Shown here: in pieces, positions 1 to 64,000 of the stretch
How the letters are laid out: each line of letters starts with the position of its first letter
Numbering within the stretch: the first letter of the stretch is position 1
Assembly (NCBI GenBank): GCA_027486555.1
Contig: JAIXOX010000140.1
Location: 1-64,000 of the forward strand
Reading direction: 5' to 3'
Source of the DNA: Comamonadaceae bacterium
Lineage (GTDB): Bacteria; Pseudomonadota; Gammaproteobacteria; Burkholderiales; Burkholderiaceae_C
Length of the DNA: 64,000 bases
Notes under the pieces: model-generated
Database searches by the model: none
The model's input: the letters and a program-made list of their open reading frames with translations, nothing else
Told to the model about the DNA's origin: nothing
Translations under genes and position numbers: made by a program

Positions 1-819
1 ACCTTTGGCAACCCCACCAGCGCGGGCGTGCCGCCCGAGGTGGTGCGCGACACCCTGGTGCTGGAATACAACAACATCCAGCAACTGGAAGAAGCCTTTG
101 CCCTGCACGGCAAGGAACTGGCCTGCGTGATGATCGAGCCCATTGCGGGCAACATGAACTTTGTGCGCACCAGCGTGCCTTTCATGAAGCGCTGCCGCGA
201 GCTGTGCACCGAGTACGGCGCGCTGCTGGTGTTTGACGAAGTCATGTCCGGCTTCCGCGTGGCCTTGGGCAGCGCCCAAAGCGTTTACGCCAAAGCCATT
301 CCCGGATTCAAGCCCGACATGACGGTGCTGGGCAAAGTGATTGGCGGCGGCATGCCCCTGGCCGCTTTTGGTGGCCCGCGCGAGATCATGCGCCAGTTGG
401 CACCCACCGGTCCGGTGTACCAAGCGGGCACGCTGAGCGGCAACCCGGTGGCCACCGCCTGCGGCCTGACCACGCTGCGCGAGATCGCCAAGCCCGGCTT
501 TTTTGAAGCGCTGAGCGCCCGCACCCAAAGCTTGGTCGACGGCCTCAAAGGCGCTGCAGCCAACGCGGGTGTGCCCTTCAGCGCCGATTGCCAAGGCGGC
601 ATGTTCGGCTTTTTCTTGCTGCCCGAGTTGGCACAAAACTACGCCCAGGTCATGACCAGCGACAGCCCCAAGTTCAACAAGCTGTTCCACGGTTTGCTGG
701 ACGGCGGTGTCTACATTGCACCCGCTTTGTACGAAGCGGGTTTTGTCAGCGCCGCCCACACCGAGGCCGACATTACCGAGACGGTGCGTGTCGCGTCTGA
801 CGTGTTCAAAACGCTTTGA
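1..819 (+). CDS. hemL: Glutamate-1-semialdehyde 2,1-aminomutase, C-terminal part
   Basis: This PLP enzyme converts glutamate-1-semialdehyde to 5-aminolevulinate, the first dedicated precursor of haem, in the C5 pathway in the cytoplasm. The reading frame is open from base 1, so about the first third of the protein lies outside the window. The remaining 272 residues include the VLGKVIGGGMP motif, whose lysine (codon at 334-336) carries the PLP, and a FDEVMSGFR segment just before it. The C-terminus looks complete. The next gene starts 8 bases after the stop codon. Family assignment rests on these class III aminotransferase motifs and I am confident of it. Confidence 0.93.
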   Translation, partial: TFGNPTSAGVPPEVVRDTLVLEYNNIQQLEEAFALHGKELACVMIEPIAGNMNFVRTSVPFMKRCRELCTEYGALLVFDEVMSGFRVALGSAQSVYAKAIPGFKPDMTVLGKVIGGGMPLAAFGGPREIMRQLAPTGPVYQAGTLSGNPVATACGLTTLREIAKPGFFEALSARTQSLVDGLKGAAANAGVPFSADCQGGMFGFFLLPELAQNYAQVMTSDSPKFNKLFHGLLDGGVYIAPALYEAGFVSAAHTEADITETVRVASDVFKTL

Positions 820-827
820 GCCCGGCC

Positions 828-1292
828 ATGAAACTCCTGACTTGTACGGTGTTTGTTGGCTTGGCCCATGTTGGCATGCCTGCCCACGCCGAATTCGATG
901 CCAGCCGCCTGTGGGTGAACGCCGGGTTTTACTCGGCGCACTTTGACACCGACAAAAACCTGCGCAATGCCAACCCAGGCATCGGCTTTGAATACGCTCT
1001 CCACGAGGACTGGAGCGCCACCGCTGGACGTTTCATCAACAGCGACAACGCCCACTCCAACTACATCGGCGTCTATTACCAACCTTGGCGCGTGGGTCCT
1101 GCCAAGCTGGGCGTGGTGGCGGGGGCCTTCAATGGCTATCCCAAAGCTTTTGACGGCGGCTGGTTTCCGGCCGTCATCCCGACCGCCAGCTTTGAAAGCG
1201 GGCACTGGGGCCTGAACGTGGCGCTGGTGCCACCGCTCAAAGACAGGCTGTATGGCGCGGTGAGCTTTCAGCTCAAGTACCGGTTTCGCTGA
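828..1292 (+). CDS. Exported protein, probable small outer-membrane beta-barrel
   Basis: This 154-residue protein begins with a signal peptide ending in AHA (about residue 21). The rest has alternating hydrophobic and polar residues, many aromatics and glycines, and a C-terminal strand ending in KYRFR, as expected for a small outer-membrane barrel. I do not recognise a family. The overall look recalls PagP- or PagL-sized barrels, but I see no catalytic motif. An upstream TTG at 816 is possible, but the ATG at 828 starts directly at the signal peptide. It follows hemL by 8 bp and may be read from the same transcript. Confidence 0.6.
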   Translation: MKLLTCTVFVGLAHVGMPAHAEFDASRLWVNAGFYSAHFDTDKNLRNANPGIGFEYALHEDWSATAGRFINSDNAHSNYIGVYYQPWRVGPAKLGVVAGAFNGYPKAFDGGWFPAVIPTASFESGHWGLNVALVPPLKDRLYGAVSFQLKYRFR

Positions 1293-1427
1293 ACGCCATC
1301 GCGCTCGGTTCACCATGCCTGCCCTGCCGACGATGATGTCGTCGGTGGTCTGCAAAGGTCACTCTCGCGATTCGTCCAAGCTCGCCAATAATGCCAAGTT
1401 GATCTTTTTGCCCTTAGGAGACCGCAC

Positions 1428-2411
1428 ATGAACCCCTCACGCCGCCAACTGAGCACCTTGCTGGGTGCCAGCCTTTTGAGTTTGGGCACAGCACCTTTGG
1501 CCTGGGCTCAATCTGCAGCCAGCCAAGCGCCGCTCAAATTGATCGTGCCCTTCACCCCCGGCACCGGCATCGACCTGATCGCCCGCACCCTGGGGCCCAA
1601 ACTCTCACAGCGCCTGAACCGCCCGGTGGTGGTAGAAAACCGCGTGGGCGCCTCCGGCAACATCGGCACCGAGGCGGTTGTTCGCGCTGCACCTGATGGC
1701 GCCACCTTGCTGGTGAGCGTCAACACCTTGGTCATGAACCGGGCGCTGTACCCGGGCCTGAGTTTTGACGCGGTGAAAGACCTGAGCGCCGTCTCGCAAA
1801 CCAGCTGGGGACAACTGCTGCTGGTGACCCACCCCAAAACCGGCTACAAGAACGCTGGCGAATTGGTGCAAGCCGCACGCCAACAGCCAGGCCGCCTCAA
1901 CTACGCATCGCCCGGCGTGGGCACGCCACACCACTTGTCGATGGAGCTGTTCAAAAACACGGCCCGGGTTTTTCTCACCCACATCCCTTATCGGGGCACT
2001 GGCCCGGCCGTGACCGATTTGCTGGGTGGCCAGGTACACGCGATGTTCCTGCCCATCCATGTGGCTTTGCCGCACATCCGATCCGGCCGCATGGTGGCCC
2101 TGGGCATTGGCAGTGACAAGCGCCACGCCCTGTTGCCTGATCTGCTCACCCTGGCCGAAGCCAAAGCGGGCAATGTGAACGTGGACATGTGGTACGGCGT
2201 CTTTGCCCCCAAAGGCACACCGGCCGACATCGTCAACCTGTACAACCGCGAGATCAACCAACTGCTCAGCGGCGAAGATGTGCAAAAAGCATTTGTTTCG
2301 CAAGGCATGGATCCCAGCGGCAGCACCCCACAAGCCTTTGCCCAACTGGTCGAGCGCGACGCCGAACGCTGGGCCCGCCTGATCAAGGACCAAGGCATCA
2401 AGGCCGACTGA
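1428..2411 (+). CDS. Tripartite tricarboxylate transporter (Bug) substrate-binding protein
   Basis: This is a periplasmic solute-binding protein of the Bug/TctC family (327 aa). The N-terminal signal peptide ends near AWAQ. It is followed by the family hallmarks LIVPFTPGTGIDLIAR near residue 38 and the VVVENRVGASGNIGTE loop that contacts ligand carboxylates. An AGGAG ribosome site lies 8-9 bases before the ATG. No TctA or TctB membrane subunit is nearby, which is common: Burkholderiales carry many orphan Bug genes that share few permeases. The ligand cannot be read from sequence. It converges on a toxin-antitoxin module. Confidence 0.88.
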   Translation: MNPSRRQLSTLLGASLLSLGTAPLAWAQSAASQAPLKLIVPFTPGTGIDLIARTLGPKLSQRLNRPVVVENRVGASGNIGTEAVVRAAPDGATLLVSVNTLVMNRALYPGLSFDAVKDLSAVSQTSWGQLLLVTHPKTGYKNAGELVQAARQQPGRLNYASPGVGTPHHLSMELFKNTARVFLTHIPYRGTGPAVTDLLGGQVHAMFLPIHVALPHIRSGRMVALGIGSDKRHALLPDLLTLAEAKAGNVNVDMWYGVFAPKGTPADIVNLYNREINQLLSGEDVQKAFVSQGMDPSGSTPQAFAQLVERDAERWARLIKDQGIKAD

Positions 2412-2422
2412 TGCGCGCGCGC

Positions 2423-2959
2423 TCAGGGCGCGCTGTCTGGGTCGGTGGGGGTGTTGGCGTCTGTGGGCAACACCAGGCAGCGCTTGAGCCCAAAACGCTC
2501 AAAGTCGCGGTCAAACGTGACCATGCGCAGGCCTGCCGCTTCGGCCGTTGCGGCAAAACACAGGTCTGTCCAAAGACGGCTGGGCAAGGGCGCAGAAGCA
2601 CTCCCCGTCAAGCGAACCAAGGCCTCATCAAAACCTGGTGTTTCGGGCAAAAAAGACACTTGGGGTGTGTCCAACCACTTGCGGTAAACGTCCAGCGCTT
2701 GGTGAATCGTCATGACATCAGGACCCATCACACGGGGCTGCACCAGCAAGCGCACCAAGCCCATCATGGTGCCACGACTGAACCACAAAGGTATGCCACT
2801 TTCGCACGCCGACTGCCAATAACGCGATGCCACTGCATGGAACTCGTGCGATCGGTAAGACAAGATCAACCAGACATTCACGTCCAGAAAATCGCCCGAG
2901 GACAAACGCCAGCTGGGCGTTGCTTCAGCGACGCGCCATGAATTGGATGGCTCGCTCAT
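2423..2959 (-). CDS. PIN-domain toxin (VapC-like)
   Basis: This 178-residue PIN-domain protein is predicted to be an Mg-dependent ribonuclease. It shows FLDVNVWL near residue 24 (first catalytic aspartate), SRGTMMG in the middle and a late WTDLCFAATAEAAGLRMVTFDRDF segment carrying the other acidic residues. The chosen ATG at 2959 lies inside the upstream antitoxin gene (35-bp overlap), showing translational coupling. Family knowledge predicts RNA cleavage and neutralisation by the upstream partner. The target is unknown. Confidence 0.75.
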   Translation of the reverse strand: MSEPSNSWRVAEATPSWRLSSGDFLDVNVWLILSYRSHEFHAVASRYWQSACESGIPLWFSRGTMMGLVRLLVQPRVMGPDVMTIHQALDVYRKWLDTPQVSFLPETPGFDEALVRLTGSASAPLPSRLWTDLCFAATAEAAGLRMVTFDRDFERFGLKRCLVLPTDANTPTDPDSAP

Positions 2960-3206
2960 CGTCGTCCTCGTTCATGATTTCATACAAAGCTGCATTGCTC
3001 ATGAAATGCACTGGCCTTGCCGCTGTATCGGTTGAACCAAATACGGGCCTGGCCTCAAACCGCTTTTGCGGGTCCACCACCTCGCGGGCGGTCAAGCCCC
3101 GCTCCACCAGCTCAATGACCAGGTCGCGCAGGGTCCGGCCCTCTTGGGCGGCCCGGGTTTTGAGGTGCTTGAACAGCGCGTCGGGAAAATCAAGTGAAGT
3201 TCGCAT
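2925..3206 (-). CDS. Antitoxin of PIN module (ribbon-helix-helix-like)
   Basis: This 93-residue protein begins MRTSLDFPDALFKHLKTRAA, a typical ribbon-helix-helix DNA-binding start, followed by GRTLRDLVIELVERGL. Its C-terminal half is acidic (NEDDDER) and probably folds on the toxin. The open frame extends further upstream, but the ATG at 3206 starts directly at the conserved fold. It overlaps the downstream PIN gene by 35 bp, so the two form one antitoxin-first operon that is probably autoregulated. Confidence 0.7.
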   Translation of the reverse strand: MRTSLDFPDALFKHLKTRAAQEGRTLRDLVIELVERGLTAREVVDPQKRFEARPVFGSTDTAARPVHFMSNAALYEIMNEDDDERAIQFMARR

Positions 3207-3355
3207 GTCTGCATTTTTGCATGAATGCATGAAAGTGCGCAAGAGCTCTCCCCTGACTGCCTGTGCAACAGACCAGAGCTGGCCCAGCAAACCAGCGATA
3301 ATCCGCCCCTGCATTCACGTCCGGACCGGGCGCTTGCCCATCCCTCAGGACCCCT

Positions 3356-3676
3356 ATGAAAAAGAACTTTCCCCTGCAAGCCGAAGGCAAGCACCCCGAC
3401 CGCGTGCTAGAAGCCGTCAAGCACGACATCCGCAAATACTTCAAGCGCGAGCGCAACCGCGACGTGCCCAAAGGCGTGGACTTTTGGGACTTTGACTGCA
3501 AAGTGGGTCTGAGCGAAGACACCGCCGAGGTCGTGCGCGTGAGCGGCGTGATCGAAGCCGTGGACGCCGCCGCCAAAACGGGTGCCGCAGCTGTTTATGT
3601 CGAGATTTTGAGTAAGCATGGTGTGCGGGTGATCAAGGCGCAAAACGATGACGAAGAACCACAGCAAGACGCTTGA
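3356..3676 (+). CDS. DUF6172-like conserved protein
   Basis: This small cytosolic protein (106 aa) matches what I remember of the DUF6172 family: an N-terminal MKKNFPL, a basic KYFKRERNR stretch, then GVDFWDFDCKVG. The C-terminus is acidic. Function is unknown. It stands alone between two toxin-antitoxin modules and is divergent from the first of them. I see no catalytic motif, membrane segment or signal peptide. Confidence 0.65.
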   Translation: MKKNFPLQAEGKHPDRVLEAVKHDIRKYFKRERNRDVPKGVDFWDFDCKVGLSEDTAEVVRVSGVIEAVDAAAKTGAAAVYVEILSKHGVRVIKAQNDDEEPQQDA

Positions 3677-3735
3677 TTTAAAAAACCAGATATCAAGGGT
3701 CTGCGTCATGAATCATGGCGCCTACAAGTAGTCTG

Positions 3736-3758
3736 GGTTGTCAATCACTTGGACAACC
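3736..3758. terminator. Inverted repeat between convergent genes
   Basis: GGTTGTC at 3736-3742 and GACAACC at 3752-3758 form a 7-bp stem with a 9-nt loop, between the end of the DUF6172-like gene and the end of a convergent PIN toxin. There is no T-run, so this is at best a weak bidirectional terminator. Confidence 0.3.
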
Positions 3759-3772
3759 TGTAGTTGGCTCCA

Positions 3773-4171
3773 CTACGCCAACAACCGTGCCTTTCGTTTT
3801 TGTACCTTCAGCAGCTGGATAGCCTGCTGGTCAAATGACACAAACTCGGTGCCTCCCAGAAGCTCACCCTCGGCTGCAATCACCCCGTCGGCAAAGTCGC
3901 CGCCCCTGTCCAGCTGCGCCAGCCCAGCCAGCACCGTGGGCGTGTGGCAGACCACTTGCCGCACTTGCAGCAGCGTTCTCAAGGCATGGGCCACTTGGCC
4001 CGGGGTGTAACGGTAGCCGCGCAACAAGACCCACACCATTTCACACAAGGCTGGGGTGGGCACCGCGATCAAACTGGCTTTTTGCAACACCCGCAGCGCC
4101 AAGGCTGCTTGTCCAGGGTCATCTTGCGTGGCCAGCCGAACAAGCACATTGGTGTCAAGGGTGACCTTCAC
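3773..4171 (-). CDS. PIN-domain toxin of AbrB-PIN module (VapC-like)
   Basis: This 132-residue PIN nuclease starts VKVTLDTNVLVRLATQDD, giving the first catalytic aspartate. Downstream are a conserved glutamate (PALCEMVWVL) and FADGVIAAEGELLGGTEFVSFDQQA, which supplies the remaining acidic residues. The GTG start at 4171 overlaps the antitoxin stop as GTGA, a classical translational-coupling arrangement. I prefer it over an upstream ATG that would run far into the antitoxin gene. Predicted role: RNA-cleaving toxin held inactive by the partner below. Confidence 0.78.
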   Translation of the reverse strand: MKVTLDTNVLVRLATQDDPGQAALALRVLQKASLIAVPTPALCEMVWVLLRGYRYTPGQVAHALRTLLQVRQVVCHTPTVLAGLAQLDRGGDFADGVIAAEGELLGGTEFVSFDQQAIQLLKVQKRKARLLA

Positions 4172-4413
4172 GGCTGCCCCGCCCAAGACTTGGCAATGAT
4201 GTCGTTCATCTCGTCCATGCTCAGCGCCTTGGGTGGCGCGGGCAAGCAACCGGCAAAGGCCTCAAGGCCTTCTGGCGCTTTGGCTTGCAAGGTCAGCACA
4301 CCGTTGGCCTGCTTGTGAATTTCAACCTGTTGGCCAGGTGCAATGCCCAAATACTGCAGCAGTTCACGCCGCAAGGTGATTTGGCCTTTGGATGTGATCG
4401 TCAAAGCGGTCAT
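4168..4413 (-). CDS. AbrB/MazE-type antitoxin
   Basis: This 81-residue protein has a swapped-hairpin AbrB domain: TITSKGQITLRRELLQYLGI followed by PGQQVEIHK. The C-terminal tail (LSMDEMNDIIAKSW) is the usual toxin-binding helix. The ATG at 4413 is chosen because the AbrB fold begins there. It precedes and overlaps (4 bp) the PIN gene, so the pair is an antitoxin-first operon expected to repress its own promoter. Confidence 0.75.
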   Translation of the reverse strand: MTALTITSKGQITLRRELLQYLGIAPGQQVEIHKQANGVLTLQAKAPEGLEAFAGCLPAPPKALSMDEMNDIIAKSWAGQP

Positions 4414-4526
4414 GGCAATGTCTTTACTGATTAAAAGTAATGCCATCTTACATTACTCAATCCAGAAGCCATGGCGGATAAGCACCCGGCCTGACTGCCT
4501 TTCATGCCGATACCCAAGCCCCCAAG

Positions 4527-5447
4527 CTACACATCCAACCGCCTGAACAGCCGCTCGATGACCCCCCGCATCCACTGCTGATCCGAGTCCTGCTCGGTGC
4601 TGCTGTGCCAAACCAGGTTCACCTCATACGCAGGCGCGTCTTCAATCGTCCACATCTGCAGCTGCACGCGCTGGCTCAACTCGCGGGCGTACATCTCGGG
4701 CACGATGCACAGCAAATCGGTGTTTTGCGCCAGTTCGGCAATCGCGCCAAAGTGCCGGGGGCGCACCAGAATGCGGTCTTGCAGTTTCATGCCCGCCAGC
4801 ATTTTCTCCACGCTGCCGTGGAAGGTCGCCGTGGGCGAGACCACCAAAAAATGCGCTTGCGCCAATTGCGCTGGGCTGAGGGTGCGACCGCGCCCACGGG
4901 GGGTGGGTGACCAGTCTTTGGAAGAGATGGCCATGTAGCGCTCTTTGAACAGCAACTGGCTGCGTATGCCCCGGTGTTGCGGCTTGAGGATGCCGATGGC
5001 CATGTCGATGTCACGCGACTCCAGGGCCGCCGCCACTTGGGATGCATCCACCGACACATTGGACAAACTCGCTTGCGGCGATTCTTGGCGCAGCGCCGAG
5101 GCCAGGCGCGGCAAGAACAAAATTTCGCCCAAGTCGGACAAAGACAAACGCCACTGGCGGTGGCTGCTTTGGGCGCTGAAGGGCTGGTGGTTGAGCACCA
5201 GGCTTTCCATGGCCAGCAACTGCGACTGCATGGCGGGTGCCAGCTGCTCGCACAGCCGCGTGGGCTGCAAACCAGCGGGTGAGCGCACAAACAACTCGTC
5301 GCCAAAGAACTCACGCAAGCGGGCCAAAGCGTTGCTGGTAGCGGGCTGGGACAATGCCAACGCCTTGCCCGCCGCCGTGACCGAGCGGGTGCGGTGGATG
5401 GCCACCAGCACACGCAAGAGGTTCAGATCGAGTTGCCGGAAATTCAT
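4527..5447 (-). CDS. LysR-family transcriptional regulator
   Basis: This 306-residue regulator has an N-terminal winged helix (MNFRQLDLNLLRVLVAIHRTRSVTAAG, then ALSQPATSNALARLRE) and a C-terminal effector domain with two alpha/beta lobes. It is divergent from the indolepyruvate oxidoreductase genes. The 160-bp gap between them contains two palindromes suited to LysR binding, so it probably regulates that operon. Its inducer may be an aryl-pyruvate or related acid, which is inference. An alternative ATG at 5459 would add four residues. Confidence 0.88.
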   Translation of the reverse strand: MNFRQLDLNLLRVLVAIHRTRSVTAAGKALALSQPATSNALARLREFFGDELFVRSPAGLQPTRLCEQLAPAMQSQLLAMESLVLNHQPFSAQSSHRQWRLSLSDLGEILFLPRLASALRQESPQASLSNVSVDASQVAAALESRDIDMAIGILKPQHRGIRSQLLFKERYMAISSKDWSPTPRGRGRTLSPAQLAQAHFLVVSPTATFHGSVEKMLAGMKLQDRILVRPRHFGAIAELAQNTDLLCIVPEMYARELSQRVQLQMWTIEDAPAYEVNLVWHSSTEQDSDQQWMRGVIERLFRRLDV

Positions 5448-5500
5448 GCTTTGCCCCATGGCCCAAACAAATAAGGGTTGCTACCAATTATTCACAACGT

Positions 5501-5570
5501 CAATGTACAACATTGGAAGAATCCATTTGCACAGCCCCGATGACTGACCTACATTGAAATGCATTCAATG
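5501..5570. promoter_or_regulatory. Two candidate LysR operator palindromes
   Basis: In the divergent gap, CAATGT (5501-5506) pairs with ACATTG (5510-5515) across 3 nt. CATTGAA (5552-5558) pairs perfectly with TTCAATG (5564-5570) across 5 nt. The centres are about 53 bp apart, similar to the recognition and activation half-sites of LysR regulators. The assignment is inferred from position and symmetry only. Confidence 0.5.
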
Positions 5571-5610
5571 GGTCTCTGAGGGGTTAAAAGCCCCGTGAAA
5601 GGTTTTGGGC

Positions 5611-7758
5611 ATGGCTGAACGCTCGTTTGTGCAAGAGGTGCAAAAACTCCGCTTGGGCGATGGCGACGAGTTCCATGGCGAGGGCATTTTGGCCGTCACC
5701 AAGGCCTTGCTGCAGTCGGGCGTGTCGTATGTGGCGGGCTACCAGGGTGCGCCGATCTCGCACCTGATGGATGTGCTGACCGACGCGAACGACATCCTGC
5801 AAGAACTGGGTGTGCATTTCGAGCACAGCGCCTCGGAAGCCACCGCCGCCGCCACTTTGGCCGCATCGGTCAATTACCCGCTGCGCGGCGCGGTCACGTT
5901 CAAATCCACCGTGGGCACCAATGTGGCGTCGGACGCGCTGGCCAATTTGGCTTCGGGTGGCGTCACGGGCGGTGCCATGCTGATCGTGGGCGAGGACTAC
6001 GGCGAGGGCTCCAGCATCATGCAAGAGCGCTCGCACGCTTTTGCCATGAAGTCGCAGGTCTGGTTGATCGACCCGCGCCCCAACCTGCCCAGCATCGTGC
6101 ACGCGGTGGAAAAAGGTTTTGAGTTGTCCGAAGCCAGCAACACACCGGTCATGTTGGAGCTGCGCATCCGCGCCTGCCATGTGCATGGCCGCTTTCCCAC
6201 ACGCGACAACGTGCGGCCCAACTTCACGCTCAAAGACGCCATTGAAAACCCCAAGCGCGATGTCAACCGCATCGTGCTGCCGCCCGCCAGCTACCTGCAC
6301 GAGCAAGAAAAAACCCACAAGCGCTGGCCTGCGGCCCTGAAGTTCATTCAGGAACACCAGCTCAACGAATTCTTTTCCGAAGACGCGCAAGACTTTGGCA
6401 TCGTCATGCAAGGTGGCCTGTACAACGGTGTGGTGCGTGCACTGCAGCTGCTGGGCCTGGCTGACGACTTTGGCAAGACCGAGATTCCGCTGTATGTGCT
6501 GAACATCACCTACCCACTGGTCGACGATGAATTCAAACGCTTTTGCACCGGCAAGCGCGGGCTGCTGGTGGTGGAAGAAGGCCAGCCCGACTTCATCGAG
6601 CAAAACATCCACAGCATCTTGCACAAAGCGGGTTTGAACACCCAAATCCACGGCAAAGACGTGCTGCCCATGGGCGGCGAATACACAGGCGGGGTGGTGC
6701 TCAAAGGCATCCGGGCATTCATCGCGCAATACGCGGCGCACCTGCTGCCCGCAACGGTGCCCGCAGTTCAAGCCAGCAACCCACTGGCGATCAGCGAAGC
6801 GGTGGCCCAGGTGCACCCGCGCCCACCGTCGTTTTGCACCGGTTGCCCCGAACGGCCGATCTTCACGGCCATCAAGATGATCGAGAAAGAGCTGGGGCAG
6901 CACCATGTGAGTTGCGACATCGGCTGCCACCTGTTTTCGATCTTGCCGCCTTTCAACATCGGCGCCACCACCATGGGCTATGGCCTGGGCTGGGCAGGTG
7001 CTTCGGCCTTCAACACCAGCGAGACGAGCAAACGCACCGTCTCGATCATGGGCGACGGGGGCTTTTGGCACAACGGCCTGACCAGCGGCGTGGGCAACGC
7101 GGTGTTCAACCAGTCCGACAACTTGTTGCTGGTGGTGGACAACGGTTATTCGGCCGCCACAGGCGGGCAAGACGTGCTGTCGTCCAAGGCCATCAACCCG
7201 ATCCGCAACACCAACAACCCGATTGAAAAGGCCGTGCGCGGCGTGGGCGTGGAATGGGTCAAGACGGTCACCAACACCTACAGCTTGGACCAAATGCGCC
7301 AAGCCCTGCGTGACGCCCTGACCACCAAGCAGCAAGGCCCCAAGGTCATCGTGGCGCAAAGTGAATGCATGCTCAACCGCCAGCGCCGCGTCAAGCCGCT
7401 GATTCGCCAGCGCATTCAAAAAGGCGAGCGCGTGGTGCGCGAGCGCTTTGGCATCGACCCCGACACCTGCACCGGCGACCACTCCTGCATTCGATTGTCG
7501 GGCTGCCCATCGCTCAGCATCAAACCCAACCCCGACCCGCTGCGCCAAGACCCGGTGGCGGCCGTGGCCGACAGCTGTGTGGGCTGCGGTTTGTGTGGTG
7601 AGGTCGCCCACGCTGCGGTGCTGTGTCCTTCGTTTTACCGGGCCGAGATCATCAACAACCCCACAGCCTGGGACCGCTTCAAACAAGGCCTGCGTGAGCG
7701 CGTGATTGGCTGGCTGCAAAACCGCATTGAACGTCGCCTGGAGGGCATCGCCGCATGA
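5611..7758 (+). CDS. iorA: Indolepyruvate ferredoxin oxidoreductase, alpha (TPP) subunit
   Basis: This 715-residue TPP enzyme subunit decarboxylates aryl-pyruvates to aryl-acetyl-CoA while reducing ferredoxin. Visible parts: an N-terminal pyrimidine-binding domain (AGYQGAPISHLMDVL near residue 50), a central transketolase-like domain, PPSFCTGCPERPIF near 410, and the TPP/Mg motif GDGGFWHNGL near 485. At the C-terminus is a cysteine-rich region (CTGDHSC, then CVGCGLC) for two [4Fe-4S] clusters. The ATG at 5611 is used rather than TTG at 5605. Its stop overlaps the beta-subunit start (ATGA). It is divergent from LysR. Confidence 0.88.
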   Translation: MAERSFVQEVQKLRLGDGDEFHGEGILAVTKALLQSGVSYVAGYQGAPISHLMDVLTDANDILQELGVHFEHSASEATAAATLAASVNYPLRGAVTFKSTVGTNVASDALANLASGGVTGGAMLIVGEDYGEGSSIMQERSHAFAMKSQVWLIDPRPNLPSIVHAVEKGFELSEASNTPVMLELRIRACHVHGRFPTRDNVRPNFTLKDAIENPKRDVNRIVLPPASYLHEQEKTHKRWPAALKFIQEHQLNEFFSEDAQDFGIVMQGGLYNGVVRALQLLGLADDFGKTEIPLYVLNITYPLVDDEFKRFCTGKRGLLVVEEGQPDFIEQNIHSILHKAGLNTQIHGKDVLPMGGEYTGGVVLKGIRAFIAQYAAHLLPATVPAVQASNPLAISEAVAQVHPRPPSFCTGCPERPIFTAIKMIEKELGQHHVSCDIGCHLFSILPPFNIGATTMGYGLGWAGASAFNTSETSKRTVSIMGDGGFWHNGLTSGVGNAVFNQSDNLLLVVDNGYSAATGGQDVLSSKAINPIRNTNNPIEKAVRGVGVEWVKTVTNTYSLDQMRQALRDALTTKQQGPKVIVAQSECMLNRQRRVKPLIRQRIQKGERVVRERFGIDPDTCTGDHSCIRLSGCPSLSIKPNPDPLRQDPVAAVADSCVGCGLCGEVAHAAVLCPSFYRAEIINNPTAWDRFKQGLRERVIGWLQNRIERRLEGIAA

Positions 7759-9299
7759 CCGGCAACGCCCCAACCCCAAGCATCATCAGCTTGGCCATTT
7801 TGGCCATGGGCGGCGAAGGCGGCGGCGTGCTGGCCGACTGGCTGGTCGACTTGGCTGAACAGAACGGCCATTGGGCCCAGACCACCTCGGTGCCCGGCGT
7901 GGCGCAGCGCACCGGGGCCACCATTTATTACATCGAGATGTACCCGCAGTCGGCATCGCCGTCTGGCCAGATGCCCGTGATGGCGCTCAGCCCGTTTCCG
8001 GGTGAAGTCGACATCGTGCTGGCCTCCGAATTGATGGAAGCCGGTCGCGCCCTGCAACGCGGGCTGGTGGACCCGCACAAAACCACCTTCATCGCGTCTT
8101 CGCACCGCGTCTATTCCATGACCGAGCGCACCGCCATGGGCGACGGGCGTGTGGACGAGGTCAAACTGTTGGCGGGAGCTCAGGCCGCTGCGCGTCTTTT
8201 CATCAGCGCCGACTTTGCCAAACTGGCAGAGCAAACCGGCAGCCTGATTGCGCCCGCTTTGTATGGCGCGCTGGCGGCCAGCCAGCGCCTGCCGTTTTCA
8301 AGGGCGCAATTCGAAGCCACCATCGAACGCAGTGGCGTGGGCGTCAAGACCAGCCTCAAGGCTTTTGCCGCTGGCTTTGATGCGGCCATTCAGGTGCTGC
8401 ACCCCGGCACATCCAGCGTGGCCGATGCCACCCCTGTGGCTTTGCCTTTGAACCAACAAGTCGGCCCCAAGCTGCAGGCCTTGGCGCAAAGTTTGGAAGG
8501 CGCATTCGCCCCGGCAGCGCACGAGGTCATCGCCTCGGGTTTGACGCGGCTGGCCGATTACCAGGACGTGGCTTATGCCACCCTGTATGCCCGGCGTTTA
8601 CAAGAGATGGCTGGTGCACTGGCCTCGTCAAACACAGCCAAAAGCCTGGCCGAAGAGATCCAGCGCGAAGGCGCTCGGCACCTGGCCTTGTGGATGTCTT
8701 ACGAAGACACGGTGCGCGTGGCCGATTTAAAAACCCGCCGCTCACGTTTTGCACGCGTCAGCCAGGAAGTGAGCCTGAGCGAAAAGCAGCTGATCGACAT
8801 CCACGAATTCATGCACCCGCGCCTGGAAGAAATTGCCGATACCCTGCCTGCGGGCTTGGGCCGCTGGTTGCTGAGCTCCAAGACAGCACGCGCCGTGGTC
8901 GGCCGTTTCACACAAAAAGGCCGCGTGGTGCAAACCAGCTCTTTGCGCGGTTTTCTGCTGCTTTACGGTGTGGCCAGCCTGCGCCGCATTCGCCCGGTGT
9001 CTTTGCGGTTTGAGACCGAGCAACAACGCATCGAAGCCTGGTGGGCGGACGCCATGAACTTGTTGCCTGGACACGCGGACTTGGCCCTGGAGGTGCTGCG
9101 CGGCCAGCAGCTGGTCAAAGGTTATGGCGACACCCATGCAAGGGGCTGGCGGCATTTTGAAAAAATCATGACCACTTTGCCTCGCCTGCAGCAATTGCCC
9201 GATGCGGCCAACCGCCTTAGCGCTTTGCGCAAAGCAGCCTTGGCCGACGACAGTGGGCAAGCGCTCGATCAGGCCGTGCACCAACTGGCACCTGCGTGA
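7755..9299 (+). CDS. iorB: Indolepyruvate ferredoxin oxidoreductase, beta subunit with C-terminal extension
   Basis: The first ~190 of 514 residues are the gamma-like domain of 2-oxoacid oxidoreductases (LAMGGEGGGVLADWLVDLAE, then SVPGVAQRTGATIYYIEMYP). The remaining ~320 residues match the extra domain (DUF6537-type) that in other bacteria is the C-terminus of one long fused protein. Here it sits in a separate polypeptide, which makes this subunit more than twice the archaeal IorB length. The start overlaps iorA by 4 bp, ensuring equal translation. A TRAP transporter begins 73 bp downstream. Confidence 0.85.
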   Translation: MTGNAPTPSIISLAILAMGGEGGGVLADWLVDLAEQNGHWAQTTSVPGVAQRTGATIYYIEMYPQSASPSGQMPVMALSPFPGEVDIVLASELMEAGRALQRGLVDPHKTTFIASSHRVYSMTERTAMGDGRVDEVKLLAGAQAAARLFISADFAKLAEQTGSLIAPALYGALAASQRLPFSRAQFEATIERSGVGVKTSLKAFAAGFDAAIQVLHPGTSSVADATPVALPLNQQVGPKLQALAQSLEGAFAPAAHEVIASGLTRLADYQDVAYATLYARRLQEMAGALASSNTAKSLAEEIQREGARHLALWMSYEDTVRVADLKTRRSRFARVSQEVSLSEKQLIDIHEFMHPRLEEIADTLPAGLGRWLLSSKTARAVVGRFTQKGRVVQTSSLRGFLLLYGVASLRRIRPVSLRFETEQQRIEAWWADAMNLLPGHADLALEVLRGQQLVKGYGDTHARGWRHFEKIMTTLPRLQQLPDAANRLSALRKAALADDSGQALDQAVHQLAPA

Positions 9300-9369
9300 C
9301 GCCTGCAGATCGGCCAACACGACTACCCTACCAATTCCCCATCGACCCCCAACCACAACAGGAGACTAG

Positions 9370-10868
<1,499 letters not shown>

Positions 10869-10911
10869 ACGGGTTCCCCATGTTTTTATTTTTCACTTCT
10901 GGAGTCTGCAC

Positions 10912-12231
10912 ATGAGCAGTTGGCCCATCGCAGCCTGGTTGATGTTGGGCGGCTCCACCTTGCTGCTGTTCATGGGCATGCCCGTGGCCCTGACTTTTTT
11001 GGGCGTCAACATCATCGGGGCCGTGCTCTACATGGGTGGCGAGCCCGGTTTGGTGCAACTGGTGCGCAACAGCGTGAGTTCGGTCACGGCCTTTGCGCTC
11101 ACGCCCATTCCGTTGTTTGTGCTGATGGGCGAGATTTTGTTTCACACCGGTTTGGCCGTGAAGGTGATCGACGGGGTGGAGCGCTTGATCGTTCGCGTGC
11201 CTGGACGCTTGGCGGTGGTCGCGGTGGTGGCGGGCACGGTGTTTTCGGCCATCTCGGGCTCCACCATTGCCACCACGGCCATGCTGGGCGCCCTGATGCT
11301 GCCTGTGATGCTGGCACGCGGCTACCACCCCACCATGGCCACAGGCCCAATCATGGCGATTGGCGCAGTGGACATGCTGATTCCGCCTTCCGCCCTGACG
11401 GTTTTGCTGGGCTCGCTCTCGGGCATCTCGATTTCCAAACTGCTGCTGGGCGGCGTCGTTCCTGGGCTGCTGTTGTCGGTGGCGTTTGTGGCCTGGATCG
11501 TTGTGCGGGTGCGCATCAGCCCCCATCTGGCCCCCACCGACACCGAGGCCGTTGAGCACCAAGGCTGGGACCGCTGGCAACCGCTGTTTGCCTACGTCTT
11601 GCCCACTTTGTCGATTTTTGGGGTGGTGGTGGGCGCACTGGCAGCGGGTTGGGCCACGCCCACCGAATGCGCAGCACTCGGTGCCTTTGCCACCATGCTG
11701 CTGGCCGCGCTTTACCGCGCCTTGCGCTGGGAAGCGGTGCTCAAGGCCCTCAAGGGCACGGCGGGCATCTCCGGCATGATTTTGTTCATCATCTTGGGGG
11801 CCACCACCTTCGCACAGATTTTGTCTTTTTCGGGTGCCAGCTCAGGTTTGGTGCAGCTCATCACCGAGCAAGGATTGACAGCCAACCAGATCCTGATCGG
11901 CATGATGGTGTTTCTGATTTTCCTGGGCATCTTTGTGGACCAGGTCAGCATGATGATGATCACCCTGCCGATTTTCATGCCCATCGTGAATGCCCTGGGC
12001 ATCGACCCGGTGTGGTTTGGTGTGCTGTTCCTCATTTGCATGCAAATGGGTCTGCTTTTGCCGCCCCATGGCTTGCTGCTCATGACCATGCGGGGTGTGG
12101 CCCCACCGTCGGTCACCATGACGCACATTTTTTTGGCGGTCACGCCTTATTTGGCGATGAGCGTGTTGCTTCTGGTGGCGGTCTTCATGGTGCCGGGCAT
12201 CGCTACTTGGTTGCCGGGCTGGATGGGCTGA
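10912..12231 (+). CDS. TRAP transporter large permease (DctM family)
   Basis: This 439-residue, roughly 12-TM ion-transporter-superfamily permease is of normal length for DctM. Signature stretches include GEILFHTGLAVKVIDGVERL, the SGSTIATTAMLGALMLPVM helix pair and MGLLLPPHGLLLMTMRG. It completes the dctPQM set that follows iorAB. A long REP-type hairpin lies 10 bp past its stop. Confidence 0.88.
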   Translation: MSSWPIAAWLMLGGSTLLLFMGMPVALTFLGVNIIGAVLYMGGEPGLVQLVRNSVSSVTAFALTPIPLFVLMGEILFHTGLAVKVIDGVERLIVRVPGRLAVVAVVAGTVFSAISGSTIATTAMLGALMLPVMLARGYHPTMATGPIMAIGAVDMLIPPSALTVLLGSLSGISISKLLLGGVVPGLLLSVAFVAWIVVRVRISPHLAPTDTEAVEHQGWDRWQPLFAYVLPTLSIFGVVVGALAAGWATPTECAALGAFATMLLAALYRALRWEAVLKALKGTAGISGMILFIILGATTFAQILSFSGASSGLVQLITEQGLTANQILIGMMVFLIFLGIFVDQVSMMMITLPIFMPIVNALGIDPVWFGVLFLICMQMGLLLPPHGLLLMTMRGVAPPSVTMTHIFLAVTPYLAMSVLLLVAVFMVPGIATWLPGWMG

Positions 12232-12240
12232 TCGGCTTCT

Positions 12241-12315
12241 TGTAGGAGCCCACCCCGTGGGCGATGGTTTCAAGGGCGTGTGCCACGCCCATCGCCCACG
12301 GGGTGGGCTCCTACA
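12241..12315. repeat. REP-like perfect hairpin, GTAGGAGC family
   Basis: 27-bp arms (12241-12267 and 12289-12315) are perfectly complementary and begin TGTAGGAGCCCACCCC. The 21-nt loop carries a smaller stem, GGCGTG/CACGCC. It sits between the convergent ends of dctM and rhlE and may serve both as transcript-end protector or terminator. A left-truncated relative is at 42852-42907. Confidence 0.8.
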
Positions 12316-12343
12316 AAGATACAGACAACAGCATGCGGTCTGG

Positions 12344-13597
12344 TCAATCGTTTGATTTGAGCAGACCCGCCGCCCGCAGCTTGTCTTTCTTGCTGAGCCG
12401 TGAACCCTTGATGCCGCCGTTGCCGGGCGACGGCGGTGGCGGGGTTTCGGTCTGCTCAAAGCCAGGAATTAGCTCTAAAGCGAGTTCCAGGCTTTCGCGT
12501 TTCTGGATCAGCTGCCAATGCGCGAGCGCAGCAGCGGTGACAAAGCTCACCGCGTCGCCATGCGCGCCCGCCCTGCCCGTGCGGCCGATGCGGTGGGTGT
12601 AGTCGGTGGCCGAGCGTGGCAGGTCGTAGTTGACGACCACGGGCAGCATGGCGATGTCGATGCCGCGTGAGGCCAGGTCGGTGGTCACGACCACGTCCCA
12701 ACGGCCAGCCTTGAATTCGCTGAGCACCTCTTGCCGGGCACCTTGGCTCATCTCGCCATGAAAAGGCGTGGCAAACACACCTGCTTTGTAGAGCTTGTTC
12801 GCCACATGCTCGCAGGCGTAGCGCGTGGCCACAAACACCATCACCTGCTTCCAGCCGTTTTCGGTGATCAGGTGGCGCAGCAAGGCGGTGCGGCTTTTCT
12901 CGTCCACAGCAATGGCACGCTGGGTGATGTCGGGCTTGTGGCCTTCAAAAGCTTCCACCGTGATGCGCACCGGGTCCCGCAGCAGCTTGGCCGCCAGCGA
13001 TTCCACCTCGGGCGCAAACGTGGCCGAGAACAGCAGCGTTTGGCGCTTTGCAGGCAACAGCGCCAGCACGCGCTGCAACTCTTCCGAAAAACCCAGGTCC
13101 AACAAGCGGTCGGCTTCGTCCAGCACCAAATGCTGCACATCAGCCAGGCGCAAAGCGTTCTGGCCGATCAGGTCGAGCAAACGGCCCGGCGTGGCCACCA
13201 CGATGTCGGCACCGCCGCGCAGCGCCATCATTTGCGGGTTGACCGACACGCCGCCAAACACCGTGTTCACCTTCAATGACTGCGGAAGCTTGTAGGCCAA
13301 GTTGGCCAACACATCGCCCACCTGCACCGCCAGCTCGCGCGTGGGCACCAACACCAAGGTGCGCACGGGGCGGCGAAAGTTGGTCTGGCGCGGCGCCGCC
13401 AGCAAGTGCTGCAACAGCGGCAGCGCAAAAGCCAGCGTCTTGCCTGAGCCCGTGGGCGCGGTGGCCCACACATCGGCAGATTTCAGCACCGCCGGAATCG
13501 CTTCGGCCTGAATGGGGGTGGGGGCATACAAACCCATGTCTGACACAGCGTGTTGCAGGGCGGGGGACAGGCCCAATGGGCCAAAACTCAAGCTCAT
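12344..13597 (-). CDS. rhlE: DEAD-box ATP-dependent RNA helicase, RhlE-like
   Basis: This 417-residue RNA helicase contains the full motif set: the Q motif (YAPTPIQAEAIP), motif I ATAPTGSGKT, Ia PTRELA, Ib TPGR, II DEAD (VLDEADRLLD), III SAT, V TTDLASRGIDI and VI HRIGRTGRAG. The C-terminal tail is short, proline-rich then basic. RhlE proteins assist ribosome assembly and RNA turnover. It is convergent with dctM. Confidence 0.9.
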   Translation of the reverse strand: MSLSFGPLGLSPALQHAVSDMGLYAPTPIQAEAIPAVLKSADVWATAPTGSGKTLAFALPLLQHLLAAPRQTNFRRPVRTLVLVPTRELAVQVGDVLANLAYKLPQSLKVNTVFGGVSVNPQMMALRGGADIVVATPGRLLDLIGQNALRLADVQHLVLDEADRLLDLGFSEELQRVLALLPAKRQTLLFSATFAPEVESLAAKLLRDPVRITVEAFEGHKPDITQRAIAVDEKSRTALLRHLITENGWKQVMVFVATRYACEHVANKLYKAGVFATPFHGEMSQGARQEVLSEFKAGRWDVVVTTDLASRGIDIAMLPVVVNYDLPRSATDYTHRIGRTGRAGAHGDAVSFVTAAALAHWQLIQKRESLELALELIPGFEQTETPPPPSPGNGGIKGSRLSKKDKLRAAGLLKSND

Positions 13598-13646
13598 GCT
13601 TGATCCTCAAAAAATGGCGACAGGGAAAGGATCAAGGTGTCACGAC

Positions 13647-13883
13647 TCATCGCTCATCACCCTCCAGCGGGGAACGGTCAGGCACCTTCGACAAAAAAGT
13701 CGCCAAATCGATTGGATTGGCCGCACCGGCCCGTTCGGCAAAAAAAGCGGCCGCGTTGAGGGCCGAAACCTTCTCGGCCACAGCCACTGTGATGAACTGA
13801 TTGAGCGAGGCCTGGTCTTGTTCCGCCAGCTTGCGCGCGTGGGCGTACAAAGAATCGGGCAAACGAAGGGCAAAGGTACTCAT
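13647..13883 (-). CDS. Antitoxin partner of COG1569-type PIN toxin
   Basis: This 78-residue protein starts STFALRLPDSLYAHARKLAEQDQASLNQFITVAVAEKV, a ribbon-helix-helix type DNA-binding fold, then a short tail. Its ATG overlaps the stop of the upstream PIN gene (ATGA). The toxin therefore precedes the antitoxin, the reverse of usual order, as is typical for the COG1569 toxin family. Confidence 0.7.
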   Translation of the reverse strand: MSTFALRLPDSLYAHARKLAEQDQASLNQFITVAVAEKVSALNAAAFFAERAGAANPIDLATFLSKVPDRSPLEGDER

Positions 13884-14311
13884 ACAGCATCCTCCAAAAA
13901 AGCCAAAGCCTGGGCTGGGGTTTTGACGGCCAGGCCAAAGCGTGGCGCGGCCGTCGAAAAATCTTTCACATTGCGGGTGACCAAGGCATGTACCCGCGCG
14001 TTGACGGCGGCCTCGAGCACCATTTCGTCACCCGGATCGCGCAACTGTGGCCGCCAGATGTAATGCAAGCTCACCGGCTCCACCCACACAGCCAAGGCGG
14101 ACAGAAACGCATCGACCTGTTCAGCAGAAAAACCATGCAAAGCCCGTACCGCATCGCGCTTGAGCACCGATTCGTATTCGAGCCACAAAGCGGGCGACGC
14201 CACCACGCGCAAACGCGCCGAAGCCACCGCTTGCAGCAGCGCATACGAAGCGCCACGGGAGCTGCTCAAGGCTGCAACCAGCACGTTGGTGTCCAGCAAC
14301 ATGATTTTCAT
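13880..14311 (-). CDS. Putative toxin, PIN family (COG1569-like)
   Basis: This 143-residue PIN protein begins MKIMLLDTNVLVAALSSSRGASYALLQ. It shows SPALWLEYESVLKR and then LRDPGDEMVLEAAVNARVHALVTRNVKDF, supplying the acidic catalytic residues. The ATG at 14311 is chosen because the beta-strand with the first aspartate starts there. It overlaps the antitoxin by 4 bp. Ribonuclease activity is predicted from the family. Confidence 0.72.
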   Translation of the reverse strand: MKIMLLDTNVLVAALSSSRGASYALLQAVASARLRVVASPALWLEYESVLKRDAVRALHGFSAEQVDAFLSALAVWVEPVSLHYIWRPQLRDPGDEMVLEAAVNARVHALVTRNVKDFSTAAPRFGLAVKTPAQALAFLEDAV

Positions 14312-14470
14312 GATGTTGCCAATGATATCAGCGAATGATCGGCATCGGGCCTGATGACCCGTGGGTCCACAGAAATGATGCATCTGGCATCGTGGCGCAC
14401 AAGGCGAGCCAGGGTTGCGCTGCTGCGCTGCGCTCGCCGTAAAAAATTTGGCTCGCCGGGACCGTTGACG

Positions 14471-16057
14471 TCAGTGACGGAAATGCCGCACGCCAGTGAA
14501 CACCATCGCCACGCCACGCTCGTTGGCCGCGTCAATGACTTCTTGGTCGCGCATGGAGCCGCCGGGCTGGGCCACGCAGGTGGCACCTGCATCCACCACC
14601 ACGTCGAGGCCGTCGCGGAAGGGGAAGAAGGCGTCGCTCGCCACTACGGTGTGTTGCAAGCTCAGCTTGGCGGCTTCGGCCTTGATGCTGGCGATGCGGG
14701 CCGAGTCGAGGCGGCTCATTTGGCCTGCGCCCACGCCCATGGTCATGCCGTTTTTGCAGAACACGATGGCGTTGGATTTGACGAACTTGGCCACTTTCCA
14801 GGCAAACAACAGGTCGTGCAGTTCTTCAGGGGTGGGTTGTTTGACGGTGACGATCTTCAAGTCGGCCAACGCCAGCTCGTGGTTGTCGGCGCTTTGCAGC
14901 AACAAACCTGAGCCCACGCGTTTGGTTTCAAGCGCGTTGCGCACGTTGCCATAGCTGGCAGGCAAGGCGATTTTCATCAAGCGCACATTGACTTTGCTCT
15001 TGAACACTTCGAGCGCTTCGGCGCTGAAGTCGGGGGCCATCAGCACTTCGACAAACTGCTTGCTCACCGCCTCGGCTGCAGCTTTGTCCACAGGGCGGTT
15101 GAAGGCGATGATGCCGCCAAACGCGCTGGTGGGGTCGGTTTGGAAGGCTTTGCTGTAGGCCTCGAGTGCGGTTGCGCCCACGGCCACACCGCAAGGGTTG
15201 GCGTGTTTGACGATGACACAGGCTGAATCACTGAAACTCTTGACACACTCCCAAGCCGCATCGGCGTCGGCGATGTTGTTGTAGCTCAGCTCTTTGCCTT
15301 GCAGTTGCACGCCGGTGGCGAGCGATCCAGCCGCAGGTGCCAAGTCGCGGTACCAAGCGGCTTGCTGGTGGCTGTTTTCGCCGTAGCGCAGGTCTTGCAC
15401 TTTGACGTATTGCTCGTTGAATTGGCCGCTGAATTGGGCGCGCTCGGGCACGTAGGTTTCGCTGAGCTTCTCGGCTTCGAAATTCACGCTCGACAAATAG
15501 TTGCTGATCGCGCCGTCGTATTGGCTGATGCGGTTGAACGCGGCCACCGACAAAGCGAAACGCAACTTGTCGCTGAGTTTGCCGTTGGCTTTCAACTCAG
15601 CGATCACGTCGGCGTATTGGCTGGCGTCGGTGACGATGCCCACGTCTTTCCAGTTCTTGGCGGCAGAGCGCACCATGGCGGGGCCACCGATGTCGATGTT
15701 TTCAATCGCGTCGGCCAGCGTGCAACCGGGCTTGGCCACGGTGGCTTCAAACGGGTAGAGGTTAACGATCAACAAATCAATGGTGTCGATGCCATGCGCC
15801 TGCAAAGCCGCCATGTGCTCGGGCGTGTCGCGACGGGCCAGCAAGCCGCCGTGCACTTTGGGGTGCAGTGTTTTGACGCGACCGTCGAGCATTTCCGGAA
15901 AACCGGTGACTTCGGCCACTTCGGTCACGGGCATGCCTTGCTCGGCCAGCAGTTTAGCGGTGCCGCCGGTGGAGATCAGGCCCACGCCCAGGGCATGCAG
16001 TTCTTTGGCCAGGTCAACGATGCCGGTTTTGTCTGAGACGGAGATGAGGGCTCTCAT
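14471..16057 (-). CDS. purH: Bifunctional AICAR transformylase / IMP cyclohydrolase
   Basis: This 528-residue enzyme performs the last two steps of purine synthesis. The N-terminal MGS-like IMP cyclohydrolase starts [20 protein letters not shown] and has [10 protein letters not shown]. The transformylase half shows [14 protein letters not shown] and [14 protein letters not shown]. The ATG at 16057 is the family start; the open frame upstream is not conserved-looking. It lies about 100 bp after fis and probably belongs to the dusB-fis-purH transcript. Confidence 0.95.
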
Positions 16058-16156
16058 GGGGACTTTCTTCAAAATTCTGGGGGGGTAAGGCGGGGCCGGG
16101 CTAAAGGGTTCCGGCAGGTATTCACGGCCGCTTGGCGGGGCCAAGCTGCACAAGCT

Positions 16157-16396
16157 TTATTTCAACAAATCGTGTTCGAGCAGTTTCTTGCGCAAGGTGT
16201 TGCGGTTCAGGCCCAGCCATTCGGCGGCGCGCGACTGGTTCTGGCCCGACTGGGTCATGACCACGTCGAGCAGCGGTTTTTCAACCAGCTTGACCAGCAT
16301 GTCGTACAGGCCTGTGGGCTCGGTGCCGTCCAGGTCGCGGAAGTAGATGTCCAGGTTGTCCCGGATGCAGTTTTCAATGGATTGGGGTTCGCTCAT
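16157..16396 (-). CDS. fis: Fis-family nucleoid/DNA-binding protein
   Basis: This 79-residue protein has the C-terminal Fis helix-turn-helix: QSRAAEWLGLNRNTLRKKL. An N-terminal helical dimerisation arm precedes it. Fis bends DNA and tunes growth-phase transcription and recombination. The start overlaps the dusB stop (ATGA), reproducing the dusB-fis operon conserved across beta- and gammaproteobacteria. Confidence 0.92.
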   Translation of the reverse strand: MSEPQSIENCIRDNLDIYFRDLDGTEPTGLYDMLVKLVEKPLLDVVMTQSGQNQSRAAEWLGLNRNTLRKKLLEHDLLK

Positions 16397-17427
16397 GGCG
16401 TGGTCTCTAAATCAATGCAGCCTTCGTGGCGTTGTGGCAAGCGGTCCATCTGGTTGGCCAGGCCATCCAGGAAGTCGGCCACCGCCGCCAGCTGCTGCTG
16501 TGCGGTGTCCAGGGTGTTCATGTGTTCGCGAAAAGCCTCGCCACCGGGCAGCGTGCGCACATACCAGCCGATGTGTTTGCGGGCCGAACGCACGCCGGTG
16601 TATTCGCCATACAGGCCGTAGTGGTCTTTCAGGTGCTCCAGCAAGGCGCGGCGCACTTCGGCCACCAGAGGCGGGGCCAGGTGTTCGCCTGTGGCCAAAA
16701 AGTGGCCGATCTCGCGAAAGATCCATGGGCTGCCTTGCGCGGCGCGGCCGATCATCACGGCATCTGCGCCGGTGAACTTCAGCACGTCGCGGGCTTTTTC
16801 AGGCGAATCCACATCACCATTGGCCACCACCGGGATGGTGAGTGCGGCCTTGACGGCGGCCACGGTGTCGTATTCGGCAAAACCTTTGTAACCTTGCTCG
16901 CGGGTGCGGCCGTGCACGGTGACCATTTGCACGCCCGCAGACTCGGCAGCGCGGGCCAGGCTCAGGGCGTTTTTTTCAGAATCGCACCAACCGGTGCGCA
17001 TTTTCAAAGTGACGGGTACGCCTAGGGGCAAGGCGGCTTCGACCACCGCACTGATGATCTCCAGCGCCAGCGGCTCGTCTTGCATCAAGGCCGAGCCGGC
17101 CCATTTGTTGCAGACTTTTTTGGCCGGGCAGCCCATGTTGATGTCGATGATCTGCGCGCCCCGGTCGATGTTGTAGCGCGCAGCGTCAGCCATCATTTGC
17201 GCCTCGGTGCCTGCAATTTGCACCGCGATCGGGCCAGGTTCACCGTCGTGGTTGGCGCGGCGCGATGTTTTGAGCGATGCCCACAAGTCAGGCCGCGAAG
17301 TCACCATTTCACTGACCGCATAACCCGCTCCAAACTGCCGGCACAACTGACGGAAAGGCCTGTCGGTCACCCCCGCCATGGGGGCAACAAACAAGTTGTT
17401 CGGCAATAGGTAAGGGCCAATCTGCAT
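16393..17427 (-). CDS. dusB: tRNA-dihydrouridine synthase B
   Basis: This 344-residue flavoenzyme reduces uridines in the tRNA D-loop. It has an FMN-binding TIM barrel: APMAGVTDRPFRQL near residue 15, the catalytic cysteine in NMGCPAKKVCNKWAGS near 100, TVHGRTREQGY near 170 and MIGRAAQGSPWIF near 230. It is first gene of the dusB-fis pair and overlaps fis by 4 bp. Confidence 0.94.
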   Translation of the reverse strand: MQIGPYLLPNNLFVAPMAGVTDRPFRQLCRQFGAGYAVSEMVTSRPDLWASLKTSRRANHDGEPGPIAVQIAGTEAQMMADAARYNIDRGAQIIDINMGCPAKKVCNKWAGSALMQDEPLALEIISAVVEAALPLGVPVTLKMRTGWCDSEKNALSLARAAESAGVQMVTVHGRTREQGYKGFAEYDTVAAVKAALTIPVVANGDVDSPEKARDVLKFTGADAVMIGRAAQGSPWIFREIGHFLATGEHLAPPLVAEVRRALLEHLKDHYGLYGEYTGVRSARKHIGWYVRTLPGGEAFREHMNTLDTAQQQLAAVADFLDGLANQMDRLPQRHEGCIDLETTP

Positions 17428-17683
17428 GACTGGAGGGTGATTTTTTGGGGTGGGGCCTGCGAAGGAGGCACGATTGTAATTGCTTAAAATTTCAGCAAAT
17501 GAAAATCAAGTGTGTTAAAGATCGGTTTGGGCAACGCCACCCTCTTGTTGGCGACTTGGAACTGGGCAGTCCTGGCCTTCACCCGCAACGTGGGTGCCAT
17601 GAGCGCATTGTTGCTGGAACTGCTTGCGGCATCCCTGCCGCTAGACGGCCTCAAAGCAGATGCGTTTTTTCCGTTCAATGGCT

Positions 17684-19663
17684 TCAATGCCCGCTCGCCC
17701 GGTCGAGCCACTTGCCCATCAACTCCAGGATTTGCCGGCGCATGAAGGGCTTGGTGAGGTAGTCGTCCATGCCCGCAGCCAGGCAATTGGCCTTGTCGTC
17801 GGCCAAAGCATTGGCGGTCAAAGCCAAAATCGGCTTGCGTGGCAAGCCCAAAGCCACCTCGCGGGTTCTGATGTTGCGTGTGGCCGTGATGCCGTCCATC
17901 TCCGGCATTTGCACATCCATCAAGACAATGTCGTGCGCCTCGGTCGCACTGATGTGCACAGCTTCCAATCCGTTTTGGGCCTGAAGCACACAACAGCCCG
18001 CTGTTTTGAGCATGGTCACCAAGATTTCACGGTTCACATCGTTGTCTTCGGCAATCAGCACGGTGCAGTCCAGCGTTTGTGGGGTCTTGGCTTGTGGGTG
18101 GCTTGCTTCCAAAGGCATGTCTTTCAGACGGGGGCCACACACCTCAAACCAAAACTCTGAACCTTGACCCGGTTGGCTGGAAAACCCCACCTGCCCGCCC
18201 ATGAGTTCAGACAACTGGCGTGAAATGACCAAGCCCAGGCCACTGCCGCCATAACGCCGGGCCATGGAAATATCGGCTTGCGAAAACGCACTGAACAATC
18301 GATGGGCTTCTTCTTCACTGATGCCAATACCGGTGTCGCGCACCGTGCAACGCACGCGGGTCATGCCGTCTTTTTGCGTCATGTAAGCCAGCCCCACACT
18401 CACCTGGCCTTGGGCGGTGAACTTGACGGCATTGGAAACCAAATTGCTGGCCACTTGGGTAAAGCGGTGCGGGTCGCCCAAGAGCATCAACGGCACACCA
18501 TCGGCGGGGGGCTCAAACACCAGTTTCAGGCCTTTGTCCTGAGCATGCGGCTCAAACAAGGCAGCCACTTGACGCGCCGCCTGCTCGGGGCTGTAAGGCA
18601 CTTTTTCCAAGTGCAACATACCTGCCTCGATCTTGGAAAAATCGAGAATATCGTTGATCAGGTAGAGCAGCGTCGACGACGAGGAACTGATCATGCTGAT
18701 CAGTTTTTTCTGCTGCTCGGTCGGGTCGGTCGAGCCCAACAGCTCCGAAACACCAATCAAACCGTTGAGTGGTGTGCGGATTTCGTGGCTCATATTGGCC
18801 AAAAATTGACTCTTGGCTTGGTTGGCCGCATCGGCGTGTTCTTTGGCCAAAAGCAGTTCGGCTGTGCGCGCTTGCACCTCGGATTCGAGTTGTTGGCTGT
18901 ACTGCCCCAAGGCCTTGTCCTTGTGCTCAATTTGGTCAAGCATGGAGTTGAAGCCCGCCACCAACTCGCCAATTTCATCCTGGCTCTGGCGGGTGGCACG
19001 TTGGCTGTAATCGTGCACCGAAGTGATGCGGCGCATCACTTGGGCCAAATCAAGAATTGGCTGGCTGATGATCACGATCAACTGCCCCATGAATTGGCGC
19101 ACCACCGCATAAGCCAGCAACATGGCGACCACAGCCACCAACAAAGTGATGGCAATGTTCCACCAGAAATCGTCGAGCCTGATTTTCACCACCACAAAGC
19201 CGATCTGTTCGGCATCTTGAACGATGGGCAAACGGATGGCATAGCGACTGAGCGTGAGCTGCGAGCTTTGTGTGCCAGCCAGCATGGCCGAAGGGGTGGG
19301 AAACGAGACCACCCCGGCCAGCCTGGCCGGGTAATGCGCAAACGCTGTCAGGCCAACGGTTTTGGCGTAAACGTCCACCGTTTCCACATATTTGATGTGC
19401 CGGAAAATTTCCAGCTGCTTTTGGGCGCCCGCGCTGTCCTCAAAGAGAACTGCGGCTGTGTTGCTTTCAGCGGCCAATTCGGCCAAGCTTTTGGCTGCAG
19501 CCTGTGTGGCTTGCAAAGTCTGACTGGCTTGCCACAAGGTGATGACGACAAAAAACAAGATCAGCACGCACCAGATGCCCAAAGCCAAAATATGGTTGAG
19601 CTTCTCGCGCATGGGCGCATGCAACAGTTTTTCTCGACGCCAATTGGAAAAAGTCAGCACCAT
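17684..19663 (-). CDS. Hybrid sensor histidine kinase/response regulator with CHASE8-like sensor
   Basis: This 659-residue inner-membrane kinase has TM1 near residues 24-47 and a periplasmic region ([21 protein letters not shown], later [10 protein letters not shown]) that resembles the CHASE8 sensor of YfiN. TM2 lies near 170-192, followed by a HAMP. The HisKA motif is [11 protein letters not shown], the HATPase shows [15 protein letters not shown] and GSGLGLVI, and the C-terminal receiver has [21 protein letters not shown] and a KP pair. There is no HPt domain in the window. The ATG at 19663 is used (TTG at 19666 also possible). It sits 7 bp after the YfiR-like gene, so sensor and regulator are probably co-expressed. 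Confidence 0.88.
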
Positions 19664-19670
19664 CAAGCCC

Positions 19671-20255
19671 TTATCGAACGACCACGCGGGCCAATTTGAG
19701 CATCTGGCTGCTGGCTTTGATGCTGGATTTTTGCAAGTTCAGCAGGTTCACGTCGAACTCCACCCGGTCGTCGTTGAAAACCATGGACAAGTGGGCACCG
19801 TGGTCCATGGCCTGGCGTGCATCGCTGATCAGCAGCACCGACGCCGATCCCAGTTGCCGCACCAGCAAAGGCAAAAGACGTGCGTCACTTTCACCCACAA
19901 ACACCATGCCGCAATCCTTGGCCTGGTCCACGCTCACATCTTTGCGGACCACAATTTCCCGGCCTTGCGCGACACGCCGATTCAAACTGAGCATGGCCCC
20001 ATTCAAGTCGTCCCGGCCCACCACGCACATCTTGAGTATTTTTTCTTCAGAGGCCGGTAGCTCGACGAACTTGGCAAAGTTAAACACATAAGCGGCTTTG
20101 ATGCGGTCCACCGTCTGACCTGTGGGCTGAGCGGCCACCAAGGTGCAGGACAAACACCCGATCAGCAAACTGACCCAGCGATGGCTTTGCAAGCCCTGCA
20201 CACGCAGTGCGCACAGACGGCTGAGTTGGGCGATATTTTGAAAGATCATGATCAT
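19671..20255 (-). CDS. YfiR-family (DUF4154) periplasmic regulator
   Basis: This 194-residue exported protein has a long signal region (about 42 residues ending VAAQ) followed by the YfiR fold: [34 protein letters not shown] and [30 protein letters not shown]. In Pseudomonas YfiR binds the periplasmic domain of the diguanylate cyclase YfiN and represses it. Here the neighbouring partner is a hybrid histidine kinase. The start is 5 bp after the TonB receptor stop with GAAGGG as ribosome site; a second ATG is at 20249. Confidence 0.82.
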
Positions 20256-20260
20256 GCCCT

Positions 20261-22459
20261 TCAAAACCGAACCACCGCTTGAACCAAAGCGCTGCGTTGA
20301 ACGTCGTACGCACGTGTCACGGGGAAAATGTTGATGAATTCGGTGTGCCGATTTTTGAGCAGGTTGCGCCCCATCACGGACAACTCGGTGCTGCGGTTGA
20401 CCTGCCAAGCCAGTCTCATGTCCAGGCCCGTATAGCTTTCCAATGGCGTGGGACCCTGACTGTTCAGGGTGTAATGGGCTGTGGCCGAGTTGTAGCGCAA
20501 GCGCACATCAAGGTTCAGGTCACTGGCCAGGCTGAAGTTGTTGCGCAAAGTGAGTTGGTGTCTCGGGGCACTGTTTTCGAAAGCCCGCACCTGCACATCA
20601 CCCAGTGGGTCACCCGTTAACTGGCCCTTGACACGCAAGAGGCTGTAGGAACCCTGGACTTTCCACCACGCCCGAGGGTGCCATTCCATTGAAAACTCAC
20701 CCCCAAAAGACCGGGCCTTCTCCAAGTTGGTGTTGTACCCGGCCAGCGTGAAATAACACATGCCAGGCCCGTACACGGCCAGGCAGCCCATGGCCTGTGG
20801 CAAACCCGTGAGGGGCTGACTGTTCATGCGACCACCGCGCAAATGGCTGTAATCGGTGGCGAACAAGGAAACGTCAAGGCTCAGGAAATTGGAAAATTGC
20901 TTGCGCCACCCGCCCTCCAGGCTCAAGGCTTGCTCCGCCTGCAAAGCCGCATTGGCACGAGGGGTGACTTGGGTCACGGCCGTGAGCATGTTGGCGGGCA
21001 AGTTCAAACCCGTCAAACCATTCAGGCTGGCGCCATCGGCCGCACTGATGTCCAGCGTGGCCAAGCTTTCGGTGCGACGCGAAGAGCGCACAGAGCGCGA
21101 CAGCGCCCCCCAGTAAGCTTCGTTCTGGCCCGGTGTGTAAAGCATGCGCACATTGGGCTGGACATTGAAACCGGTCAAACCATCCTTTTCAAATTTGGAG
21201 CCCACAATCAATTTGAAGCGTTCGGGCACCAAAGTGATTTCGTCATGAACAAATGCGCTGTAATTCAAGCGTCGGCTTTTGCCGTCAAGCAAGAGATAAG
21301 GTGAGGCGGGCAACATCAAATTGTCCGAGGTGTGGCGCAGGTTCAAACCCCAAATGAAGTCATGGTCACCCCGAATTTGACGCTGCTGAAAGTCCACATC
21401 GGCGTCTGTTTTGCTGCCCCCCATTTGCAACTGGCGCGGCAACTCAGCCACGGGCATGGAGGCCCCGGTTCCAGACCCCCAAAGGCCCTCGTGAATTGAA
21501 CGGTCGCGGTCCATCGAGACTTGAACCACATTTTCGGCACCATCAACGCTCTTCCAGGCGTAGCGCGCTTGCAAGGCACCGCCCTGGGCGCGCTCACTCA
21601 TGAGGCTGTCACGCGCAAACGGGGTGTTCGGGTCACTGAGCGCCAACACCGAAGGTGAACCCCAGTAGTCGCTCGACCGGTCTTGGTACACCTCGGCTTT
21701 GAGGCTGAGTGTGCCGCCATCCACTTTGGGCTCGATCCGCATGCCCAGGCGTTGCCCCTTGGCTGCATCCACCCCTTTGAAGCCGGTGTCCCGCTCCAAA
21801 GACCCCCCCATGGCGCTGGTTTTGCCATACACCTTGAAATGCCCGCCTGGCGTCAATTCGCCGCCATGGACCCAAGAGGCGGTGGCCGTCTGCCCATTGC
21901 CCAACACGGTGCTGACCTGATGACCCTGACTGGCGCTGGCAGAACGCGTCACGATGTTGATCACGCCATTCATGGCGTTCGTCCCCCACAAAGCTGCACC
22001 GGGGCCACGAATGACCTCGATGCGCTCGATGTCCTCCATGATCAAATCTTGCGTTTCCCACAGCACGCCAGAAAACAAAGGGGAGTAAACGCTGCGCCCG
22101 TCAACCTGCACCAACAGTTTGCTGGAAAACCGTTCGTTGAACCCGCGAGAGCTGACCGCCCAACGGTTGCGCGCCATTTGCGCCACGTTCAAACCCGGCA
22201 CCAGACGCAAGGCTTCGGGGATGGATTGCGCGCCAGAGCGGCGAATATCTTCTGCAGAAATCACATGGGCGGCCGCCGCCATGTCCGCCACACGCTGCTC
22301 TTTGCGCGACATGGACATGAGCCGGTAATCCACCAACTCCTCCAAAGACATGTCCAAAAATTCATTGCCCGTGGCCGCTGCTGCACACGAGGCGTGGATG
22401 GCGCATGCCAACAGCGTCCATCGCCAGACATTCTGGCGTTTGTTTTTGTTTTTCCACAT
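20261..22459 (-). CDS. TonB-dependent outer-membrane receptor
   Basis: This ~732-residue receptor has a signal peptide, then a plug domain (HVISAEDIRRSGAQSIPEALRLVPGLNVAQ, later IERIEVIRGPGAALWGTNAMNGVINIVT), then a 22-strand barrel ending in VVRF with terminal Phe. No clear TonB box was picked out. The ATG at 22459 has GGGAG seven bases upstream; an earlier ATG at 22483 is possible. Ligand unknown. First gene of an operon with the YfiR-like protein and the hybrid kinase, so ligand capture may feed signalling. The upstream 180 bp are notably AT-rich. Confidence 0.88.
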   Translation of the reverse strand: MWKNKNKRQNVWRWTLLACAIHASCAAAATGNEFLDMSLEELVDYRLMSMSRKEQRVADMAAAAHVISAEDIRRSGAQSIPEALRLVPGLNVAQMARNRWAVSSRGFNERFSSKLLVQVDGRSVYSPLFSGVLWETQDLIMEDIERIEVIRGPGAALWGTNAMNGVINIVTRSASASQGHQVSTVLGNGQTATASWVHGGELTPGGHFKVYGKTSAMGGSLERDTGFKGVDAAKGQRLGMRIEPKVDGGTLSLKAEVYQDRSSDYWGSPSVLALSDPNTPFARDSLMSERAQGGALQARYAWKSVDGAENVVQVSMDRDRSIHEGLWGSGTGASMPVAELPRQLQMGGSKTDADVDFQQRQIRGDHDFIWGLNLRHTSDNLMLPASPYLLLDGKSRRLNYSAFVHDEITLVPERFKLIVGSKFEKDGLTGFNVQPNVRMLYTPGQNEAYWGALSRSVRSSRRTESLATLDISAADGASLNGLTGLNLPANMLTAVTQVTPRANAALQAEQALSLEGGWRKQFSNFLSLDVSLFATDYSHLRGGRMNSQPLTGLPQAMGCLAVYGPGMCYFTLAGYNTNLEKARSFGGEFSMEWHPRAWWKVQGSYSLLRVKGQLTGDPLGDVQVRAFENSAPRHQLTLRNNFSLASDLNLDVRLRYNSATAHYTLNSQGPTPLESYTGLDMRLAWQVNRSTELSVMGRNLLKNRHTEFINIFPVTRAYDVQRSALVQAVVRF

Positions 22460-22674
22460 CGGCATGCTCCCTTTTGAATCCATTGTCACCTCAAGACCAG
22501 TTATTAGATTTTATATTTCCTGTTTTTTGATGTCCAAAGAAAACTTGCATTTATTCAATTTGTTATATTTGAAGTATTCATTCAATTCGGTCTTCGTTTC
22601 CACTGTTCAATGACCTCACGGCCTCGGGTAACCCGAAAAAAAACCACAAAAGCGGACACCGTTACACTGCCTTC

Positions 22675-23148
22675 ATGGATATTTGGTTGGACCCCATCTT
22701 GCAGTGGCTGGCTTTGCCGCAGCACGGCTTGAGCACCTTGTTTGTGGTGGCCTTCATATCGGCCACCTTGTTGCCCATGGGATCAGAGCCGGTTTTATTT
22801 GGGCTGGTCAAACTCAATCCAGAACTTTTTTGGCCTGCCATTTTGGTAGCCACGGTCGGCAACACTTTGGGCGGCATGCTCAGCTGGTGGATGGGCAGAG
22901 GCACCTTGCATGCCATGAAGCGCTGGCGCGACACGCCAGGGCACCTCAGAGCCCTGTCCTGGCTTGAAAAATTGGGCCCCAAAGCTTGTTTGCTCAGTTG
23001 GTTGCCCGTGGTGGGCGACCCCTTGTGCGCGGTGGCAGGGTGGCTGAAGATGCCTTTTTGGCCTTGCACCTTGTACATGACCATCGGCAAATTTTTGCGC
23101 TACCTGGTCATGACCGCTTTCCTGCTGTGGGTGTTTCCCTGGCATTGA
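22675..23148 (+). CDS. YqaA-family inner-membrane protein (DedA-like)
   Basis: This 157-residue membrane protein has about four hydrophobic segments and resembles YqaA, a short relative of the DedA/SNARE-associated family: FISATLLPMGSEPVLFGLVKLNP, ATVGNTLGGMLSWWMGRG and SWLPVVGDPLCAVAGWLKMP. Family members are implicated in membrane lipid homeostasis. It is divergent from the TonB receptor. Confidence 0.8.
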   Translation: MDIWLDPILQWLALPQHGLSTLFVVAFISATLLPMGSEPVLFGLVKLNPELFWPAILVATVGNTLGGMLSWWMGRGTLHAMKRWRDTPGHLRALSWLEKLGPKACLLSWLPVVGDPLCAVAGWLKMPFWPCTLYMTIGKFLRYLVMTAFLLWVFPWH

Positions 23149-23252
23149 TCAGACTTTGCTGAACCATGACTTGGCTGTTCGGTTACCCGCCCAAATCCAG
23201 CGCTGCAGCTGTCAACGGAGTGCCCAACTGAGTGTCTAACTGAGTGCCTATC

Positions 23253-24278
23253 TCAGCTCACAACGTTCAACAAAGACTGGCCCACCGTGTAGCGTCGCAG
23301 GTTGTCCAGAAACATTTGGCTGACGCGTTTTTCATTGCCATCTGAATGACCTGCCGCATGGGGCGTGACCATGACTTGGGGCATGGCCCACAAAGGGGAA
23401 TCTGGTGTCAGGGGTTCGTGTGCAAACACATCCAAAAAAGCACCGCCCAAATGGCCCGTTTGCAGGGCCGACACCAGCGCAGCTTCATCCACCACTTCAC
23501 CTCGCGCGACATTGATCAGGTGCGCCCCTCGTGGCAGGGCGGCCAGGGTGCGCTCATTCACCAACTGACGGGTCTTGTCGGTCAAGGGGCAGGCCAAAAT
23601 CAGCCAATCGGTGCGGGGCAGCACCTGATGCAAACCTTCAAAAGTCACATGCTCGACTGCATCGGGCACGACTGGCATTGACGATGCGGCGTGCTGGCGC
23701 ACGGCCACCACATGCAAGCCCAGAGCCTGCAGCAAACTGCCCAACTTTTGACCAATGGGTCCCCAGCCCACAAGGGTGGCGGTTTGCCCTGGCAGGTCGC
23801 GCGGCATGCGTTCGCCCAGCATAGGTTTCCATTGGCGCGCTTGCTGCTCGGCCCACAACCCCGGAAAACGCCGGGCCAAGGCCAACAGCCCTGCCAGCGC
23901 CACTGTGGCCACAACCTGCGCATTGGCTCCGGACGAGGTGGCAATTTGCACCCCCTGGGCCTTCAAATCCAGGTAGATCTGCCGGTCAGCCCCCGCCGAA
24001 TGGATGTGCACCCACTTCAAGCTCGGCGATTGGCGCAGCAAGTCGTACACCTGCTGCAAGGCCGGGTGAATTTGGTGCTTGGTCGAGGTGCCGGTGACCT
24101 CACGCGAAATGAAGGCCACATCGGCGTCGGTGCGTTGCATGGCCACTGCCGTGTCCAGCGCCAGCAACTCATGGGGTCGGTGCGCCATGATTTGGGCAAT
24201 GGCTGGCCCCAACTGGTCAATGCTTGGTTGGGACATCAGCAAGCGCAAAGGGCGCAAAGGGCGCGAAGGCCTGCTCAT
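23253..24278 (-). CDS. D-2-hydroxyacid dehydrogenase (NAD-binding)
   Basis: This 341-residue oxidoreductase reduces 2-oxo acids or oxidises D-2-hydroxy acids. The Rossmann motif is VGWGPIGQKLG. Catalytic residues are R in NVARGEVVDE, E in FAHEPLTPDSPLW and H in TPHAAGHSDG. The ATG at 24278 overlaps the upstream Bug stop (ATGA), fixing the start. It is the last gene of the catabolic operon 30108-23253 and could handle a hydroxy acid released by the aldolase, which is inference. Confidence 0.85.
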   Translation of the reverse strand: MSRPSRPLRPLRLLMSQPSIDQLGPAIAQIMAHRPHELLALDTAVAMQRTDADVAFISREVTGTSTKHQIHPALQQVYDLLRQSPSLKWVHIHSAGADRQIYLDLKAQGVQIATSSGANAQVVATVALAGLLALARRFPGLWAEQQARQWKPMLGERMPRDLPGQTATLVGWGPIGQKLGSLLQALGLHVVAVRQHAASSMPVVPDAVEHVTFEGLHQVLPRTDWLILACPLTDKTRQLVNERTLAALPRGAHLINVARGEVVDEAALVSALQTGHLGGAFLDVFAHEPLTPDSPLWAMPQVMVTPHAAGHSDGNEKRVSQMFLDNLRRYTVGQSLLNVVS

Positions 24279-25249
24279 TCGGCCCGGGCACCCGAGTCGC
24301 GCACGATCAGCCGCCACTTGTCGTGTTCACGTTGCACAAACTGCCCGAATTGTGCGGGCGTGCCGCCTGCAGGGTCAGCCCCTTGGGCGATCATTTGCTG
24401 CTCAATCGCGGGCACTTGCAGCACCTCGTTGACCGCCTTGTTGATGATGGTGATCACCGACTCGGGCGTGCCCTTGGGTGCAAAAAAACCGAACCAGGAA
24501 CCGGCTTCGAAGTTGGGAAAGCCCTTTTCCACCACGGTAGGCACATCGGGCATGGATCGGGAGCGCTTGAGCGAGCTGACCGCCATGGGCTTGAGTTTGC
24601 CCGCCGTGATGTGCGGCATGACAGACGGGATGGTGGCAAACATGAACTGGATGCGCCCGGCCAAAAGGTCCTTGAGGGCATCAGCCCCTTTGTAGGGAAT
24701 GTGTATGGCCTCGAAACCCACCCGTTTGGCCAGCATGAAACTCGACAAATGGGACGATGTGCCTATGCCGGTCGAGCCATAGTTGAGCTTGCCGGGGTTG
24801 GCCTTGGCGTAAGCGACCAGCTCCTCCATGTTGTTTGCGGGCACTGAGGGGTGAATCACCAGCACATTGGGCACATCGGCAATTTGCACCATGGGCACCA
24901 AGTCGCTCAAGGGGTTGTAGGGCAACTTGGCATAGAGCGATGGGTTGACCGCAATGGGGCCCACCGAATTCACAATCAAGGTGTAACCGTCGGGTGCCGC
25001 TCGCACCACCATTTCGGTGCCCAGGTTGCCACCTGCGCCGGGCTTGTTGTCGATGACAAAAGCTTGCTTGAGCTTTTCGGACAATTGCTGTGCCACGGTG
25101 CGGGCCAAGATGTCGGTGGTGCCTCCAGCGGTAAAGGCCACCACAACTTTGACCGGTTTCTGTGGGTAGGTTTGCGCCTGGGCCAAGGGTGACCCACTGG
25201 TCGCTGCCAGCGTCAGGCAGCTCAACAAGGTCATGGCTTTGAGTTTCAT
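24275..25249 (-). CDS. Bug-family substrate-binding protein
   Basis: This 324-residue periplasmic binding protein has a signal peptide ending near LAQAQ, then KVVVAFTAGGTTDILARTVAQ and FVIDNKPGAGGNLGTEMV, the two ligand loops of the family. It has GGAG 8 bases before the ATG. It overlaps the dehydrogenase start by 4 bp. It is one of two Bug proteins in this operon. No permease is present. Confidence 0.88.
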   Translation of the reverse strand: MKLKAMTLLSCLTLAATSGSPLAQAQTYPQKPVKVVVAFTAGGTTDILARTVAQQLSEKLKQAFVIDNKPGAGGNLGTEMVVRAAPDGYTLIVNSVGPIAVNPSLYAKLPYNPLSDLVPMVQIADVPNVLVIHPSVPANNMEELVAYAKANPGKLNYGSTGIGTSSHLSSFMLAKRVGFEAIHIPYKGADALKDLLAGRIQFMFATIPSVMPHITAGKLKPMAVSSLKRSRSMPDVPTVVEKGFPNFEAGSWFGFFAPKGTPESVITIINKAVNEVLQVPAIEQQMIAQGADPAGGTPAQFGQFVQREHDKWRLIVRDSGARAE

Positions 25250-25300
25250 GGGAGTCTCCAGTCAATCAATGGGGATATCACAGCCCTTAGGCAAACAGGC

Positions 25301-26089
25301 TCAGGTTTTGTAACTCGGGTCCATGCGGTCAAGCTTGCGCAGCAAGGCAGGCCACTCCATCAGCCCATAAGGCCTGCGGGTGCTGGGCTGGTAGTTGTTC
25401 CAGGTTTCTTCCAGCACATCGGGCGCGACTTTGACAAAAGGCGTGTTGCAGGCCATGGCCGCGAGTTGTGAATGGCATGCCAGCTCGAGGCGGTGCATCC
25501 AATTGAAGGCTTCGCCTACGCTGCGGCCCACCGTCAAGACGCCGTGGTTGCGCAAGATGAGGGCTTCACCCTGCCCCAGGTCTTTGACCAAGGAGGCCTG
25601 CTCGGTCAGATCGAGCACCACGCCTTGGTAGTCGTGGTAGCCGATTTTCAAAAAGCGCATGGCCGTTTGCGTGACGGGCAACAAACCGCATTCGAGCGAA
25701 GACACCGCCATGGAAGCCCAGCTGTGGGTGTGGATGACGCAGTCCACCTCAGGGCGCGCTTCGTGCACCGCACTGTGAATCACGTAACCCGCTTTGTTGA
25801 TGCCGTAGTTCAAATCGCCAAAGTCGGGCTTGGACAGGATGTTGCCATCGTGGTCGATTTTGATGAGGCTGGACGCTGTGATCTCCTCGTACATCATGCC
25901 GTAGGCATTGATGAGAAAAGCACCGTCCTCGCCGGGCACACGCGAAGAGATGTGATTGGCCATCATGTCGGACATGCCGTAGATGGCCACCAAGCGGTAG
26001 CACGCCGCCAAATCCACCCGAGCTTGCCACTCTGCAGGGGTGCAGCGCGCTTGCATCGATTCGATTTTCAAAAATCCATTTTCAACCAT
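25301..26089 (-). CDS. Class II aldolase/adducin-family protein
   Basis: This 262-residue protein has the class II aldolase fold. Metal ligands appear in VIHTHSWAS (two histidines) and LRNHGVLTVG (third histidine). Family members cleave or decarboxylate sugar phosphates and hydroxy-oxo acids; others are non-catalytic. AAGGAG precedes the ATG. It lies between two Bug genes, suggesting that the imported acid or its derivative is its substrate. Confidence 0.85.
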   Translation of the reverse strand: MVENGFLKIESMQARCTPAEWQARVDLAACYRLVAIYGMSDMMANHISSRVPGEDGAFLINAYGMMYEEITASSLIKIDHDGNILSKPDFGDLNYGINKAGYVIHSAVHEARPEVDCVIHTHSWASMAVSSLECGLLPVTQTAMRFLKIGYHDYQGVVLDLTEQASLVKDLGQGEALILRNHGVLTVGRSVGEAFNWMHRLELACHSQLAAMACNTPFVKVAPDVLEETWNNYQPSTRRPYGLMEWPALLRKLDRMDPSYKT

Positions 26090-26105
26090 GGCAACTCCTT
26101 GCAGC

Positions 26106-27077
26106 TCAGTCCAGTTTCACACCGGCGCTCTTGACCAAACTGACCCAAAACTTAGCGTCGTCATTCAAAAAGGCGGCAAATTGATCGGGCGTGGTGGAGA
26201 CCGACACATCGGTGCCTTCGCGCGCCAGAGCAGCCTTGACAGAGGGCTGCGCCATGGCCGTTTGGGCTGCATCAAAAATTTGCTTCATGACAGCAGGCGG
26301 TGTGCCCACGGGGACAAACAGACCATACCAAAACTCGATCGCGTACTCGGGCAGTTTGGCCTCTTGCATGCCCGGTAAACCGGGGACCAAGGCCGAGCTG
26401 TTGCGTGTGCTGACGGCCAAGCCTTTCAGGCGACCCGCCTGAATCATGGGCAAGACCGAAGGCGGCGTGCCAAAGGTCACTTGGGTGTCGCCCGCGATCA
26501 CCGACTGGATGGCCGGCGCACCCCCGCGAAACGGAATGTGCACCATGTCCACACCCGTTAATTGGGTGAACAAAGCTGCGCCCAAGTGCGGCGCAGAGCC
26601 ATTGCCCGAGGTGGCGTAGTTCATCTTGCCGGGCGCTTGCTTGGCACGCGCAATCAGGTCCTGCACCGAGTTGACGCCGATGTTGGGGTTGACCGCAATC
26701 ACCAAGGGCGAGGTGGTGACTTTGGTGATGGGCACCAGGTCTTTGGGGGTGTAGTTCAGCTTGGGATTAAGGGCCGGGTTGACCGAGATGCTGCTGGGGC
26801 TGGCCAACAAAACGCTGTAACCATCGGGCGCGGCCTTGGCCACGTTTTCGGCCGCAATGCTGGAGCCTGCGCCAGCGCGGTTTTCAACAATCACGGTCTG
26901 GCCAATGGCTTTGCCCATGGCGTCGCTGATGGCACGGGCCACGTAGTCGGCCGCGCCGCCTGGGGCAAAGCCCACCACCAAGCGAATCGGCTTGTTGGGG
27001 TAGGCTGCGCCTTGGGCATGCACACCCATGGCGAGGCACGACAGGACGAATGCTGAAATCAGGTTTCTTTTGTTCAT
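26106..27077 (-). CDS. Bug-family substrate-binding protein
   Basis: This 323-residue periplasmic binding protein starts MNKRNLISAFVLSCLAMGVHAQ (signal peptide). Loops RLVVGFAPGGAADYVAR and VIVENRAGAGSSIAAENV are typical of the family. The ATG at 27077 has AAGGAG upstream, better than the in-frame codon at 27119. It is the second Bug gene of the operon and clearly diverged from the one at 24275, so the two probably bind different ligands. Confidence 0.88.
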   Translation of the reverse strand: MNKRNLISAFVLSCLAMGVHAQGAAYPNKPIRLVVGFAPGGAADYVARAISDAMGKAIGQTVIVENRAGAGSSIAAENVAKAAPDGYSVLLASPSSISVNPALNPKLNYTPKDLVPITKVTTSPLVIAVNPNIGVNSVQDLIARAKQAPGKMNYATSGNGSAPHLGAALFTQLTGVDMVHIPFRGGAPAIQSVIAGDTQVTFGTPPSVLPMIQAGRLKGLAVSTRNSSALVPGLPGMQEAKLPEYAIEFWYGLFVPVGTPPAVMKQIFDAAQTAMAQPSVKAALAREGTDVSVSTTPDQFAAFLNDDAKFWVSLVKSAGVKLD

Positions 27078-27115
27078 GGGGTTGTCTCCTTGGATGGGAA
27101 TGTCTTGGGAAAATT

Positions 27116-28099
27116 TCAATCCGACTTGGCAATGCGCAGCACAATTTTGCCGGTGTGTTGGTTGCTTTCCATGTGGGCTTTGGCGTGGTCCAATTGGTCA
27201 AATTCAAACACCTGGTCAAGCAGCGGCTGAATCCGGCCATCGGCAAAAGCCGGCAGGATTTGCGCCACGAATTGCGCAATGCCGTCGGCCCGTTGAGCGG
27301 GGGTTCGGTTTTTGTTGGACACCCCAAACAAGCACAAACGCTTGGCATGCAGGGCCTCCAAGTCAATGGTGGCACTCAGCGTGTTGTCGACATAGCCCAC
27401 AAAACCCAAACGACCCTGAAAAGCCATGCAACGCATGCTTTCGGCAAAGACGCTGCCGCCCACCGTGTTGACCACCAAGTTGGCCCCTTTTTGCTCGGTG
27501 GCTTGCAGCACGGCCTGGTGAAAATCGGCCGCGCGGGTGCACAAACCCACATCCAAACCCAGCGGTTTCAATTGGTCCAGCTTGGCCTGCGAGCCCGAAG
27601 TGCCGATGACTTTGGCGCCCAAGACCTTGGCCATTTGCAAACTGGCCACGCCCACACCGGATGACACGCCATTGATCAGCAACCACTGCCCTGCTTGCAA
27701 GTGGCCTTGCAAGACCAAGAGGTCATAGGTCACCAAGAACGTCAACGGAATGGAGGCGGCTTGCTCCAGACTCAAGTTGTCTGGCACGCGCATGATTTCG
27801 CGCACATCCATCAAGGCATATTCAGAAAAAGCGCCGGGGCAACGGCCCATGACGCGATCGCCCAATTGCCAGGCCCCAGTGTCGCTGCCCAGCTGAACGA
27901 TCTGCCCCGCGCCCTCCATGCCCGCAGGCTTGCTGCCGCCCTTGCCATGCAGGCCGTGGCCAATGATCAACTCGCCCCGGTTCAGCGACGCCGCATGCAG
28001 CTTGACCAACACTTGGCCCGCACCGGGCACAGGCTTGTCCACCTCGCGCAGTTCCATCTGGCCTTGGCCGTTGCTGATGTTCATCCAATACGATTTCAT
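27116..28099 (-). CDS. Zinc-independent MDR oxidoreductase (quinone oxidoreductase-like)
   Basis: This 327-residue protein is of the medium-chain dehydrogenase/reductase superfamily. It has the GroES-like N-terminal domain (LVKLHAASLNRGELI) and the cofactor loop NGVSSGVGVASLQMAKVLGAKVIGT, an NADPH-type Rossmann segment. Zinc-ligand cysteines are absent, as in quinone oxidoreductases or enoyl reductases. It sits 8 bp after the enoyl-CoA hydratase, so a reductive or crotonyl-type CoA step is possible. Confidence 0.82.
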   Translation of the reverse strand: MKSYWMNISNGQGQMELREVDKPVPGAGQVLVKLHAASLNRGELIIGHGLHGKGGSKPAGMEGAGQIVQLGSDTGAWQLGDRVMGRCPGAFSEYALMDVREIMRVPDNLSLEQAASIPLTFLVTYDLLVLQGHLQAGQWLLINGVSSGVGVASLQMAKVLGAKVIGTSGSQAKLDQLKPLGLDVGLCTRAADFHQAVLQATEQKGANLVVNTVGGSVFAESMRCMAFQGRLGFVGYVDNTLSATIDLEALHAKRLCLFGVSNKNRTPAQRADGIAQFVAQILPAFADGRIQPLLDQVFEFDQLDHAKAHMESNQHTGKIVLRIAKSD

Positions 28100-28107
28100 G
28101 AGAGGCC

Positions 28108-28917
28108 TCATTCGCCTTTGAAGACGGGTTTGCGTTTTTCCATGAAGGCTTTGCGGCCTTCGGCGTAATCGGCGCTGTCAAAGCAGCCGCGGATGAGTTG
28201 GGTGCACAAGTCCATGTCCAACTCGGGCGAGGGTTTGAGGATTTCGCGTGTGATCGCCTTGGCCGCCTGGATGGTCAGGGGCGCATTGGCATCCAATGCC
28301 GAGGTGTATTCGGCCAGCAAGTCGGGCAGCGCCTCGGGCGCGCAGACCCGTGTGACCAAACCCAGGCTTTGGGCTTCTTGTGCGCTGATTTTGCGGGCCG
28401 TGAAAAACAGGTCTTTGGCTGCCCCGGGGCCGATCAGGTCGACCAGGTTTTTCATGGCCGAGTAACGATAGCCCAAACCCAGGCGTGCGGCTGGGACCGA
28501 GAACACGGCGTCGCTGGCGGCGATGCGCATGTCGCAGCTGATCGCCACGTTGATGCCACCACCAATACAAAAACCGCGAATGCAGGCCAGCGTGGGCTTG
28601 GGGAAGTTGAAGATGCCCATGAGCGCGGTTTCGGCCATGTGCTCGTAGCGGGTGACCGCCTCACGCGCCGCACGCATGTCCTCGAACTGCGAGATGTCTG
28701 CGCCAGACACAAAAGCTTTTTCACCTGCACCGCTGAACACCACCAAACGCACACGGGGATCGTGCTCGGCCTGATTCAGCAGCACCGGCACGGCCTCCCA
28801 CATGTCCACCGACAAGGCGTTGTGGCGCGCCACGTTGTTGAACTGGATGAACAGCGTGCTGCCGTCCAGCCAGGTGTTGACCCGCTCTGTGGGTGAGGTG
28901 TAGACGATGTCGGACAT
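28108..28917 (-). CDS. Enoyl-CoA hydratase/isomerase family protein
   Basis: This 269-residue crotonase-fold protein has the first oxyanion loop VSGADISQF (about residue 70) and the second near FCIGGGINVAISCDMRIA (about 113-130). The ATG directly abuts the upstream CoA-transferase stop (TGAATG). The residue at the usual first catalytic glutamate position is unclear, so hydratase versus isomerase or hydrolase is undecided. Confidence 0.85.
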   Translation of the reverse strand: MSDIVYTSPTERVNTWLDGSTLFIQFNNVARHNALSVDMWEAVPVLLNQAEHDPRVRLVVFSGAGEKAFVSGADISQFEDMRAAREAVTRYEHMAETALMGIFNFPKPTLACIRGFCIGGGINVAISCDMRIAASDAVFSVPAARLGLGYRYSAMKNLVDLIGPGAAKDLFFTARKISAQEAQSLGLVTRVCAPEALPDLLAEYTSALDANAPLTIQAAKAITREILKPSPELDMDLCTQLIRGCFDSADYAEGRKAFMEKRKPVFKGE

Positions 28918-30108
28918 TCAAAAAACTCCTTTGGATTTCAATGCGGCCAAGGTCTGGTCATCCAGCCCCAACTCGCCCAGAATTTCTGCGCTGTGCTCAC
29001 CCCGGCGCGGCGCGGCGCGGGCGATGGTGCTGGGCGTGCGCTCCAGCTGCACCGGCTGCCCCACCAGACGCTGCGGCCCTTGGTGCACCGACACCACGTC
29101 TTTGACCATCTTCAAGTGCTGGACTTGCGGTTCCTTGAACACCTCGTCCATGCTGTTGATCAAGCCACAGGCCACCCCGCCATCGTTCAAGCGCTCAATC
29201 CAATAAGCGCGGTCTTGCTTGGCCAGGCGTTCGTTGATCTCGGCGTTCAGGGCATCGCGGTGGACCGAGCGGCTGGGCTTGTCCTTGTAGCGCGGGTCGG
29301 TGACCCACTGCGGTGCTTCCAGGATGTCGCAAAAGCGCTCCCAAATCTTGGAGCCAAACACCGCAATGTTCATGTAACCATCGCGGGCCTTGTACACCCC
29401 AGTCGGAATGCTGGTAGGGTGGAAGTTGCCCGCCTGAGTGGCCACTTCTTCGTCGATCAGCCAGCGCGAAGTCTGGAAATCCATCATGTACACCATGGAC
29501 TCCAAGAGCGAGGTGTGCAGCCACTGGCCTTGGCCTGACTTTTCGCGCTCGAGCAAGGCCACCAAAATGCCTTGCGCGGCAAAAATACCGGCGCACAAAT
29601 CAGCAATCGGGATGCCCACCCGCATGGGCCCTTGCTCCGCCATGCCGGTGACCGACATCAAGCCGCCCATGCCCTGCGCAATTTGGTCAAAACCCGGCCG
29701 CCCAGCCAAAGGACCAGTCTGGCCAAAACCCGAGATGCTGGCATACACCAGCCCGGGGTTGTCTTTTTTGAGGGTCTCGAAATCGATGCCCAGACGGAAC
29801 TTCACATCGGGGCGAAAGTTCTCGACCACCACATCGGCCTTGGCGATCAGTTGCTTGAGCAGCGCAATGCCCTCGGGCTCTTTCAGGTTGAGCGTGATCG
29901 AGCGCTTGTTGCGGTGCGTATATTGGTAGTCCGAGCCCTCTTGCCCGCCCAGCGTGTCGTCACCGCGCATGTTCTCGGGCATTTGCACCTGCACCACGTC
30001 GGCGCCCCAGTCGGCCAATTGGCGACAGGCCGTAGGACCAGCACGGACCTGGGTTAAATCGATCACTCGAAAACGCGAAAGCGCGGCAGAAGCGGGCAGA
30101 TGGGGCAT
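28918..30108 (-). CDS. CaiB/BaiF family CoA-transferase
   Basis: This 396-residue class III CoA-transferase moves CoA between carboxylic acids. The N-terminal FRVIDLTQVRAGPTACRQLADWGADVVQ and the catalytic-region ENFRPDVKFRLGID and ASISGFGQTGPLAGRPGFDQ motifs are clear. The ATG at 30108 is preferred over an upstream in-frame codon at 30174. It is the first gene of the operon, activating the substrate as its CoA ester for the enoyl-CoA hydratase that follows. Confidence 0.88.
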   Translation of the reverse strand: MPHLPASAALSRFRVIDLTQVRAGPTACRQLADWGADVVQVQMPENMRGDDTLGGQEGSDYQYTHRNKRSITLNLKEPEGIALLKQLIAKADVVVENFRPDVKFRLGIDFETLKKDNPGLVYASISGFGQTGPLAGRPGFDQIAQGMGGLMSVTGMAEQGPMRVGIPIADLCAGIFAAQGILVALLEREKSGQGQWLHTSLLESMVYMMDFQTSRWLIDEEVATQAGNFHPTSIPTGVYKARDGYMNIAVFGSKIWERFCDILEAPQWVTDPRYKDKPSRSVHRDALNAEINERLAKQDRAYWIERLNDGGVACGLINSMDEVFKEPQVQHLKMVKDVVSVHQGPQRLVGQPVQLERTPSTIARAAPRRGEHSAEILGELGLDDQTLAALKSKGVF

Positions 30109-30529
30109 GACAATCGACTGTGAAAGGGTGGGCCCCTGTGGGCAAGGGCCTGGAGCCAGAGCCGTCTCTGGCAAACGTGGTCAAGCTGACGCTGAAGACC
30201 TTCAAACGGTCACAAAGTGTGAATCAGCACCTCCAAAGTGTCAACAATTTGGCCTGATTGTTGACACATTGGCGACCTGCAGATGGGTGTTTGACACAAC
30301 TTCAGGTAGCATTCGAGTGCTTCTTCTTCATCCATCCCGATGATGTTTGCATGAACGCTTTTTTGTGGGAGCGGCACCCTCGCCGCGATGGAGCCTCGCA
30401 ACCCCCCCATCACACCGAAAGCGGGGCTTCCACACTGATCGCTCTGCACAAGACTGGCCTTTCATTTCAAACTTCACAGAGCTGGATCAATAACCCCTGC
30501 CAAGCCCCATCCACAAGACCTTGATCGCC
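30109..30529. other. Divergent control region between CoA-transferase operon and gntR
   Basis: This gap of about 420 bp without a gene carries a perfect 11-bp-arm palindrome (separate entry), several loose TGTxxGACAC-like motifs (for example near 30288) and one half of a REP-like repeat (TGTGGGAGCGGCACCCTCG near 30366). Nothing in it looks coding. Confidence 0.6.
30238..30267. promoter_or_regulatory. Perfect operator-like palindrome, probable GntR site
   Basis: GTGTCAACAAT (30238-30248) is mirrored exactly by ATTGTTGACAC (30257-30267) with an 8-nt spacer. It lies 130 bp upstream of the CoA-transferase start and about 260 bp upstream of the divergent GntR/FCD gene. Binding by that regulator is inferred from position. 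The arms are longer than the usual compact FadR-type site. Confidence 0.6.
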
Positions 30530-31210
30530 ATGCACGCAGCCCCTGAAAAGCCCGAGCACGGCTTGCCCGTCTTTGTGGCCGAGCAGCTCAAACAACTCAT
30601 CTACAACGGCGAACTCAAACCCGGCGAGCGCCTGAACGAGGCGGCTCTGGCGCTGCGCATGGGCACCAGCCGGGGACCGGTGCGCGAGGCCATTCGCATG
30701 CTCACCGGCCTGGGGCTGGTCAAGGCCGTGCTCAACCGGGGCGTGTTTGTGCGCCAACTGTCGGTGCGAGAAATGCTGGAGTTGTACGACTTGAGGGCCC
30801 TGGTCTTCGGCTTTGCCGCCGAACGGGCCACCGAGCACATCGCCGAAAGCCACAAAGCCCAATTTGAGGCGCTTCTGGACAGCATGGACCGGGCCTGTGA
30901 AGCCGAAAACCCCAACCACTATTACGAGCTGAATCTGCAGTTCCACGCCTTGGTGCTGCAACTGGCCAACAACCAGCGAGCCCAGGCCGCTTACGACGAC
31001 TACGTCAAGGAAATGCACCTGTTCCGCCGCGAATACTTCAATGCCCCCGGCAACATGCGCCAATCCAATGCGGAGCACCGCACTTTGTACGAAGCCATCG
31101 TCAAAGGCTCCAAGGCCAAAGCCAAAACGACCGCCGAGCGACACGTCCTCAAAGGGCGAGAGCGGCTTCTGAGCAACCTCGGCAGCAACAGCCCGCTGGC
31201 AGGACTTTGA
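30530..31210 (+). CDS. GntR-family regulator, FCD (FadR) subfamily
   Basis: This 226-residue regulator has an N-terminal winged helix (FVAEQLKQLIYNGELKPGERLNEAALALRMGTSRGPVREAIRMLTGLGLV) and an all-helical FCD effector domain. Typical FCD metal-ligand positions are near YELNLQFHALVLQLANN and SNAEHRTLYEAIVKG. It is divergent from the CoA-transferase operon and probably its repressor, responding to a pathway acid or CoA ester. ATG at 30530 is used; a TTG nine bases earlier is possible. Confidence 0.88.
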   Translation: MHAAPEKPEHGLPVFVAEQLKQLIYNGELKPGERLNEAALALRMGTSRGPVREAIRMLTGLGLVKAVLNRGVFVRQLSVREMLELYDLRALVFGFAAERATEHIAESHKAQFEALLDSMDRACEAENPNHYYELNLQFHALVLQLANNQRAQAAYDDYVKEMHLFRREYFNAPGNMRQSNAEHRTLYEAIVKGSKAKAKTTAERHVLKGRERLLSNLGSNSPLAGL

Positions 31211-31357
31211 TCCGGTTTTCAGCGCTCGTCACACGCCCTGACGCAACACAGCTTGAGCACAGTGGACCGCCACCATCTCGCCCACGCTGCTGACCATGGG
31301 CTCGGAACCTGCCGTGCTCGGCCATTTGGAGGCCCCCCTCAGGAGAGCCGCCTCACA

Positions 31358-32356
31358 TCAGTCTTGACTGATCTTGCGTTCCTTGATGATCTGCGCAAAC
31401 CGCCGTGCATCGCCCTTGGTGACGGCACCAAATTCAGCGGGTGACATGGGCGTGGGTTCGGCACCAATGCCTTTGATGGACTCGACAGCGCTGGGCAACA
31501 TCAGGGCGCGGTTGATTTCGCGGTTCATCCGTTCAACGATGGCGGCTGGCGTGCCCGCAGGGGCCCAGAAACCGTGCGATGTGCCGGCGTCAAAATTCTT
31601 GAGCCCCAGCTCATTGAGCGTGGGCGCATCCGGGAACATGGACAAGCGCTGGGGCGATGTGACCGCCAACAAGCGAAGACGGCCGGAGCGCACATGCGAG
31701 AAGGCAATGCCCGGGTCCATCAAGTAATCCAAGTTGCCGCCCAACAGATCTTGCAAGGCCGCTGCAGAGCCGCGGTAGGGGATGTGCAGCGTAAAGATGC
31801 CCGCTTGCGACTTGAGCATCTCACCTGCGATGTGCGGGCTGGTGCCGTTGCCGGGCGAACCATAGCTCATTTTGCCGGGGTTGCGTTTGGCATAAGCAAC
31901 GAATTCGGCATAATTTTTGTAGGGGGCATCGCTGCGCACCACCAAAAACAACTGCAAGCGCGCACCGGCTGCGACGGGGATCAGGTCTTTGTCATGGTCA
32001 AAGGGCATTTTGGCCGAGACATAGGGCACGATGGAAGCGCCGCTGCCTGAGCTGCACAAAAAGGTGTAGCCATCAGGGGCACTTTTGGCAGCCAAATCGG
32101 AACCGATGATGCCTCCGGCACCGCCTCGGTTGTCCACCACAATTTGTTGACCCAAGGCTTGAGACACGGTGTTGGACACGGCACGGGCCACCAAATCAGG
32201 CGACCCACCGGCCGGAAAGTTCACGATCATGCGGATGGGTTTGGCGGTGGGCCAAGCTGAGGTTTGGGCTTGTGCGACGCCAAAAGCGCCCAGCGCAAGT
32301 CCGGACACTGCGGCAAGGCCAAGTTGTCGGCGGCGTGGGTCATGAAGGCGGGACAT
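31358..32356 (-). CDS. Bug-family substrate-binding protein
   Basis: This 332-residue periplasmic binding protein starts MSRLHDPRRRQLGLAAVSGLALGAFG, a twin-arginine-like leader. It carries RMIVNFPAGGSPDLVAR and IVVDNRGGAGGIIGSDLA, the two Bug ligand loops. The start at 32356 fits the leader. It stands alone, convergent with gntR. The ligand is unknown. Confidence 0.87.
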   Translation of the reverse strand: MSRLHDPRRRQLGLAAVSGLALGAFGVAQAQTSAWPTAKPIRMIVNFPAGGSPDLVARAVSNTVSQALGQQIVVDNRGGAGGIIGSDLAAKSAPDGYTFLCSSGSGASIVPYVSAKMPFDHDKDLIPVAAGARLQLFLVVRSDAPYKNYAEFVAYAKRNPGKMSYGSPGNGTSPHIAGEMLKSQAGIFTLHIPYRGSAAALQDLLGGNLDYLMDPGIAFSHVRSGRLRLLAVTSPQRLSMFPDAPTLNELGLKNFDAGTSHGFWAPAGTPAAIVERMNREINRALMLPSAVESIKGIGAEPTPMSPAEFGAVTKGDARRFAQIIKERKISQD

Positions 32357-32630
32357 GGGTAATCTCCTGATTTTTGAATTCGAAAAATGACGGCTCACTT
32401 AACCGACATGATTATGTGGAGAAATCAAGTGCAGAACTACCCGGGAAAACCTTGCCTTGTTGGCTCGACTGACAGGCGTGGTTTTCACCAAGACATTGCA
32501 GGCAAGCAGCGCAAGGTGCTCGAAGGCTTGGGCAAGGTGCTCGAGGGCTTGAGCAGGGTGCCCTGCCAAGAAGACCCCGACGCCATGTTTCAAAAGGTCA
32601 AGCGGTATGAAGGCCTGCCGTCTGCGCCAA

Positions 32631-33722
32631 TCAAGAACTGAACAAGAAGTTCATCACGTCGCCATCTTTCACGACGTAGTCCTTGCCTTCGGCGCGCATC
32701 TTGCCCGCATCCTTGGCGCCCTGCTCGCCCTTGAAAGCGATGAAGTCGTCAAACGCGATGGTCTGGGCGCGGATGTAACCTTTTTCAAAGTCGGTGTGGA
32801 TCACACCCGCCGCTTGCGGGCCGGTGTCGCCCACGCGGATGGTCCAGGCGCGCACTTCTTTCACACCTGCGGTGAAGTATGTTTGCAGGCCCAACAAGTT
32901 GTAGGCCGAGCGGATCAGGCGGTTCAGGCCGGGCTCATCCTGACCGATTTCCTTCAAGAACTCCAAGCGGTCGGCGTCGTCCATCTCGGACAACTCGGCT
33001 TCGATCTTGGCGCAAATGGCCACCACGGGCGCATTTTGCTTGGCGGCAAAGGCCTTGAGGCGGTCGAGGAACGGGTTGTTCTCGAAGCCGTCTTCCGACA
33101 CGTTGGCCACGAACATGGCGGGCTTGGCGGTGATGAAGAAGAACTGCTTGAGTTCGATGCGCTCTTCTTTGCTGAAGTCGATGGTGCGCACCGGTTGGGT
33201 GTCGTTCAGGGCCGTTTGGCACTTTTCCAAAATCGCCATTTGCTTGACGGCTTCTTTGTCACCCGAGCGGGCAATTTTGCTCACGCGGTGAATGGCTTTT
33301 TCGACCGCGGCCAAATCGGCCAAGCACAGCTCGGTCTGGATAACCTCGATGTCGGCAATCGGGTCGACCTTGTTGGCGACGTGGATCACGTTGTCGTCTT
33401 CAAAGCAGCGCACCACGTTGACGATGGCGTCGGTCTCGCGGATGTGCGCCAAAAACTTGTTGCCCAGGCCTTCGCCTGTGCTGGCACCGGCCACCAAACC
33501 GGCAATGTCCACAAACTCCACGATGGCGGGCACGATGCGCTCAGGCTCGACGATTTCAGACAACTGCTGCAGGCGCGGGTCGGGCACCTCAACGACACCG
33601 GTGTTGGGCTCGATGGTGCAAAAGGGGTAGTTCTCAGCGGCAATGCCGGCTTTGGTCAGGGCGTTGAAAAGGGTGGATTTGCCAACGTTGGGCAAACCCA
33701 CGATGCCGCATTTGAGGCTCAT
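32631..33722 (-). CDS. ychF: Redox-regulated ATPase YchF (OLA1 family)
   Basis: This 363-residue P-loop protein of the OBG/HflX superfamily prefers ATP over GTP and binds ribosomes. It starts [23 protein letters not shown] (Walker A), then [22 protein letters not shown] (switch/Walker B) and a C-terminal TGS domain ([16 protein letters not shown]). Length and motifs match the family exactly. A sharp palindrome lies 32 bp upstream. Confidence 0.95.
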
Positions 33723-34075
33723 GGAAAAAGTCCTTATAAATCAAGTCCCCCCAGTTGCACCACTTGGTGCAACACCAGCGCGATCGAAGTGCCCGACATG
33801 CGCATCAGGTGGTGGCCAAAGTGCAGGTTTGATCGTCAAAAAACGCGCCCGCTGCGCGTTGGATGTCCGAGTTGGTCCTGGGGGTGTATGCGGGTGATTG
33901 TACTTATCAACAACCCCCCGTGATGCGGCCTTCAAGCCTCAGCAGGGCCGCGTCACGAGCTCACACAAAAAAAACCAATGAGCTCCATGTGGGCTTCATG
34001 TGGGCTCCACCGATTGACTTGAAGGAGAAGACCGTTCAGTGCGCCCAAGATGCCCCGACCGCCACAAACGCGGGA
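33723..34075. other. Noncoding gap upstream of ychF
   Basis: These 353 bp hold the palindrome at 33754-33773, a short GC stem (AACGCG/CGCGTT near 33842-33860) and a brief direct repeat (CATGTGGGCT twice near 33985-34003). No open frame in it looks like a gene. Confidence 0.5.
33754..33773. promoter_or_regulatory. Operator-like palindrome upstream of ychF
   Basis: GTTGCACCA (33754-33762) is exactly mirrored by TGGTGCAAC (33765-33773) around a 2-nt centre. It ends 32 bp before the ychF start codon codes in the opposite sense. The compact symmetry is typical of a dimeric repressor site rather than a terminator. The protein that binds it is unknown. Confidence 0.45.
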
Positions 34076-34654
34076 TCAGCGGGCATCACGCAAAAGGCGG
34101 TTCACCAGGTGGTCAAAATCGCTCTTCAAAAGACTGACGGGTTTGGCATTGCCCCACTCTACAACAGCACTGGCCAGCAAATTGGACCTGGCCTCATAGC
34201 TGACTTGCCTGGCTTGTGCGGGTTGTGATGCAGGGCTCAGGCGCAGTTGAAGTTCGATCCGGTCGGGCTTGCCCGACCAACCCGTGAGATTGTCTTCGTA
34301 GTGCGCAACACGGGTTTCCAGCACATGGGAGCCACCGCGACGCGTGCACTCTGCAGCTGACTGCGCTGCATCGCCTTTGATCGCGACCGTCTGCCATCCG
34401 GCCTGTTGAACGGCCTTCTCAACCCGTTGGCCAATTTCCGCACCGCTGCCGGCGTATGTTTCTTGTCCGTTGGTGGGGTCGCCCGGGTGCGCGACACAGA
34501 CCAATGACTTCGCCGTGACGCTGTGGATGGCTTGGGTCGTGGCACCCGTGGGCTGCGTTTGTTGGGTGACGACGGGGACCGCGCTGCAAGAAATCAAGCC
34601 AACACAACTCAACACCAGCACTGTTTTGCCACAATAGTTCAAATTAATCTCCAT
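34076..34654 (-). CDS. Predicted lipoprotein, DUF4823-like
   Basis: This 192-residue protein begins with a lipoprotein signal (VLVLSCVGLISCS; the second cysteine is the likely lipidation site). The mature part has AGSGAEIGQRVEKAVQQAG and a C-terminal ASAVVEWGNAKPVSLLKSDFDHLVNRLL. The arrangement recalls DUF4823 lipoproteins of unknown function, an assignment I hold loosely. The upstream region is AT-rich and probably contains its promoter. Confidence 0.6.
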   Translation of the reverse strand: MEINLNYCGKTVLVLSCVGLISCSAVPVVTQQTQPTGATTQAIHSVTAKSLVCVAHPGDPTNGQETYAGSGAEIGQRVEKAVQQAGWQTVAIKGDAAQSAAECTRRGGSHVLETRVAHYEDNLTGWSGKPDRIELQLRLSPASQPAQARQVSYEARSNLLASAVVEWGNAKPVSLLKSDFDHLVNRLLRDAR

Positions 34655-34923
34655 CAAAAAAATGTTACTTTATAGTGAATAATTGCTTAAAAAGACAAAA
34701 CAACAATTTGTAACGACAAAATAGAGGCTTGGGCTTGGGCGGCAAGTTCTGCAAGGTCGCACCGGGCGGGCGCGCGGCATGGGCGACAGCTCGGTCTCGG
34801 TGAAGTCGCTCATCACCCTGTGGTTCACAGGTACGTCGGCTTCAAGCTGGACAAGGACTTGCCCATGCAGCGCAGGGTCTTCAGGCTCCATACCCGCTCC
34901 GTCCACAGAAGCTGACACCTACA

Positions 34924-36114
34924 ATGCAGGCCATGGCTAATCCTCCCGATATTTGCATCCGTGGCGCTGGCATTGTGGGCCGCACTTTGGCCTTGTTGCT
35001 CGCCCGCGAACGGCTGAACGTGGCCCTGGTCGAGTCACCCCAGCCCAACGCAGCCCCCGACGTGCGCGCCTATTCGCTCAACGGCGCGGCCAAGGGCTTG
35101 CTGCAAGACCTGCGCTGCTGGCCCGAGGCCCCCGCCGTCACGCCCGTGCACCAGATGCAAGTCTGGGGCGACGATGGTGGCCAACTCAACTTTGGTGCCC
35201 GCGAGCAGGGTGTGGGCGAACTCAACTGGATGGTGGATGTGCCTGTGCTGCAAGCGCTGCTGGGCCAGGCCGTGCAGTTTCAGCCCCAAATTCAAGTGGT
35301 GCAGGCCCCGGTGGCAGCGCCGCTCACGGTGGTGTGTGAAGGCCGCGCCAGCCAGACCCGCGCCGAGCTGGGCGTGGGCTTTGACATCACACATTACGAG
35401 CAACACGCCTTGGCCACCCGCCTGCAGTGCGAGCGAGCGCACGAGGGCATTGCCCGGCAATGGTTTGGCTGGAGCCAAGCGCCCGGCCTGGCGCAGCCGC
35501 AAGCCGAAGTGCTGGCCTTGCTGCCCATGGGGGGCGAAGGCGGGCGCGAAGTCGGGTTGGTCTGGTCGGTGCACCCGCTGCGGGCGCAAGAACTGATGGC
35601 CATGCCGCCCGAAGATTTTGCCGCTGCGCTGGCCCAGGCCTGCGGCCACGCCCTGGGCAGCATGCAGCTGTCTGCCGAGCGTGCCGTGTGGCCGCTGCAA
35701 CTGGCCCGTGCCGAAAGCTGGATTGGTCAAATGCCTGGCCAGCAGAAACAAGCCTTCGCCTTGGCGGGCGATGCGGCCCACACCCTGCACCCGCTGGCCG
35801 GTCAGGGCCTGAACATCGGTTTAGCCGATGTGGCCGAGCTGGTGTCGGTGATTCAGGCCAAGGAATTTTGGCGGCCGCTGTACGACCTCAAACTGCTGCG
35901 CCGCTACGAACGCGCACGCCAAGCCGATGTGCAGGCCATGGGCCTGGTGACCGATGGCCTGCAGCGCCTGTTTGCCCAACCCGGCCCGGTCTGGCAAAAC
36001 CTGCGCAACTGGGGCATGCGCGGCTTTGACCGCAGTGGCCCCCTCAAGCACTGGATGACGCAACGCGCCATGGGACAAAGCACACCGCCAAGCCCTGCCA
36101 AGGCCACACGATGA
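34924..36114 (+). CDS. UbiH/UbiF-family FAD monooxygenase
   Basis: This ~396-residue flavoprotein is of the ubiquinone-biosynthesis hydroxylase family. The N-terminal FAD motif is IRGAGIVGRTLALLLARE, and the second FAD site is LAGDAAHTLHPLAGQGLNIGLAD near residue 280, the family hallmark. It probably hydroxylates the ring of a ubiquinone precursor in the membrane-associated Ubi complex; which position cannot be told. The start could be the second methionine, 9 bases later. It is followed by dsbC. Confidence 0.85.
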   Translation: MQAMANPPDICIRGAGIVGRTLALLLARERLNVALVESPQPNAAPDVRAYSLNGAAKGLLQDLRCWPEAPAVTPVHQMQVWGDDGGQLNFGAREQGVGELNWMVDVPVLQALLGQAVQFQPQIQVVQAPVAAPLTVVCEGRASQTRAELGVGFDITHYEQHALATRLQCERAHEGIARQWFGWSQAPGLAQPQAEVLALLPMGGEGGREVGLVWSVHPLRAQELMAMPPEDFAAALAQACGHALGSMQLSAERAVWPLQLARAESWIGQMPGQQKQAFALAGDAAHTLHPLAGQGLNIGLADVAELVSVIQAKEFWRPLYDLKLLRRYERARQADVQAMGLVTDGLQRLFAQPGPVWQNLRNWGMRGFDRSGPLKHWMTQRAMGQSTPPSPAKATR

Positions 36115-36149
36115 TTCGTCCTTCTTTTTTGATTCCGAAAGTCTCTGTC

Positions 36150-36866
36150 ATGAAGTTCTCCCTGTCCAAACTGGCCCTCATCGTGGCCACCACCGCCTTG
36201 TCGCTGGGCAGCGTGATGGCGCAAGAAGCGGCCATCCGCAAAAATTTGAGCGAGCGTCTGCCCAACCTGCCCAAGATCGACGAGGTGAGCAAAACCCCGA
36301 TGAACGGGCTGTTTGAAATCCGCATGGGCAACGATGTGATGTACAGCGATGCCACAGGCAACTTCCTGATCCAGGGCGCGCTGATCGACACGAAACAAAA
36401 GCGCAACCTGACCGAAGAGCGCGTGGAAAAGCTCTCGGCCATTCCCTTTGAGCAGTTGCCCCTGAAAACCGCCTTCACCCAGGTGCGCGGCGATGGCAAA
36501 CGCAAGTTGGCGGTGTTTGCCGACCCCAACTGCGGCTACTGCAAGCGCTTTGAAAAAGACCTGCAAAAGCTGGACAACGTGACCATTTACCACTTCCTTT
36601 ATCCCATCTTGGGCGAGGACTCCAAGACCAAATCCAAAAACATCTGGTGTGCCAAAGACAAGGCCAAAACCTGGAACGACTGGATGATCAACGGCACCAC
36701 CCCGCCCACCGCCAATTGCGACGCCTCGGCCATTGACTCGATCGTGGCCTTTGGCCAAAAAAACCGCATCACCGGCACACCTTTGCTCTTGTTTGCCGAT
36801 GGCACCCGCGTGCCCGGTGCCGTGCCCATGGCCCAAGTTGAAAAAATGCTCGCCGAGATCAAATGA
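36150..36866 (+). CDS. dsbC: Thiol:disulfide isomerase DsbC/DsbG family
   Basis: This 238-residue periplasmic disulfide isomerase has a signal peptide ending in VMAQ, an N-terminal dimerisation domain, then a thioredoxin fold with active site DPNCGYCKRF. A second cysteine pair (IWCAKDK and ANCDAS) provides the structural disulfide of DsbC, and TGTPLLLFADG holds the cis-proline. It overlaps the next gene by 4 bp. Confidence 0.9.
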   Translation: MKFSLSKLALIVATTALSLGSVMAQEAAIRKNLSERLPNLPKIDEVSKTPMNGLFEIRMGNDVMYSDATGNFLIQGALIDTKQKRNLTEERVEKLSAIPFEQLPLKTAFTQVRGDGKRKLAVFADPNCGYCKRFEKDLQKLDNVTIYHFLYPILGEDSKTKSKNIWCAKDKAKTWNDWMINGTTPPTANCDASAIDSIVAFGQKNRITGTPLLLFADGTRVPGAVPMAQVEKMLAEIK

Positions 36867-37330
36867 CTTCTCCCCACACCACCCGCATGACTGAAGACCC
36901 GACCTGGCGGCTGATCCGCCGCCTGGGCTACGCCGGGCTGATCCCTTTTGTGTTTTTGGCCCTGTGCCTTTGGCTGGTCGGCCCCGAACTGCACCCCTAC
37001 GTGGCCCTGGCCATGCAAGGCTATGGCGCGGTGATCGTGTCGTTTTTGGGCGGCATCCATTGGGGTGTGGGCTTTCGCAATGCCTTGATCAGCCCCAACG
37101 CGCCGAGCATCCACTTCACCTGGGGCGTGTTGCCCTCGCTGCTGGCCTGGGTGGGCGTGATGATGCCCGCCTTTGCAGGTTTGCCCCTGCTGGGATTTGT
37201 GCTGATCGGCTGCTACATGATGGACCGGCGCACTTGGCCAGCTGCAGGCCTGGCACCGTGGCTGCCCATGCGCTTGCAGCTGACCCTCGTGGCCAGTTTG
37301 AGCTGCTTTTTGGCAGCGGGTGCAACGTAA
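36863..37330 (+). CDS. DUF3429 membrane protein
   Basis: This 155-residue inner-membrane protein has about five hydrophobic segments and matches DUF3429 proteins: LGYAGLIPFVFLAL, YGAVIVSFLGGIHWGVGF and LLGFVLIGCYMMDRRTWPA. Function unknown. Its start overlaps dsbC (ATGA), suggesting co-translation. A half REP repeat (TTGTAGGAGCCCACCCC near 37354) follows it. Confidence 0.78.
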   Translation: MTSPHTTRMTEDPTWRLIRRLGYAGLIPFVFLALCLWLVGPELHPYVALAMQGYGAVIVSFLGGIHWGVGFRNALISPNAPSIHFTWGVLPSLLAWVGVMMPAFAGLPLLGFVLIGCYMMDRRTWPAAGLAPWLPMRLQLTLVASLSCFLAAGAT

Positions 37331-37449
37331 GCAGCTGCCCCAAGACGCTCCTTTGTAGGAGCCCACCCCATGGGCGATCGGTGTGGCGAATACCCTCCAA
37401 ACCAATCCCAGCCCTCCAAGCCGAGCCCCCCAATTTCAGCCTTTAAGCC

Positions 37450-39234
37450 ATGACCGCCATCCACTACACCGTTGAAGCCGCCGACCTGCACGCGCATCTG
37501 TTCAAGGTCACTTTGACGATTGCGCAGCCGCAGGCCTTGCAAACCGTGTCGCTGCCGGTCTGGATTCCGGGCAGTTATCTGGTGCGCGAGTTTTCCAAAA
37601 ACCTGCAAAACCTGATTGCCAAACAAGGCCGGCGCAGCTTGCCCACACAGCAGCAAGACAAGTGCAGCTGGACTATTGCTTGCAAGAGCGGGCAACCCCT
37701 GGTGCTGAGCTACGAGGTCTATGCCTTTGACAACTCGGTGCGCACCGCCTGGCTGGACAGCCAGCGCGGCTTTTTCAATGGCACCAGCCTGTGCCTGCGG
37801 GTGCACGGACAAGAACAAGCGCCGCACCAGCTGCAGTTGCAAGCCGTGAAGAGCCAACCCAGTTGGCAGGCGGCCACGGGTCTGACGCCGCTCAAAACCG
37901 ACAAAAAAGGATACGGTCTTTACCAAGCCGCGAACTACGACGAACTGGTGGACTGCCCGGTGGAGCTGGGCGCGTTCTGGAGCGGCAGCTTCAACGCCTG
38001 CGGCGTGCCGCACCGCTTTGTGGTGGCGGGCGCTCTGCCCTCCTTTGACGGTGACCGGTTGTTGGCCGACACGCAAAAAATTTGCGAAGCGGCGATTCAT
38101 TTCTGGCATGGATCGGCCAAGGCTGCGGTTAAAAAAACGCCACACAAAAACTACCTCTTCATGCTCAACGCCGTTCACGACGGCTATGGCGGTCTGGAGC
38201 ACCGCAACAGCACCGCGTTGATTTGCAAACGCGATGATTTGCCACGCCATGCCGGCCTGTCCGCCAGCCCGCGCAAGCATGAAGGCTACACCACGCTGCT
38301 GGGCCTGATCAGCCACGAGTACTTTCACACCTGGAACGTCAAACAACTGCGCCCGGATGCCTTTGCCCGCTACGACTACAGCCAGGAGAACTACACGCAG
38401 TTGCTGTGGTTCTTTGAAGGCTTCACCAGCTATTACGACGACATCCTGCTGCGCCGCGCAGGGCTGATTGACGACGCCACTTACATCGAACTGCTGGGCA
38501 AGACCCTCTTGCAGGTGCAGCAAACGCCAGGCCGCCATGTGCAAAGCGTGGCGCAGTCCAGCTTTGACGCCTGGGTCAAGTACTACCGCCAGGACGAAAA
38601 CACCGCCAACGCCACCGTGAGTTATTACACCAAGGGCGCGCTGGTGGCACTGTGCCTGGACCTGACGCTGCGCCGCGAATTCAAAACAGAGGGCCACACG
38701 CTCGACACCGTGATGCGCGGCCTGTGGAAACGCTGCAAGGCGGGCCCCATGCGCGAGCAAGACCTGCTGGACGAGCTCCAAGCCGTGACCGGCCGCAGCT
38801 GGGCTGTCGAGATTAAGAGCTGGGCGCACAGCACGCAAGAGCTGCCGCTGCGCGAGCTGCTCACGGGGCATGGCATCACCGTGGAAGCCGAGACCTCGGG
38901 CATGGCGCAGCGCCTAGGCCTGCGCGTTCTTGAGGCCGCAGGCAGTGTGCAGGTCAAAGTGGTGCTGCGCGGCGGCGCGGGCGAGGCCGCGGGCCTGGCT
39001 GCGGGTGATGAATGGTTAGGCTTGGACGTTGGGGCCAAGGGGCAAGGCGGCAGCTGGCGCCTGAGCAAACTCGACGAGTTGAGCGCCTTGCTGGGCAAAG
39101 AGCGTCAATTGACGGCCCTGGTCTCACGCGACAAACGCCTGCTGCGCTTGCCGCTCACGGTGCCTGCGCAATCCAGCCACTGGCAGCTGCGCGCACCCAA
39201 GGACCGCGCGGCCGGTCAGTGGCCTGCGGTCTGA
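37450..39234 (+). CDS. M61-family (glycyl aminopeptidase-like) metallopeptidase with PDZ domain
   Basis: This 594-residue zinc peptidase has an N-terminal beta domain, then a catalytic domain with HEYFH (His289, Glu290, His293) and downstream glutamate in WFFEGFTSYYDD (Glu323). The C-terminal ~100 residues form a PDZ domain (GGAGEAAGLAAGDEWLGLD). Family members include glycyl aminopeptidases. No signal peptide was seen, so it is probably cytosolic. Its stop is one base from that of convergent paaK. Confidence 0.88.
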   Translation: MTAIHYTVEAADLHAHLFKVTLTIAQPQALQTVSLPVWIPGSYLVREFSKNLQNLIAKQGRRSLPTQQQDKCSWTIACKSGQPLVLSYEVYAFDNSVRTAWLDSQRGFFNGTSLCLRVHGQEQAPHQLQLQAVKSQPSWQAATGLTPLKTDKKGYGLYQAANYDELVDCPVELGAFWSGSFNACGVPHRFVVAGALPSFDGDRLLADTQKICEAAIHFWHGSAKAAVKKTPHKNYLFMLNAVHDGYGGLEHRNSTALICKRDDLPRHAGLSASPRKHEGYTTLLGLISHEYFHTWNVKQLRPDAFARYDYSQENYTQLLWFFEGFTSYYDDILLRRAGLIDDATYIELLGKTLLQVQQTPGRHVQSVAQSSFDAWVKYYRQDENTANATVSYYTKGALVALCLDLTLRREFKTEGHTLDTVMRGLWKRCKAGPMREQDLLDELQAVTGRSWAVEIKSWAHSTQELPLRELLTGHGITVEAETSGMAQRLGLRVLEAAGSVQVKVVLRGGAGEAAGLAAGDEWLGLDVGAKGQGGSWRLSKLDELSALLGKERQLTALVSRDKRLLRLPLTVPAQSSHWQLRAPKDRAAGQWPAV

Positions 39235-39235
39235 T

Positions 39236-40537
39236 TCACTTGCCGCGCAAATCCACCACGCGTTTGGCTTTGCCCTGGCTTCGCTCAACGCCGCCTTCGG
39301 GCTTGAGCTCAATGGCCACGCTCGAACCGATGTAGACCTTGATCTCGTGCTGCAGCTGCTTGGCCGCCGCACGCGCTTCGATGCTTTCGGGCGACACGCC
39401 AGGCTTGGTTTCGATCAGCACTTTGAGGTCGTCCATCGGGCCTTCGCGGGTCAGCACGCACTGGTAGTGCGGGGCCAGCTCGGCGCGCTTCAAGATCAGC
39501 TCCTCGATCTGGCTGGGGAACACGTTCACGCCCCGAATGATCATCATGTCGTCGCTGCGGCCGGTGATCTTTTCCATGCGGCGCATGCTGCGGGCGGTGC
39601 CGGGCAGCAAACGCGTCAGGTCACGGGTGCGGTAGCGGATGATGGGCAGCGCTTCCTTGGTCAGGCTGGTGAAGACCAGCTCGCCCATTTCGCCATCGGC
39701 CACCGGCTCGCCGGTTTCAGGATTGATGATCTCGGGGTAGAAGTGGTCTTCCCAGATGGTCGGGCCGTCCTTGGTCTCGATGCATTCGCTGGCCACACCC
39801 GGCCCCATCACTTCAGACAGGCCATAGATGTCGACCGCGTCGATGTTCATGCGTTTTTCAATCGCAGCGCGCATGTCGTTGGTCCAGGGTTCAGCGCCGA
39901 AGATGCCGATGCGCAGCGAACTGGTCTTGGGGTCGATGCCTTGGCGCTCGAACTCGTCGGCAATCGCCAGCATGTAGCTGGGCGTGACCATGATGATGTT
40001 GGACTTGAAATCCTGGATCAGCTGCACCTGGCGCTCGGTCTGGCCGCCGCCAAAAGGCACGACCGTGAGGCCCAGTTTTTCTGCACCGTAATGCGCGCCC
40101 ATGCCGCCAGTGAACAAGCCATAACCGTAGCTGATGTGCACCATGTCACCCGGCTTGGCACCGCCTGCGCGAATGCTGCGGGCCACCACAGTGGACCAGG
40201 TGTCGATGTCTTTGAGGGTGTAACCCACCACGGTGGGCTTGCCGGTCGTGCCGCTGGAGGCATGGATGCGGGCGCAGTTTTCACGCGGCACGGCGAACAT
40301 GCCAAAGGGGTAACTGTCGCGCAAGTCCGACTTGGTGGTGAAGGGGAACTTGGCGATGTCGGCCAGGCTCTTGCAGTCATCGGGGTGCACGCCTGCGGCG
40401 TCGAATTTGGCACGGTACACGGGCGAATTGGCATAAGCGTGCTGCAGGGTTTGCTGCAGGCGCTTGAGCTGCAAGCTGCGCAGCTCGTCGATGCTGGCCT
40501 TTTCAATCGGCTCCAGGGGGAAGGCTTTGTCGGTCAT
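39236..40537 (-). CDS. paaK: Phenylacetate-CoA ligase
   Basis: This 433-residue AMP-forming ligase converts phenylacetate, ATP and CoA to phenylacetyl-CoA, the entry step of the aerobic phenylacetate pathway. Motifs: HASSGTTGKPTVVGYT (ATP-binding), YGLSEVMGPGVA, YRTRDLTRLL and a late lysine region (SQGKAKRVVD). The ATG at 40537 has GGAG seven bases upstream. It follows paaG-paaI, separated by a short palindromic repeat. Confidence 0.93.
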   Translation of the reverse strand: MTDKAFPLEPIEKASIDELRSLQLKRLQQTLQHAYANSPVYRAKFDAAGVHPDDCKSLADIAKFPFTTKSDLRDSYPFGMFAVPRENCARIHASSGTTGKPTVVGYTLKDIDTWSTVVARSIRAGGAKPGDMVHISYGYGLFTGGMGAHYGAEKLGLTVVPFGGGQTERQVQLIQDFKSNIIMVTPSYMLAIADEFERQGIDPKTSSLRIGIFGAEPWTNDMRAAIEKRMNIDAVDIYGLSEVMGPGVASECIETKDGPTIWEDHFYPEIINPETGEPVADGEMGELVFTSLTKEALPIIRYRTRDLTRLLPGTARSMRRMEKITGRSDDMMIIRGVNVFPSQIEELILKRAELAPHYQCVLTREGPMDDLKVLIETKPGVSPESIEARAAAKQLQHEIKVYIGSSVAIELKPEGGVERSQGKAKRVVDLRGK

Positions 40538-40599
40538 GGGGAACTCCGAATTCAAAAATCAAGGGGATGGCTGAGCGCAGTGCGCGTTGAAGACCTGGA

Positions 40600-40617
40600 T
40601 TCCCGCGTGCGCGGGAA
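40600..40617. repeat. Short palindromic repeat (TTCCCGC-GTGC-GCGGGAA)
   Basis: A perfect 7-bp stem with 4-nt loop lies between paaI and paaK, in the context GGATTCCCGCGTGCGCGGGAA. It looks like the short dispersed palindromes common in betaproteobacteria and could cap or protect the paaGI part of the transcript. Confidence 0.65.
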
Positions 40618-40630
40618 CGACATCCGGGAC

Positions 40631-41065
40631 TTATTCCGGGATCACGGTGCCCGGGATCTGCGCGCTTTTGCCACGGAACATGGCGATCACCTCACCGTTT
40701 TGCTTGGTGACTTTCATGTCGTAGATGCCGTGACGCCCACTCAGGGTCTGTTCAATGCCTTCACAAGTCAGCACATCGCCCAACTTGCCGGGCTTCAAAA
40801 ACTCGATGCTGCAACCCGCAGCCACCGCGTTCTTGTTGTAGCTGTTGCAGGCAAAGGCGAAGGTCGAATCGGCCAGCGTGAAGATGAAGCCGCCATGGCA
40901 AATTTGGTGGCCGTTCAGGTGCAAAGCTTTGACGGTCATGCGCATCACGGCTCGTCCGGGCTCGCAGGCCAGCAGTTCCATGCCCATGGTGTCTTTGGAG
41001 GCCACGTCGACGGCGAACATCGTCTCACCCACCAAGTGGGCCAGTGCTTGGGGGTCGCTCATCAT
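40631..41065 (-). CDS. paaI: Hydroxyphenylacetyl-CoA thioesterase PaaI
   Basis: This 144-residue hotdog-fold thioesterase releases CoA from dead-end ring-hydroxylated phenylacetyl-CoA. The core HQICHGGFIFTLADSTFAFACNSY contains the His-Gly-Gly and catalytic aspartate region of the PaaI family. The start overlaps paaG (ATGATG, either methionine possible). Confidence 0.9.
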   Translation of the reverse strand: MMSDPQALAHLVGETMFAVDVASKDTMGMELLACEPGRAVMRMTVKALHLNGHQICHGGFIFTLADSTFAFACNSYNKNAVAAGCSIEFLKPGKLGDVLTCEGIEQTLSGRHGIYDMKVTKQNGEVIAMFRGKSAQIPGTVIPE

Positions 41066-41865
41066 TCGCCTTTGAATTGGGGTGCGCGTTTTTCAAGGAA
41101 GGCCTGTACCCCCTCAAAGTAATCTTTCGTGCGGCCCATGGCCGACTGCATGTCGCGTTCCACATCCAGCTGTTCGGACAGACTGCGGGTGGTGGCGCCT
41201 TGCAGCAACGCACGGGTGGCCACCAGGGCTTGGGTGGGCATGCTCGCCAAACGCTGCGCCAGGGCCAAGGCAGCGGCCAAAGGGTCTTCGGCCACGTCCC
41301 AAATCAAACCCCATTCCTTGGCCTGCTGGGCCGGCAACTTGTCGCCCGTCATGGCCAAGGCCAGCGCTCGCGGTAGCCCCAAGCGCTCGACCAGCAACCA
41401 GCTGCTGCCCGCATCCGGGATCAATCCGATTTTGCTGAAGGCTTGAATGAAGCTGGCCTGAGGGGCCGCAATGGCGATGTCACAGGCCATGGCCACCGAT
41501 GCGCCTGCACCTGCAGCCACCCCGTTCACAGCAGCCACAATGGGCATGCGCAAGGATTGGATGCGCCGAGTGGTGGGGTTAAAAGCCTGGTCAATGATGG
41601 GACCAGGATCGGCCCGAGCCACACGGTCAGGACCCGGCGTGAAGTCAAAGGACGACAAATCGGCACCGGCGCAAAAACCCCGTCCAGCGCCGGTCAACAC
41701 CATGGCGCGAATCTGGGCGTTGGCTTCGGCTTGGTCAAAAGCCGCCCACAAATCGTGGTGCATTTGACGGTCAAAACTGTTCAGCGCAGCAGGCCGGTTG
41801 AGCGTGACCACCGCCACAGGGCCGTGTTCTTCATACAAAACAGTGGATGATGATGGATCAGTCAT
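41062..41865 (-). CDS. paaG: 1,2-epoxyphenylacetyl-CoA isomerase
   Basis: This 267-residue crotonase-fold enzyme isomerises ring 1,2-epoxyphenylacetyl-CoA to the oxepin-CoA. Motifs: LTGAGRGFCAGADLSSFD (oxyanion hole) and VAAGAGASVAMACDIAIAA, and the family aspartate region SKIGLIPDAGSSWLLVERLG. It heads a paaG-paaI-paaK operon with a PaaR-like operator just upstream. The epoxidase paaABCDE and paaZ are not in this window. Confidence 0.88.
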   Translation of the reverse strand: MTDPSSSTVLYEEHGPVAVVTLNRPAALNSFDRQMHHDLWAAFDQAEANAQIRAMVLTGAGRGFCAGADLSSFDFTPGPDRVARADPGPIIDQAFNPTTRRIQSLRMPIVAAVNGVAAGAGASVAMACDIAIAAPQASFIQAFSKIGLIPDAGSSWLLVERLGLPRALALAMTGDKLPAQQAKEWGLIWDVAEDPLAAALALAQRLASMPTQALVATRALLQGATTRSLSEQLDVERDMQSAMGRTKDYFEGVQAFLEKRAPQFKGE

Positions 41866-41892
41866 GAAAATCTCCGAATGCGAAAATGTACC

Positions 41893-41918
41893 ATTAACCG
41901 ACCAATCGGTTGGTTAAT
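41893..41918. promoter_or_regulatory. PaaR/TetR-like operator
   Basis: A 26-bp imperfect palindrome centred on ACCGACCAATCGGTTGGT with outer ATTA/TAAT lies 28 bp upstream of paaG, in the promoter gap shared with the divergent enoyl-CoA hydratase. Alternating ACCNACC/GGTNGGT blocks resemble PaaR (TetR-family) sites. The regulator gene is not in the window. Confidence 0.65.
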
Positions 41919-42034
41919 TATTACCATGGGTTTTCCCTAGGTTTTGGTGCCAGCAGGGCCTGAAAGCCGTGGGTCAGCGCCTTGGGTATAGTGAGCCCAT
42001 TCATTCCGTTTGACGCTCACCCAGGAGACAGCAC

Positions 42035-42814
42035 TTGACCTACGAAAACATTGAAGTCCGCACCGAAGGCGGGCAAGTCGGCATCATCACCCTCAACCGC
42101 CCCAAAGCCCTGAACGCCCTGAACGGTGCGCTGATGGACGAACTGGGCGCGGCCCTCAAAGCCTTTGACGCCGACGAGGCCATTGGCTGCATCGTCATCA
42201 CTGGCAGCGAAAAAGCCTTTGCTGCTGGCGCTGACATTTCGGCCATGGCGAAGTTCAATTTTCACGATGTTTACAAAAACGACTTCATCACCCGCAACTG
42301 GGAAACCATCCGCTCTATCCGCAAACCCGTGATCGCGGCCGTGAGTGGATTTGCGCTGGGCGGTGGCTGCGAGCTGGCCATGATGTGCGACTTCATCATC
42401 GCTGCCGACAACGCCAAGTTTGGTCAGCCCGAAATCAAAATCGGCATCATCCCTGGCGCAGGCGGCACGCAGCGCCTTCCCCGCGCCATGGGCAAATCCA
42501 AAGCCATGGATCTGGTGCTCACAGGCCGCATGATGGACGCGGCAGAAGCCGAACGTGGTGGCTTGGTCAGCCGCGTGGTGCCGCTGGACAAGTTGATGGA
42601 CGAAACACTGGGGGCCGCTTTGATGATTTGTGGCTATGGCCAACTGGCGACCATGGCGGCCAAAGAAAGCGTGAACCGCGCTTTTGAAAGCGGGCTGAGC
42701 GACGGCGTGATGTTCGAGCGCCGCCTGTTCCACGGCCTGTTTGCCACCGCCGACCAAAAAGAAGGCATGGACGCGTTTTTGAACAAACGCGCACCGAAGT
42801 TCATCCACGGTTGA
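42035..42814 (+). CDS. Enoyl-CoA hydratase
   Basis: This 259-residue hydratase is a clear short-chain crotonase: [16 protein letters not shown] (first oxyanion loop), [13 protein letters not shown] (second), with glutamates in GCELA and [19 protein letters not shown] at the expected catalytic positions. The start is TTG, supported by AGGAGA seven bases upstream and by alignment with the family N-terminus. It is divergent from paaG and shares the PaaR-like operator, so it may act as PaaF or in beta-oxidation. Confidence 0.9.
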
Positions 42815-42851
42815 GACACTTGGGCCTTTGGGCCGGTGCCCAGACTTTGGT

Positions 42852-43012
42852 GAGATGGTAATCAGGGCGTGTGCCACACCCATCGCGCACAGGGTGCGCT
42901 CCTACAAAGCAGAGCCCCAGTGGGTGGGCCCAGCGCCGCGCATTTGTAGCAGCCCCAGCTGGTGGACCTAGCGCCTCGCATTTGTAGCAGCCCACCCCTG
43001 TGGGCGATCAAC
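42852..43012. repeat. REP-like repeat cluster
   Basis: 42852-42907 repeats the loop and right arm of the hairpin at 12241-12315 with a few changes; its left arm is missing. It is followed by two diverged tandem units sharing GCGCCxCGCATTTGTAGCAGCCC (42931 and 42970 onward). The cluster fills the gap between convergent enoyl-CoA hydratase and fdhD genes. Confidence 0.65.
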
Positions 43013-43025
43013 CCCTGTCGTTCAA

Positions 43026-43910
43026 TCAGTTGGCTGGCGTCAGCAGCTCAGGCTGCCAAACCAGCCGCTCGGGCGCGCTGAAGCACAAGAAGCGCTTGTT
43101 GGTGGCGCGGCCAATGGCGCACAGGCCCAGGCGCTGGGCCACGTCCAGGCCCATTTGTGTGATGCCGCTGCGCGAGACGACCACGGGCACGCCCATCTGG
43201 GCCGACTTGATGACCATCTCGCTGGTCAAGCGTCCGGTGGTGTAAAACACCTTGTCTTGGCCGCTCACATCGTGCATCCACATCCAACCGGCAATGGTGT
43301 CCACCGCGTTGTGTCGCCCCACGTCTTCGACGAACATGAGCATCTCCTCGCCCTGAAACAAGGCGCAGCCGTGCACCGAGCCAGACGATTTGTAGGTGGT
43401 TTCTTGCAAGCGCATGGCGTTGACGACACCGTAGAGCTGGCTTTGGGTGATGTGCGCGGGAGGTAATTCAATCTCGTCGATGTGGACCATCAAATCGCCG
43501 AACACGCTGCCTTGGCCGCAGCCGGTGGTCACCACCCGGTCAGCACTGCGTTCAACGACCACTTGAGCCCCCGCGCGGGTTTTGACTGCGGCCACGCCGG
43601 GCTCACCGATTTCGCCTTCTCCAATCGTCCAATCCACGGTGATCGATTCAATTTGGTCCACCGAATCCACCAAACGTTGGTTGCGCAAGAAGCCCAAGAC
43701 CAGCCACTCGGGCTCAGCGCCCAAGGTCATCAGCGTCACCAGTTCTTTTTTGTCCACATAAACGGTCAGTGCCCTCTCTGCGGGAATTTGCGTTTCGGAG
43801 TGTTCACCCAACTCGTTGCACACTTTCACATGGCGGGTCAGTGGTGCACGCGTTTGCGTGATGTGGGGCTTGGCCAAATTGGGCACAGGGATATTCATTG
43901 CAGCAGACAT
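43026..43910 (-). CDS. fdhD: Formate dehydrogenase accessory sulfurtransferase FdhD
   Basis: This 294-residue protein transfers sulfur from IscS to the molybdenum cofactor, which activates formate dehydrogenase. Typical segments are PAERALTVYVDKKELVTLMTLG, FVEDVGRHNAVDTIAGWMW, FYTTGRLTSEMVIKSAQMGVPVVVSRSG. The active loop reads TTGCGQGS, with one cysteine where the E. coli protein has a CXXC pair. It serves the fdsA enzyme 7 kb away. Confidence 0.92.
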   Translation of the reverse strand: MSAAMNIPVPNLAKPHITQTRAPLTRHVKVCNELGEHSETQIPAERALTVYVDKKELVTLMTLGAEPEWLVLGFLRNQRLVDSVDQIESITVDWTIGEGEIGEPGVAAVKTRAGAQVVVERSADRVVTTGCGQGSVFGDLMVHIDEIELPPAHITQSQLYGVVNAMRLQETTYKSSGSVHGCALFQGEEMLMFVEDVGRHNAVDTIAGWMWMHDVSGQDKVFYTTGRLTSEMVIKSAQMGVPVVVSRSGITQMGLDVAQRLGLCAIGRATNKRFLCFSAPERLVWQPELLTPAN

Positions 43911-44277
43911 GGCATGAGCCTAACGCAACTGGCCCCCGACCTTGTCCACGGGGGATCTGGAAGTGACAAAGATCAGAGAATCAGCCTTTTTTGGGAGGTG
44001 CCGCAGCAGGCTTGGCCCCAGCGGGCAACTTGCCTCAGGCCAAACGGTTGCGACCGTTTTTCTCGAACCCGTCTTGACAAAAGCAAGCCAATCGCCCGGC
44101 AGAACATCAGACTTGATCAAGAAATGGCATGGGCCATCTTTGTGTCTGCCGAGCTGGCTTTCAAGGTCAAAACCCTTGTTGACCCGGCCCTGTGAAGTTT
44201 GAAGTGAATTTTTTGTCTCGGGCACAGCGGCCAGCGATGCGAGGTGTGAGGGAGCTCTGTGATCGGGGTGATTGGTT

Positions 44278-44410
44278 GTGGTCTGCGAGGCTTTTCGCGA
44301 CGAGGGCGTCGCTCCTACAGGGGCGAATGCATGCATTTGTGGGAGCCCCGCCGCCTGGGCGATGGTGGGTGGTCTGCGAGGCTTTTCGCGACGAGGGCGT
44401 CGCTCCTACA
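44278..44410. repeat. 42-bp direct repeat of REP type
   Basis: Identical 42-bp copies lie at 44278-44319 and 44369-44410 (91-bp period). Both end in GAGGGCGTCGCTCCTACA, the same end found in the hairpin at 53000-53064. Between them is a TGTGGGAGCCCCGCC half-element, so the pair can fold as a REP doublet. Confidence 0.75.
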
Positions 44411-44499
44411 AAAAAAGGGTTCGAACAAACATGATCGGGGCGCATCAGCGGTTCAAAACCATTTTCGTCAAGCGGGTGACAGCCGAATCCTCAAAGAAC

Positions 44500-44548
44500 A
44501 AAAAAACGCCCTTGCGCACAAACCACTTGGGCTTTGTGTACAAGGGCG
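44500..44548 (-). terminator. Rho-independent terminator after dctM
   Basis: On the minus strand a 16-bp stem (CGCCCTTGTACACAAA against TTTGTGCGCAAGGGCG, two mismatches) with a 10-nt loop is followed by seven T. It starts 13 bp past the stop codon of the large TRAP permease, a textbook intrinsic terminator for this operon. Confidence 0.8.
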
Positions 44549-44561
44549 CAGGGTGTTCTGT

Positions 44562-46511
44562 TTATTTGTACAGAACTTCAGGCAACCACATGCCAATGGC
44601 AGGGAACATGTAGAGCAACACAATCGCAAAAACCTGGATCGCCATGAAAGGCAGCATGCCTGCGAAGATCTGGTTCAGCGTGACGTGTGGTGGGCTGACG
44701 CCCTTCAAGTAGAACGCCGCCATGGCCACAGGTGGGCTCAAGAATGCGGTCTGCAAGTTCAGGGCCACCAACAAGCCAAAGAACAGCGGATCAATGCCGA
44801 AGTGCGGCAGCAAGGGGATGAAGATCGGCATGAAAATCACGATGATCTCTGTCCACTCCAAAGGCCAACCCAACAAGAAAATCACCACTTGCGCCAAGAT
44901 CATGAACTGCACGGGCGTCAAGTCCATGCCCAGCACCCAGGTGTTGATGATCTCTTGGCCACCCAGCAAGGCAAACGCAGCCGAGAAAATGCTGGAACCC
45001 ACAAACAACCAACACACCATGGCGCTGGTTTTGGCCGTCAGGTACACCGACTCGCGCAGCACAGCATAGTTGAGCCTGCGGTAAGCGGCCGCCAGCAGCA
45101 AGCCGCCCAACGAACCCATGGCCGCCGCTTCGGTCGGTGTGGCCAAACCAAACACGATGGTGCCCAGCACCGCCAAAATCATGATGGCCAGCGGGAAAAA
45201 CGAGCCCAGCAGCATCTTGAAAATCTCAAGCCTTGCGAAGCTGAAGTAGGCATAGAAGATGGCCAAGGCCACTGCGCAGCTGGCCAAGCCAATCCAGAAG
45301 GACGGCGGCGCTTCTTGACGCTCAGCGTCACCCGCTGGTGCTTCTGCCGCAGCACTGACTGCGACCGTCGCAGGCTCTTTGGCAGGCTCTGAAGCTGGTA
45401 CCGCTTCTGCTTTGACTTCTTCGGTCGCAGCAGGTGGGGTTTGCAAGCCGTCGGTTTCGGGTTCTGCCAAACCGCTGACGTTTTCCTCTTCTGCAGAATC
45501 TGCGGAATCGGACAATTCACCACCCATGGCCACCACACCCTCGACCGTCTCAACGGGCAGTGGCGCAGTCACTTTGAAGTAAATGGTGCCCATGATGGCG
45601 GCCACCGCCAGAGCGGGCAGCAAAGCGATTCCCAAGTTGTTGAGCAACTCGCGCAACGGCACGGCCGCATTGCGCTTGCCTTTGATCGCACCAATCAAGC
45701 CTGGCAACACGTTGTTGCTGATGTCTTTGGACACCACTTGCGCAAACGCTGGCAAGGGCACGATGCGGTCTTCGGCCGACATGGGCGGGGCCATGCTGGG
45801 CTTGATTTTGGCAATGATGACCACATACAGCACATACAAAGTGGCCAACATGATGCCGGGGAAAAAGGCACCGGCATACAGCTTGACCACCGACACGCCA
45901 GCGGTCGCGCCGTAGACGATCAACATCACCGATGGTGGAATCAAAATGCCCAAACAACCGCCTGCGGTGATGGCACCCGCCGACAACTGTACGCTGTAAC
46001 CCGCGCGCAGCATGGCCGGCAGCGCCAGCAAGCCCATGAGCGTGACCACAGCGCCCACGATGCCCGTGGCCGTGGCAAAAATGGCGCAGGTCACGATGGT
46101 GGCCACTGCCAAGGAACCCGGAACACGGGCCATCGCCAAGTGCATGCTCTTGAAGAGTTTTTCGATCAGGTTGGCGCGTTCAATCAGGTAACCCATGAAC
46201 ACGAACAAGGGGATCGAAATCAGCACGTCGTTCGACATGACCGAGAAGGCGCGCTGAACCATCAGGACGAGCGTTTGCTGTACCGCCAGATCGGGGTTGG
46301 AGCTTCGGTAAGCAATCCAGGCGAAGATCATGCCCATACCCATGAGGGTGAAGGCTGTGGGGAAACCCAACATGATCGCGACCACCACCAAGGCCAGCAT
46401 CAACAGTCCCAAATGCCCGTTGGACATATCGGCCGGTGCAGGCAACAAAACAAAGGCCGACAACACGACCAAGGCCATGATCGTCAGGCCAAACCAGACT
46501 TCTTTTTTCAT
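44562..46511 (-). CDS. TRAP transporter large permease with extended central insert
   Basis: This permease has 649 residues against about 430 for ordinary DctM. The N-terminal third (AITAGGCLGILIPPSVMLIVYG) and C-terminal third (LGWPLEWTEIIVIFMPIFIPLLPHFGIDP) are normal DctM. Between them are an extra membrane-associated segment and an Ala/Glu/Pro-rich low-complexity stretch at about residues 315-403 (plus coordinates about 45300-45570). Such long DctM proteins belong to a TRAP subgroup with larger subunits. The start overlaps dctQ by 4 bp. Confidence 0.85.
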   Translation of the reverse strand: MKKEVWFGLTIMALVVLSAFVLLPAPADMSNGHLGLLMLALVVVAIMLGFPTAFTLMGMGMIFAWIAYRSSNPDLAVQQTLVLMVQRAFSVMSNDVLISIPLFVFMGYLIERANLIEKLFKSMHLAMARVPGSLAVATIVTCAIFATATGIVGAVVTLMGLLALPAMLRAGYSVQLSAGAITAGGCLGILIPPSVMLIVYGATAGVSVVKLYAGAFFPGIMLATLYVLYVVIIAKIKPSMAPPMSAEDRIVPLPAFAQVVSKDISNNVLPGLIGAIKGKRNAAVPLRELLNNLGIALLPALAVAAIMGTIYFKVTAPLPVETVEGVVAMGGELSDSADSAEEENVSGLAEPETDGLQTPPAATEEVKAEAVPASEPAKEPATVAVSAAAEAPAGDAERQEAPPSFWIGLASCAVALAIFYAYFSFARLEIFKMLLGSFFPLAIMILAVLGTIVFGLATPTEAAAMGSLGGLLLAAAYRRLNYAVLRESVYLTAKTSAMVCWLFVGSSIFSAAFALLGGQEIINTWVLGMDLTPVQFMILAQVVIFLLGWPLEWTEIIVIFMPIFIPLLPHFGIDPLFFGLLVALNLQTAFLSPPVAMAAFYLKGVSPPHVTLNQIFAGMLPFMAIQVFAIVLLYMFPAIGMWLPEVLYK

Positions 46512-47131
46512 TTTTGTGTTCCCTTGGCAGTCGCCAGCTCGCCCAACTTGGCAATGTCTTCGTCTTTCACGTTGACCATTTCTTTGAGTTTTTCGACGTC
46601 AACTTCGTCCACGTCATCGCCACGTTTGGGCCACTCACCCTGCTTGATGCACACAATGCACCGCACAATTTCAACCAAACCCTGAGCCAACAGGAATGCA
46701 CCCGCAATCGGCAAAATGGTTTTGAAAGGATAGATGGGCGGGCCATCGGCTGTGATGTTGGAGTGTTCGTTGATGGCCCAGGACTCTGCAGCAAAACCAT
46801 AGCCGGCATAAGCCAAAGCCACGACACCCGGAATGAAAAACAGGATGTAAAGAATCAAGTCCAACCAAGCCTGCAGGCGTGGCGGAAAAAAGCCATACAA
46901 CACGTCACCACGCACATGGCCGTTCTTGGACAAGGTGTAGGCACCCGCCATCATGAACAGAGAGCCATACATCATGCTCATCACGTCAAAGGCCCAAGCA
47001 TGAGGGCTGTCTAAAACATAGCGGGAGAACACCTCCCAAGAGATCATGAAGGTCAAGGCCACGATCAGCCAGGAAAAAAATTGACCGATCCAGGTGCTGA
47101 CTTTGTCAATAAAGAGCAAGAGATTTTGCAT
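46508..47131 (-). CDS. TRAP transporter small permease (DctQ family)
   Basis: This 207-residue membrane protein has four hydrophobic helices and the DctQ features FSWLIVALTFMISWEVFSRYVLDSPHAWAFDV and KNGHVRGDVLYG. It has an acidic C-terminal tail (DDVDEVDVEKLKEMV) absent from standard DctQ, in keeping with the enlarged partner permease. It overlaps dctM by 4 bp. Confidence 0.85.
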   Translation of the reverse strand: MQNLLLFIDKVSTWIGQFFSWLIVALTFMISWEVFSRYVLDSPHAWAFDVMSMMYGSLFMMAGAYTLSKNGHVRGDVLYGFFPPRLQAWLDLILYILFFIPGVVALAYAGYGFAAESWAINEHSNITADGPPIYPFKTILPIAGAFLLAQGLVEIVRCIVCIKQGEWPKRGDDVDEVDVEKLKEMVNVKDEDIAKLGELATAKGTQK

Positions 47132-47150
47132 TAGGGAACCATATAAATGA

Positions 47151-47181
47151 ATCAGCCATCCAGGGGGCCTGGATGGCTGAT
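47151..47181 (-). promoter_or_regulatory. dctP-dctQ intergenic hairpin
   Basis: ATCAGCCATCCAGG (47151-47164) and its exact complement (47168-47181) form a 14-bp stem with a 3-nt loop, 17 bp past dctP. There is no T-run. A strong hairpin here, as in other transport operons, would protect or attenuate the mRNA so the binding protein outnumbers the membrane subunits. Confidence 0.7.
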
Positions 47182-47198
47182 GGAAGCGCTAAAAGAAA

Positions 47199-48332
47199 TT
47201 AACCTTTTTTCGGTTCGGCGGCTTTGGCACCAAAGAAATGGTTCACAGCCATGCGACGGCTGATGTTGGTGTCCTGGTCCCACTTGACGGCACGTTGTGC
47301 AAAGGCGCGTTGCGATTCAACGATCTCTTTGAACAATGGATTTTCAGCAGACTTCTTGGCGACAATCTCAGTCCAGATTTTCAGCTGGTCTTGCAAAATC
47401 GCATCAGGTGTTTTGTAAAACTTGACCTTGTCCTTGGTCTGCAACTCGATGTAATCCTTGGAATAGCGGTCAATGGCTTTCCAGGACATGTCGGCCGAAG
47501 AAGCTTCTGTGGCGATGGCGATCACCGACTTCATCTTGGCAGGCAGCGCGTCGTACTTGGTCTTGTTGAACATGATCTCAAACGTCTCGGCGCTCTGGTG
47601 GTAGCTTTGCAGCATGCAGACCTTGGAGACATCGGGGAAACCCAAAATACGGTCAGAGGTGGCGTTGTTGAACTCAGCGCCGTCGAGCAGACCGCGGTCC
47701 ATGGCAGGGACGATTTCGCCGCCTGGCAAGGCGTTCACGGCAGCACCCATGGCGGTGAACAAGTCAATGGCCAAACCGTTGGTGCGGAACTTCAAGCCCT
47801 TGAAGTCAGATGACTTGGTGATCGGCTTTTTGAACCAGCCCAGGGGCTGAGTCGACATGGGGCCGTACAAGAAAGACTGCACGTTGCCGCCAATGGAGGC
47901 GTACAACTTGGCCAGCAGTTCAGCACCGCCGCCGTACTTGTGCCAAGACAAAATCATGTTGGCGTCCATGCCGAAGGCCGGGCCAGAGTTCCACAAGGCC
48001 AAAGCATTTTGCTTGCCGTAGTGGTAACCCAACACGCCGTGACCGCCGTCCAAAGTGCCTTTGGACACAGCATCAAGCAAACCAAATGCAGGCACCACAG
48101 CGCCAGCGGGCAGCACTTCGATCTTCAGATCGCCGCCGGTCATGTCGTTGACCTTCTTGGCGTAGTCCAGGGCGTACTCGTGGAAGATGTCCTTGGCTGG
48201 CCAAGTGCTCTGCCAACGCATGTTGATCGGGCCGGTTTGGGCCGTGGCGATCATGGGGGCAGAAATGGCACCTGCTGCAACGGCTGCGCCTTTGAGGAGG
48301 TTGCGACGACGTGGGGTTTTGGCTTCGGTCAA
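47199..48332 (-). CDS. TRAP transporter periplasmic binding protein (DctP family)
   Basis: This ~377-residue binding protein has a twin-arginine leader, PRRRNLLKGAAVAAGAISAP, indicating export in folded form through Tat. Family features follow: INMRWQSTWPAKDIFHEYA, GLKFRTNGLAIDLFTAMGAAVNALPGGEIVPAMDRGLLDGAEF and a C-terminal helix bundle. The start is a TTG at 48332, chosen because GGAG lies six bases upstream; another TTG at 48344 is poorer. Ligand unknown, perhaps a 2-oxo acid by subgroup. Confidence 0.85.
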   Translation of the reverse strand: MTEAKTPRRRNLLKGAAVAAGAISAPMIATAQTGPINMRWQSTWPAKDIFHEYALDYAKKVNDMTGGDLKIEVLPAGAVVPAFGLLDAVSKGTLDGGHGVLGYHYGKQNALALWNSGPAFGMDANMILSWHKYGGGAELLAKLYASIGGNVQSFLYGPMSTQPLGWFKKPITKSSDFKGLKFRTNGLAIDLFTAMGAAVNALPGGEIVPAMDRGLLDGAEFNNATSDRILGFPDVSKVCMLQSYHQSAETFEIMFNKTKYDALPAKMKSVIAIATEASSADMSWKAIDRYSKDYIELQTKDKVKFYKTPDAILQDQLKIWTEIVAKKSAENPLFKEIVESQRAFAQRAVKWDQDTNISRRMAVNHFFGAKAAEPKKG

Positions 48333-48622
48333 GGAGGTCTCCAATGGTTTTGAAACTTTTAAGCGTGAAAAGTTACCGCTTGGTTTCCATTATCCGAGCA
48401 GGCAGCCTCAGACTACTAAGTGAAAACCCGCAAACGACGCGACATTTTTTTCATTTCGAGTCATAAAAATTTTCAATCCCACCAACTTGTGGGTCTTTCG
48501 GCTCAAACACATTCAACAACTGGGCACACACCATGGTGTCGAGCCAGGGGTACTTGGACATGCTCGCTGCGCATCAAAAACAGCGACCTCGGACAAGACA
48601 AGAAAGGACGTGAACGGCTTTT

Positions 48623-50113
48623 TCAGGAGGCCCTGTGAACCGAGGTACTCGGTAATCGCATTGTGAAAACCGTGACCCACCCAGGATCGGATTTGAAATT
48701 CAGTTGACCACCTTGGGACTCGACTATGGCCCGACTGAGCCACAAGCCAACCCCCATACCCTGCGACTTGGAGGTTTTGAACAAGCTGAAAATTTCATCC
48801 TGCAGTTCCACAGGAATGCCTTTGCCGTTGTCTTGTACATGCAAGACCAAAAAACCCTCTTGCTCAAAGCCCCATATTTTCAGTTGAGGATAAAGGGGCC
48901 TTTTTTCGTTCAGGGCATCCATGGCGTTGTTGAACAAATTCAGCACCACCTGTTGCAGTTGGGTGGCATCGCCAAAAAAGCGCAATTCTGTTGAAAAGTC
49001 TGTGGTCAGCAAAATTTCAGACGCTTGCAATTGGACATGCAACAAACTCGCCACGTCCAAAACCAATTGATCCACACGCATGTCGGCTTTCTCCCCCTTG
49101 CTCAGGCGGAACAAATTGCGCAGTTTGCGGATGATGTCGGCTGAGCGTTGCGTGTCGCTGACGATGCAATCGGCCACCGACCTCAACATGGGCAAATCGC
49201 TCATGAGCGGATCATTCGGGAACCGGGCCAGTTTGCTTTGCAACAACTCAGCATGCAGCAATATGGCCGTGAGGGGTTGATTCAGTTCATGGGCAAAACT
49301 GGCCACCAATGCGCCCATGCCGGCGCTTTTATTGGACAAGGTGAGCTGGCGGATGATTTCGTCGCGTTCGAGCAACAAGACACCCAGAGCCTCTGAATGC
49401 CGCAGCGCCATCGCCGAGCGTTCATGCTCAATGGCCAATTTTCTTTCGACTTCGATTTTGGCACGGTGGTGTTTGTCAACGTAAATCTGCATGAAACCCA
49501 CGTTGAGCATGACCATGGCCACGAACTGGCCGGCAAACACAACAAAATTGTCCCAGCTGACTGCATACAAATCGGTCGCACCCCAAGCCGTCAGCAGCGC
49601 CAAAGTCTTGATGCCCAGAGTTCCCACCAGCACACAACCGGCCCAGTAAACTGCATTGGCCCCGATGGCGTCATGGGTGCGGGCAATGCGTCGGCCTGAC
49701 CAACAATAATCGGCACAGTTGATGGTGTAAAAAAAATAAAACAGCAACACGATGGTGCTTTCGGGAGCGCCCGAGAAATGCAAGCCATAACTCAGTCCCA
49801 GATACACCACGTTGGCCAAACCCGACCACCACATCCACCGCGCTGAAGGCGGTCCATCCAAGGAGCGCAAGGCGATCTGACGGCCCCAATTGCCAGCGGC
49901 CATCAGAAACTGCCCCATCACCACAATCAGGCTGTACGAAATCCAGCCTCGGCTGCCCAGCAGGCACAAGCCCAAGGCACTGGCAATGCCAGAAACGCTC
50001 CAAAGTACCACCCTGGGGCTGCGAAAGCGGGCCATGCCATACCAAATGGCCGCATACAGCATCAGGTACAAAAACGCGTCCATCCAGAAGACGGTTTGCA
50101 TGTTGAAATTCAA
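48623..50113 (-). CDS. Membrane sensor histidine kinase (orphan)
   Basis: This ~496-residue kinase has an N-terminal half of about six or seven hydrophobic segments (to residue ~205) without a periplasmic domain, then a short coiled linker. HisKA has FAHELNQPLTAILLHAELL with the phosphorylated His near residue 276. The ATPase domain shows NLFNNAMDAL, DNGKGI and GMGVGLWLSRAIV. The HELNQP form recalls DctB- and FixL-like kinases. The TTG start at 50113 has GGGAG six bases upstream; ATG at 50101 is the alternative. No response regulator is nearby. It may sense for the adjacent TRAP or formate genes. Confidence 0.82.
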   Translation of the reverse strand: MNFNMQTVFWMDAFLYLMLYAAIWYGMARFRSPRVVLWSVSGIASALGLCLLGSRGWISYSLIVVMGQFLMAAGNWGRQIALRSLDGPPSARWMWWSGLANVVYLGLSYGLHFSGAPESTIVLLFYFFYTINCADYCWSGRRIARTHDAIGANAVYWAGCVLVGTLGIKTLALLTAWGATDLYAVSWDNFVVFAGQFVAMVMLNVGFMQIYVDKHHRAKIEVERKLAIEHERSAMALRHSEALGVLLLERDEIIRQLTLSNKSAGMGALVASFAHELNQPLTAILLHAELLQSKLARFPNDPLMSDLPMLRSVADCIVSDTQRSADIIRKLRNLFRLSKGEKADMRVDQLVLDVASLLHVQLQASEILLTTDFSTELRFFGDATQLQQVVLNLFNNAMDALNEKRPLYPQLKIWGFEQEGFLVLHVQDNGKGIPVELQDEIFSLFKTSKSQGMGVGLWLSRAIVESQGGQLNFKSDPGWVTVFTMRLPSTSVHRAS

Positions 50114-50194
50114 AACGAGCTCCCTGGCCTGGTGGGTCGTACACACCGACAGCAGGCCCCAAGTCCTCGCCCTGCCGATTCATGACACCCAGGA

Positions 50195-52987
50195 TTATGC
50201 TTTCTGGGAGTGAATACCTTGGACTTGAACAGCGCAATATTTGAATTCTGGAATTTTGCCAAACGGGTCCAGCGCCGCGTTGGTCAGCAAATTGGCCGCC
50301 GCCTCTTGGTAGGCAAAGGGGATGTACACCGTGCCCAGCGGCGTGCCGTCGTCCTGGCGCAACTGCAACAGCACCTCGCCGCGCCGTGAGGCGATGCACA
50401 CGGGCTGCCCGGCCTGCAAACCCAGCCGCCGCATCTCGCTGCCGTGCATCGAGGCCGTGGCCGCAGGCTCCAGCGCATCGAGCACCGTGGCGCGGCGCGT
50501 CATGCTGCCGGTGTGCCAGTGCTCCAGTTGCCGCCCGGTGATCAGCACCATCGGGTACGCGGCATCGGGCTGCTCGTTGGCGGGGATCAGGCTGGCGGGC
50601 ACCAATCGCACCCGGCCGTCGGCTGTGGGGAAATGGTCATGGAAGACGATGGGCTGACCCGGGTCGTCGGCGCTCACGCACGGATAGGTAACCGAGCCCG
50701 CATTTAGGCGCGCCCAGTTGATGCCGCCAATGGCGGGGGCCATGGCTTGGCGCATTTCTTCATAGACCTGTGCCACACCCTCTTGCTCGCCTGCGTAGTG
50801 CCAGTTCAGGCCCATGCGCTGGGCGACCTGCTGGATGATCCAGAGGTCGGGTTTGGCGTCGCCCGGCGGCAGTACGGCCTGGCGGCCCATCTGCACGGTG
50901 CGGTCGGTGTTGCTCACGGTGCCAGTTTTCTCGGGCCAGGCGCTGGCGGGCAGCACCACATCGGCCAGCCAAGCGGTTTCGGTCAAGAAGATGTCTTGCA
51001 CCACCAGATGCTGCAAGCTGGCCAGCGCATGGCGGGCGTGGTTCAGGTCCGGGTCGCTCATGGCCGGGTTCTCGCCCATGATGTACATGCCACGCACCTT
51101 GTGCGGGTCGCTGTCCGGGGCCAAGGCTTTGTGCATGATCTCGACCACGGTGTAACCGGGTTGGTCGTCCAGCTTCGTGTCCCAGAACTTTTCAAACCAA
51201 TCGTGCGCCGATTTGTCGGTAACCCGCTGGTAGTTGGGGTACATCATCGGGATCAGGCCCGCGTCGCTCGCGCCTTGCACGTTGTTTTGACCGCGCAAGG
51301 GGTGCAGGCCGGTGCCGGGGCGGCCAATCTGTCCGGTGATGCTGGCCAGCGCAATCAGGCAGCGCGCGTTGTCGGTGCCGTGCACATGCTGGCTGACGCC
51401 CATGCCCCACAGAATCATGGCGGCTTTGGCGTTGGCGTAGGCCCGTGCTACTTCGCGGATGGTGTCGGCTGGAATGCCGCACACCGCGCTCATGGCTTCG
51501 GGTGTATAGCCCTGCACATGGGCCTTGAGTGCGGCCACGTTGTCGGCACGGTCGCGCAAAAACTGTTCGTCGCACAGGTTCTCGGTGACGATGACGTGCA
51601 GCATGGCGTTGAGCAGGGCCACATCGGTGTCGGCCTTGAACTGCAGGTTACGCCAAGTGTGGCGGCCAATGTCTGTGATGCGCGGGTCGGCCAGCACGAT
51701 GCGGGTGCCGCGCTGGGCGGCATTTTTCATCCAGGTGGCGGCCACTGGGTGGTTGTTGGTGGGGTTGGCGCCGATGACGATGATCAGGTCTGAGTGCTCG
51801 ACATCGCGCACCGGGTTGCTCACCGCGCCCGAGCCCATCCCTTCGAGCAGGGCCGCCACGCTGGAGGCATGGCACAAACGCGTGCAGTGGTCCACGTTGT
51901 TGCTGCCAAAACCGGTGCGCACCAGCTTCTGGAACAAGTAGGCTTCTTCGTTGCTGCCTTTGGCCGAGCCAAAACCGGCCAGCGATTTGGGGCCGTGTTG
52001 TGCGCGCAAAGCGTTGAGAGGCTGCGTTGCCAGATCGAGCGCTTCTTCCCATGTCGCTTCGCGGAACACTTCGCGCCAGTTGGTCTGCCCATCGACCAGG
52101 CTCAGGTCCTTGGCCACGCCCGTTTTGCGGATCAATGGTTTGGTGATGCGGTCTGGGCTGTGGATGTAGTCCATGCCAAAGCGGCCCTTGACGCACAAGC
52201 GGCCCTCATTTGCAGGGCCTTCGCGGCCTTTGACGCTGATGATCTTTTCGTCTTTGACCTGGAAAGTCACCAAACACCCCACGCCGCAGAAAGGACACAC
52301 CGAGTCAACCTCGCGGTCCACCTTTTGCGGACCCATGTGGCTCTTGGGCATGAGCGCGCCCGTGGGACAAGCCTGCACACATTCGCCGCAACCCACACAC
52401 GAGCTCCCGCCCATCGGGTCGGCCAAGTCGAACACCACTTGGGTGTGCGCGCCCCGAAAGGCCAGACCGATCACGTCATTGACCTGAAGGTCTCGGCAAG
52501 CGCGTTCACAGCGGTTGCACTGGATGCAGGCATCCAAGTTCACGGCCATGGCGGGGTGCGACAGGTCGGCGGGCACAGCCTCACGCTTGAGCGCGGCCAA
52601 TGCAGGACGAACCTGCACGCCGAGGTGCTCGGCCCATTGGCTCAATTCGCCGTGCGGGGCCTCGGCACGGTCGTCCAGCCATTTATGCCCCTGCTCGGGC
52701 AAGTCGGCCAGCAACATCTCAAGCACCAGCTTCTGGCTTTTGACAGCGCGTTCGCTGTCGGTGCGTACTTGCATGCCGGGTGTGGCGCTGCGGCAGCAGC
52801 TTGGGGCCAGGGTGCGTTCGCCTTCAACTTCGACCACACAAGCGCGGCAGTTGCCATCGGGCGCGAGGCCTTCTTTGTGGCACAAGTGCGGGATGGCGAT
52901 GCCCAACTCTTTGGCGATGTTGAAAATGCTTTTTCCTGCGGCTGCTTCAACCGATTCGCCGTTGAGGGTGAATTGAACCTTGCTCAT
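50195..52987 (-). CDS. fdsA: NAD-dependent formate dehydrogenase, molybdenum subunit
   Basis: This 930-residue subunit oxidises formate to CO2 at a molybdopterin-bis-MGD centre. An N-terminal [2Fe-2S] domain (Cys36, Cys47, Cys50, Cys64/65) is followed by two ferredoxin-like cluster motifs (CIQCNRC, CVGCGEC) and the [4Fe-4S] motif VCPFCGVGC. The Mo-ligand cysteine lies in VDHCTRLCHASS, a cysteine not selenocysteine enzyme. GGGAG precedes the ATG. It is downstream of the fused FdsB with a REP hairpin between. Confidence 0.93.
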   Translation of the reverse strand: MSKVQFTLNGESVEAAAGKSIFNIAKELGIAIPHLCHKEGLAPDGNCRACVVEVEGERTLAPSCCRSATPGMQVRTDSERAVKSQKLVLEMLLADLPEQGHKWLDDRAEAPHGELSQWAEHLGVQVRPALAALKREAVPADLSHPAMAVNLDACIQCNRCERACRDLQVNDVIGLAFRGAHTQVVFDLADPMGGSSCVGCGECVQACPTGALMPKSHMGPQKVDREVDSVCPFCGVGCLVTFQVKDEKIISVKGREGPANEGRLCVKGRFGMDYIHSPDRITKPLIRKTGVAKDLSLVDGQTNWREVFREATWEEALDLATQPLNALRAQHGPKSLAGFGSAKGSNEEAYLFQKLVRTGFGSNNVDHCTRLCHASSVAALLEGMGSGAVSNPVRDVEHSDLIIVIGANPTNNHPVAATWMKNAAQRGTRIVLADPRITDIGRHTWRNLQFKADTDVALLNAMLHVIVTENLCDEQFLRDRADNVAALKAHVQGYTPEAMSAVCGIPADTIREVARAYANAKAAMILWGMGVSQHVHGTDNARCLIALASITGQIGRPGTGLHPLRGQNNVQGASDAGLIPMMYPNYQRVTDKSAHDWFEKFWDTKLDDQPGYTVVEIMHKALAPDSDPHKVRGMYIMGENPAMSDPDLNHARHALASLQHLVVQDIFLTETAWLADVVLPASAWPEKTGTVSNTDRTVQMGRQAVLPPGDAKPDLWIIQQVAQRMGLNWHYAGEQEGVAQVYEEMRQAMAPAIGGINWARLNAGSVTYPCVSADDPGQPIVFHDHFPTADGRVRLVPASLIPANEQPDAAYPMVLITGRQLEHWHTGSMTRRATVLDALEPAATASMHGSEMRRLGLQAGQPVCIASRRGEVLLQLRQDDGTPLGTVYIPFAYQEAAANLLTNAALDPFGKIPEFKYCAVQVQGIHSQKA

Positions 52988-52999
52988 GCAAGCTCTCCC

Positions 53000-53064
53000 T
53001 GTGGGAGCGGCGCCCTCGCCGCGATGAGCCCTCTGATATTTGCGTCGAGGGCGTCGCTCCTACA
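53000..53064. repeat. REP-like hairpin between fdsB and fdsA
   Basis: TGTGGGAGCGGCGCCCTCG (53000-53018) pairs with CGAGGGCGTCGCTCCTACA (53046-53064) with a few mismatches. The element fills nearly the whole 82-bp gap and ends only a few bases before the fdsA ribosome site, so it could affect fdsA translation or relative transcript levels. Confidence 0.7.
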
Positions 53065-53069
53065 AAACA

Positions 53070-54797
53070 TCATGTCTGCACCCCCACTTCGTGCGGAAAA
53101 TAATCCAACACACAACGGATCGGATTGGGTGCTGCCTGCCCCAAGCCGCAAATGGATGCATCGCCCATCACCTGTGCCAGATCTTGCAAGGTGTCGGCAT
53201 CCCAAACCTCAGCGGTCATGAGCTGCGCTGCTTTGTCGGTGCCCACACGGCAGGGTGTGCATTGGCCGCAGCTTTCGTGTGCAAAAAAGCGCATCACATT
53301 CAGCGCCGCTTCTCGTGCACTGTCGTGTTGACTCAGCACCATCACAGCGGCCGAACCGATGAAGCAGCCGTGCGGCTGCAGGGTGTCAAAGTCCAGCGGC
53401 ACATCGGCCAGGCGCGCGGGCAAAATGCCGCCGCTGGCCCCACCCGGCAGGTAGGCGTAAAGCGTGTGCCCATCGGCCATGCCGCCGCAGTATTCATCCA
53501 CCAACTCGCGCAGCGTGATGCCCGCGGGCGCGAGCTTGACGCCCGGTTGTTTGACGCGACCGCTCACGCTGAAACGGCGCAGGCCTTTGCGGTCATGGCG
53601 TCCTTGCGATGCAAAGCTGTCTGCGCCCTTCTCCAGCAATTCGCGAATCCAGAACAGTGTCTCGAAGTTGTGCTCCAGGGTCGGACGGCCGAACAGGCCC
53701 ACCTCGGCAATGTAGGGCGGGCGCATGCGCGGCTCACCGCGTTTGCCCTCGATGCTTTCGATCATGGCGGACTCTTCGCCGCAGATGTAGGCCCCCGCGC
53801 CCCGGCGCAGTTCGATGTGCGGTAAAGCGCAAGGCGGGTTGGCCTGCAATGCGGCCAACTCTTCGGTCAACATCACACGCGCCTCGTGGTATTCATCGCG
53901 CAAATAGATGTAAACCGCCTCGCAACCCACCACACTGGCAGCGATCAACACACCCTCCAAAAAGCGGTGCGGATCGGCCTCCAAGCAGGTGCGGTCCTTG
54001 AAGGTGCCGGGCTCGCCCTCGTCGATGTTCACGGCCATCAGGCGCGGTGCGGCCTGACTGCGCACGATGCGCCATTTGCGGCCTGCCGGAAAACCCGCGC
54101 CGCCCAAGCCACGCAGGCCTGAAGACTCCAGCAGCTGGATGACCGACTCGTGGTCTTTCAGACCGGCAGCCACTTGCAAGGCCAGCCGGTAGCCCCCGGC
54201 TTTTTTGTATTCGTCGTAACGCAGCGCCTGGGTCAAAGCCAAAGGCTGCGTACTGTTCTCTGCTACCAAACGGGTCACATGTTCGCTCGTTGCTTGCGCC
54301 ACGGCCTGCTGACCCACCTGCGCCACAGGGGCCTGCTCGCAGCGGCCCAGACAAGGCACGTTGACGACCTGCACGTCGCCCGTCAGATCCCGCTGCAATT
54401 GCCGCAGCAAGCTGTCGCTGCCCGCCAAACTGCAGCTCAGGCTGTCGCACACCCGCACAGTGATGCGCGGTGCCGCTTCATCGTCTTTCAGGATTTCAAA
54501 GTGGTGGTAGAAAGAAGCGACCTCGAACACCTCGACCACGGGCAGCCGCATTTCGGCCGCGAGCGCCACGATGTGGCGCTCGAACAGCCCATGGAAATGG
54601 TCGTTCAGCACATGCAGGTGCTCGATCAGCAAATCGCGGCGGTGGCCTTCTGTGGGCTTGGCACCGATCAGGGCCTGGACTTCGGCTCGTGCCTCGTCCG
54701 AAGCATGTCGGCCTTTGAGTTGCGAACGGGGCTTGCGCAGTTGCTCGCGCAAGGCATTCAATCCGATGCGGGTTTCAGAAGCGGAATCGGTTTGCAT
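53070..54797 (-). CDS. fdsB: Formate dehydrogenase NADH-side subunit, FdsG-FdsB fusion
   Basis: Residues ~1-180 of 575 form a NuoE/FdsG-like thioredoxin-fold domain with a [2Fe-2S] site (CDSLSC, then VPCLGRCE). Residues ~190-575 are NuoF/FdsB-like: GRGLGGAGFPAGRKW-type NADH/FMN loop (LRGLGGAGFPAGRKW), GAYICGEESAMIESIEGKRGEPR and the [4Fe-4S] motif SCGQCTPCR. It passes formate electrons to NAD+. In Cupriavidus and Rhodobacter these are separate genes. The ATG at 54797 has weak ribosome-site support; a GTG at 54809 is possible. No fdsC or fdsD was found. Confidence 0.88.
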   Translation of the reverse strand: MQTDSASETRIGLNALREQLRKPRSQLKGRHASDEARAEVQALIGAKPTEGHRRDLLIEHLHVLNDHFHGLFERHIVALAAEMRLPVVEVFEVASFYHHFEILKDDEAAPRITVRVCDSLSCSLAGSDSLLRQLQRDLTGDVQVVNVPCLGRCEQAPVAQVGQQAVAQATSEHVTRLVAENSTQPLALTQALRYDEYKKAGGYRLALQVAAGLKDHESVIQLLESSGLRGLGGAGFPAGRKWRIVRSQAAPRLMAVNIDEGEPGTFKDRTCLEADPHRFLEGVLIAASVVGCEAVYIYLRDEYHEARVMLTEELAALQANPPCALPHIELRRGAGAYICGEESAMIESIEGKRGEPRMRPPYIAEVGLFGRPTLEHNFETLFWIRELLEKGADSFASQGRHDRKGLRRFSVSGRVKQPGVKLAPAGITLRELVDEYCGGMADGHTLYAYLPGGASGGILPARLADVPLDFDTLQPHGCFIGSAAVMVLSQHDSAREAALNVMRFFAHESCGQCTPCRVGTDKAAQLMTAEVWDADTLQDLAQVMGDASICGLGQAAPNPIRCVLDYFPHEVGVQT

Positions 54798-54850
54798 GCG
54801 ATGGGTCACATCCGTTGGTGAAATTCATGTCAGCCGTGAGCAAACGCGTG

Positions 54851-54926
54851 ATGTCGGGACTGAAGCCACCGACCTACAAAAGTCAAGTGCGCTGATTTGT
54901 AGGTCGACGGCTTCAGCCCCGACATG
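54851..54926. repeat. REP-like hairpin, ATGTCGGG-CTGAAGCC family
   Basis: Imperfectly complementary arms contain ATGTCGGG, CTGAAGCC and CGACCTACAAA on the left and their reverse on the right (TTTGTAGGTCG, GGCTTCAG, CCCGACAT). The loop is about 15 nt. It separates boxA's end from the formate dehydrogenase start and is a different family from the GTAGGAGC hairpins. Confidence 0.7.
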
Positions 54927-54954
54927 ACCGCGAAGCGCACAGTATCCGCTTGGA

Positions 54955-56268
54955 TCAATAAGTTTCCAGGTGCAAACGGCCTTCTTTCTTGAGCGCGCCA
55001 CCGATGGCTTCCCAGTCCAGACCGGCGTTTTGCGCGATGTCGCGCAAGGCCATGACCACGCCCTCTTCCATGCTTTTCAAGCCACAGACATAAAAGCAGG
55101 TGTTCGGGTCTTTGAGTTGCAGCGCGATGTCGGCGGCGCGCTCGCGCAGCGCGTCTTGCACATAACGCTTGGGCTTGCCCACTTCGCGCGAGAAAGCGAA
55201 CTCGGTGTCGATGAAGTCTTTGGGCAAGTTGTTGAGCGGCCCAAAGTACGGCAACTCTGCAGGAGTGCGGGCACCGAAGAACAGCATCAATTTGCCACCT
55301 TCAAATTTACCGCTGGCCCTCAGGCGGCGACGCCATTCGGTCATGGCGCGCATGGGGGCAGAACCCGTACCCGTGCAGATCATGACAATGTTGCTCTTGG
55401 GGTGGTTGGGCATCAAGAAGCTCGCGCCAAACGGACCGATGACCTGCACTTTGTCGCCAACCAACAGGTCGCACATGAAGTTGGAGGCCACACCACGCAC
55501 AGCTTGGCCGTCGTGGTCTTCGAGCACGCGCTTGATGGTGAGCGACACGTTGTTGTGGCCTGGGCGCTCGCCATTGCGGGGGCTGGCTATGGAGTACTGG
55601 CGCGCATGGTGCGGTTTGCCATTGGCGTCCAGGCCGGGCGGGATGATGCCAATCGACTGGCCTTCGAGCACCGGAAATGGCAAGTTGCCGAAGTCGAGCA
55701 CGATATGGTGCGTGTCGTAGTCTTGCTGACCCTCTAGCAAACCTACTTCGGTGACACGCAGATTGCCTGTCACGCTGGCAGTGATGGTTTTGTCTTGCGC
55801 CTTGGGGCCGTAGAGGTTGGTGTAGGCGTGGGCCGCTGACCAAGGAGGGATGGTCGCGCCGAATTGCGCCGAGTTGAAGCCCGAAGCCGCGGCGGTGCTG
55901 ACGGCCGAAGCCGAGGACGCTGCAGCCGATTGCAGTGCGGTTTGCGCTTCTTCTTGTGCAGTGTCTGCGACACCACCCGCAGCAGCCAACTCTTGAGCAC
56001 TCAGTTCTGGGGGCAGGTCGTACCACTTGAGTTGTTCTTCGATGGTGTAGGCCTTGGCCTTGGGCACCATGCGCCAGTTGTCGATGGAGCCGGTGGGGCA
56101 TGGCGAGATGCAATCCATGCAACCGTTGCAGATGTCGGCCTTGACCACGTAGTTGAGCGAGTCGTGCGTGATCGCGCCCACCGGGCAGATCGCTTCGCAG
56201 GTGTTGCAGCGGATGCAGATTTCCGGGTCGATCAGGTGTTGTTTGATCAGCGTCGCTTCGGTGCTCAT
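54955..56268 (-). CDS. boxA: Benzoyl-CoA 2,3-epoxidase reductase subunit
   Basis: This 437-residue iron-sulfur flavoprotein passes NADPH electrons to BoxB. N-terminal motifs [12 protein letters not shown] and [12 protein letters not shown] bind two [4Fe-4S] clusters. An Ala/Ser-rich linker (about residues 95-130) follows, then an FNR-type reductase with [12 protein letters not shown] (FAD), [12 protein letters not shown] (NADPH) and a C-terminal LHLETY. The ATG at 56268 is the family start; the frame stays open upstream only through repeats. Confidence 0.92.
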
Positions 56269-56309
56269 GTCTTGGCTCTCTTGTGTTTTGGCGTTTTCTG
56301 TCTGTGGTG

Positions 56310-56380
56310 TGCGTGGTCCGCAGCGGCACGGTTTGAGTATGCGTGGTCCGCAACGGTATCTTGGGTCTGCGTGGTCCGCA
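56310..56380. repeat. Three copies of a 13-bp near-palindrome
   Basis: TGCGTGGTCCGCA occurs at 56310-56322, 56340-56352 and 56368-56380 (periods 30 and 28). Each is followed by (A/G)CGG(C/T)A. The last copy runs directly into the stem of the hairpin at 56381, whose first bases repeat the sequence after copy 2. The units lie 42-120 bp upstream of boxA. Confidence 0.75.
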
Positions 56381-56452
56381 ACGGTATGGCTGGGGGCCGG
56401 GCACCTCATACTGGGGTACCAGAAATCGGTGCCCGGCCCCCAGCCATACCGT
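56381..56452. repeat. Core-bearing hairpin 1
   Basis: A perfect 25-bp stem (56381-56405 with 56428-56452) encloses a 22-nt loop that reads, on the minus strand, GATTT-CTGG-TACC-CCAG-TATGA. CTGG/CCAG form an inner stem. The core differs at one position from hairpin 3. Confidence 0.85.
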
Positions 56453-56512
56453 CGCTCAGTGCCTGCTTCAACGCCCTGAGTCTAAGGGACCCTGATCGCT
56501 CAGCACACCCAT

Positions 56513-56590
56513 GTCATTGAAAGGGCGAGGGGCGGGTGACGATTTTCGGTACCCCGGTATGAGGAACCCGCCCCTTGCCCTTTCAATGAC
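56513..56590. repeat. Core-bearing hairpin 2
   Basis: A 25-bp stem with one G-T wobble (56513-56537 with 56566-56590; outer part GTCATTGAAAGGGC) encloses a 28-nt core at 56538-56565. Its inner stem is TCGG/CCGG around TACC, a compensatory change relative to the CTGG/CCAG of the other two copies. Confidence 0.85.
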
Positions 56591-56671
56591 CGCCTCACTG
56601 CAAGGCAGTACCTTCAAACCACTGGCAAACCAGTCGTCCTGTGACGTTAAGGACACAGAACCAACCCCATG

Positions 56672-56747
56672 CAGTTGACAGAGGAAGAGGCGGGTGACGA
56701 TTTCTGGTACCCCAGCATGAGGAACCCGCCCCTTCCTCTGTCAACTG
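56672..56747. repeat. Core-bearing hairpin 3
   Basis: A 24-bp stem with one A-C mismatch (outer CAGTTGACAGAGGAAG 56672-56687, inner GGCGGGT 56689-56695) closes on a 28-nt core at 56696-56723. Core and inner stem part match hairpin 2; the outer 16 bp do not. Its right end overlaps the small boxB-proximal hairpin by four bases. Confidence 0.85.
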
Positions 56748-56791
56748 CTGCCCCCGAAACAACAGGGGCAGCAGTCAGATCAGATGATCAA

Positions 56792-58219
<1,428 letters not shown>

Positions 58220-58252
58220 CATGATCTCCTGGGGGGGTTAAATGGGTTTGGG

Positions 58253-58305
58253 GTTGGGCGTTGGGCGTTGAACTCCATCTTCACGCTCAACACTCAACGC
58301 CTAAC
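58253..58305. repeat. Imperfect hairpin between boxC and boxB
   Basis: GTTGGGCGTTGGGCGTTGA (58253-58271) pairs with TCAACACTCAACGCCTAAC (58287-58305) with several mismatches. It fills the 96-bp gap between boxC and boxB and could be a processing or stability element. Confidence 0.5.
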
Positions 58306-58315
58306 GCTGAACGAA

Positions 58316-59974
58316 TCAAACGCGGTTCATGTCGAACTGGACTTTTTCGCCTTTGCCGTAGACCTTCAGGGCACCCTTTTCGCCGACGGCGTTGGGGCGC
58401 TGGAAGATCCAGTTTTGCCAGGCGGTCAGACGACCAAAAATGCGGGTGGCCATGTTTTCCTTCTGGGCAAAACGCAGGTTGGCTTCCAGACCGGTCAGCG
58501 CGTCAGGCGACATGGAAGAGCGCTCTTCCAGGGCCAGGCGAATTTCGTCAGCCCAGTCGATGTCGTCAGGTGCAGCTGTGACCAAGCCTAGGGCCAGTGC
58601 GGCGTCGGCGTCGAGCGCTTGGCCGATGGCGCCGCGTGCGGCTTCCATGGCGGGCACTTCTTCGTAAAAGCGGCGCTGCAGGCGGGTCTGGTCGTTGACC
58701 ATGGGGAAGAAACCGAAGTTCATCTCGCTCAGTTGCAGCTTGGGGGCTTTGTCTGCGTCGTCAGGCAAAGCCAGCATGTAAGCGCGGTCGGCGCAGAACG
58801 CCAACTCGGCCAAGGTGCCGGCAAAGCAAGTGCCTTCTTCGATCAGGGCGAACAGGCTGCGCGAAGACACGTCCATGCGGGCCAGCGTGCGGCGCAGGTG
58901 GCCAATGGTTTCGCGCACCAGCCAGTGGTCTTTGTGCGCCAGCAAGGTGGCGTCAGACGCCAACACGGCAGCGGCATCACCCGCGGTTTTGAGCACCCAA
59001 GTACCAATGTCGAGCTCGTTGGTGCGCATGTGCAGGATGGCGTCGTCGAGTTCGCGCACCATCTGCAGGGGCCACCAGTTCACGCCTGCGGCTTCGATGC
59101 CAGCGATGTCCGTGGGCTGAGCAGTGGCTGGGGCTTTGACGGTGAAGGTGGCGATGCGCTTGGCGCGGTCGATCTCCACAGTGACATTGGTGTAAGTCAG
59201 CGCGTCGGCTGCGATGGTGCGGTTCAAGGGGGTCAATTCCACGCCTTTGACGCCTGCGGTGCGGATGCTGCCAGCGGCCAGTTTTTGGGCACGGGCTTGC
59301 ACGGCTTCTTTGAACACGGCGGGCTTGGCGATCGCATCGACCAGACGCCAGTCCACGGCTTTTTGACCACGCACACCTTCAACGCTGGTGCAGAAGATGT
59401 CGGCCAGGTCGTGGCGCACATGGCGCTTGTCGGTCACACGGGTCAGGCCGCCGGTGCCGGGCAACACGCCGAGCAAAGGCACTTCGGGCAGCGACACGGC
59501 GCTGGAGCGGTCATCGACCAGCACGATTTCATCGCAAGCCAGAGCCAGCTCGTAGCCGCCGCCAGCACAAGCGCCATTCAGGGCCGCGACGAATTTCAGG
59601 CCGTCGTGCTTGCTGGAGTCTTCGATGCCGTTGCGGGTTTCGTTGGTGAACTTGCAAAAGTTCACTTTCCAGCCGTGCGTGGACACACCCAACATGAAGA
59701 TGTTGGCACCGGAGCAGGACACGCGGTCCTTCAAGCTGGTCACCACCACCGAACGCACTTCGGGGTGCTCAAAGCGGATGCGTTGCAATGCGTCGTGCAA
59801 CTCAATGTCCACACCCAGGTCGTAACTGTTGAGCTTGAGTTTGTAACCAGGGCGGATGCCGGCGTCTTCGTTGATGTTGATCGACAAAGTGGCGATTTCG
59901 CCATCAAAGGCAAGGTGGATGTGTTTGTATTGCGAGGGGTTGGTTTGGTAGTCAACCTGGAAAGCTTGCGTCAT
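58316..59974 (-). CDS. boxC: 2,3-epoxybenzoyl-CoA dihydrolase
   Basis: This 552-residue enzyme hydrolytically opens 2,3-epoxybenzoyl-CoA, releasing formate and 3,4-dehydroadipyl-CoA semialdehyde. It belongs to the crotonase superfamily with a long C-terminal extension. Recognisable are DRVSCSGANIFMLGVSTHGWK (oxyanion region), LNGACAGGGYELALACDEIVLVDD and SLPEVPLLGVLPGTGGLTRVTDK. First gene of boxC-boxB-boxA. The formate produced could be used by the adjacent fds genes. Confidence 0.94.
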   Translation of the reverse strand: MTQAFQVDYQTNPSQYKHIHLAFDGEIATLSININEDAGIRPGYKLKLNSYDLGVDIELHDALQRIRFEHPEVRSVVVTSLKDRVSCSGANIFMLGVSTHGWKVNFCKFTNETRNGIEDSSKHDGLKFVAALNGACAGGGYELALACDEIVLVDDRSSAVSLPEVPLLGVLPGTGGLTRVTDKRHVRHDLADIFCTSVEGVRGQKAVDWRLVDAIAKPAVFKEAVQARAQKLAAGSIRTAGVKGVELTPLNRTIAADALTYTNVTVEIDRAKRIATFTVKAPATAQPTDIAGIEAAGVNWWPLQMVRELDDAILHMRTNELDIGTWVLKTAGDAAAVLASDATLLAHKDHWLVRETIGHLRRTLARMDVSSRSLFALIEEGTCFAGTLAELAFCADRAYMLALPDDADKAPKLQLSEMNFGFFPMVNDQTRLQRRFYEEVPAMEAARGAIGQALDADAALALGLVTAAPDDIDWADEIRLALEERSSMSPDALTGLEANLRFAQKENMATRIFGRLTAWQNWIFQRPNAVGEKGALKVYGKGEKVQFDMNRV

Positions 59975-60020
59975 GGGGGTGTCTCCGTTGAGGTCGCTGG
60001 AACTTGAATTCAGTCAAAAA

Positions 60021-60091
60021 TGCATTTCAGTGCATGCTGGCCTGAAGTTTAGTGCACATCAACCCCGCCTGCAACATGCACTTTAATGCAT
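60021..60091 (-). promoter_or_regulatory. boxC: boxC promoter with TGCA operator motifs
   Basis: On the minus strand, -35 TTGCAG (60069-60074) and -10 TAAACT (60046-60051) are 17 bp apart. TGCA occurs at 60021, 60031, 60053, 60070, 60077 and 60087, with two pairs exactly 10 bp apart. ATGCACTTTAATGCAT at 60076-60091 recurs identically in the boxR-boxD gap. TGCA boxes are the known recognition element of BzdR/BoxR regulators. Confidence 0.72.
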
Positions 60092-60133
60092 TTAGTAAGT
60101 GTTTACCCTAGGGAATAGAAATTCACACCCCGA

Positions 60134-61048
60134 TCAAGCGGGTCGTTGCAAATGTTGGCGCACCGAAGTTCGCAGGAGCTCAAAAGCCTGGTCCTCACTG
60201 CGGCCACTGGTGTTGATGGCCATGTCGGCTTTGGAATAAAACGCTGCACGCCCTTCCAGAATGCGCTTGAGATCTTCCATCGCTTCACGGCTGGCGGCCA
60301 TGGGCCGCATGTCGCCTTGCGCGGCAACTCTGTCCATGTGGTCGGTGGCATCTGCCTGCAACCACACCGTGGTGCAATGCGAGAGCAACACATTGAAGTT
60401 GGCCGAATCAGACACCAGCCCGCCGGGCGTGGCAATCACCACCTCGGGGTAAATTTGAATGGCTTCCTCGAGCGCTCGGCGCTCGTAGCGTCGATAGGCA
60501 TTGGCACCGTACAGATTGTGAATCTCGCTGATCTGGCAACCGGCAAATTGCTCGATTTCGCGACTGAGCTCAATGAAAGGAAAGCCCATGTCGTCGGCCA
60601 AGCGCTGACCCAGCGCAGTTTTCCCAGCACCGCGCAAACCAATCAAGGCGATGCGATTTTTGCGCTCTTGCGCGTTACCACCCTCGCCAAACAAATCAAC
60701 CAACTGAACACGGGCACGGCGCAAATCGGCCTCGGTGCGCTGACCCAACAGTTCACGTATCAGCAGCCACTCGGGCGAAGAGGTGGTCACGTCGCCCAGC
60801 AACTCGGCCAAAGAACACTGCAAGGCACTGGCCACTTGCAAGAGCACGAGCACAGACACGTTGCCAGTGCCGTATTCGAGGTTGGCCAAATGGCGTTCAG
60901 AAACTTCTGCGGCCAAAGCCACGGAGCGGCGCGTCATGCCTTGGCGCGAGCGAAGGTTGCGCACCCGTTCGCCCAGCGCCTCCAAAAAAGGATTGCGCTT
61001 GGTTTCTGGCCCGTTCTGATCGGTGGTCAAGCTCGCTTCAGGGATCAT
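60134..61048 (-). CDS. boxR: BoxR-type regulator, XRE domain fused to shikimate-kinase-like domain
   Basis: This 304-residue repressor of benzoate catabolism has an N-terminal XRE helix-turn-helix (LRSRQGMTRRSVALAAEVSERHLANLEYG), a linker, then a shikimate-kinase-like module with P-loop IGLRGAGKTALGQRLA from about residue 135. That module binds benzoyl-CoA as inducer in characterised BzdR/BoxR proteins. It lies between boxC and boxD and both flanks carry TGCA motifs, so it probably autoregulates. ATG at 61048 is used (TTG at 61054 possible). Confidence 0.92.
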   Translation of the reverse strand: MIPEASLTTDQNGPETKRNPFLEALGERVRNLRSRQGMTRRSVALAAEVSERHLANLEYGTGNVSVLVLLQVASALQCSLAELLGDVTTSSPEWLLIRELLGQRTEADLRRARVQLVDLFGEGGNAQERKNRIALIGLRGAGKTALGQRLADDMGFPFIELSREIEQFAGCQISEIHNLYGANAYRRYERRALEEAIQIYPEVVIATPGGLVSDSANFNVLLSHCTTVWLQADATDHMDRVAAQGDMRPMAASREAMEDLKRILEGRAAFYSKADMAINTSGRSEDQAFELLRTSVRQHLQRPA

Positions 61049-61106
61049 TTTCAAAACAGCATCACAAACACAGGGGTAAACCCTAGGATTTCAAGGAACC
61101 CAAAAC

Positions 61107-61147
61107 ATGCACTTTAATGCATACTACGGGGCAAGCACAATAGTGCA
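61107..61147. promoter_or_regulatory. TGCA operator motifs in boxR-boxD gap
   Basis: ATGCACTTTAATGCAT at 61107-61122 is identical to the motif upstream of boxC, with TGCA units 10 bp apart. A third TGCA is at 61144-61147. The site lies between divergent boxR and boxD starts and is the probable BoxR-controlled switch for boxD-bclA. Confidence 0.7.
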
Positions 61148-61252
61148 TGAGGCTCTGTTTATACCGCCAACTGGCGCACAAGGACAAGGCTTGATGGCAT
61201 CAAAGTGCCTAATGCACCCCAATTGATCCGCATCCAAACGAAAGTCCTGCAC

Positions 61253-62821
61253 ATGAACACATGGCTCCCCAACTTTTTCGCAGGCCGCTGGCAAACCGGC
61301 ACCGGCGCAGGCACACCGATGTTTGACCCGGTGCTGGGAACGGAGCTGGCCCGCGTGTCCAGCGCAGGCATCGATCTGGCCGAAGGCTTTGCCTTTGCCC
61401 GCGAACAAGGCGGCGCGGCCCTGCGTGCCCTGAGCTACGGACAACGCGCAGCCCTCCTGGCAAAAATCACCGAAGTGCTGCAAGCCCACCGCGACGCTTA
61501 CTATGAGATCGCCACCGCCAACAGCGGCACCGTGGCCAAAGACTCGGGTGTGGACATCGACGGTGCGATCTTCACCCTGGGCTACTACGCCAAGCAGGGT
61601 GCAGCCTTGGGCGACGCCACACTGCTGCTCGACGGCCAGCGCATCCGCATGGCCAAAGACCCGGCTTTCCAGACCCAGCACATCCAGGTGCCCACACGCG
61701 GCGTGGCGCTGTTCATCAACGCCTTCAACTTCCCCAGCTGGGGCTTGTGGGAAAAAGCCGCTCCGGCCCTGCTGTCGGGCGTGCCGGTCATCATCAAACC
61801 CGCCACCGCCACCGCCTGGCTGACCCAGCGCATGGTGAAAGACGTGGTCGATGCGGGCGTGCTGCCCGTGGGCGCTTTGTCGGTGATTTGCGGCTCGTCC
61901 GCAGGCCTGATGGACCAGCTGCAAGCCTTTGACGTGGTCAGCTTCACCGGCTCGGCCGAGACCGGCAAAATCATCCGCAGCCACCGCGCCGTGACCGAGC
62001 TGTCGGTGCGCTGCAACATCGAAGCCGACAGCCTGAATTCCGCCCTGCTGTCACCAGCCGCGACAGCAGACAGCGAGGCTTTCAAACTGCTGGTGGCCGA
62101 AGTGGCCCGCGAGATGACCGTCAAATCAGGCCAAAAATGCACGGCCATCCGCCGCGTTTTTGTGCCACGCGCCTTGTACCCAGCCGCCGCCGAAGCCATT
62201 GCCGCACGCCTGGCCAAAACCACCGTGGGCAACCCGCGCAACGAGACCGTGCGCATGGGCGCGCTGGTGAGCCAGGAACAAAAGGCCAGCGTGCTGGCGG
62301 GCTTGGCCCAGCTCAAGACCGAAGCCACCGTTTTGTTTGACGGCAGCGCTGCGGGTCTGGTCGATGCCGACGCGGCCAGCGCCTGTGTAGCCCCGGTGCT
62401 GCTGGGTACTGAAACCCCGATGACGGCCAAAGTGCTGCACGCGGTCGAAGTGTTCGGCCCCGTGTCCACCCTGATGCCTTACGACAGCATCGAAGAGGCT
62501 TACGCCATGATCCGCCGGGGCGAAGGCTCGCTGGTGTGCTCGGTCTACAGCGAAGACCCGGCCTTCACCGCACAAGCTTCGGTCGAGCTGGCCAGCAGCC
62601 ACGGGCGTGTGCATGCGATTTCGCCCGACGTGGCGGCCCTGCACAGTGGCCACGGCAACGTGATGCCCATGAGCCTGCACGGCGGCCCAGGCCGCGCCGG
62701 GGGTGGCGAAGAATTGGGAGGCCTCAGGGCACTCAATTTCTACCACCGTCGCACAGCGGTGCAAGGCAGTTCGCTGGCGCTGGATGCGCTGGCGGCACAA
62801 GGCGGCAAGCTGGCCCTCTGA
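61253..62821 (+). CDS. boxD: 3,4-dehydroadipyl-CoA semialdehyde dehydrogenase
   Basis: This 522-residue aldehyde dehydrogenase converts the BoxC product to 3,4-dehydroadipyl-CoA with NADP+. ALDH motifs: NAFNFPSWGLWEKAAPALLSG (substrate/cofactor), VSFTGSAETGK, the glutamate in RCNIEADSLN and the catalytic cysteine in SGQKCTAIRR. ATG at 61253 fits the family N-terminus; a GTG at 61205 is less likely. Precedes bclA. Confidence 0.92.
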   Translation: MNTWLPNFFAGRWQTGTGAGTPMFDPVLGTELARVSSAGIDLAEGFAFAREQGGAALRALSYGQRAALLAKITEVLQAHRDAYYEIATANSGTVAKDSGVDIDGAIFTLGYYAKQGAALGDATLLLDGQRIRMAKDPAFQTQHIQVPTRGVALFINAFNFPSWGLWEKAAPALLSGVPVIIKPATATAWLTQRMVKDVVDAGVLPVGALSVICGSSAGLMDQLQAFDVVSFTGSAETGKIIRSHRAVTELSVRCNIEADSLNSALLSPAATADSEAFKLLVAEVAREMTVKSGQKCTAIRRVFVPRALYPAAAEAIAARLAKTTVGNPRNETVRMGALVSQEQKASVLAGLAQLKTEATVLFDGSAAGLVDADAASACVAPVLLGTETPMTAKVLHAVEVFGPVSTLMPYDSIEEAYAMIRRGEGSLVCSVYSEDPAFTAQASVELASSHGRVHAISPDVAALHSGHGNVMPMSLHGGPGRAGGGEELGGLRALNFYHRRTAVQGSSLALDALAAQGGKLAL

Positions 62822-62826
62822 CCCCC

Positions 62827-62896
62827 TTGTAGGAGCCGCGCCCTCGCGGCGAAAATCCCCAGCAGGCTCATCGCCGCGAGGGCGCGACTCCTACAA
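62827..62896. repeat. REP-like hairpin between boxD and bclA
   Basis: 26-bp arms (62827-62852 and 62871-62896) beginning TTGTAGGAGCCGCGCCC are complementary with a single mismatch; the loop is 18 nt. Same GTAGGAGC family as the element at 12241, but inside an operon, 55 bp before bclA. Confidence 0.8.
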
Positions 62897-62951
62897 AAGA
62901 TTGGCCAATACAGGTCATTTCCACAACAAAGATACCCCGAGGAGACACAAC

Positions 62952-64000
62952 ATGACACGCACTGTGAACGCCCCCAGCACCGACTTCAACTTTGCCCAAC
63001 ACTTGATCGCCACCAACGCCGGGCGCGCAGCCAAAACCGCTTTGATCGACGATGTGGGCACATTGACCTATGGCGAGTTGACCGAGCAGATCCGACGTTT
63101 TGCCGGTGGCCTGCAGGCCATGGGCATCCGGCGCGAAGAGCGCGTGTTGCTGCTCATGCAAGACAGCAGCGACTGGGTCGTGGCCTTTTTGGGTGCGCTC
63201 TATGCAGGTGTGGTGCCGGTGGCGGTCAACACCTTGCTGACGGCCGAAGACTATGCCTTCATGCTGAGCAACAGCCGCGCCCAAGCCGCGCTGGTGTCGG
63301 GGGCCTTGCTGCCCACGCTGCAAGCGGCAATGGATCTGGTCAAAACCGAAGTGCGCCATGTGGTCGTTTCGCGACCCAGCACTGCACTGGCACAGGGCCA
63401 ATTCAACATGGCCGACTTCGTGGCGCAAAACACGCCAGTGTTGCCCGCGCAAACACTGGCCGATGAACCGGCTTTTTGGCTGTATTCGTCGGGCTCCACC
63501 GGCCAACCCAAGGGCACCGTGCACAGCCAGGGCAACTTGTATTGGACGGCCAAGCTGTATGGCCAAGGGGTGCTGAACTTGCAAGAGAACGACACCGTGT
63601 TCTCGGCTGCCAAGCTGTTCTTTGCCTATGGCCTGGGCAACGCCCTCACCTTCCCATTGAGCGTGGGCGCCAGCGTGGTGTTGATGGCCGAGCGCCCCAC
63701 CCCGCAAGCCACCTTCAAGCGCTTGGTCCAGCATCAGCCCACCGTGTTTTATGGCGCGCCCACGGGCTACGGCGGCATGCTGGCCAACCCCGAACTGCCC
63801 ACCAAGAGCCAAGTGGCGTTGCGCCTGTGCTCCTCTGCAGGTGAAGCCCTGCCGCGTGACATTGCCGAGCGCTGGTCCAGTCATTTTGGCTGCGAGATCA
63901 TTGACGGCATTGGTTCGACAGAAATGCTGCACGTTTTCTTGTCCAACCGTCCTGGCGATGTACGGTATGGCACCACCGGCAAGGCGGTGCCTGGCTACGA
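62952..64000 (+). CDS. bclA: Benzoate-CoA ligase, N-terminal part
   Basis: The first ~350 residues of an AMP-forming CoA ligase (ANL superfamily), cut by the window end. It starts MTRTVNAPSTDFNFAQHLIA after AGGAGA. It carries the ATP motif YSSGSTGQPKGTVH near residue 180, AKLFFAYGLGNAL and the GIGSTEMLHVFLSN motif near 318. Placed directly after boxD, it most likely activates benzoate to benzoyl-CoA for the box enzymes. This stretch was found by direct translation since the gene has no stop in the window. Confidence 0.92.
   Translation, partial: MTRTVNAPSTDFNFAQHLIATNAGRAAKTALIDDVGTLTYGELTEQIRRFAGGLQAMGIRREERVLLLMQDSSDWVVAFLGALYAGVVPVAVNTLLTAEDYAFMLSNSRAQAALVSGALLPTLQAAMDLVKTEVRHVVVSRPSTALAQGQFNMADFVAQNTPVLPAQTLADEPAFWLYSSGSTGQPKGTVHSQGNLYWTAKLYGQGVLNLQENDTVFSAAKLFFAYGLGNALTFPLSVGASVVLMAERPTPQATFKRLVQHQPTVFYGAPTGYGGMLANPELPTKSQVALRLCSSAGEALPRDIAERWSSHFGCEIIDGIGSTEMLHVFLSNRPGDVRYGTTGKAVPGY

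Follow-up and report, generated by a model that had tools for sequence, protein, structure and literature searches.

A dispersed palindromic repeat of Comamonadaceae, with a near-fixed tip on freely varying paired stems, lies between boxB and boxA

Three long hairpins with a common tip stand between two genes of benzoate degradation, boxB and boxA, in a box operon of the Comamonadaceae. We examined them in a window of 64,000 nucleotides (the whole stretch of DNA that was analysed; Table 1), using the boxB and boxA ORFs, under the names given to them in the first sequence reading, as anchors for comparing the gap between species. An earlier note made from the same sequence had described three hairpins with unrelated outer stems around a shared inner part. 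It had offered two explanations, a new core-centred palindromic element or a regulatory RNA array between boxB and boxA.

Table 1 Features of the boxB–boxA interval, in window coordinates.
Feature	Position	Strand	Description
h1 hairpin	56378..56455	tip on -	stem, tip ACCGATTT-CTGG-TACC-CCAG-TATGAGGT
h2 hairpin	56513..56590	+	25-bp stem, tip GACGATTT-TCGG-TACC-CCGG-TATGAGGA
h3 hairpin	56671..56748	+	25-bp stem (one pair A-C on the tip strand), tip GACGATTT-CTGG-TACC-CCAG-CATGAGGA
h1-h2 linker	56456..56512	none	
h2-h3 spacer	56591..56670	none	
boxB	56792..58222	-	ORF; upstream gene of the operon, 3' end faces h3
boxA	54955..56268	-	ORF; downstream gene of the operon, start (MSTEATL, 437 aa) faces h1

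All three hairpins and their shared tip were recovered. Folded as RNA, the tip strands of h1, h2 and h3 reach -73.5, -58.3 and -54.7 kcal/mol, and none of 200 dinucleotide shuffles was as good in any case (z of -13.2, -10.1 and -10.5). The complement strands gave -69.5, -51.3 and -57.8 kcal/mol, and for h3 of the window it is thus the complement that folds better. The reported 19–21 of 22 identities across the inner part hold once h1 is reverse-complemented; as read they do not, the tip of h1 being in the opposite orientation. The outer stems are unrelated between h1 and the other two, and a repeat search gave h1 no comparable relation to h2 or h3 outside the inner part, but h2 and h3 themselves are 81% identical over 79 nt. 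From this identity, one of the two seems to be a local duplication of the other that has since diverged. By eye, the h1-h3 linker of two-hairpin species likewise ends in ..CAT before the stem, as the h1-h2 linker does here, and no spacer like the h2-h3 spacer was seen in two-hairpin gaps of about 300 nt. Other repeats lie close by in the window: a direct repeat around TGCGTGGTCCGCARCGG, in three copies, adjoins h1 (56301-56389), and another long imperfect hairpin, without the tip, lies just past the boxA 3' end (54851-54925). Further long hairpins of another type, also without the tip and with TTGTAGGAGC..GCTCCTACAA-like feet that have a GTAG-type REP look, were seen at 12240-12316, 53000-53064 and 62827-62896.

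Searches beyond the operon placed the hairpins in a dispersed family, found in Limnohabitans and other bacteria of lakes. The source genome holds further copies on quite different stems, and a covariance model, which the earlier note had proposed, returned 10 matches there and 16–26 in each of five relatives (one of the 16 in G033 being an antisense duplicate). With up to 2 mismatches, the tip pattern matched 36 of 60 genomes: 35 of the 36 that share the genus of the source (the source among them), and 1 of the 24 that belong to other families. In the wider family, with 1 mismatch, matches came from 27 of 299 genomes, in 17 of 141 genera. When named genomes were scanned, at least 119 stretches with the tip were obtained, and among the matches listed nearly all come from Limnohabitans, Rhodoferax, Polaromonas, Comamonas or unnamed Comamonadaceae, Burkholderiales and Betaproteobacteria. 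Four assemblies with odd names also carry the element (L062, L077, L113 and L049: two Akkermansia contigs, one Singulisphaera and one Cryomorphaceae); of these, the Akkermansia-labelled contig L077 is probably mis-binned, since it bears a Limnohabitans-like box operon. The exact tip pattern had no match in viral contigs. The core-centred element proposed in the earlier note was therefore supported, in that the tip recurs in the source genome and in related genera on differing stems that change by compensation. Under ordinary local duplication, which the note had set against it, the outer stems would be shared by every homologous box operon and the tip would be absent elsewhere; box-locus stems differ between species, and other copies exist.

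The conserved letters of the tip, CGATTT and ATGAGG, are mostly unpaired or mispaired; they flank a small variable stem capped by a TACY loop. The pairing scheme on the tip strand would run C-G, tandem G.A/A.G, T.T, T-A and T.Y. The flanking GA..A is present in 150 of 192 hairpins, and the minority replacements are mostly letters that pair (this set took G-T as pairs for inclusion and was superseded by a 184-hairpin set). The inner-stem change seen in h2 is real, and several inner-stem variants occur across the family (CTGG/CCAG, GTGG/CCAC, GCGG/CCGC, CGGG/CCCG and TCGG variants). In the lower stem, the 5' side is G-rich.

The hairpins are also arranged in a regular way. Across six genomes, 24 of 26 neighbours less than 300 nt apart are (-)(+), and the other two are (++), in each case h2 and h3 of a box locus; clusters of this kind take in 50 of 104 hairpins, the others being solo (positions from covariance-model matches, with the antisense duplicate of G033 left out). 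Whole units are repeated within genomes, with four in 6 kb of G001 and four in 10 kb of G020, and two G001 units are 99% alike over 222 bp with different flanks. G127 has 61 tips, mostly in pairs 155 nt apart; by eye, the middle part of its linker occurs in both orientations and its copies have short common ends, TACG..CGTA. A second dispersed repeat adjoins several G127 units and is also found alone (L198 1330-1400). Copies within single genomes share their ends too, and to call the family the reverse of REP or MITE repeats, as the earlier note did, was thus too strong. An empty-site search for target duplication found sites, none of them clean enough to name one; for G127, the genus searched comprised that genome alone.

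To describe the stems, we kept 182 hairpins in which 22 or more of the 24 stem positions pair (G-T included), of which 57 were non-redundant, and aligned 36 of these 57, picked by eye. All 24 outer stem pairs have changed on both sides in the alignment, and 98.1% of its cells are paired against 39–50% in slid controls, a value that is partly by construction as the hairpins were pre-selected for pairing. A check free of such selection came from exact tip matches taken without any stem requirement. Among 136 distinct matches (5 edge-cut ones left out, and some loci represented by more than one related species), 132 sit on a stem with 20/24 pairs or more and 71 have 24/24, compared with 0 of 136 reaching 20/24 when the right arm was shuffled.

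The imperfect pairs that remain follow one strand. In 184 hairpins with at least 17 Watson–Crick pairs of 24, the tip strand carries 257 G-T/T-G against 30 A-C/C-A pairs, and 65 non-redundant hairpins gave 86:16 (binomial P about 9e-13, with cells treated as independent). The ratio is 67:6 where neighbour genes run with the tip strand and 96:10 where they run against it. At the box locus, distinct site/type events, counted without a tree, stand at 17:3 for h1, 6:0 for h2 and 7:2 for h3 (30:5 in total); this count covers near-canonical-tip hairpins, leaves out three h3 rows with arms out of register or with N, and follows a naming rule under which an h2 can be labelled h3 if the tip of the last hairpin is altered. 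In the uvrA hairpins described below, the bias is weak, with distinct events of 4:2 and 5:3. Since h1 and h2/h3 are biased on opposite strands within 400 bp, neither replication nor transcription strand bias can explain the pattern. The excess of G-T over A-C on the tip strand, whichever way neighbour genes run and also at the box locus, points to selection, acting in place, on a single folded strand, which on our reading is the one bearing the tip.

The orthologous box locus is itself variable. In 53 distinct boxB–boxA gaps, a pattern search found 17 (-)(+)(+) arrangements, 15 (-)(+), 4 single hairpins and 17 gaps with none, and 3 of 67 box loci had no boxA anchor. These classes have soft edges: 4 of the 15 pair gaps have triple length (453–468 nt), so that triples are undercounted, and five loci counted as core-free (L364, L370, L372, L373 and L376) fold as long hairpins with altered tips. 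Nine of the 17 gaps without a hairpin are 13–32 nt long. By eye, one locus retains only the outer arms of h1 and h3 (L365), another has apparently lost h3 cleanly (L367) and a third has kept the h3 arms with a different tip (L370). A regulatory RNA array between boxB and boxA, the other explanation in the earlier note, is not supported as an array specific to box, given the 17 of 53 gaps without a hairpin by pattern search, an h1 that faces the opposite way, and stem wobble that tracks, in h2 and h3, the strand lying antisense to box mRNA.

Searches for known features did not class the hairpins. Scans for intrinsic terminators and promoters across 56260-56830 gave 0 sites. Rfam searches of five loci yielded no hairpin match, just two tRNAs, and across 55800-57300 of the window all 38 matches fell under the gathering score, most of them to microRNA models. 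Orientation gave no general rule either. For replication strand, as we read hairpin positions against the skew, the tip lies on the G-poor strand in 11 of 12 solo hairpins of G143 and on the G-rich strand in 9 of 13 in G006 and 5 of 8 in G033 (2 opposite, 1 at the switch); we dropped this reading because the three genomes have no rule in common. An element read in the mRNA sense was likewise rejected, the strand preference relative to neighbour genes being too weak.

The reading that we favour, at roughly even odds (about 0.5), is a REP/BIME-like non-autonomous repeat that is read at its tip in folded single-stranded form and whose old copies selection has retained. It draws on the observed dispersal, unit architecture, covariation and strand-specific mismatch pattern at a fixed locus. 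On this view the box hairpins are long-standing copies of a palindromic repeat, non-autonomous and dispersed among Comamonadaceae. The canonical unit of about 200–240 bp consists of two hairpins with tips on opposite strands, (-)(+), plus a linker, with singles occurring too. Each hairpin joins a stem at least about 24 bp long, free in sequence but kept paired, to a nearly fixed tip, and the active form would be a folded single strand carrying GACGATTT..TACY..ATGAGGA. A putative trans-acting factor would read the tip and may have driven past spread in the manner of REP/BIME, with settling near gene ends. Fixed copies such as those of the box operon may then have been retained by selection for the fold, presumably to the benefit of the host, and could partly separate boxB from boxA mRNA. 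Selection in place at a fixed locus is more than a purely selfish element would account for.

The main rival holds that these are RNA-only 3'-end or insulator elements, which near the ends of genes would stop 3' exonucleases or transcription in antisense. The (-)(+) order would suit such a role, since the last hairpin on a transcript is in tip sense from whichever side transcription comes. Solo hairpins lie at a median of 42–56 nt from the stop codon in '++', '--' and '+-' contexts (raw distances, no random baseline), one of them downstream of a gene that we take to be ybeY; of the 184 hairpins, 164 have calls for both neighbours, and 13 of these lie in divergent contexts (raw counts); solo hairpins in '--' outnumber those in '++' by 34:18. 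The tip strand also folds better in 54 of 57 hairpins with RNA parameters, compared with 41 of 57 with DNA parameters, in a set that leans towards the tip strand because G-T was counted as a pair when it was chosen. Against this, a U-tract just after the 24-bp arm occurs, among 183 hairpins, in 1 on the tip strand and in 5 on the complement (a count that would misjudge longer stems), the scanned box interval has no terminator-like site, and the tip strands of h2 and h3 are antisense to the box mRNA.

Copies within uvrA coding sequence speak against RNA 3'-end elements as well. A double-length UvrA frame of the source genome (2149 aa; L384 2201-8650, G000:C142) contains four in-frame tip hairpins encoding SSYGGGTPKSSP or GDDFGVPPPHEEP, and the corresponding frame of G033 (2123 aa) has four hairpins inside. 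By our reading of the sequence, these sit in linkers between conserved parts of UvrA, and the same linker in other species has one hairpin, both or neither. uvrA is the one within-gene case among the loci read. Weighing these lines of evidence, we regard the RNA 3'-end reading as possible but unlikely.

Hairpin units also lie between accessory gene blocks. Beside tRNA-Ser in the LimB clade, G006 has one unit followed downstream by oxidoreductase genes, and G001 has four units with three accessory blocks between them (a metallo-beta-lactamase-fold protein; a TacA-like antitoxin with a GNAT protein; and a photolyase-like protein). Homology between the two genomes breaks and resumes at unit ends, and G393 and G375 carry other block combinations. 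Accessory gene arrays with hairpin units between blocks were seen in L168, L169 and L382, with tRNA-Ser adjoining in the first two. One could see in this a new class of structure-read element, with a fixed tip and a sequence-free stem, that serves both as mobile repeat and as joint for accessory-block gain and loss, with neither attC boxes nor a known enzyme; we consider this improbable.

Another reading, in which the hairpins are single-stranded DNA recombination sites whose folded strand is recognised by a recombinase that gains and loses gene blocks, as with integron attC sites, seems to us slightly less probable still. The block combinations at tRNA-Ser, the breaks of homology at unit ends and the apparent clean loss of h3 in L367 are in its favour. 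However, the attC boxes RYYYAAC and GTTRRRY occur at hairpin feet in 0 of 183 cases (shuffled mean 0.04, so that the test shows absence only), and homologous recombination between units of about 222 bp would be sufficient for the same block junctions. The hairpin loci read in the source genome sit between or within housekeeping-like genes, and tRNA genes are known island sites anyway. Finally, a reading without function, in which template-switch repair (quasipalindrome correction, which yields perfect palindromes without selection) keeps the palindromes perfect and the tip is merely inherited, would accommodate the hairpins that seem to have collapsed (L365), but it was already disfavoured and is likewise improbable, since it gives no reason to expect an excess of G-T over A-C on a single strand, opposite biases of h1 and h2/h3 within 400 bp, or a tip that stays nearly fixed across genera while stems change.

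For the favoured REP/BIME-like repeat, Y1 transposase was a candidate enzyme. Genes of this family (PF01797) are present in 39 of 40 Limnohabitans genomes, one to four each, and the tip pattern was absent within about 1.5 kb of the 10 Y1 loci inspected (L177-L186). A different repeat flanks the enzyme, GGGGTCAGA/TCTGACCCC, which lies beside 8 of 10 Y1 genes (on both sides in 7, on one side in 1), and Y1 transposase was rejected as the enzyme of the tip repeat. Palindromes with GGGGTCAGA ends enclose the tip in some genomes and lack it in others.

Bacterial palindromic repeats known so far are mostly defined by conserved ends or by their whole sequence. For the tip family, selection appears to act on a single strand in its folded form, with the tip fixed, as indicated by compensatory change and by a strand-specific mismatch pattern at an orthologous locus. 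The family thus offers a testable case of structure recognition in place. Its covariance model (R1) is a search model for a family that was not matched in the Rfam scans run, natural stem variants make a set for finding a protein or RNA partner, and the uvrA insertions and gene-block arrays tie the repeat to gene and genome remodelling.

How does the family compare with known systems? Integron attC sites are recognised by structure as one folded strand, have variable arms and have gene blocks between them; the tip family lacks attC boxes, and its conserved part is the tip. Palindromic elements of Rickettsia, repeats of about 150 bp (PMC10969869), resemble it in occurring in frame within ORFs, here uvrA, but belong to another lineage and were set against the tip repeat by description, not sequence. 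A literature search by topic gave no description of the tip element among the matches listed, the closest among these being the Beta-proteobacterial repeat element (BRE), and a search for BRE by name led to PMC3110155 alone. BRE measure about 75–91 bp in Bordetella, occur also in Polaromonas, Rhodoferax and other Betaproteobacteria, and are intergenic and sometimes coding (PMC3110155). The genera overlap with ours and the placement is alike, but BRE are described as conserved in sequence and in places tandem; on that description the tip family would differ from them.

REP/BIME elements come nearest in layout. As described (PMC3733652; for TnpA-REP, PMC6006769), they are GTAG- and CGTC-tagged palindromes with stems of 5–13 bp and a tag conserved at one end, present in many intergenic copies, often as inverted dimers, and G-T stem pairs are noted there too. 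The tip family shows the BIME-like arrangement of inverted dimers (24/26) but departs from REP in two defining features, a flanked transposase and a foot tag: within 12 nt 5' of the 24-bp arm, GTAG was found in 3, GTGG in 1 and CGTC in 13 of 183 hairpins, counted without a shuffle control. Its hairpins instead have stems of about 24 bp or more, a variable foot and a conserved tip.
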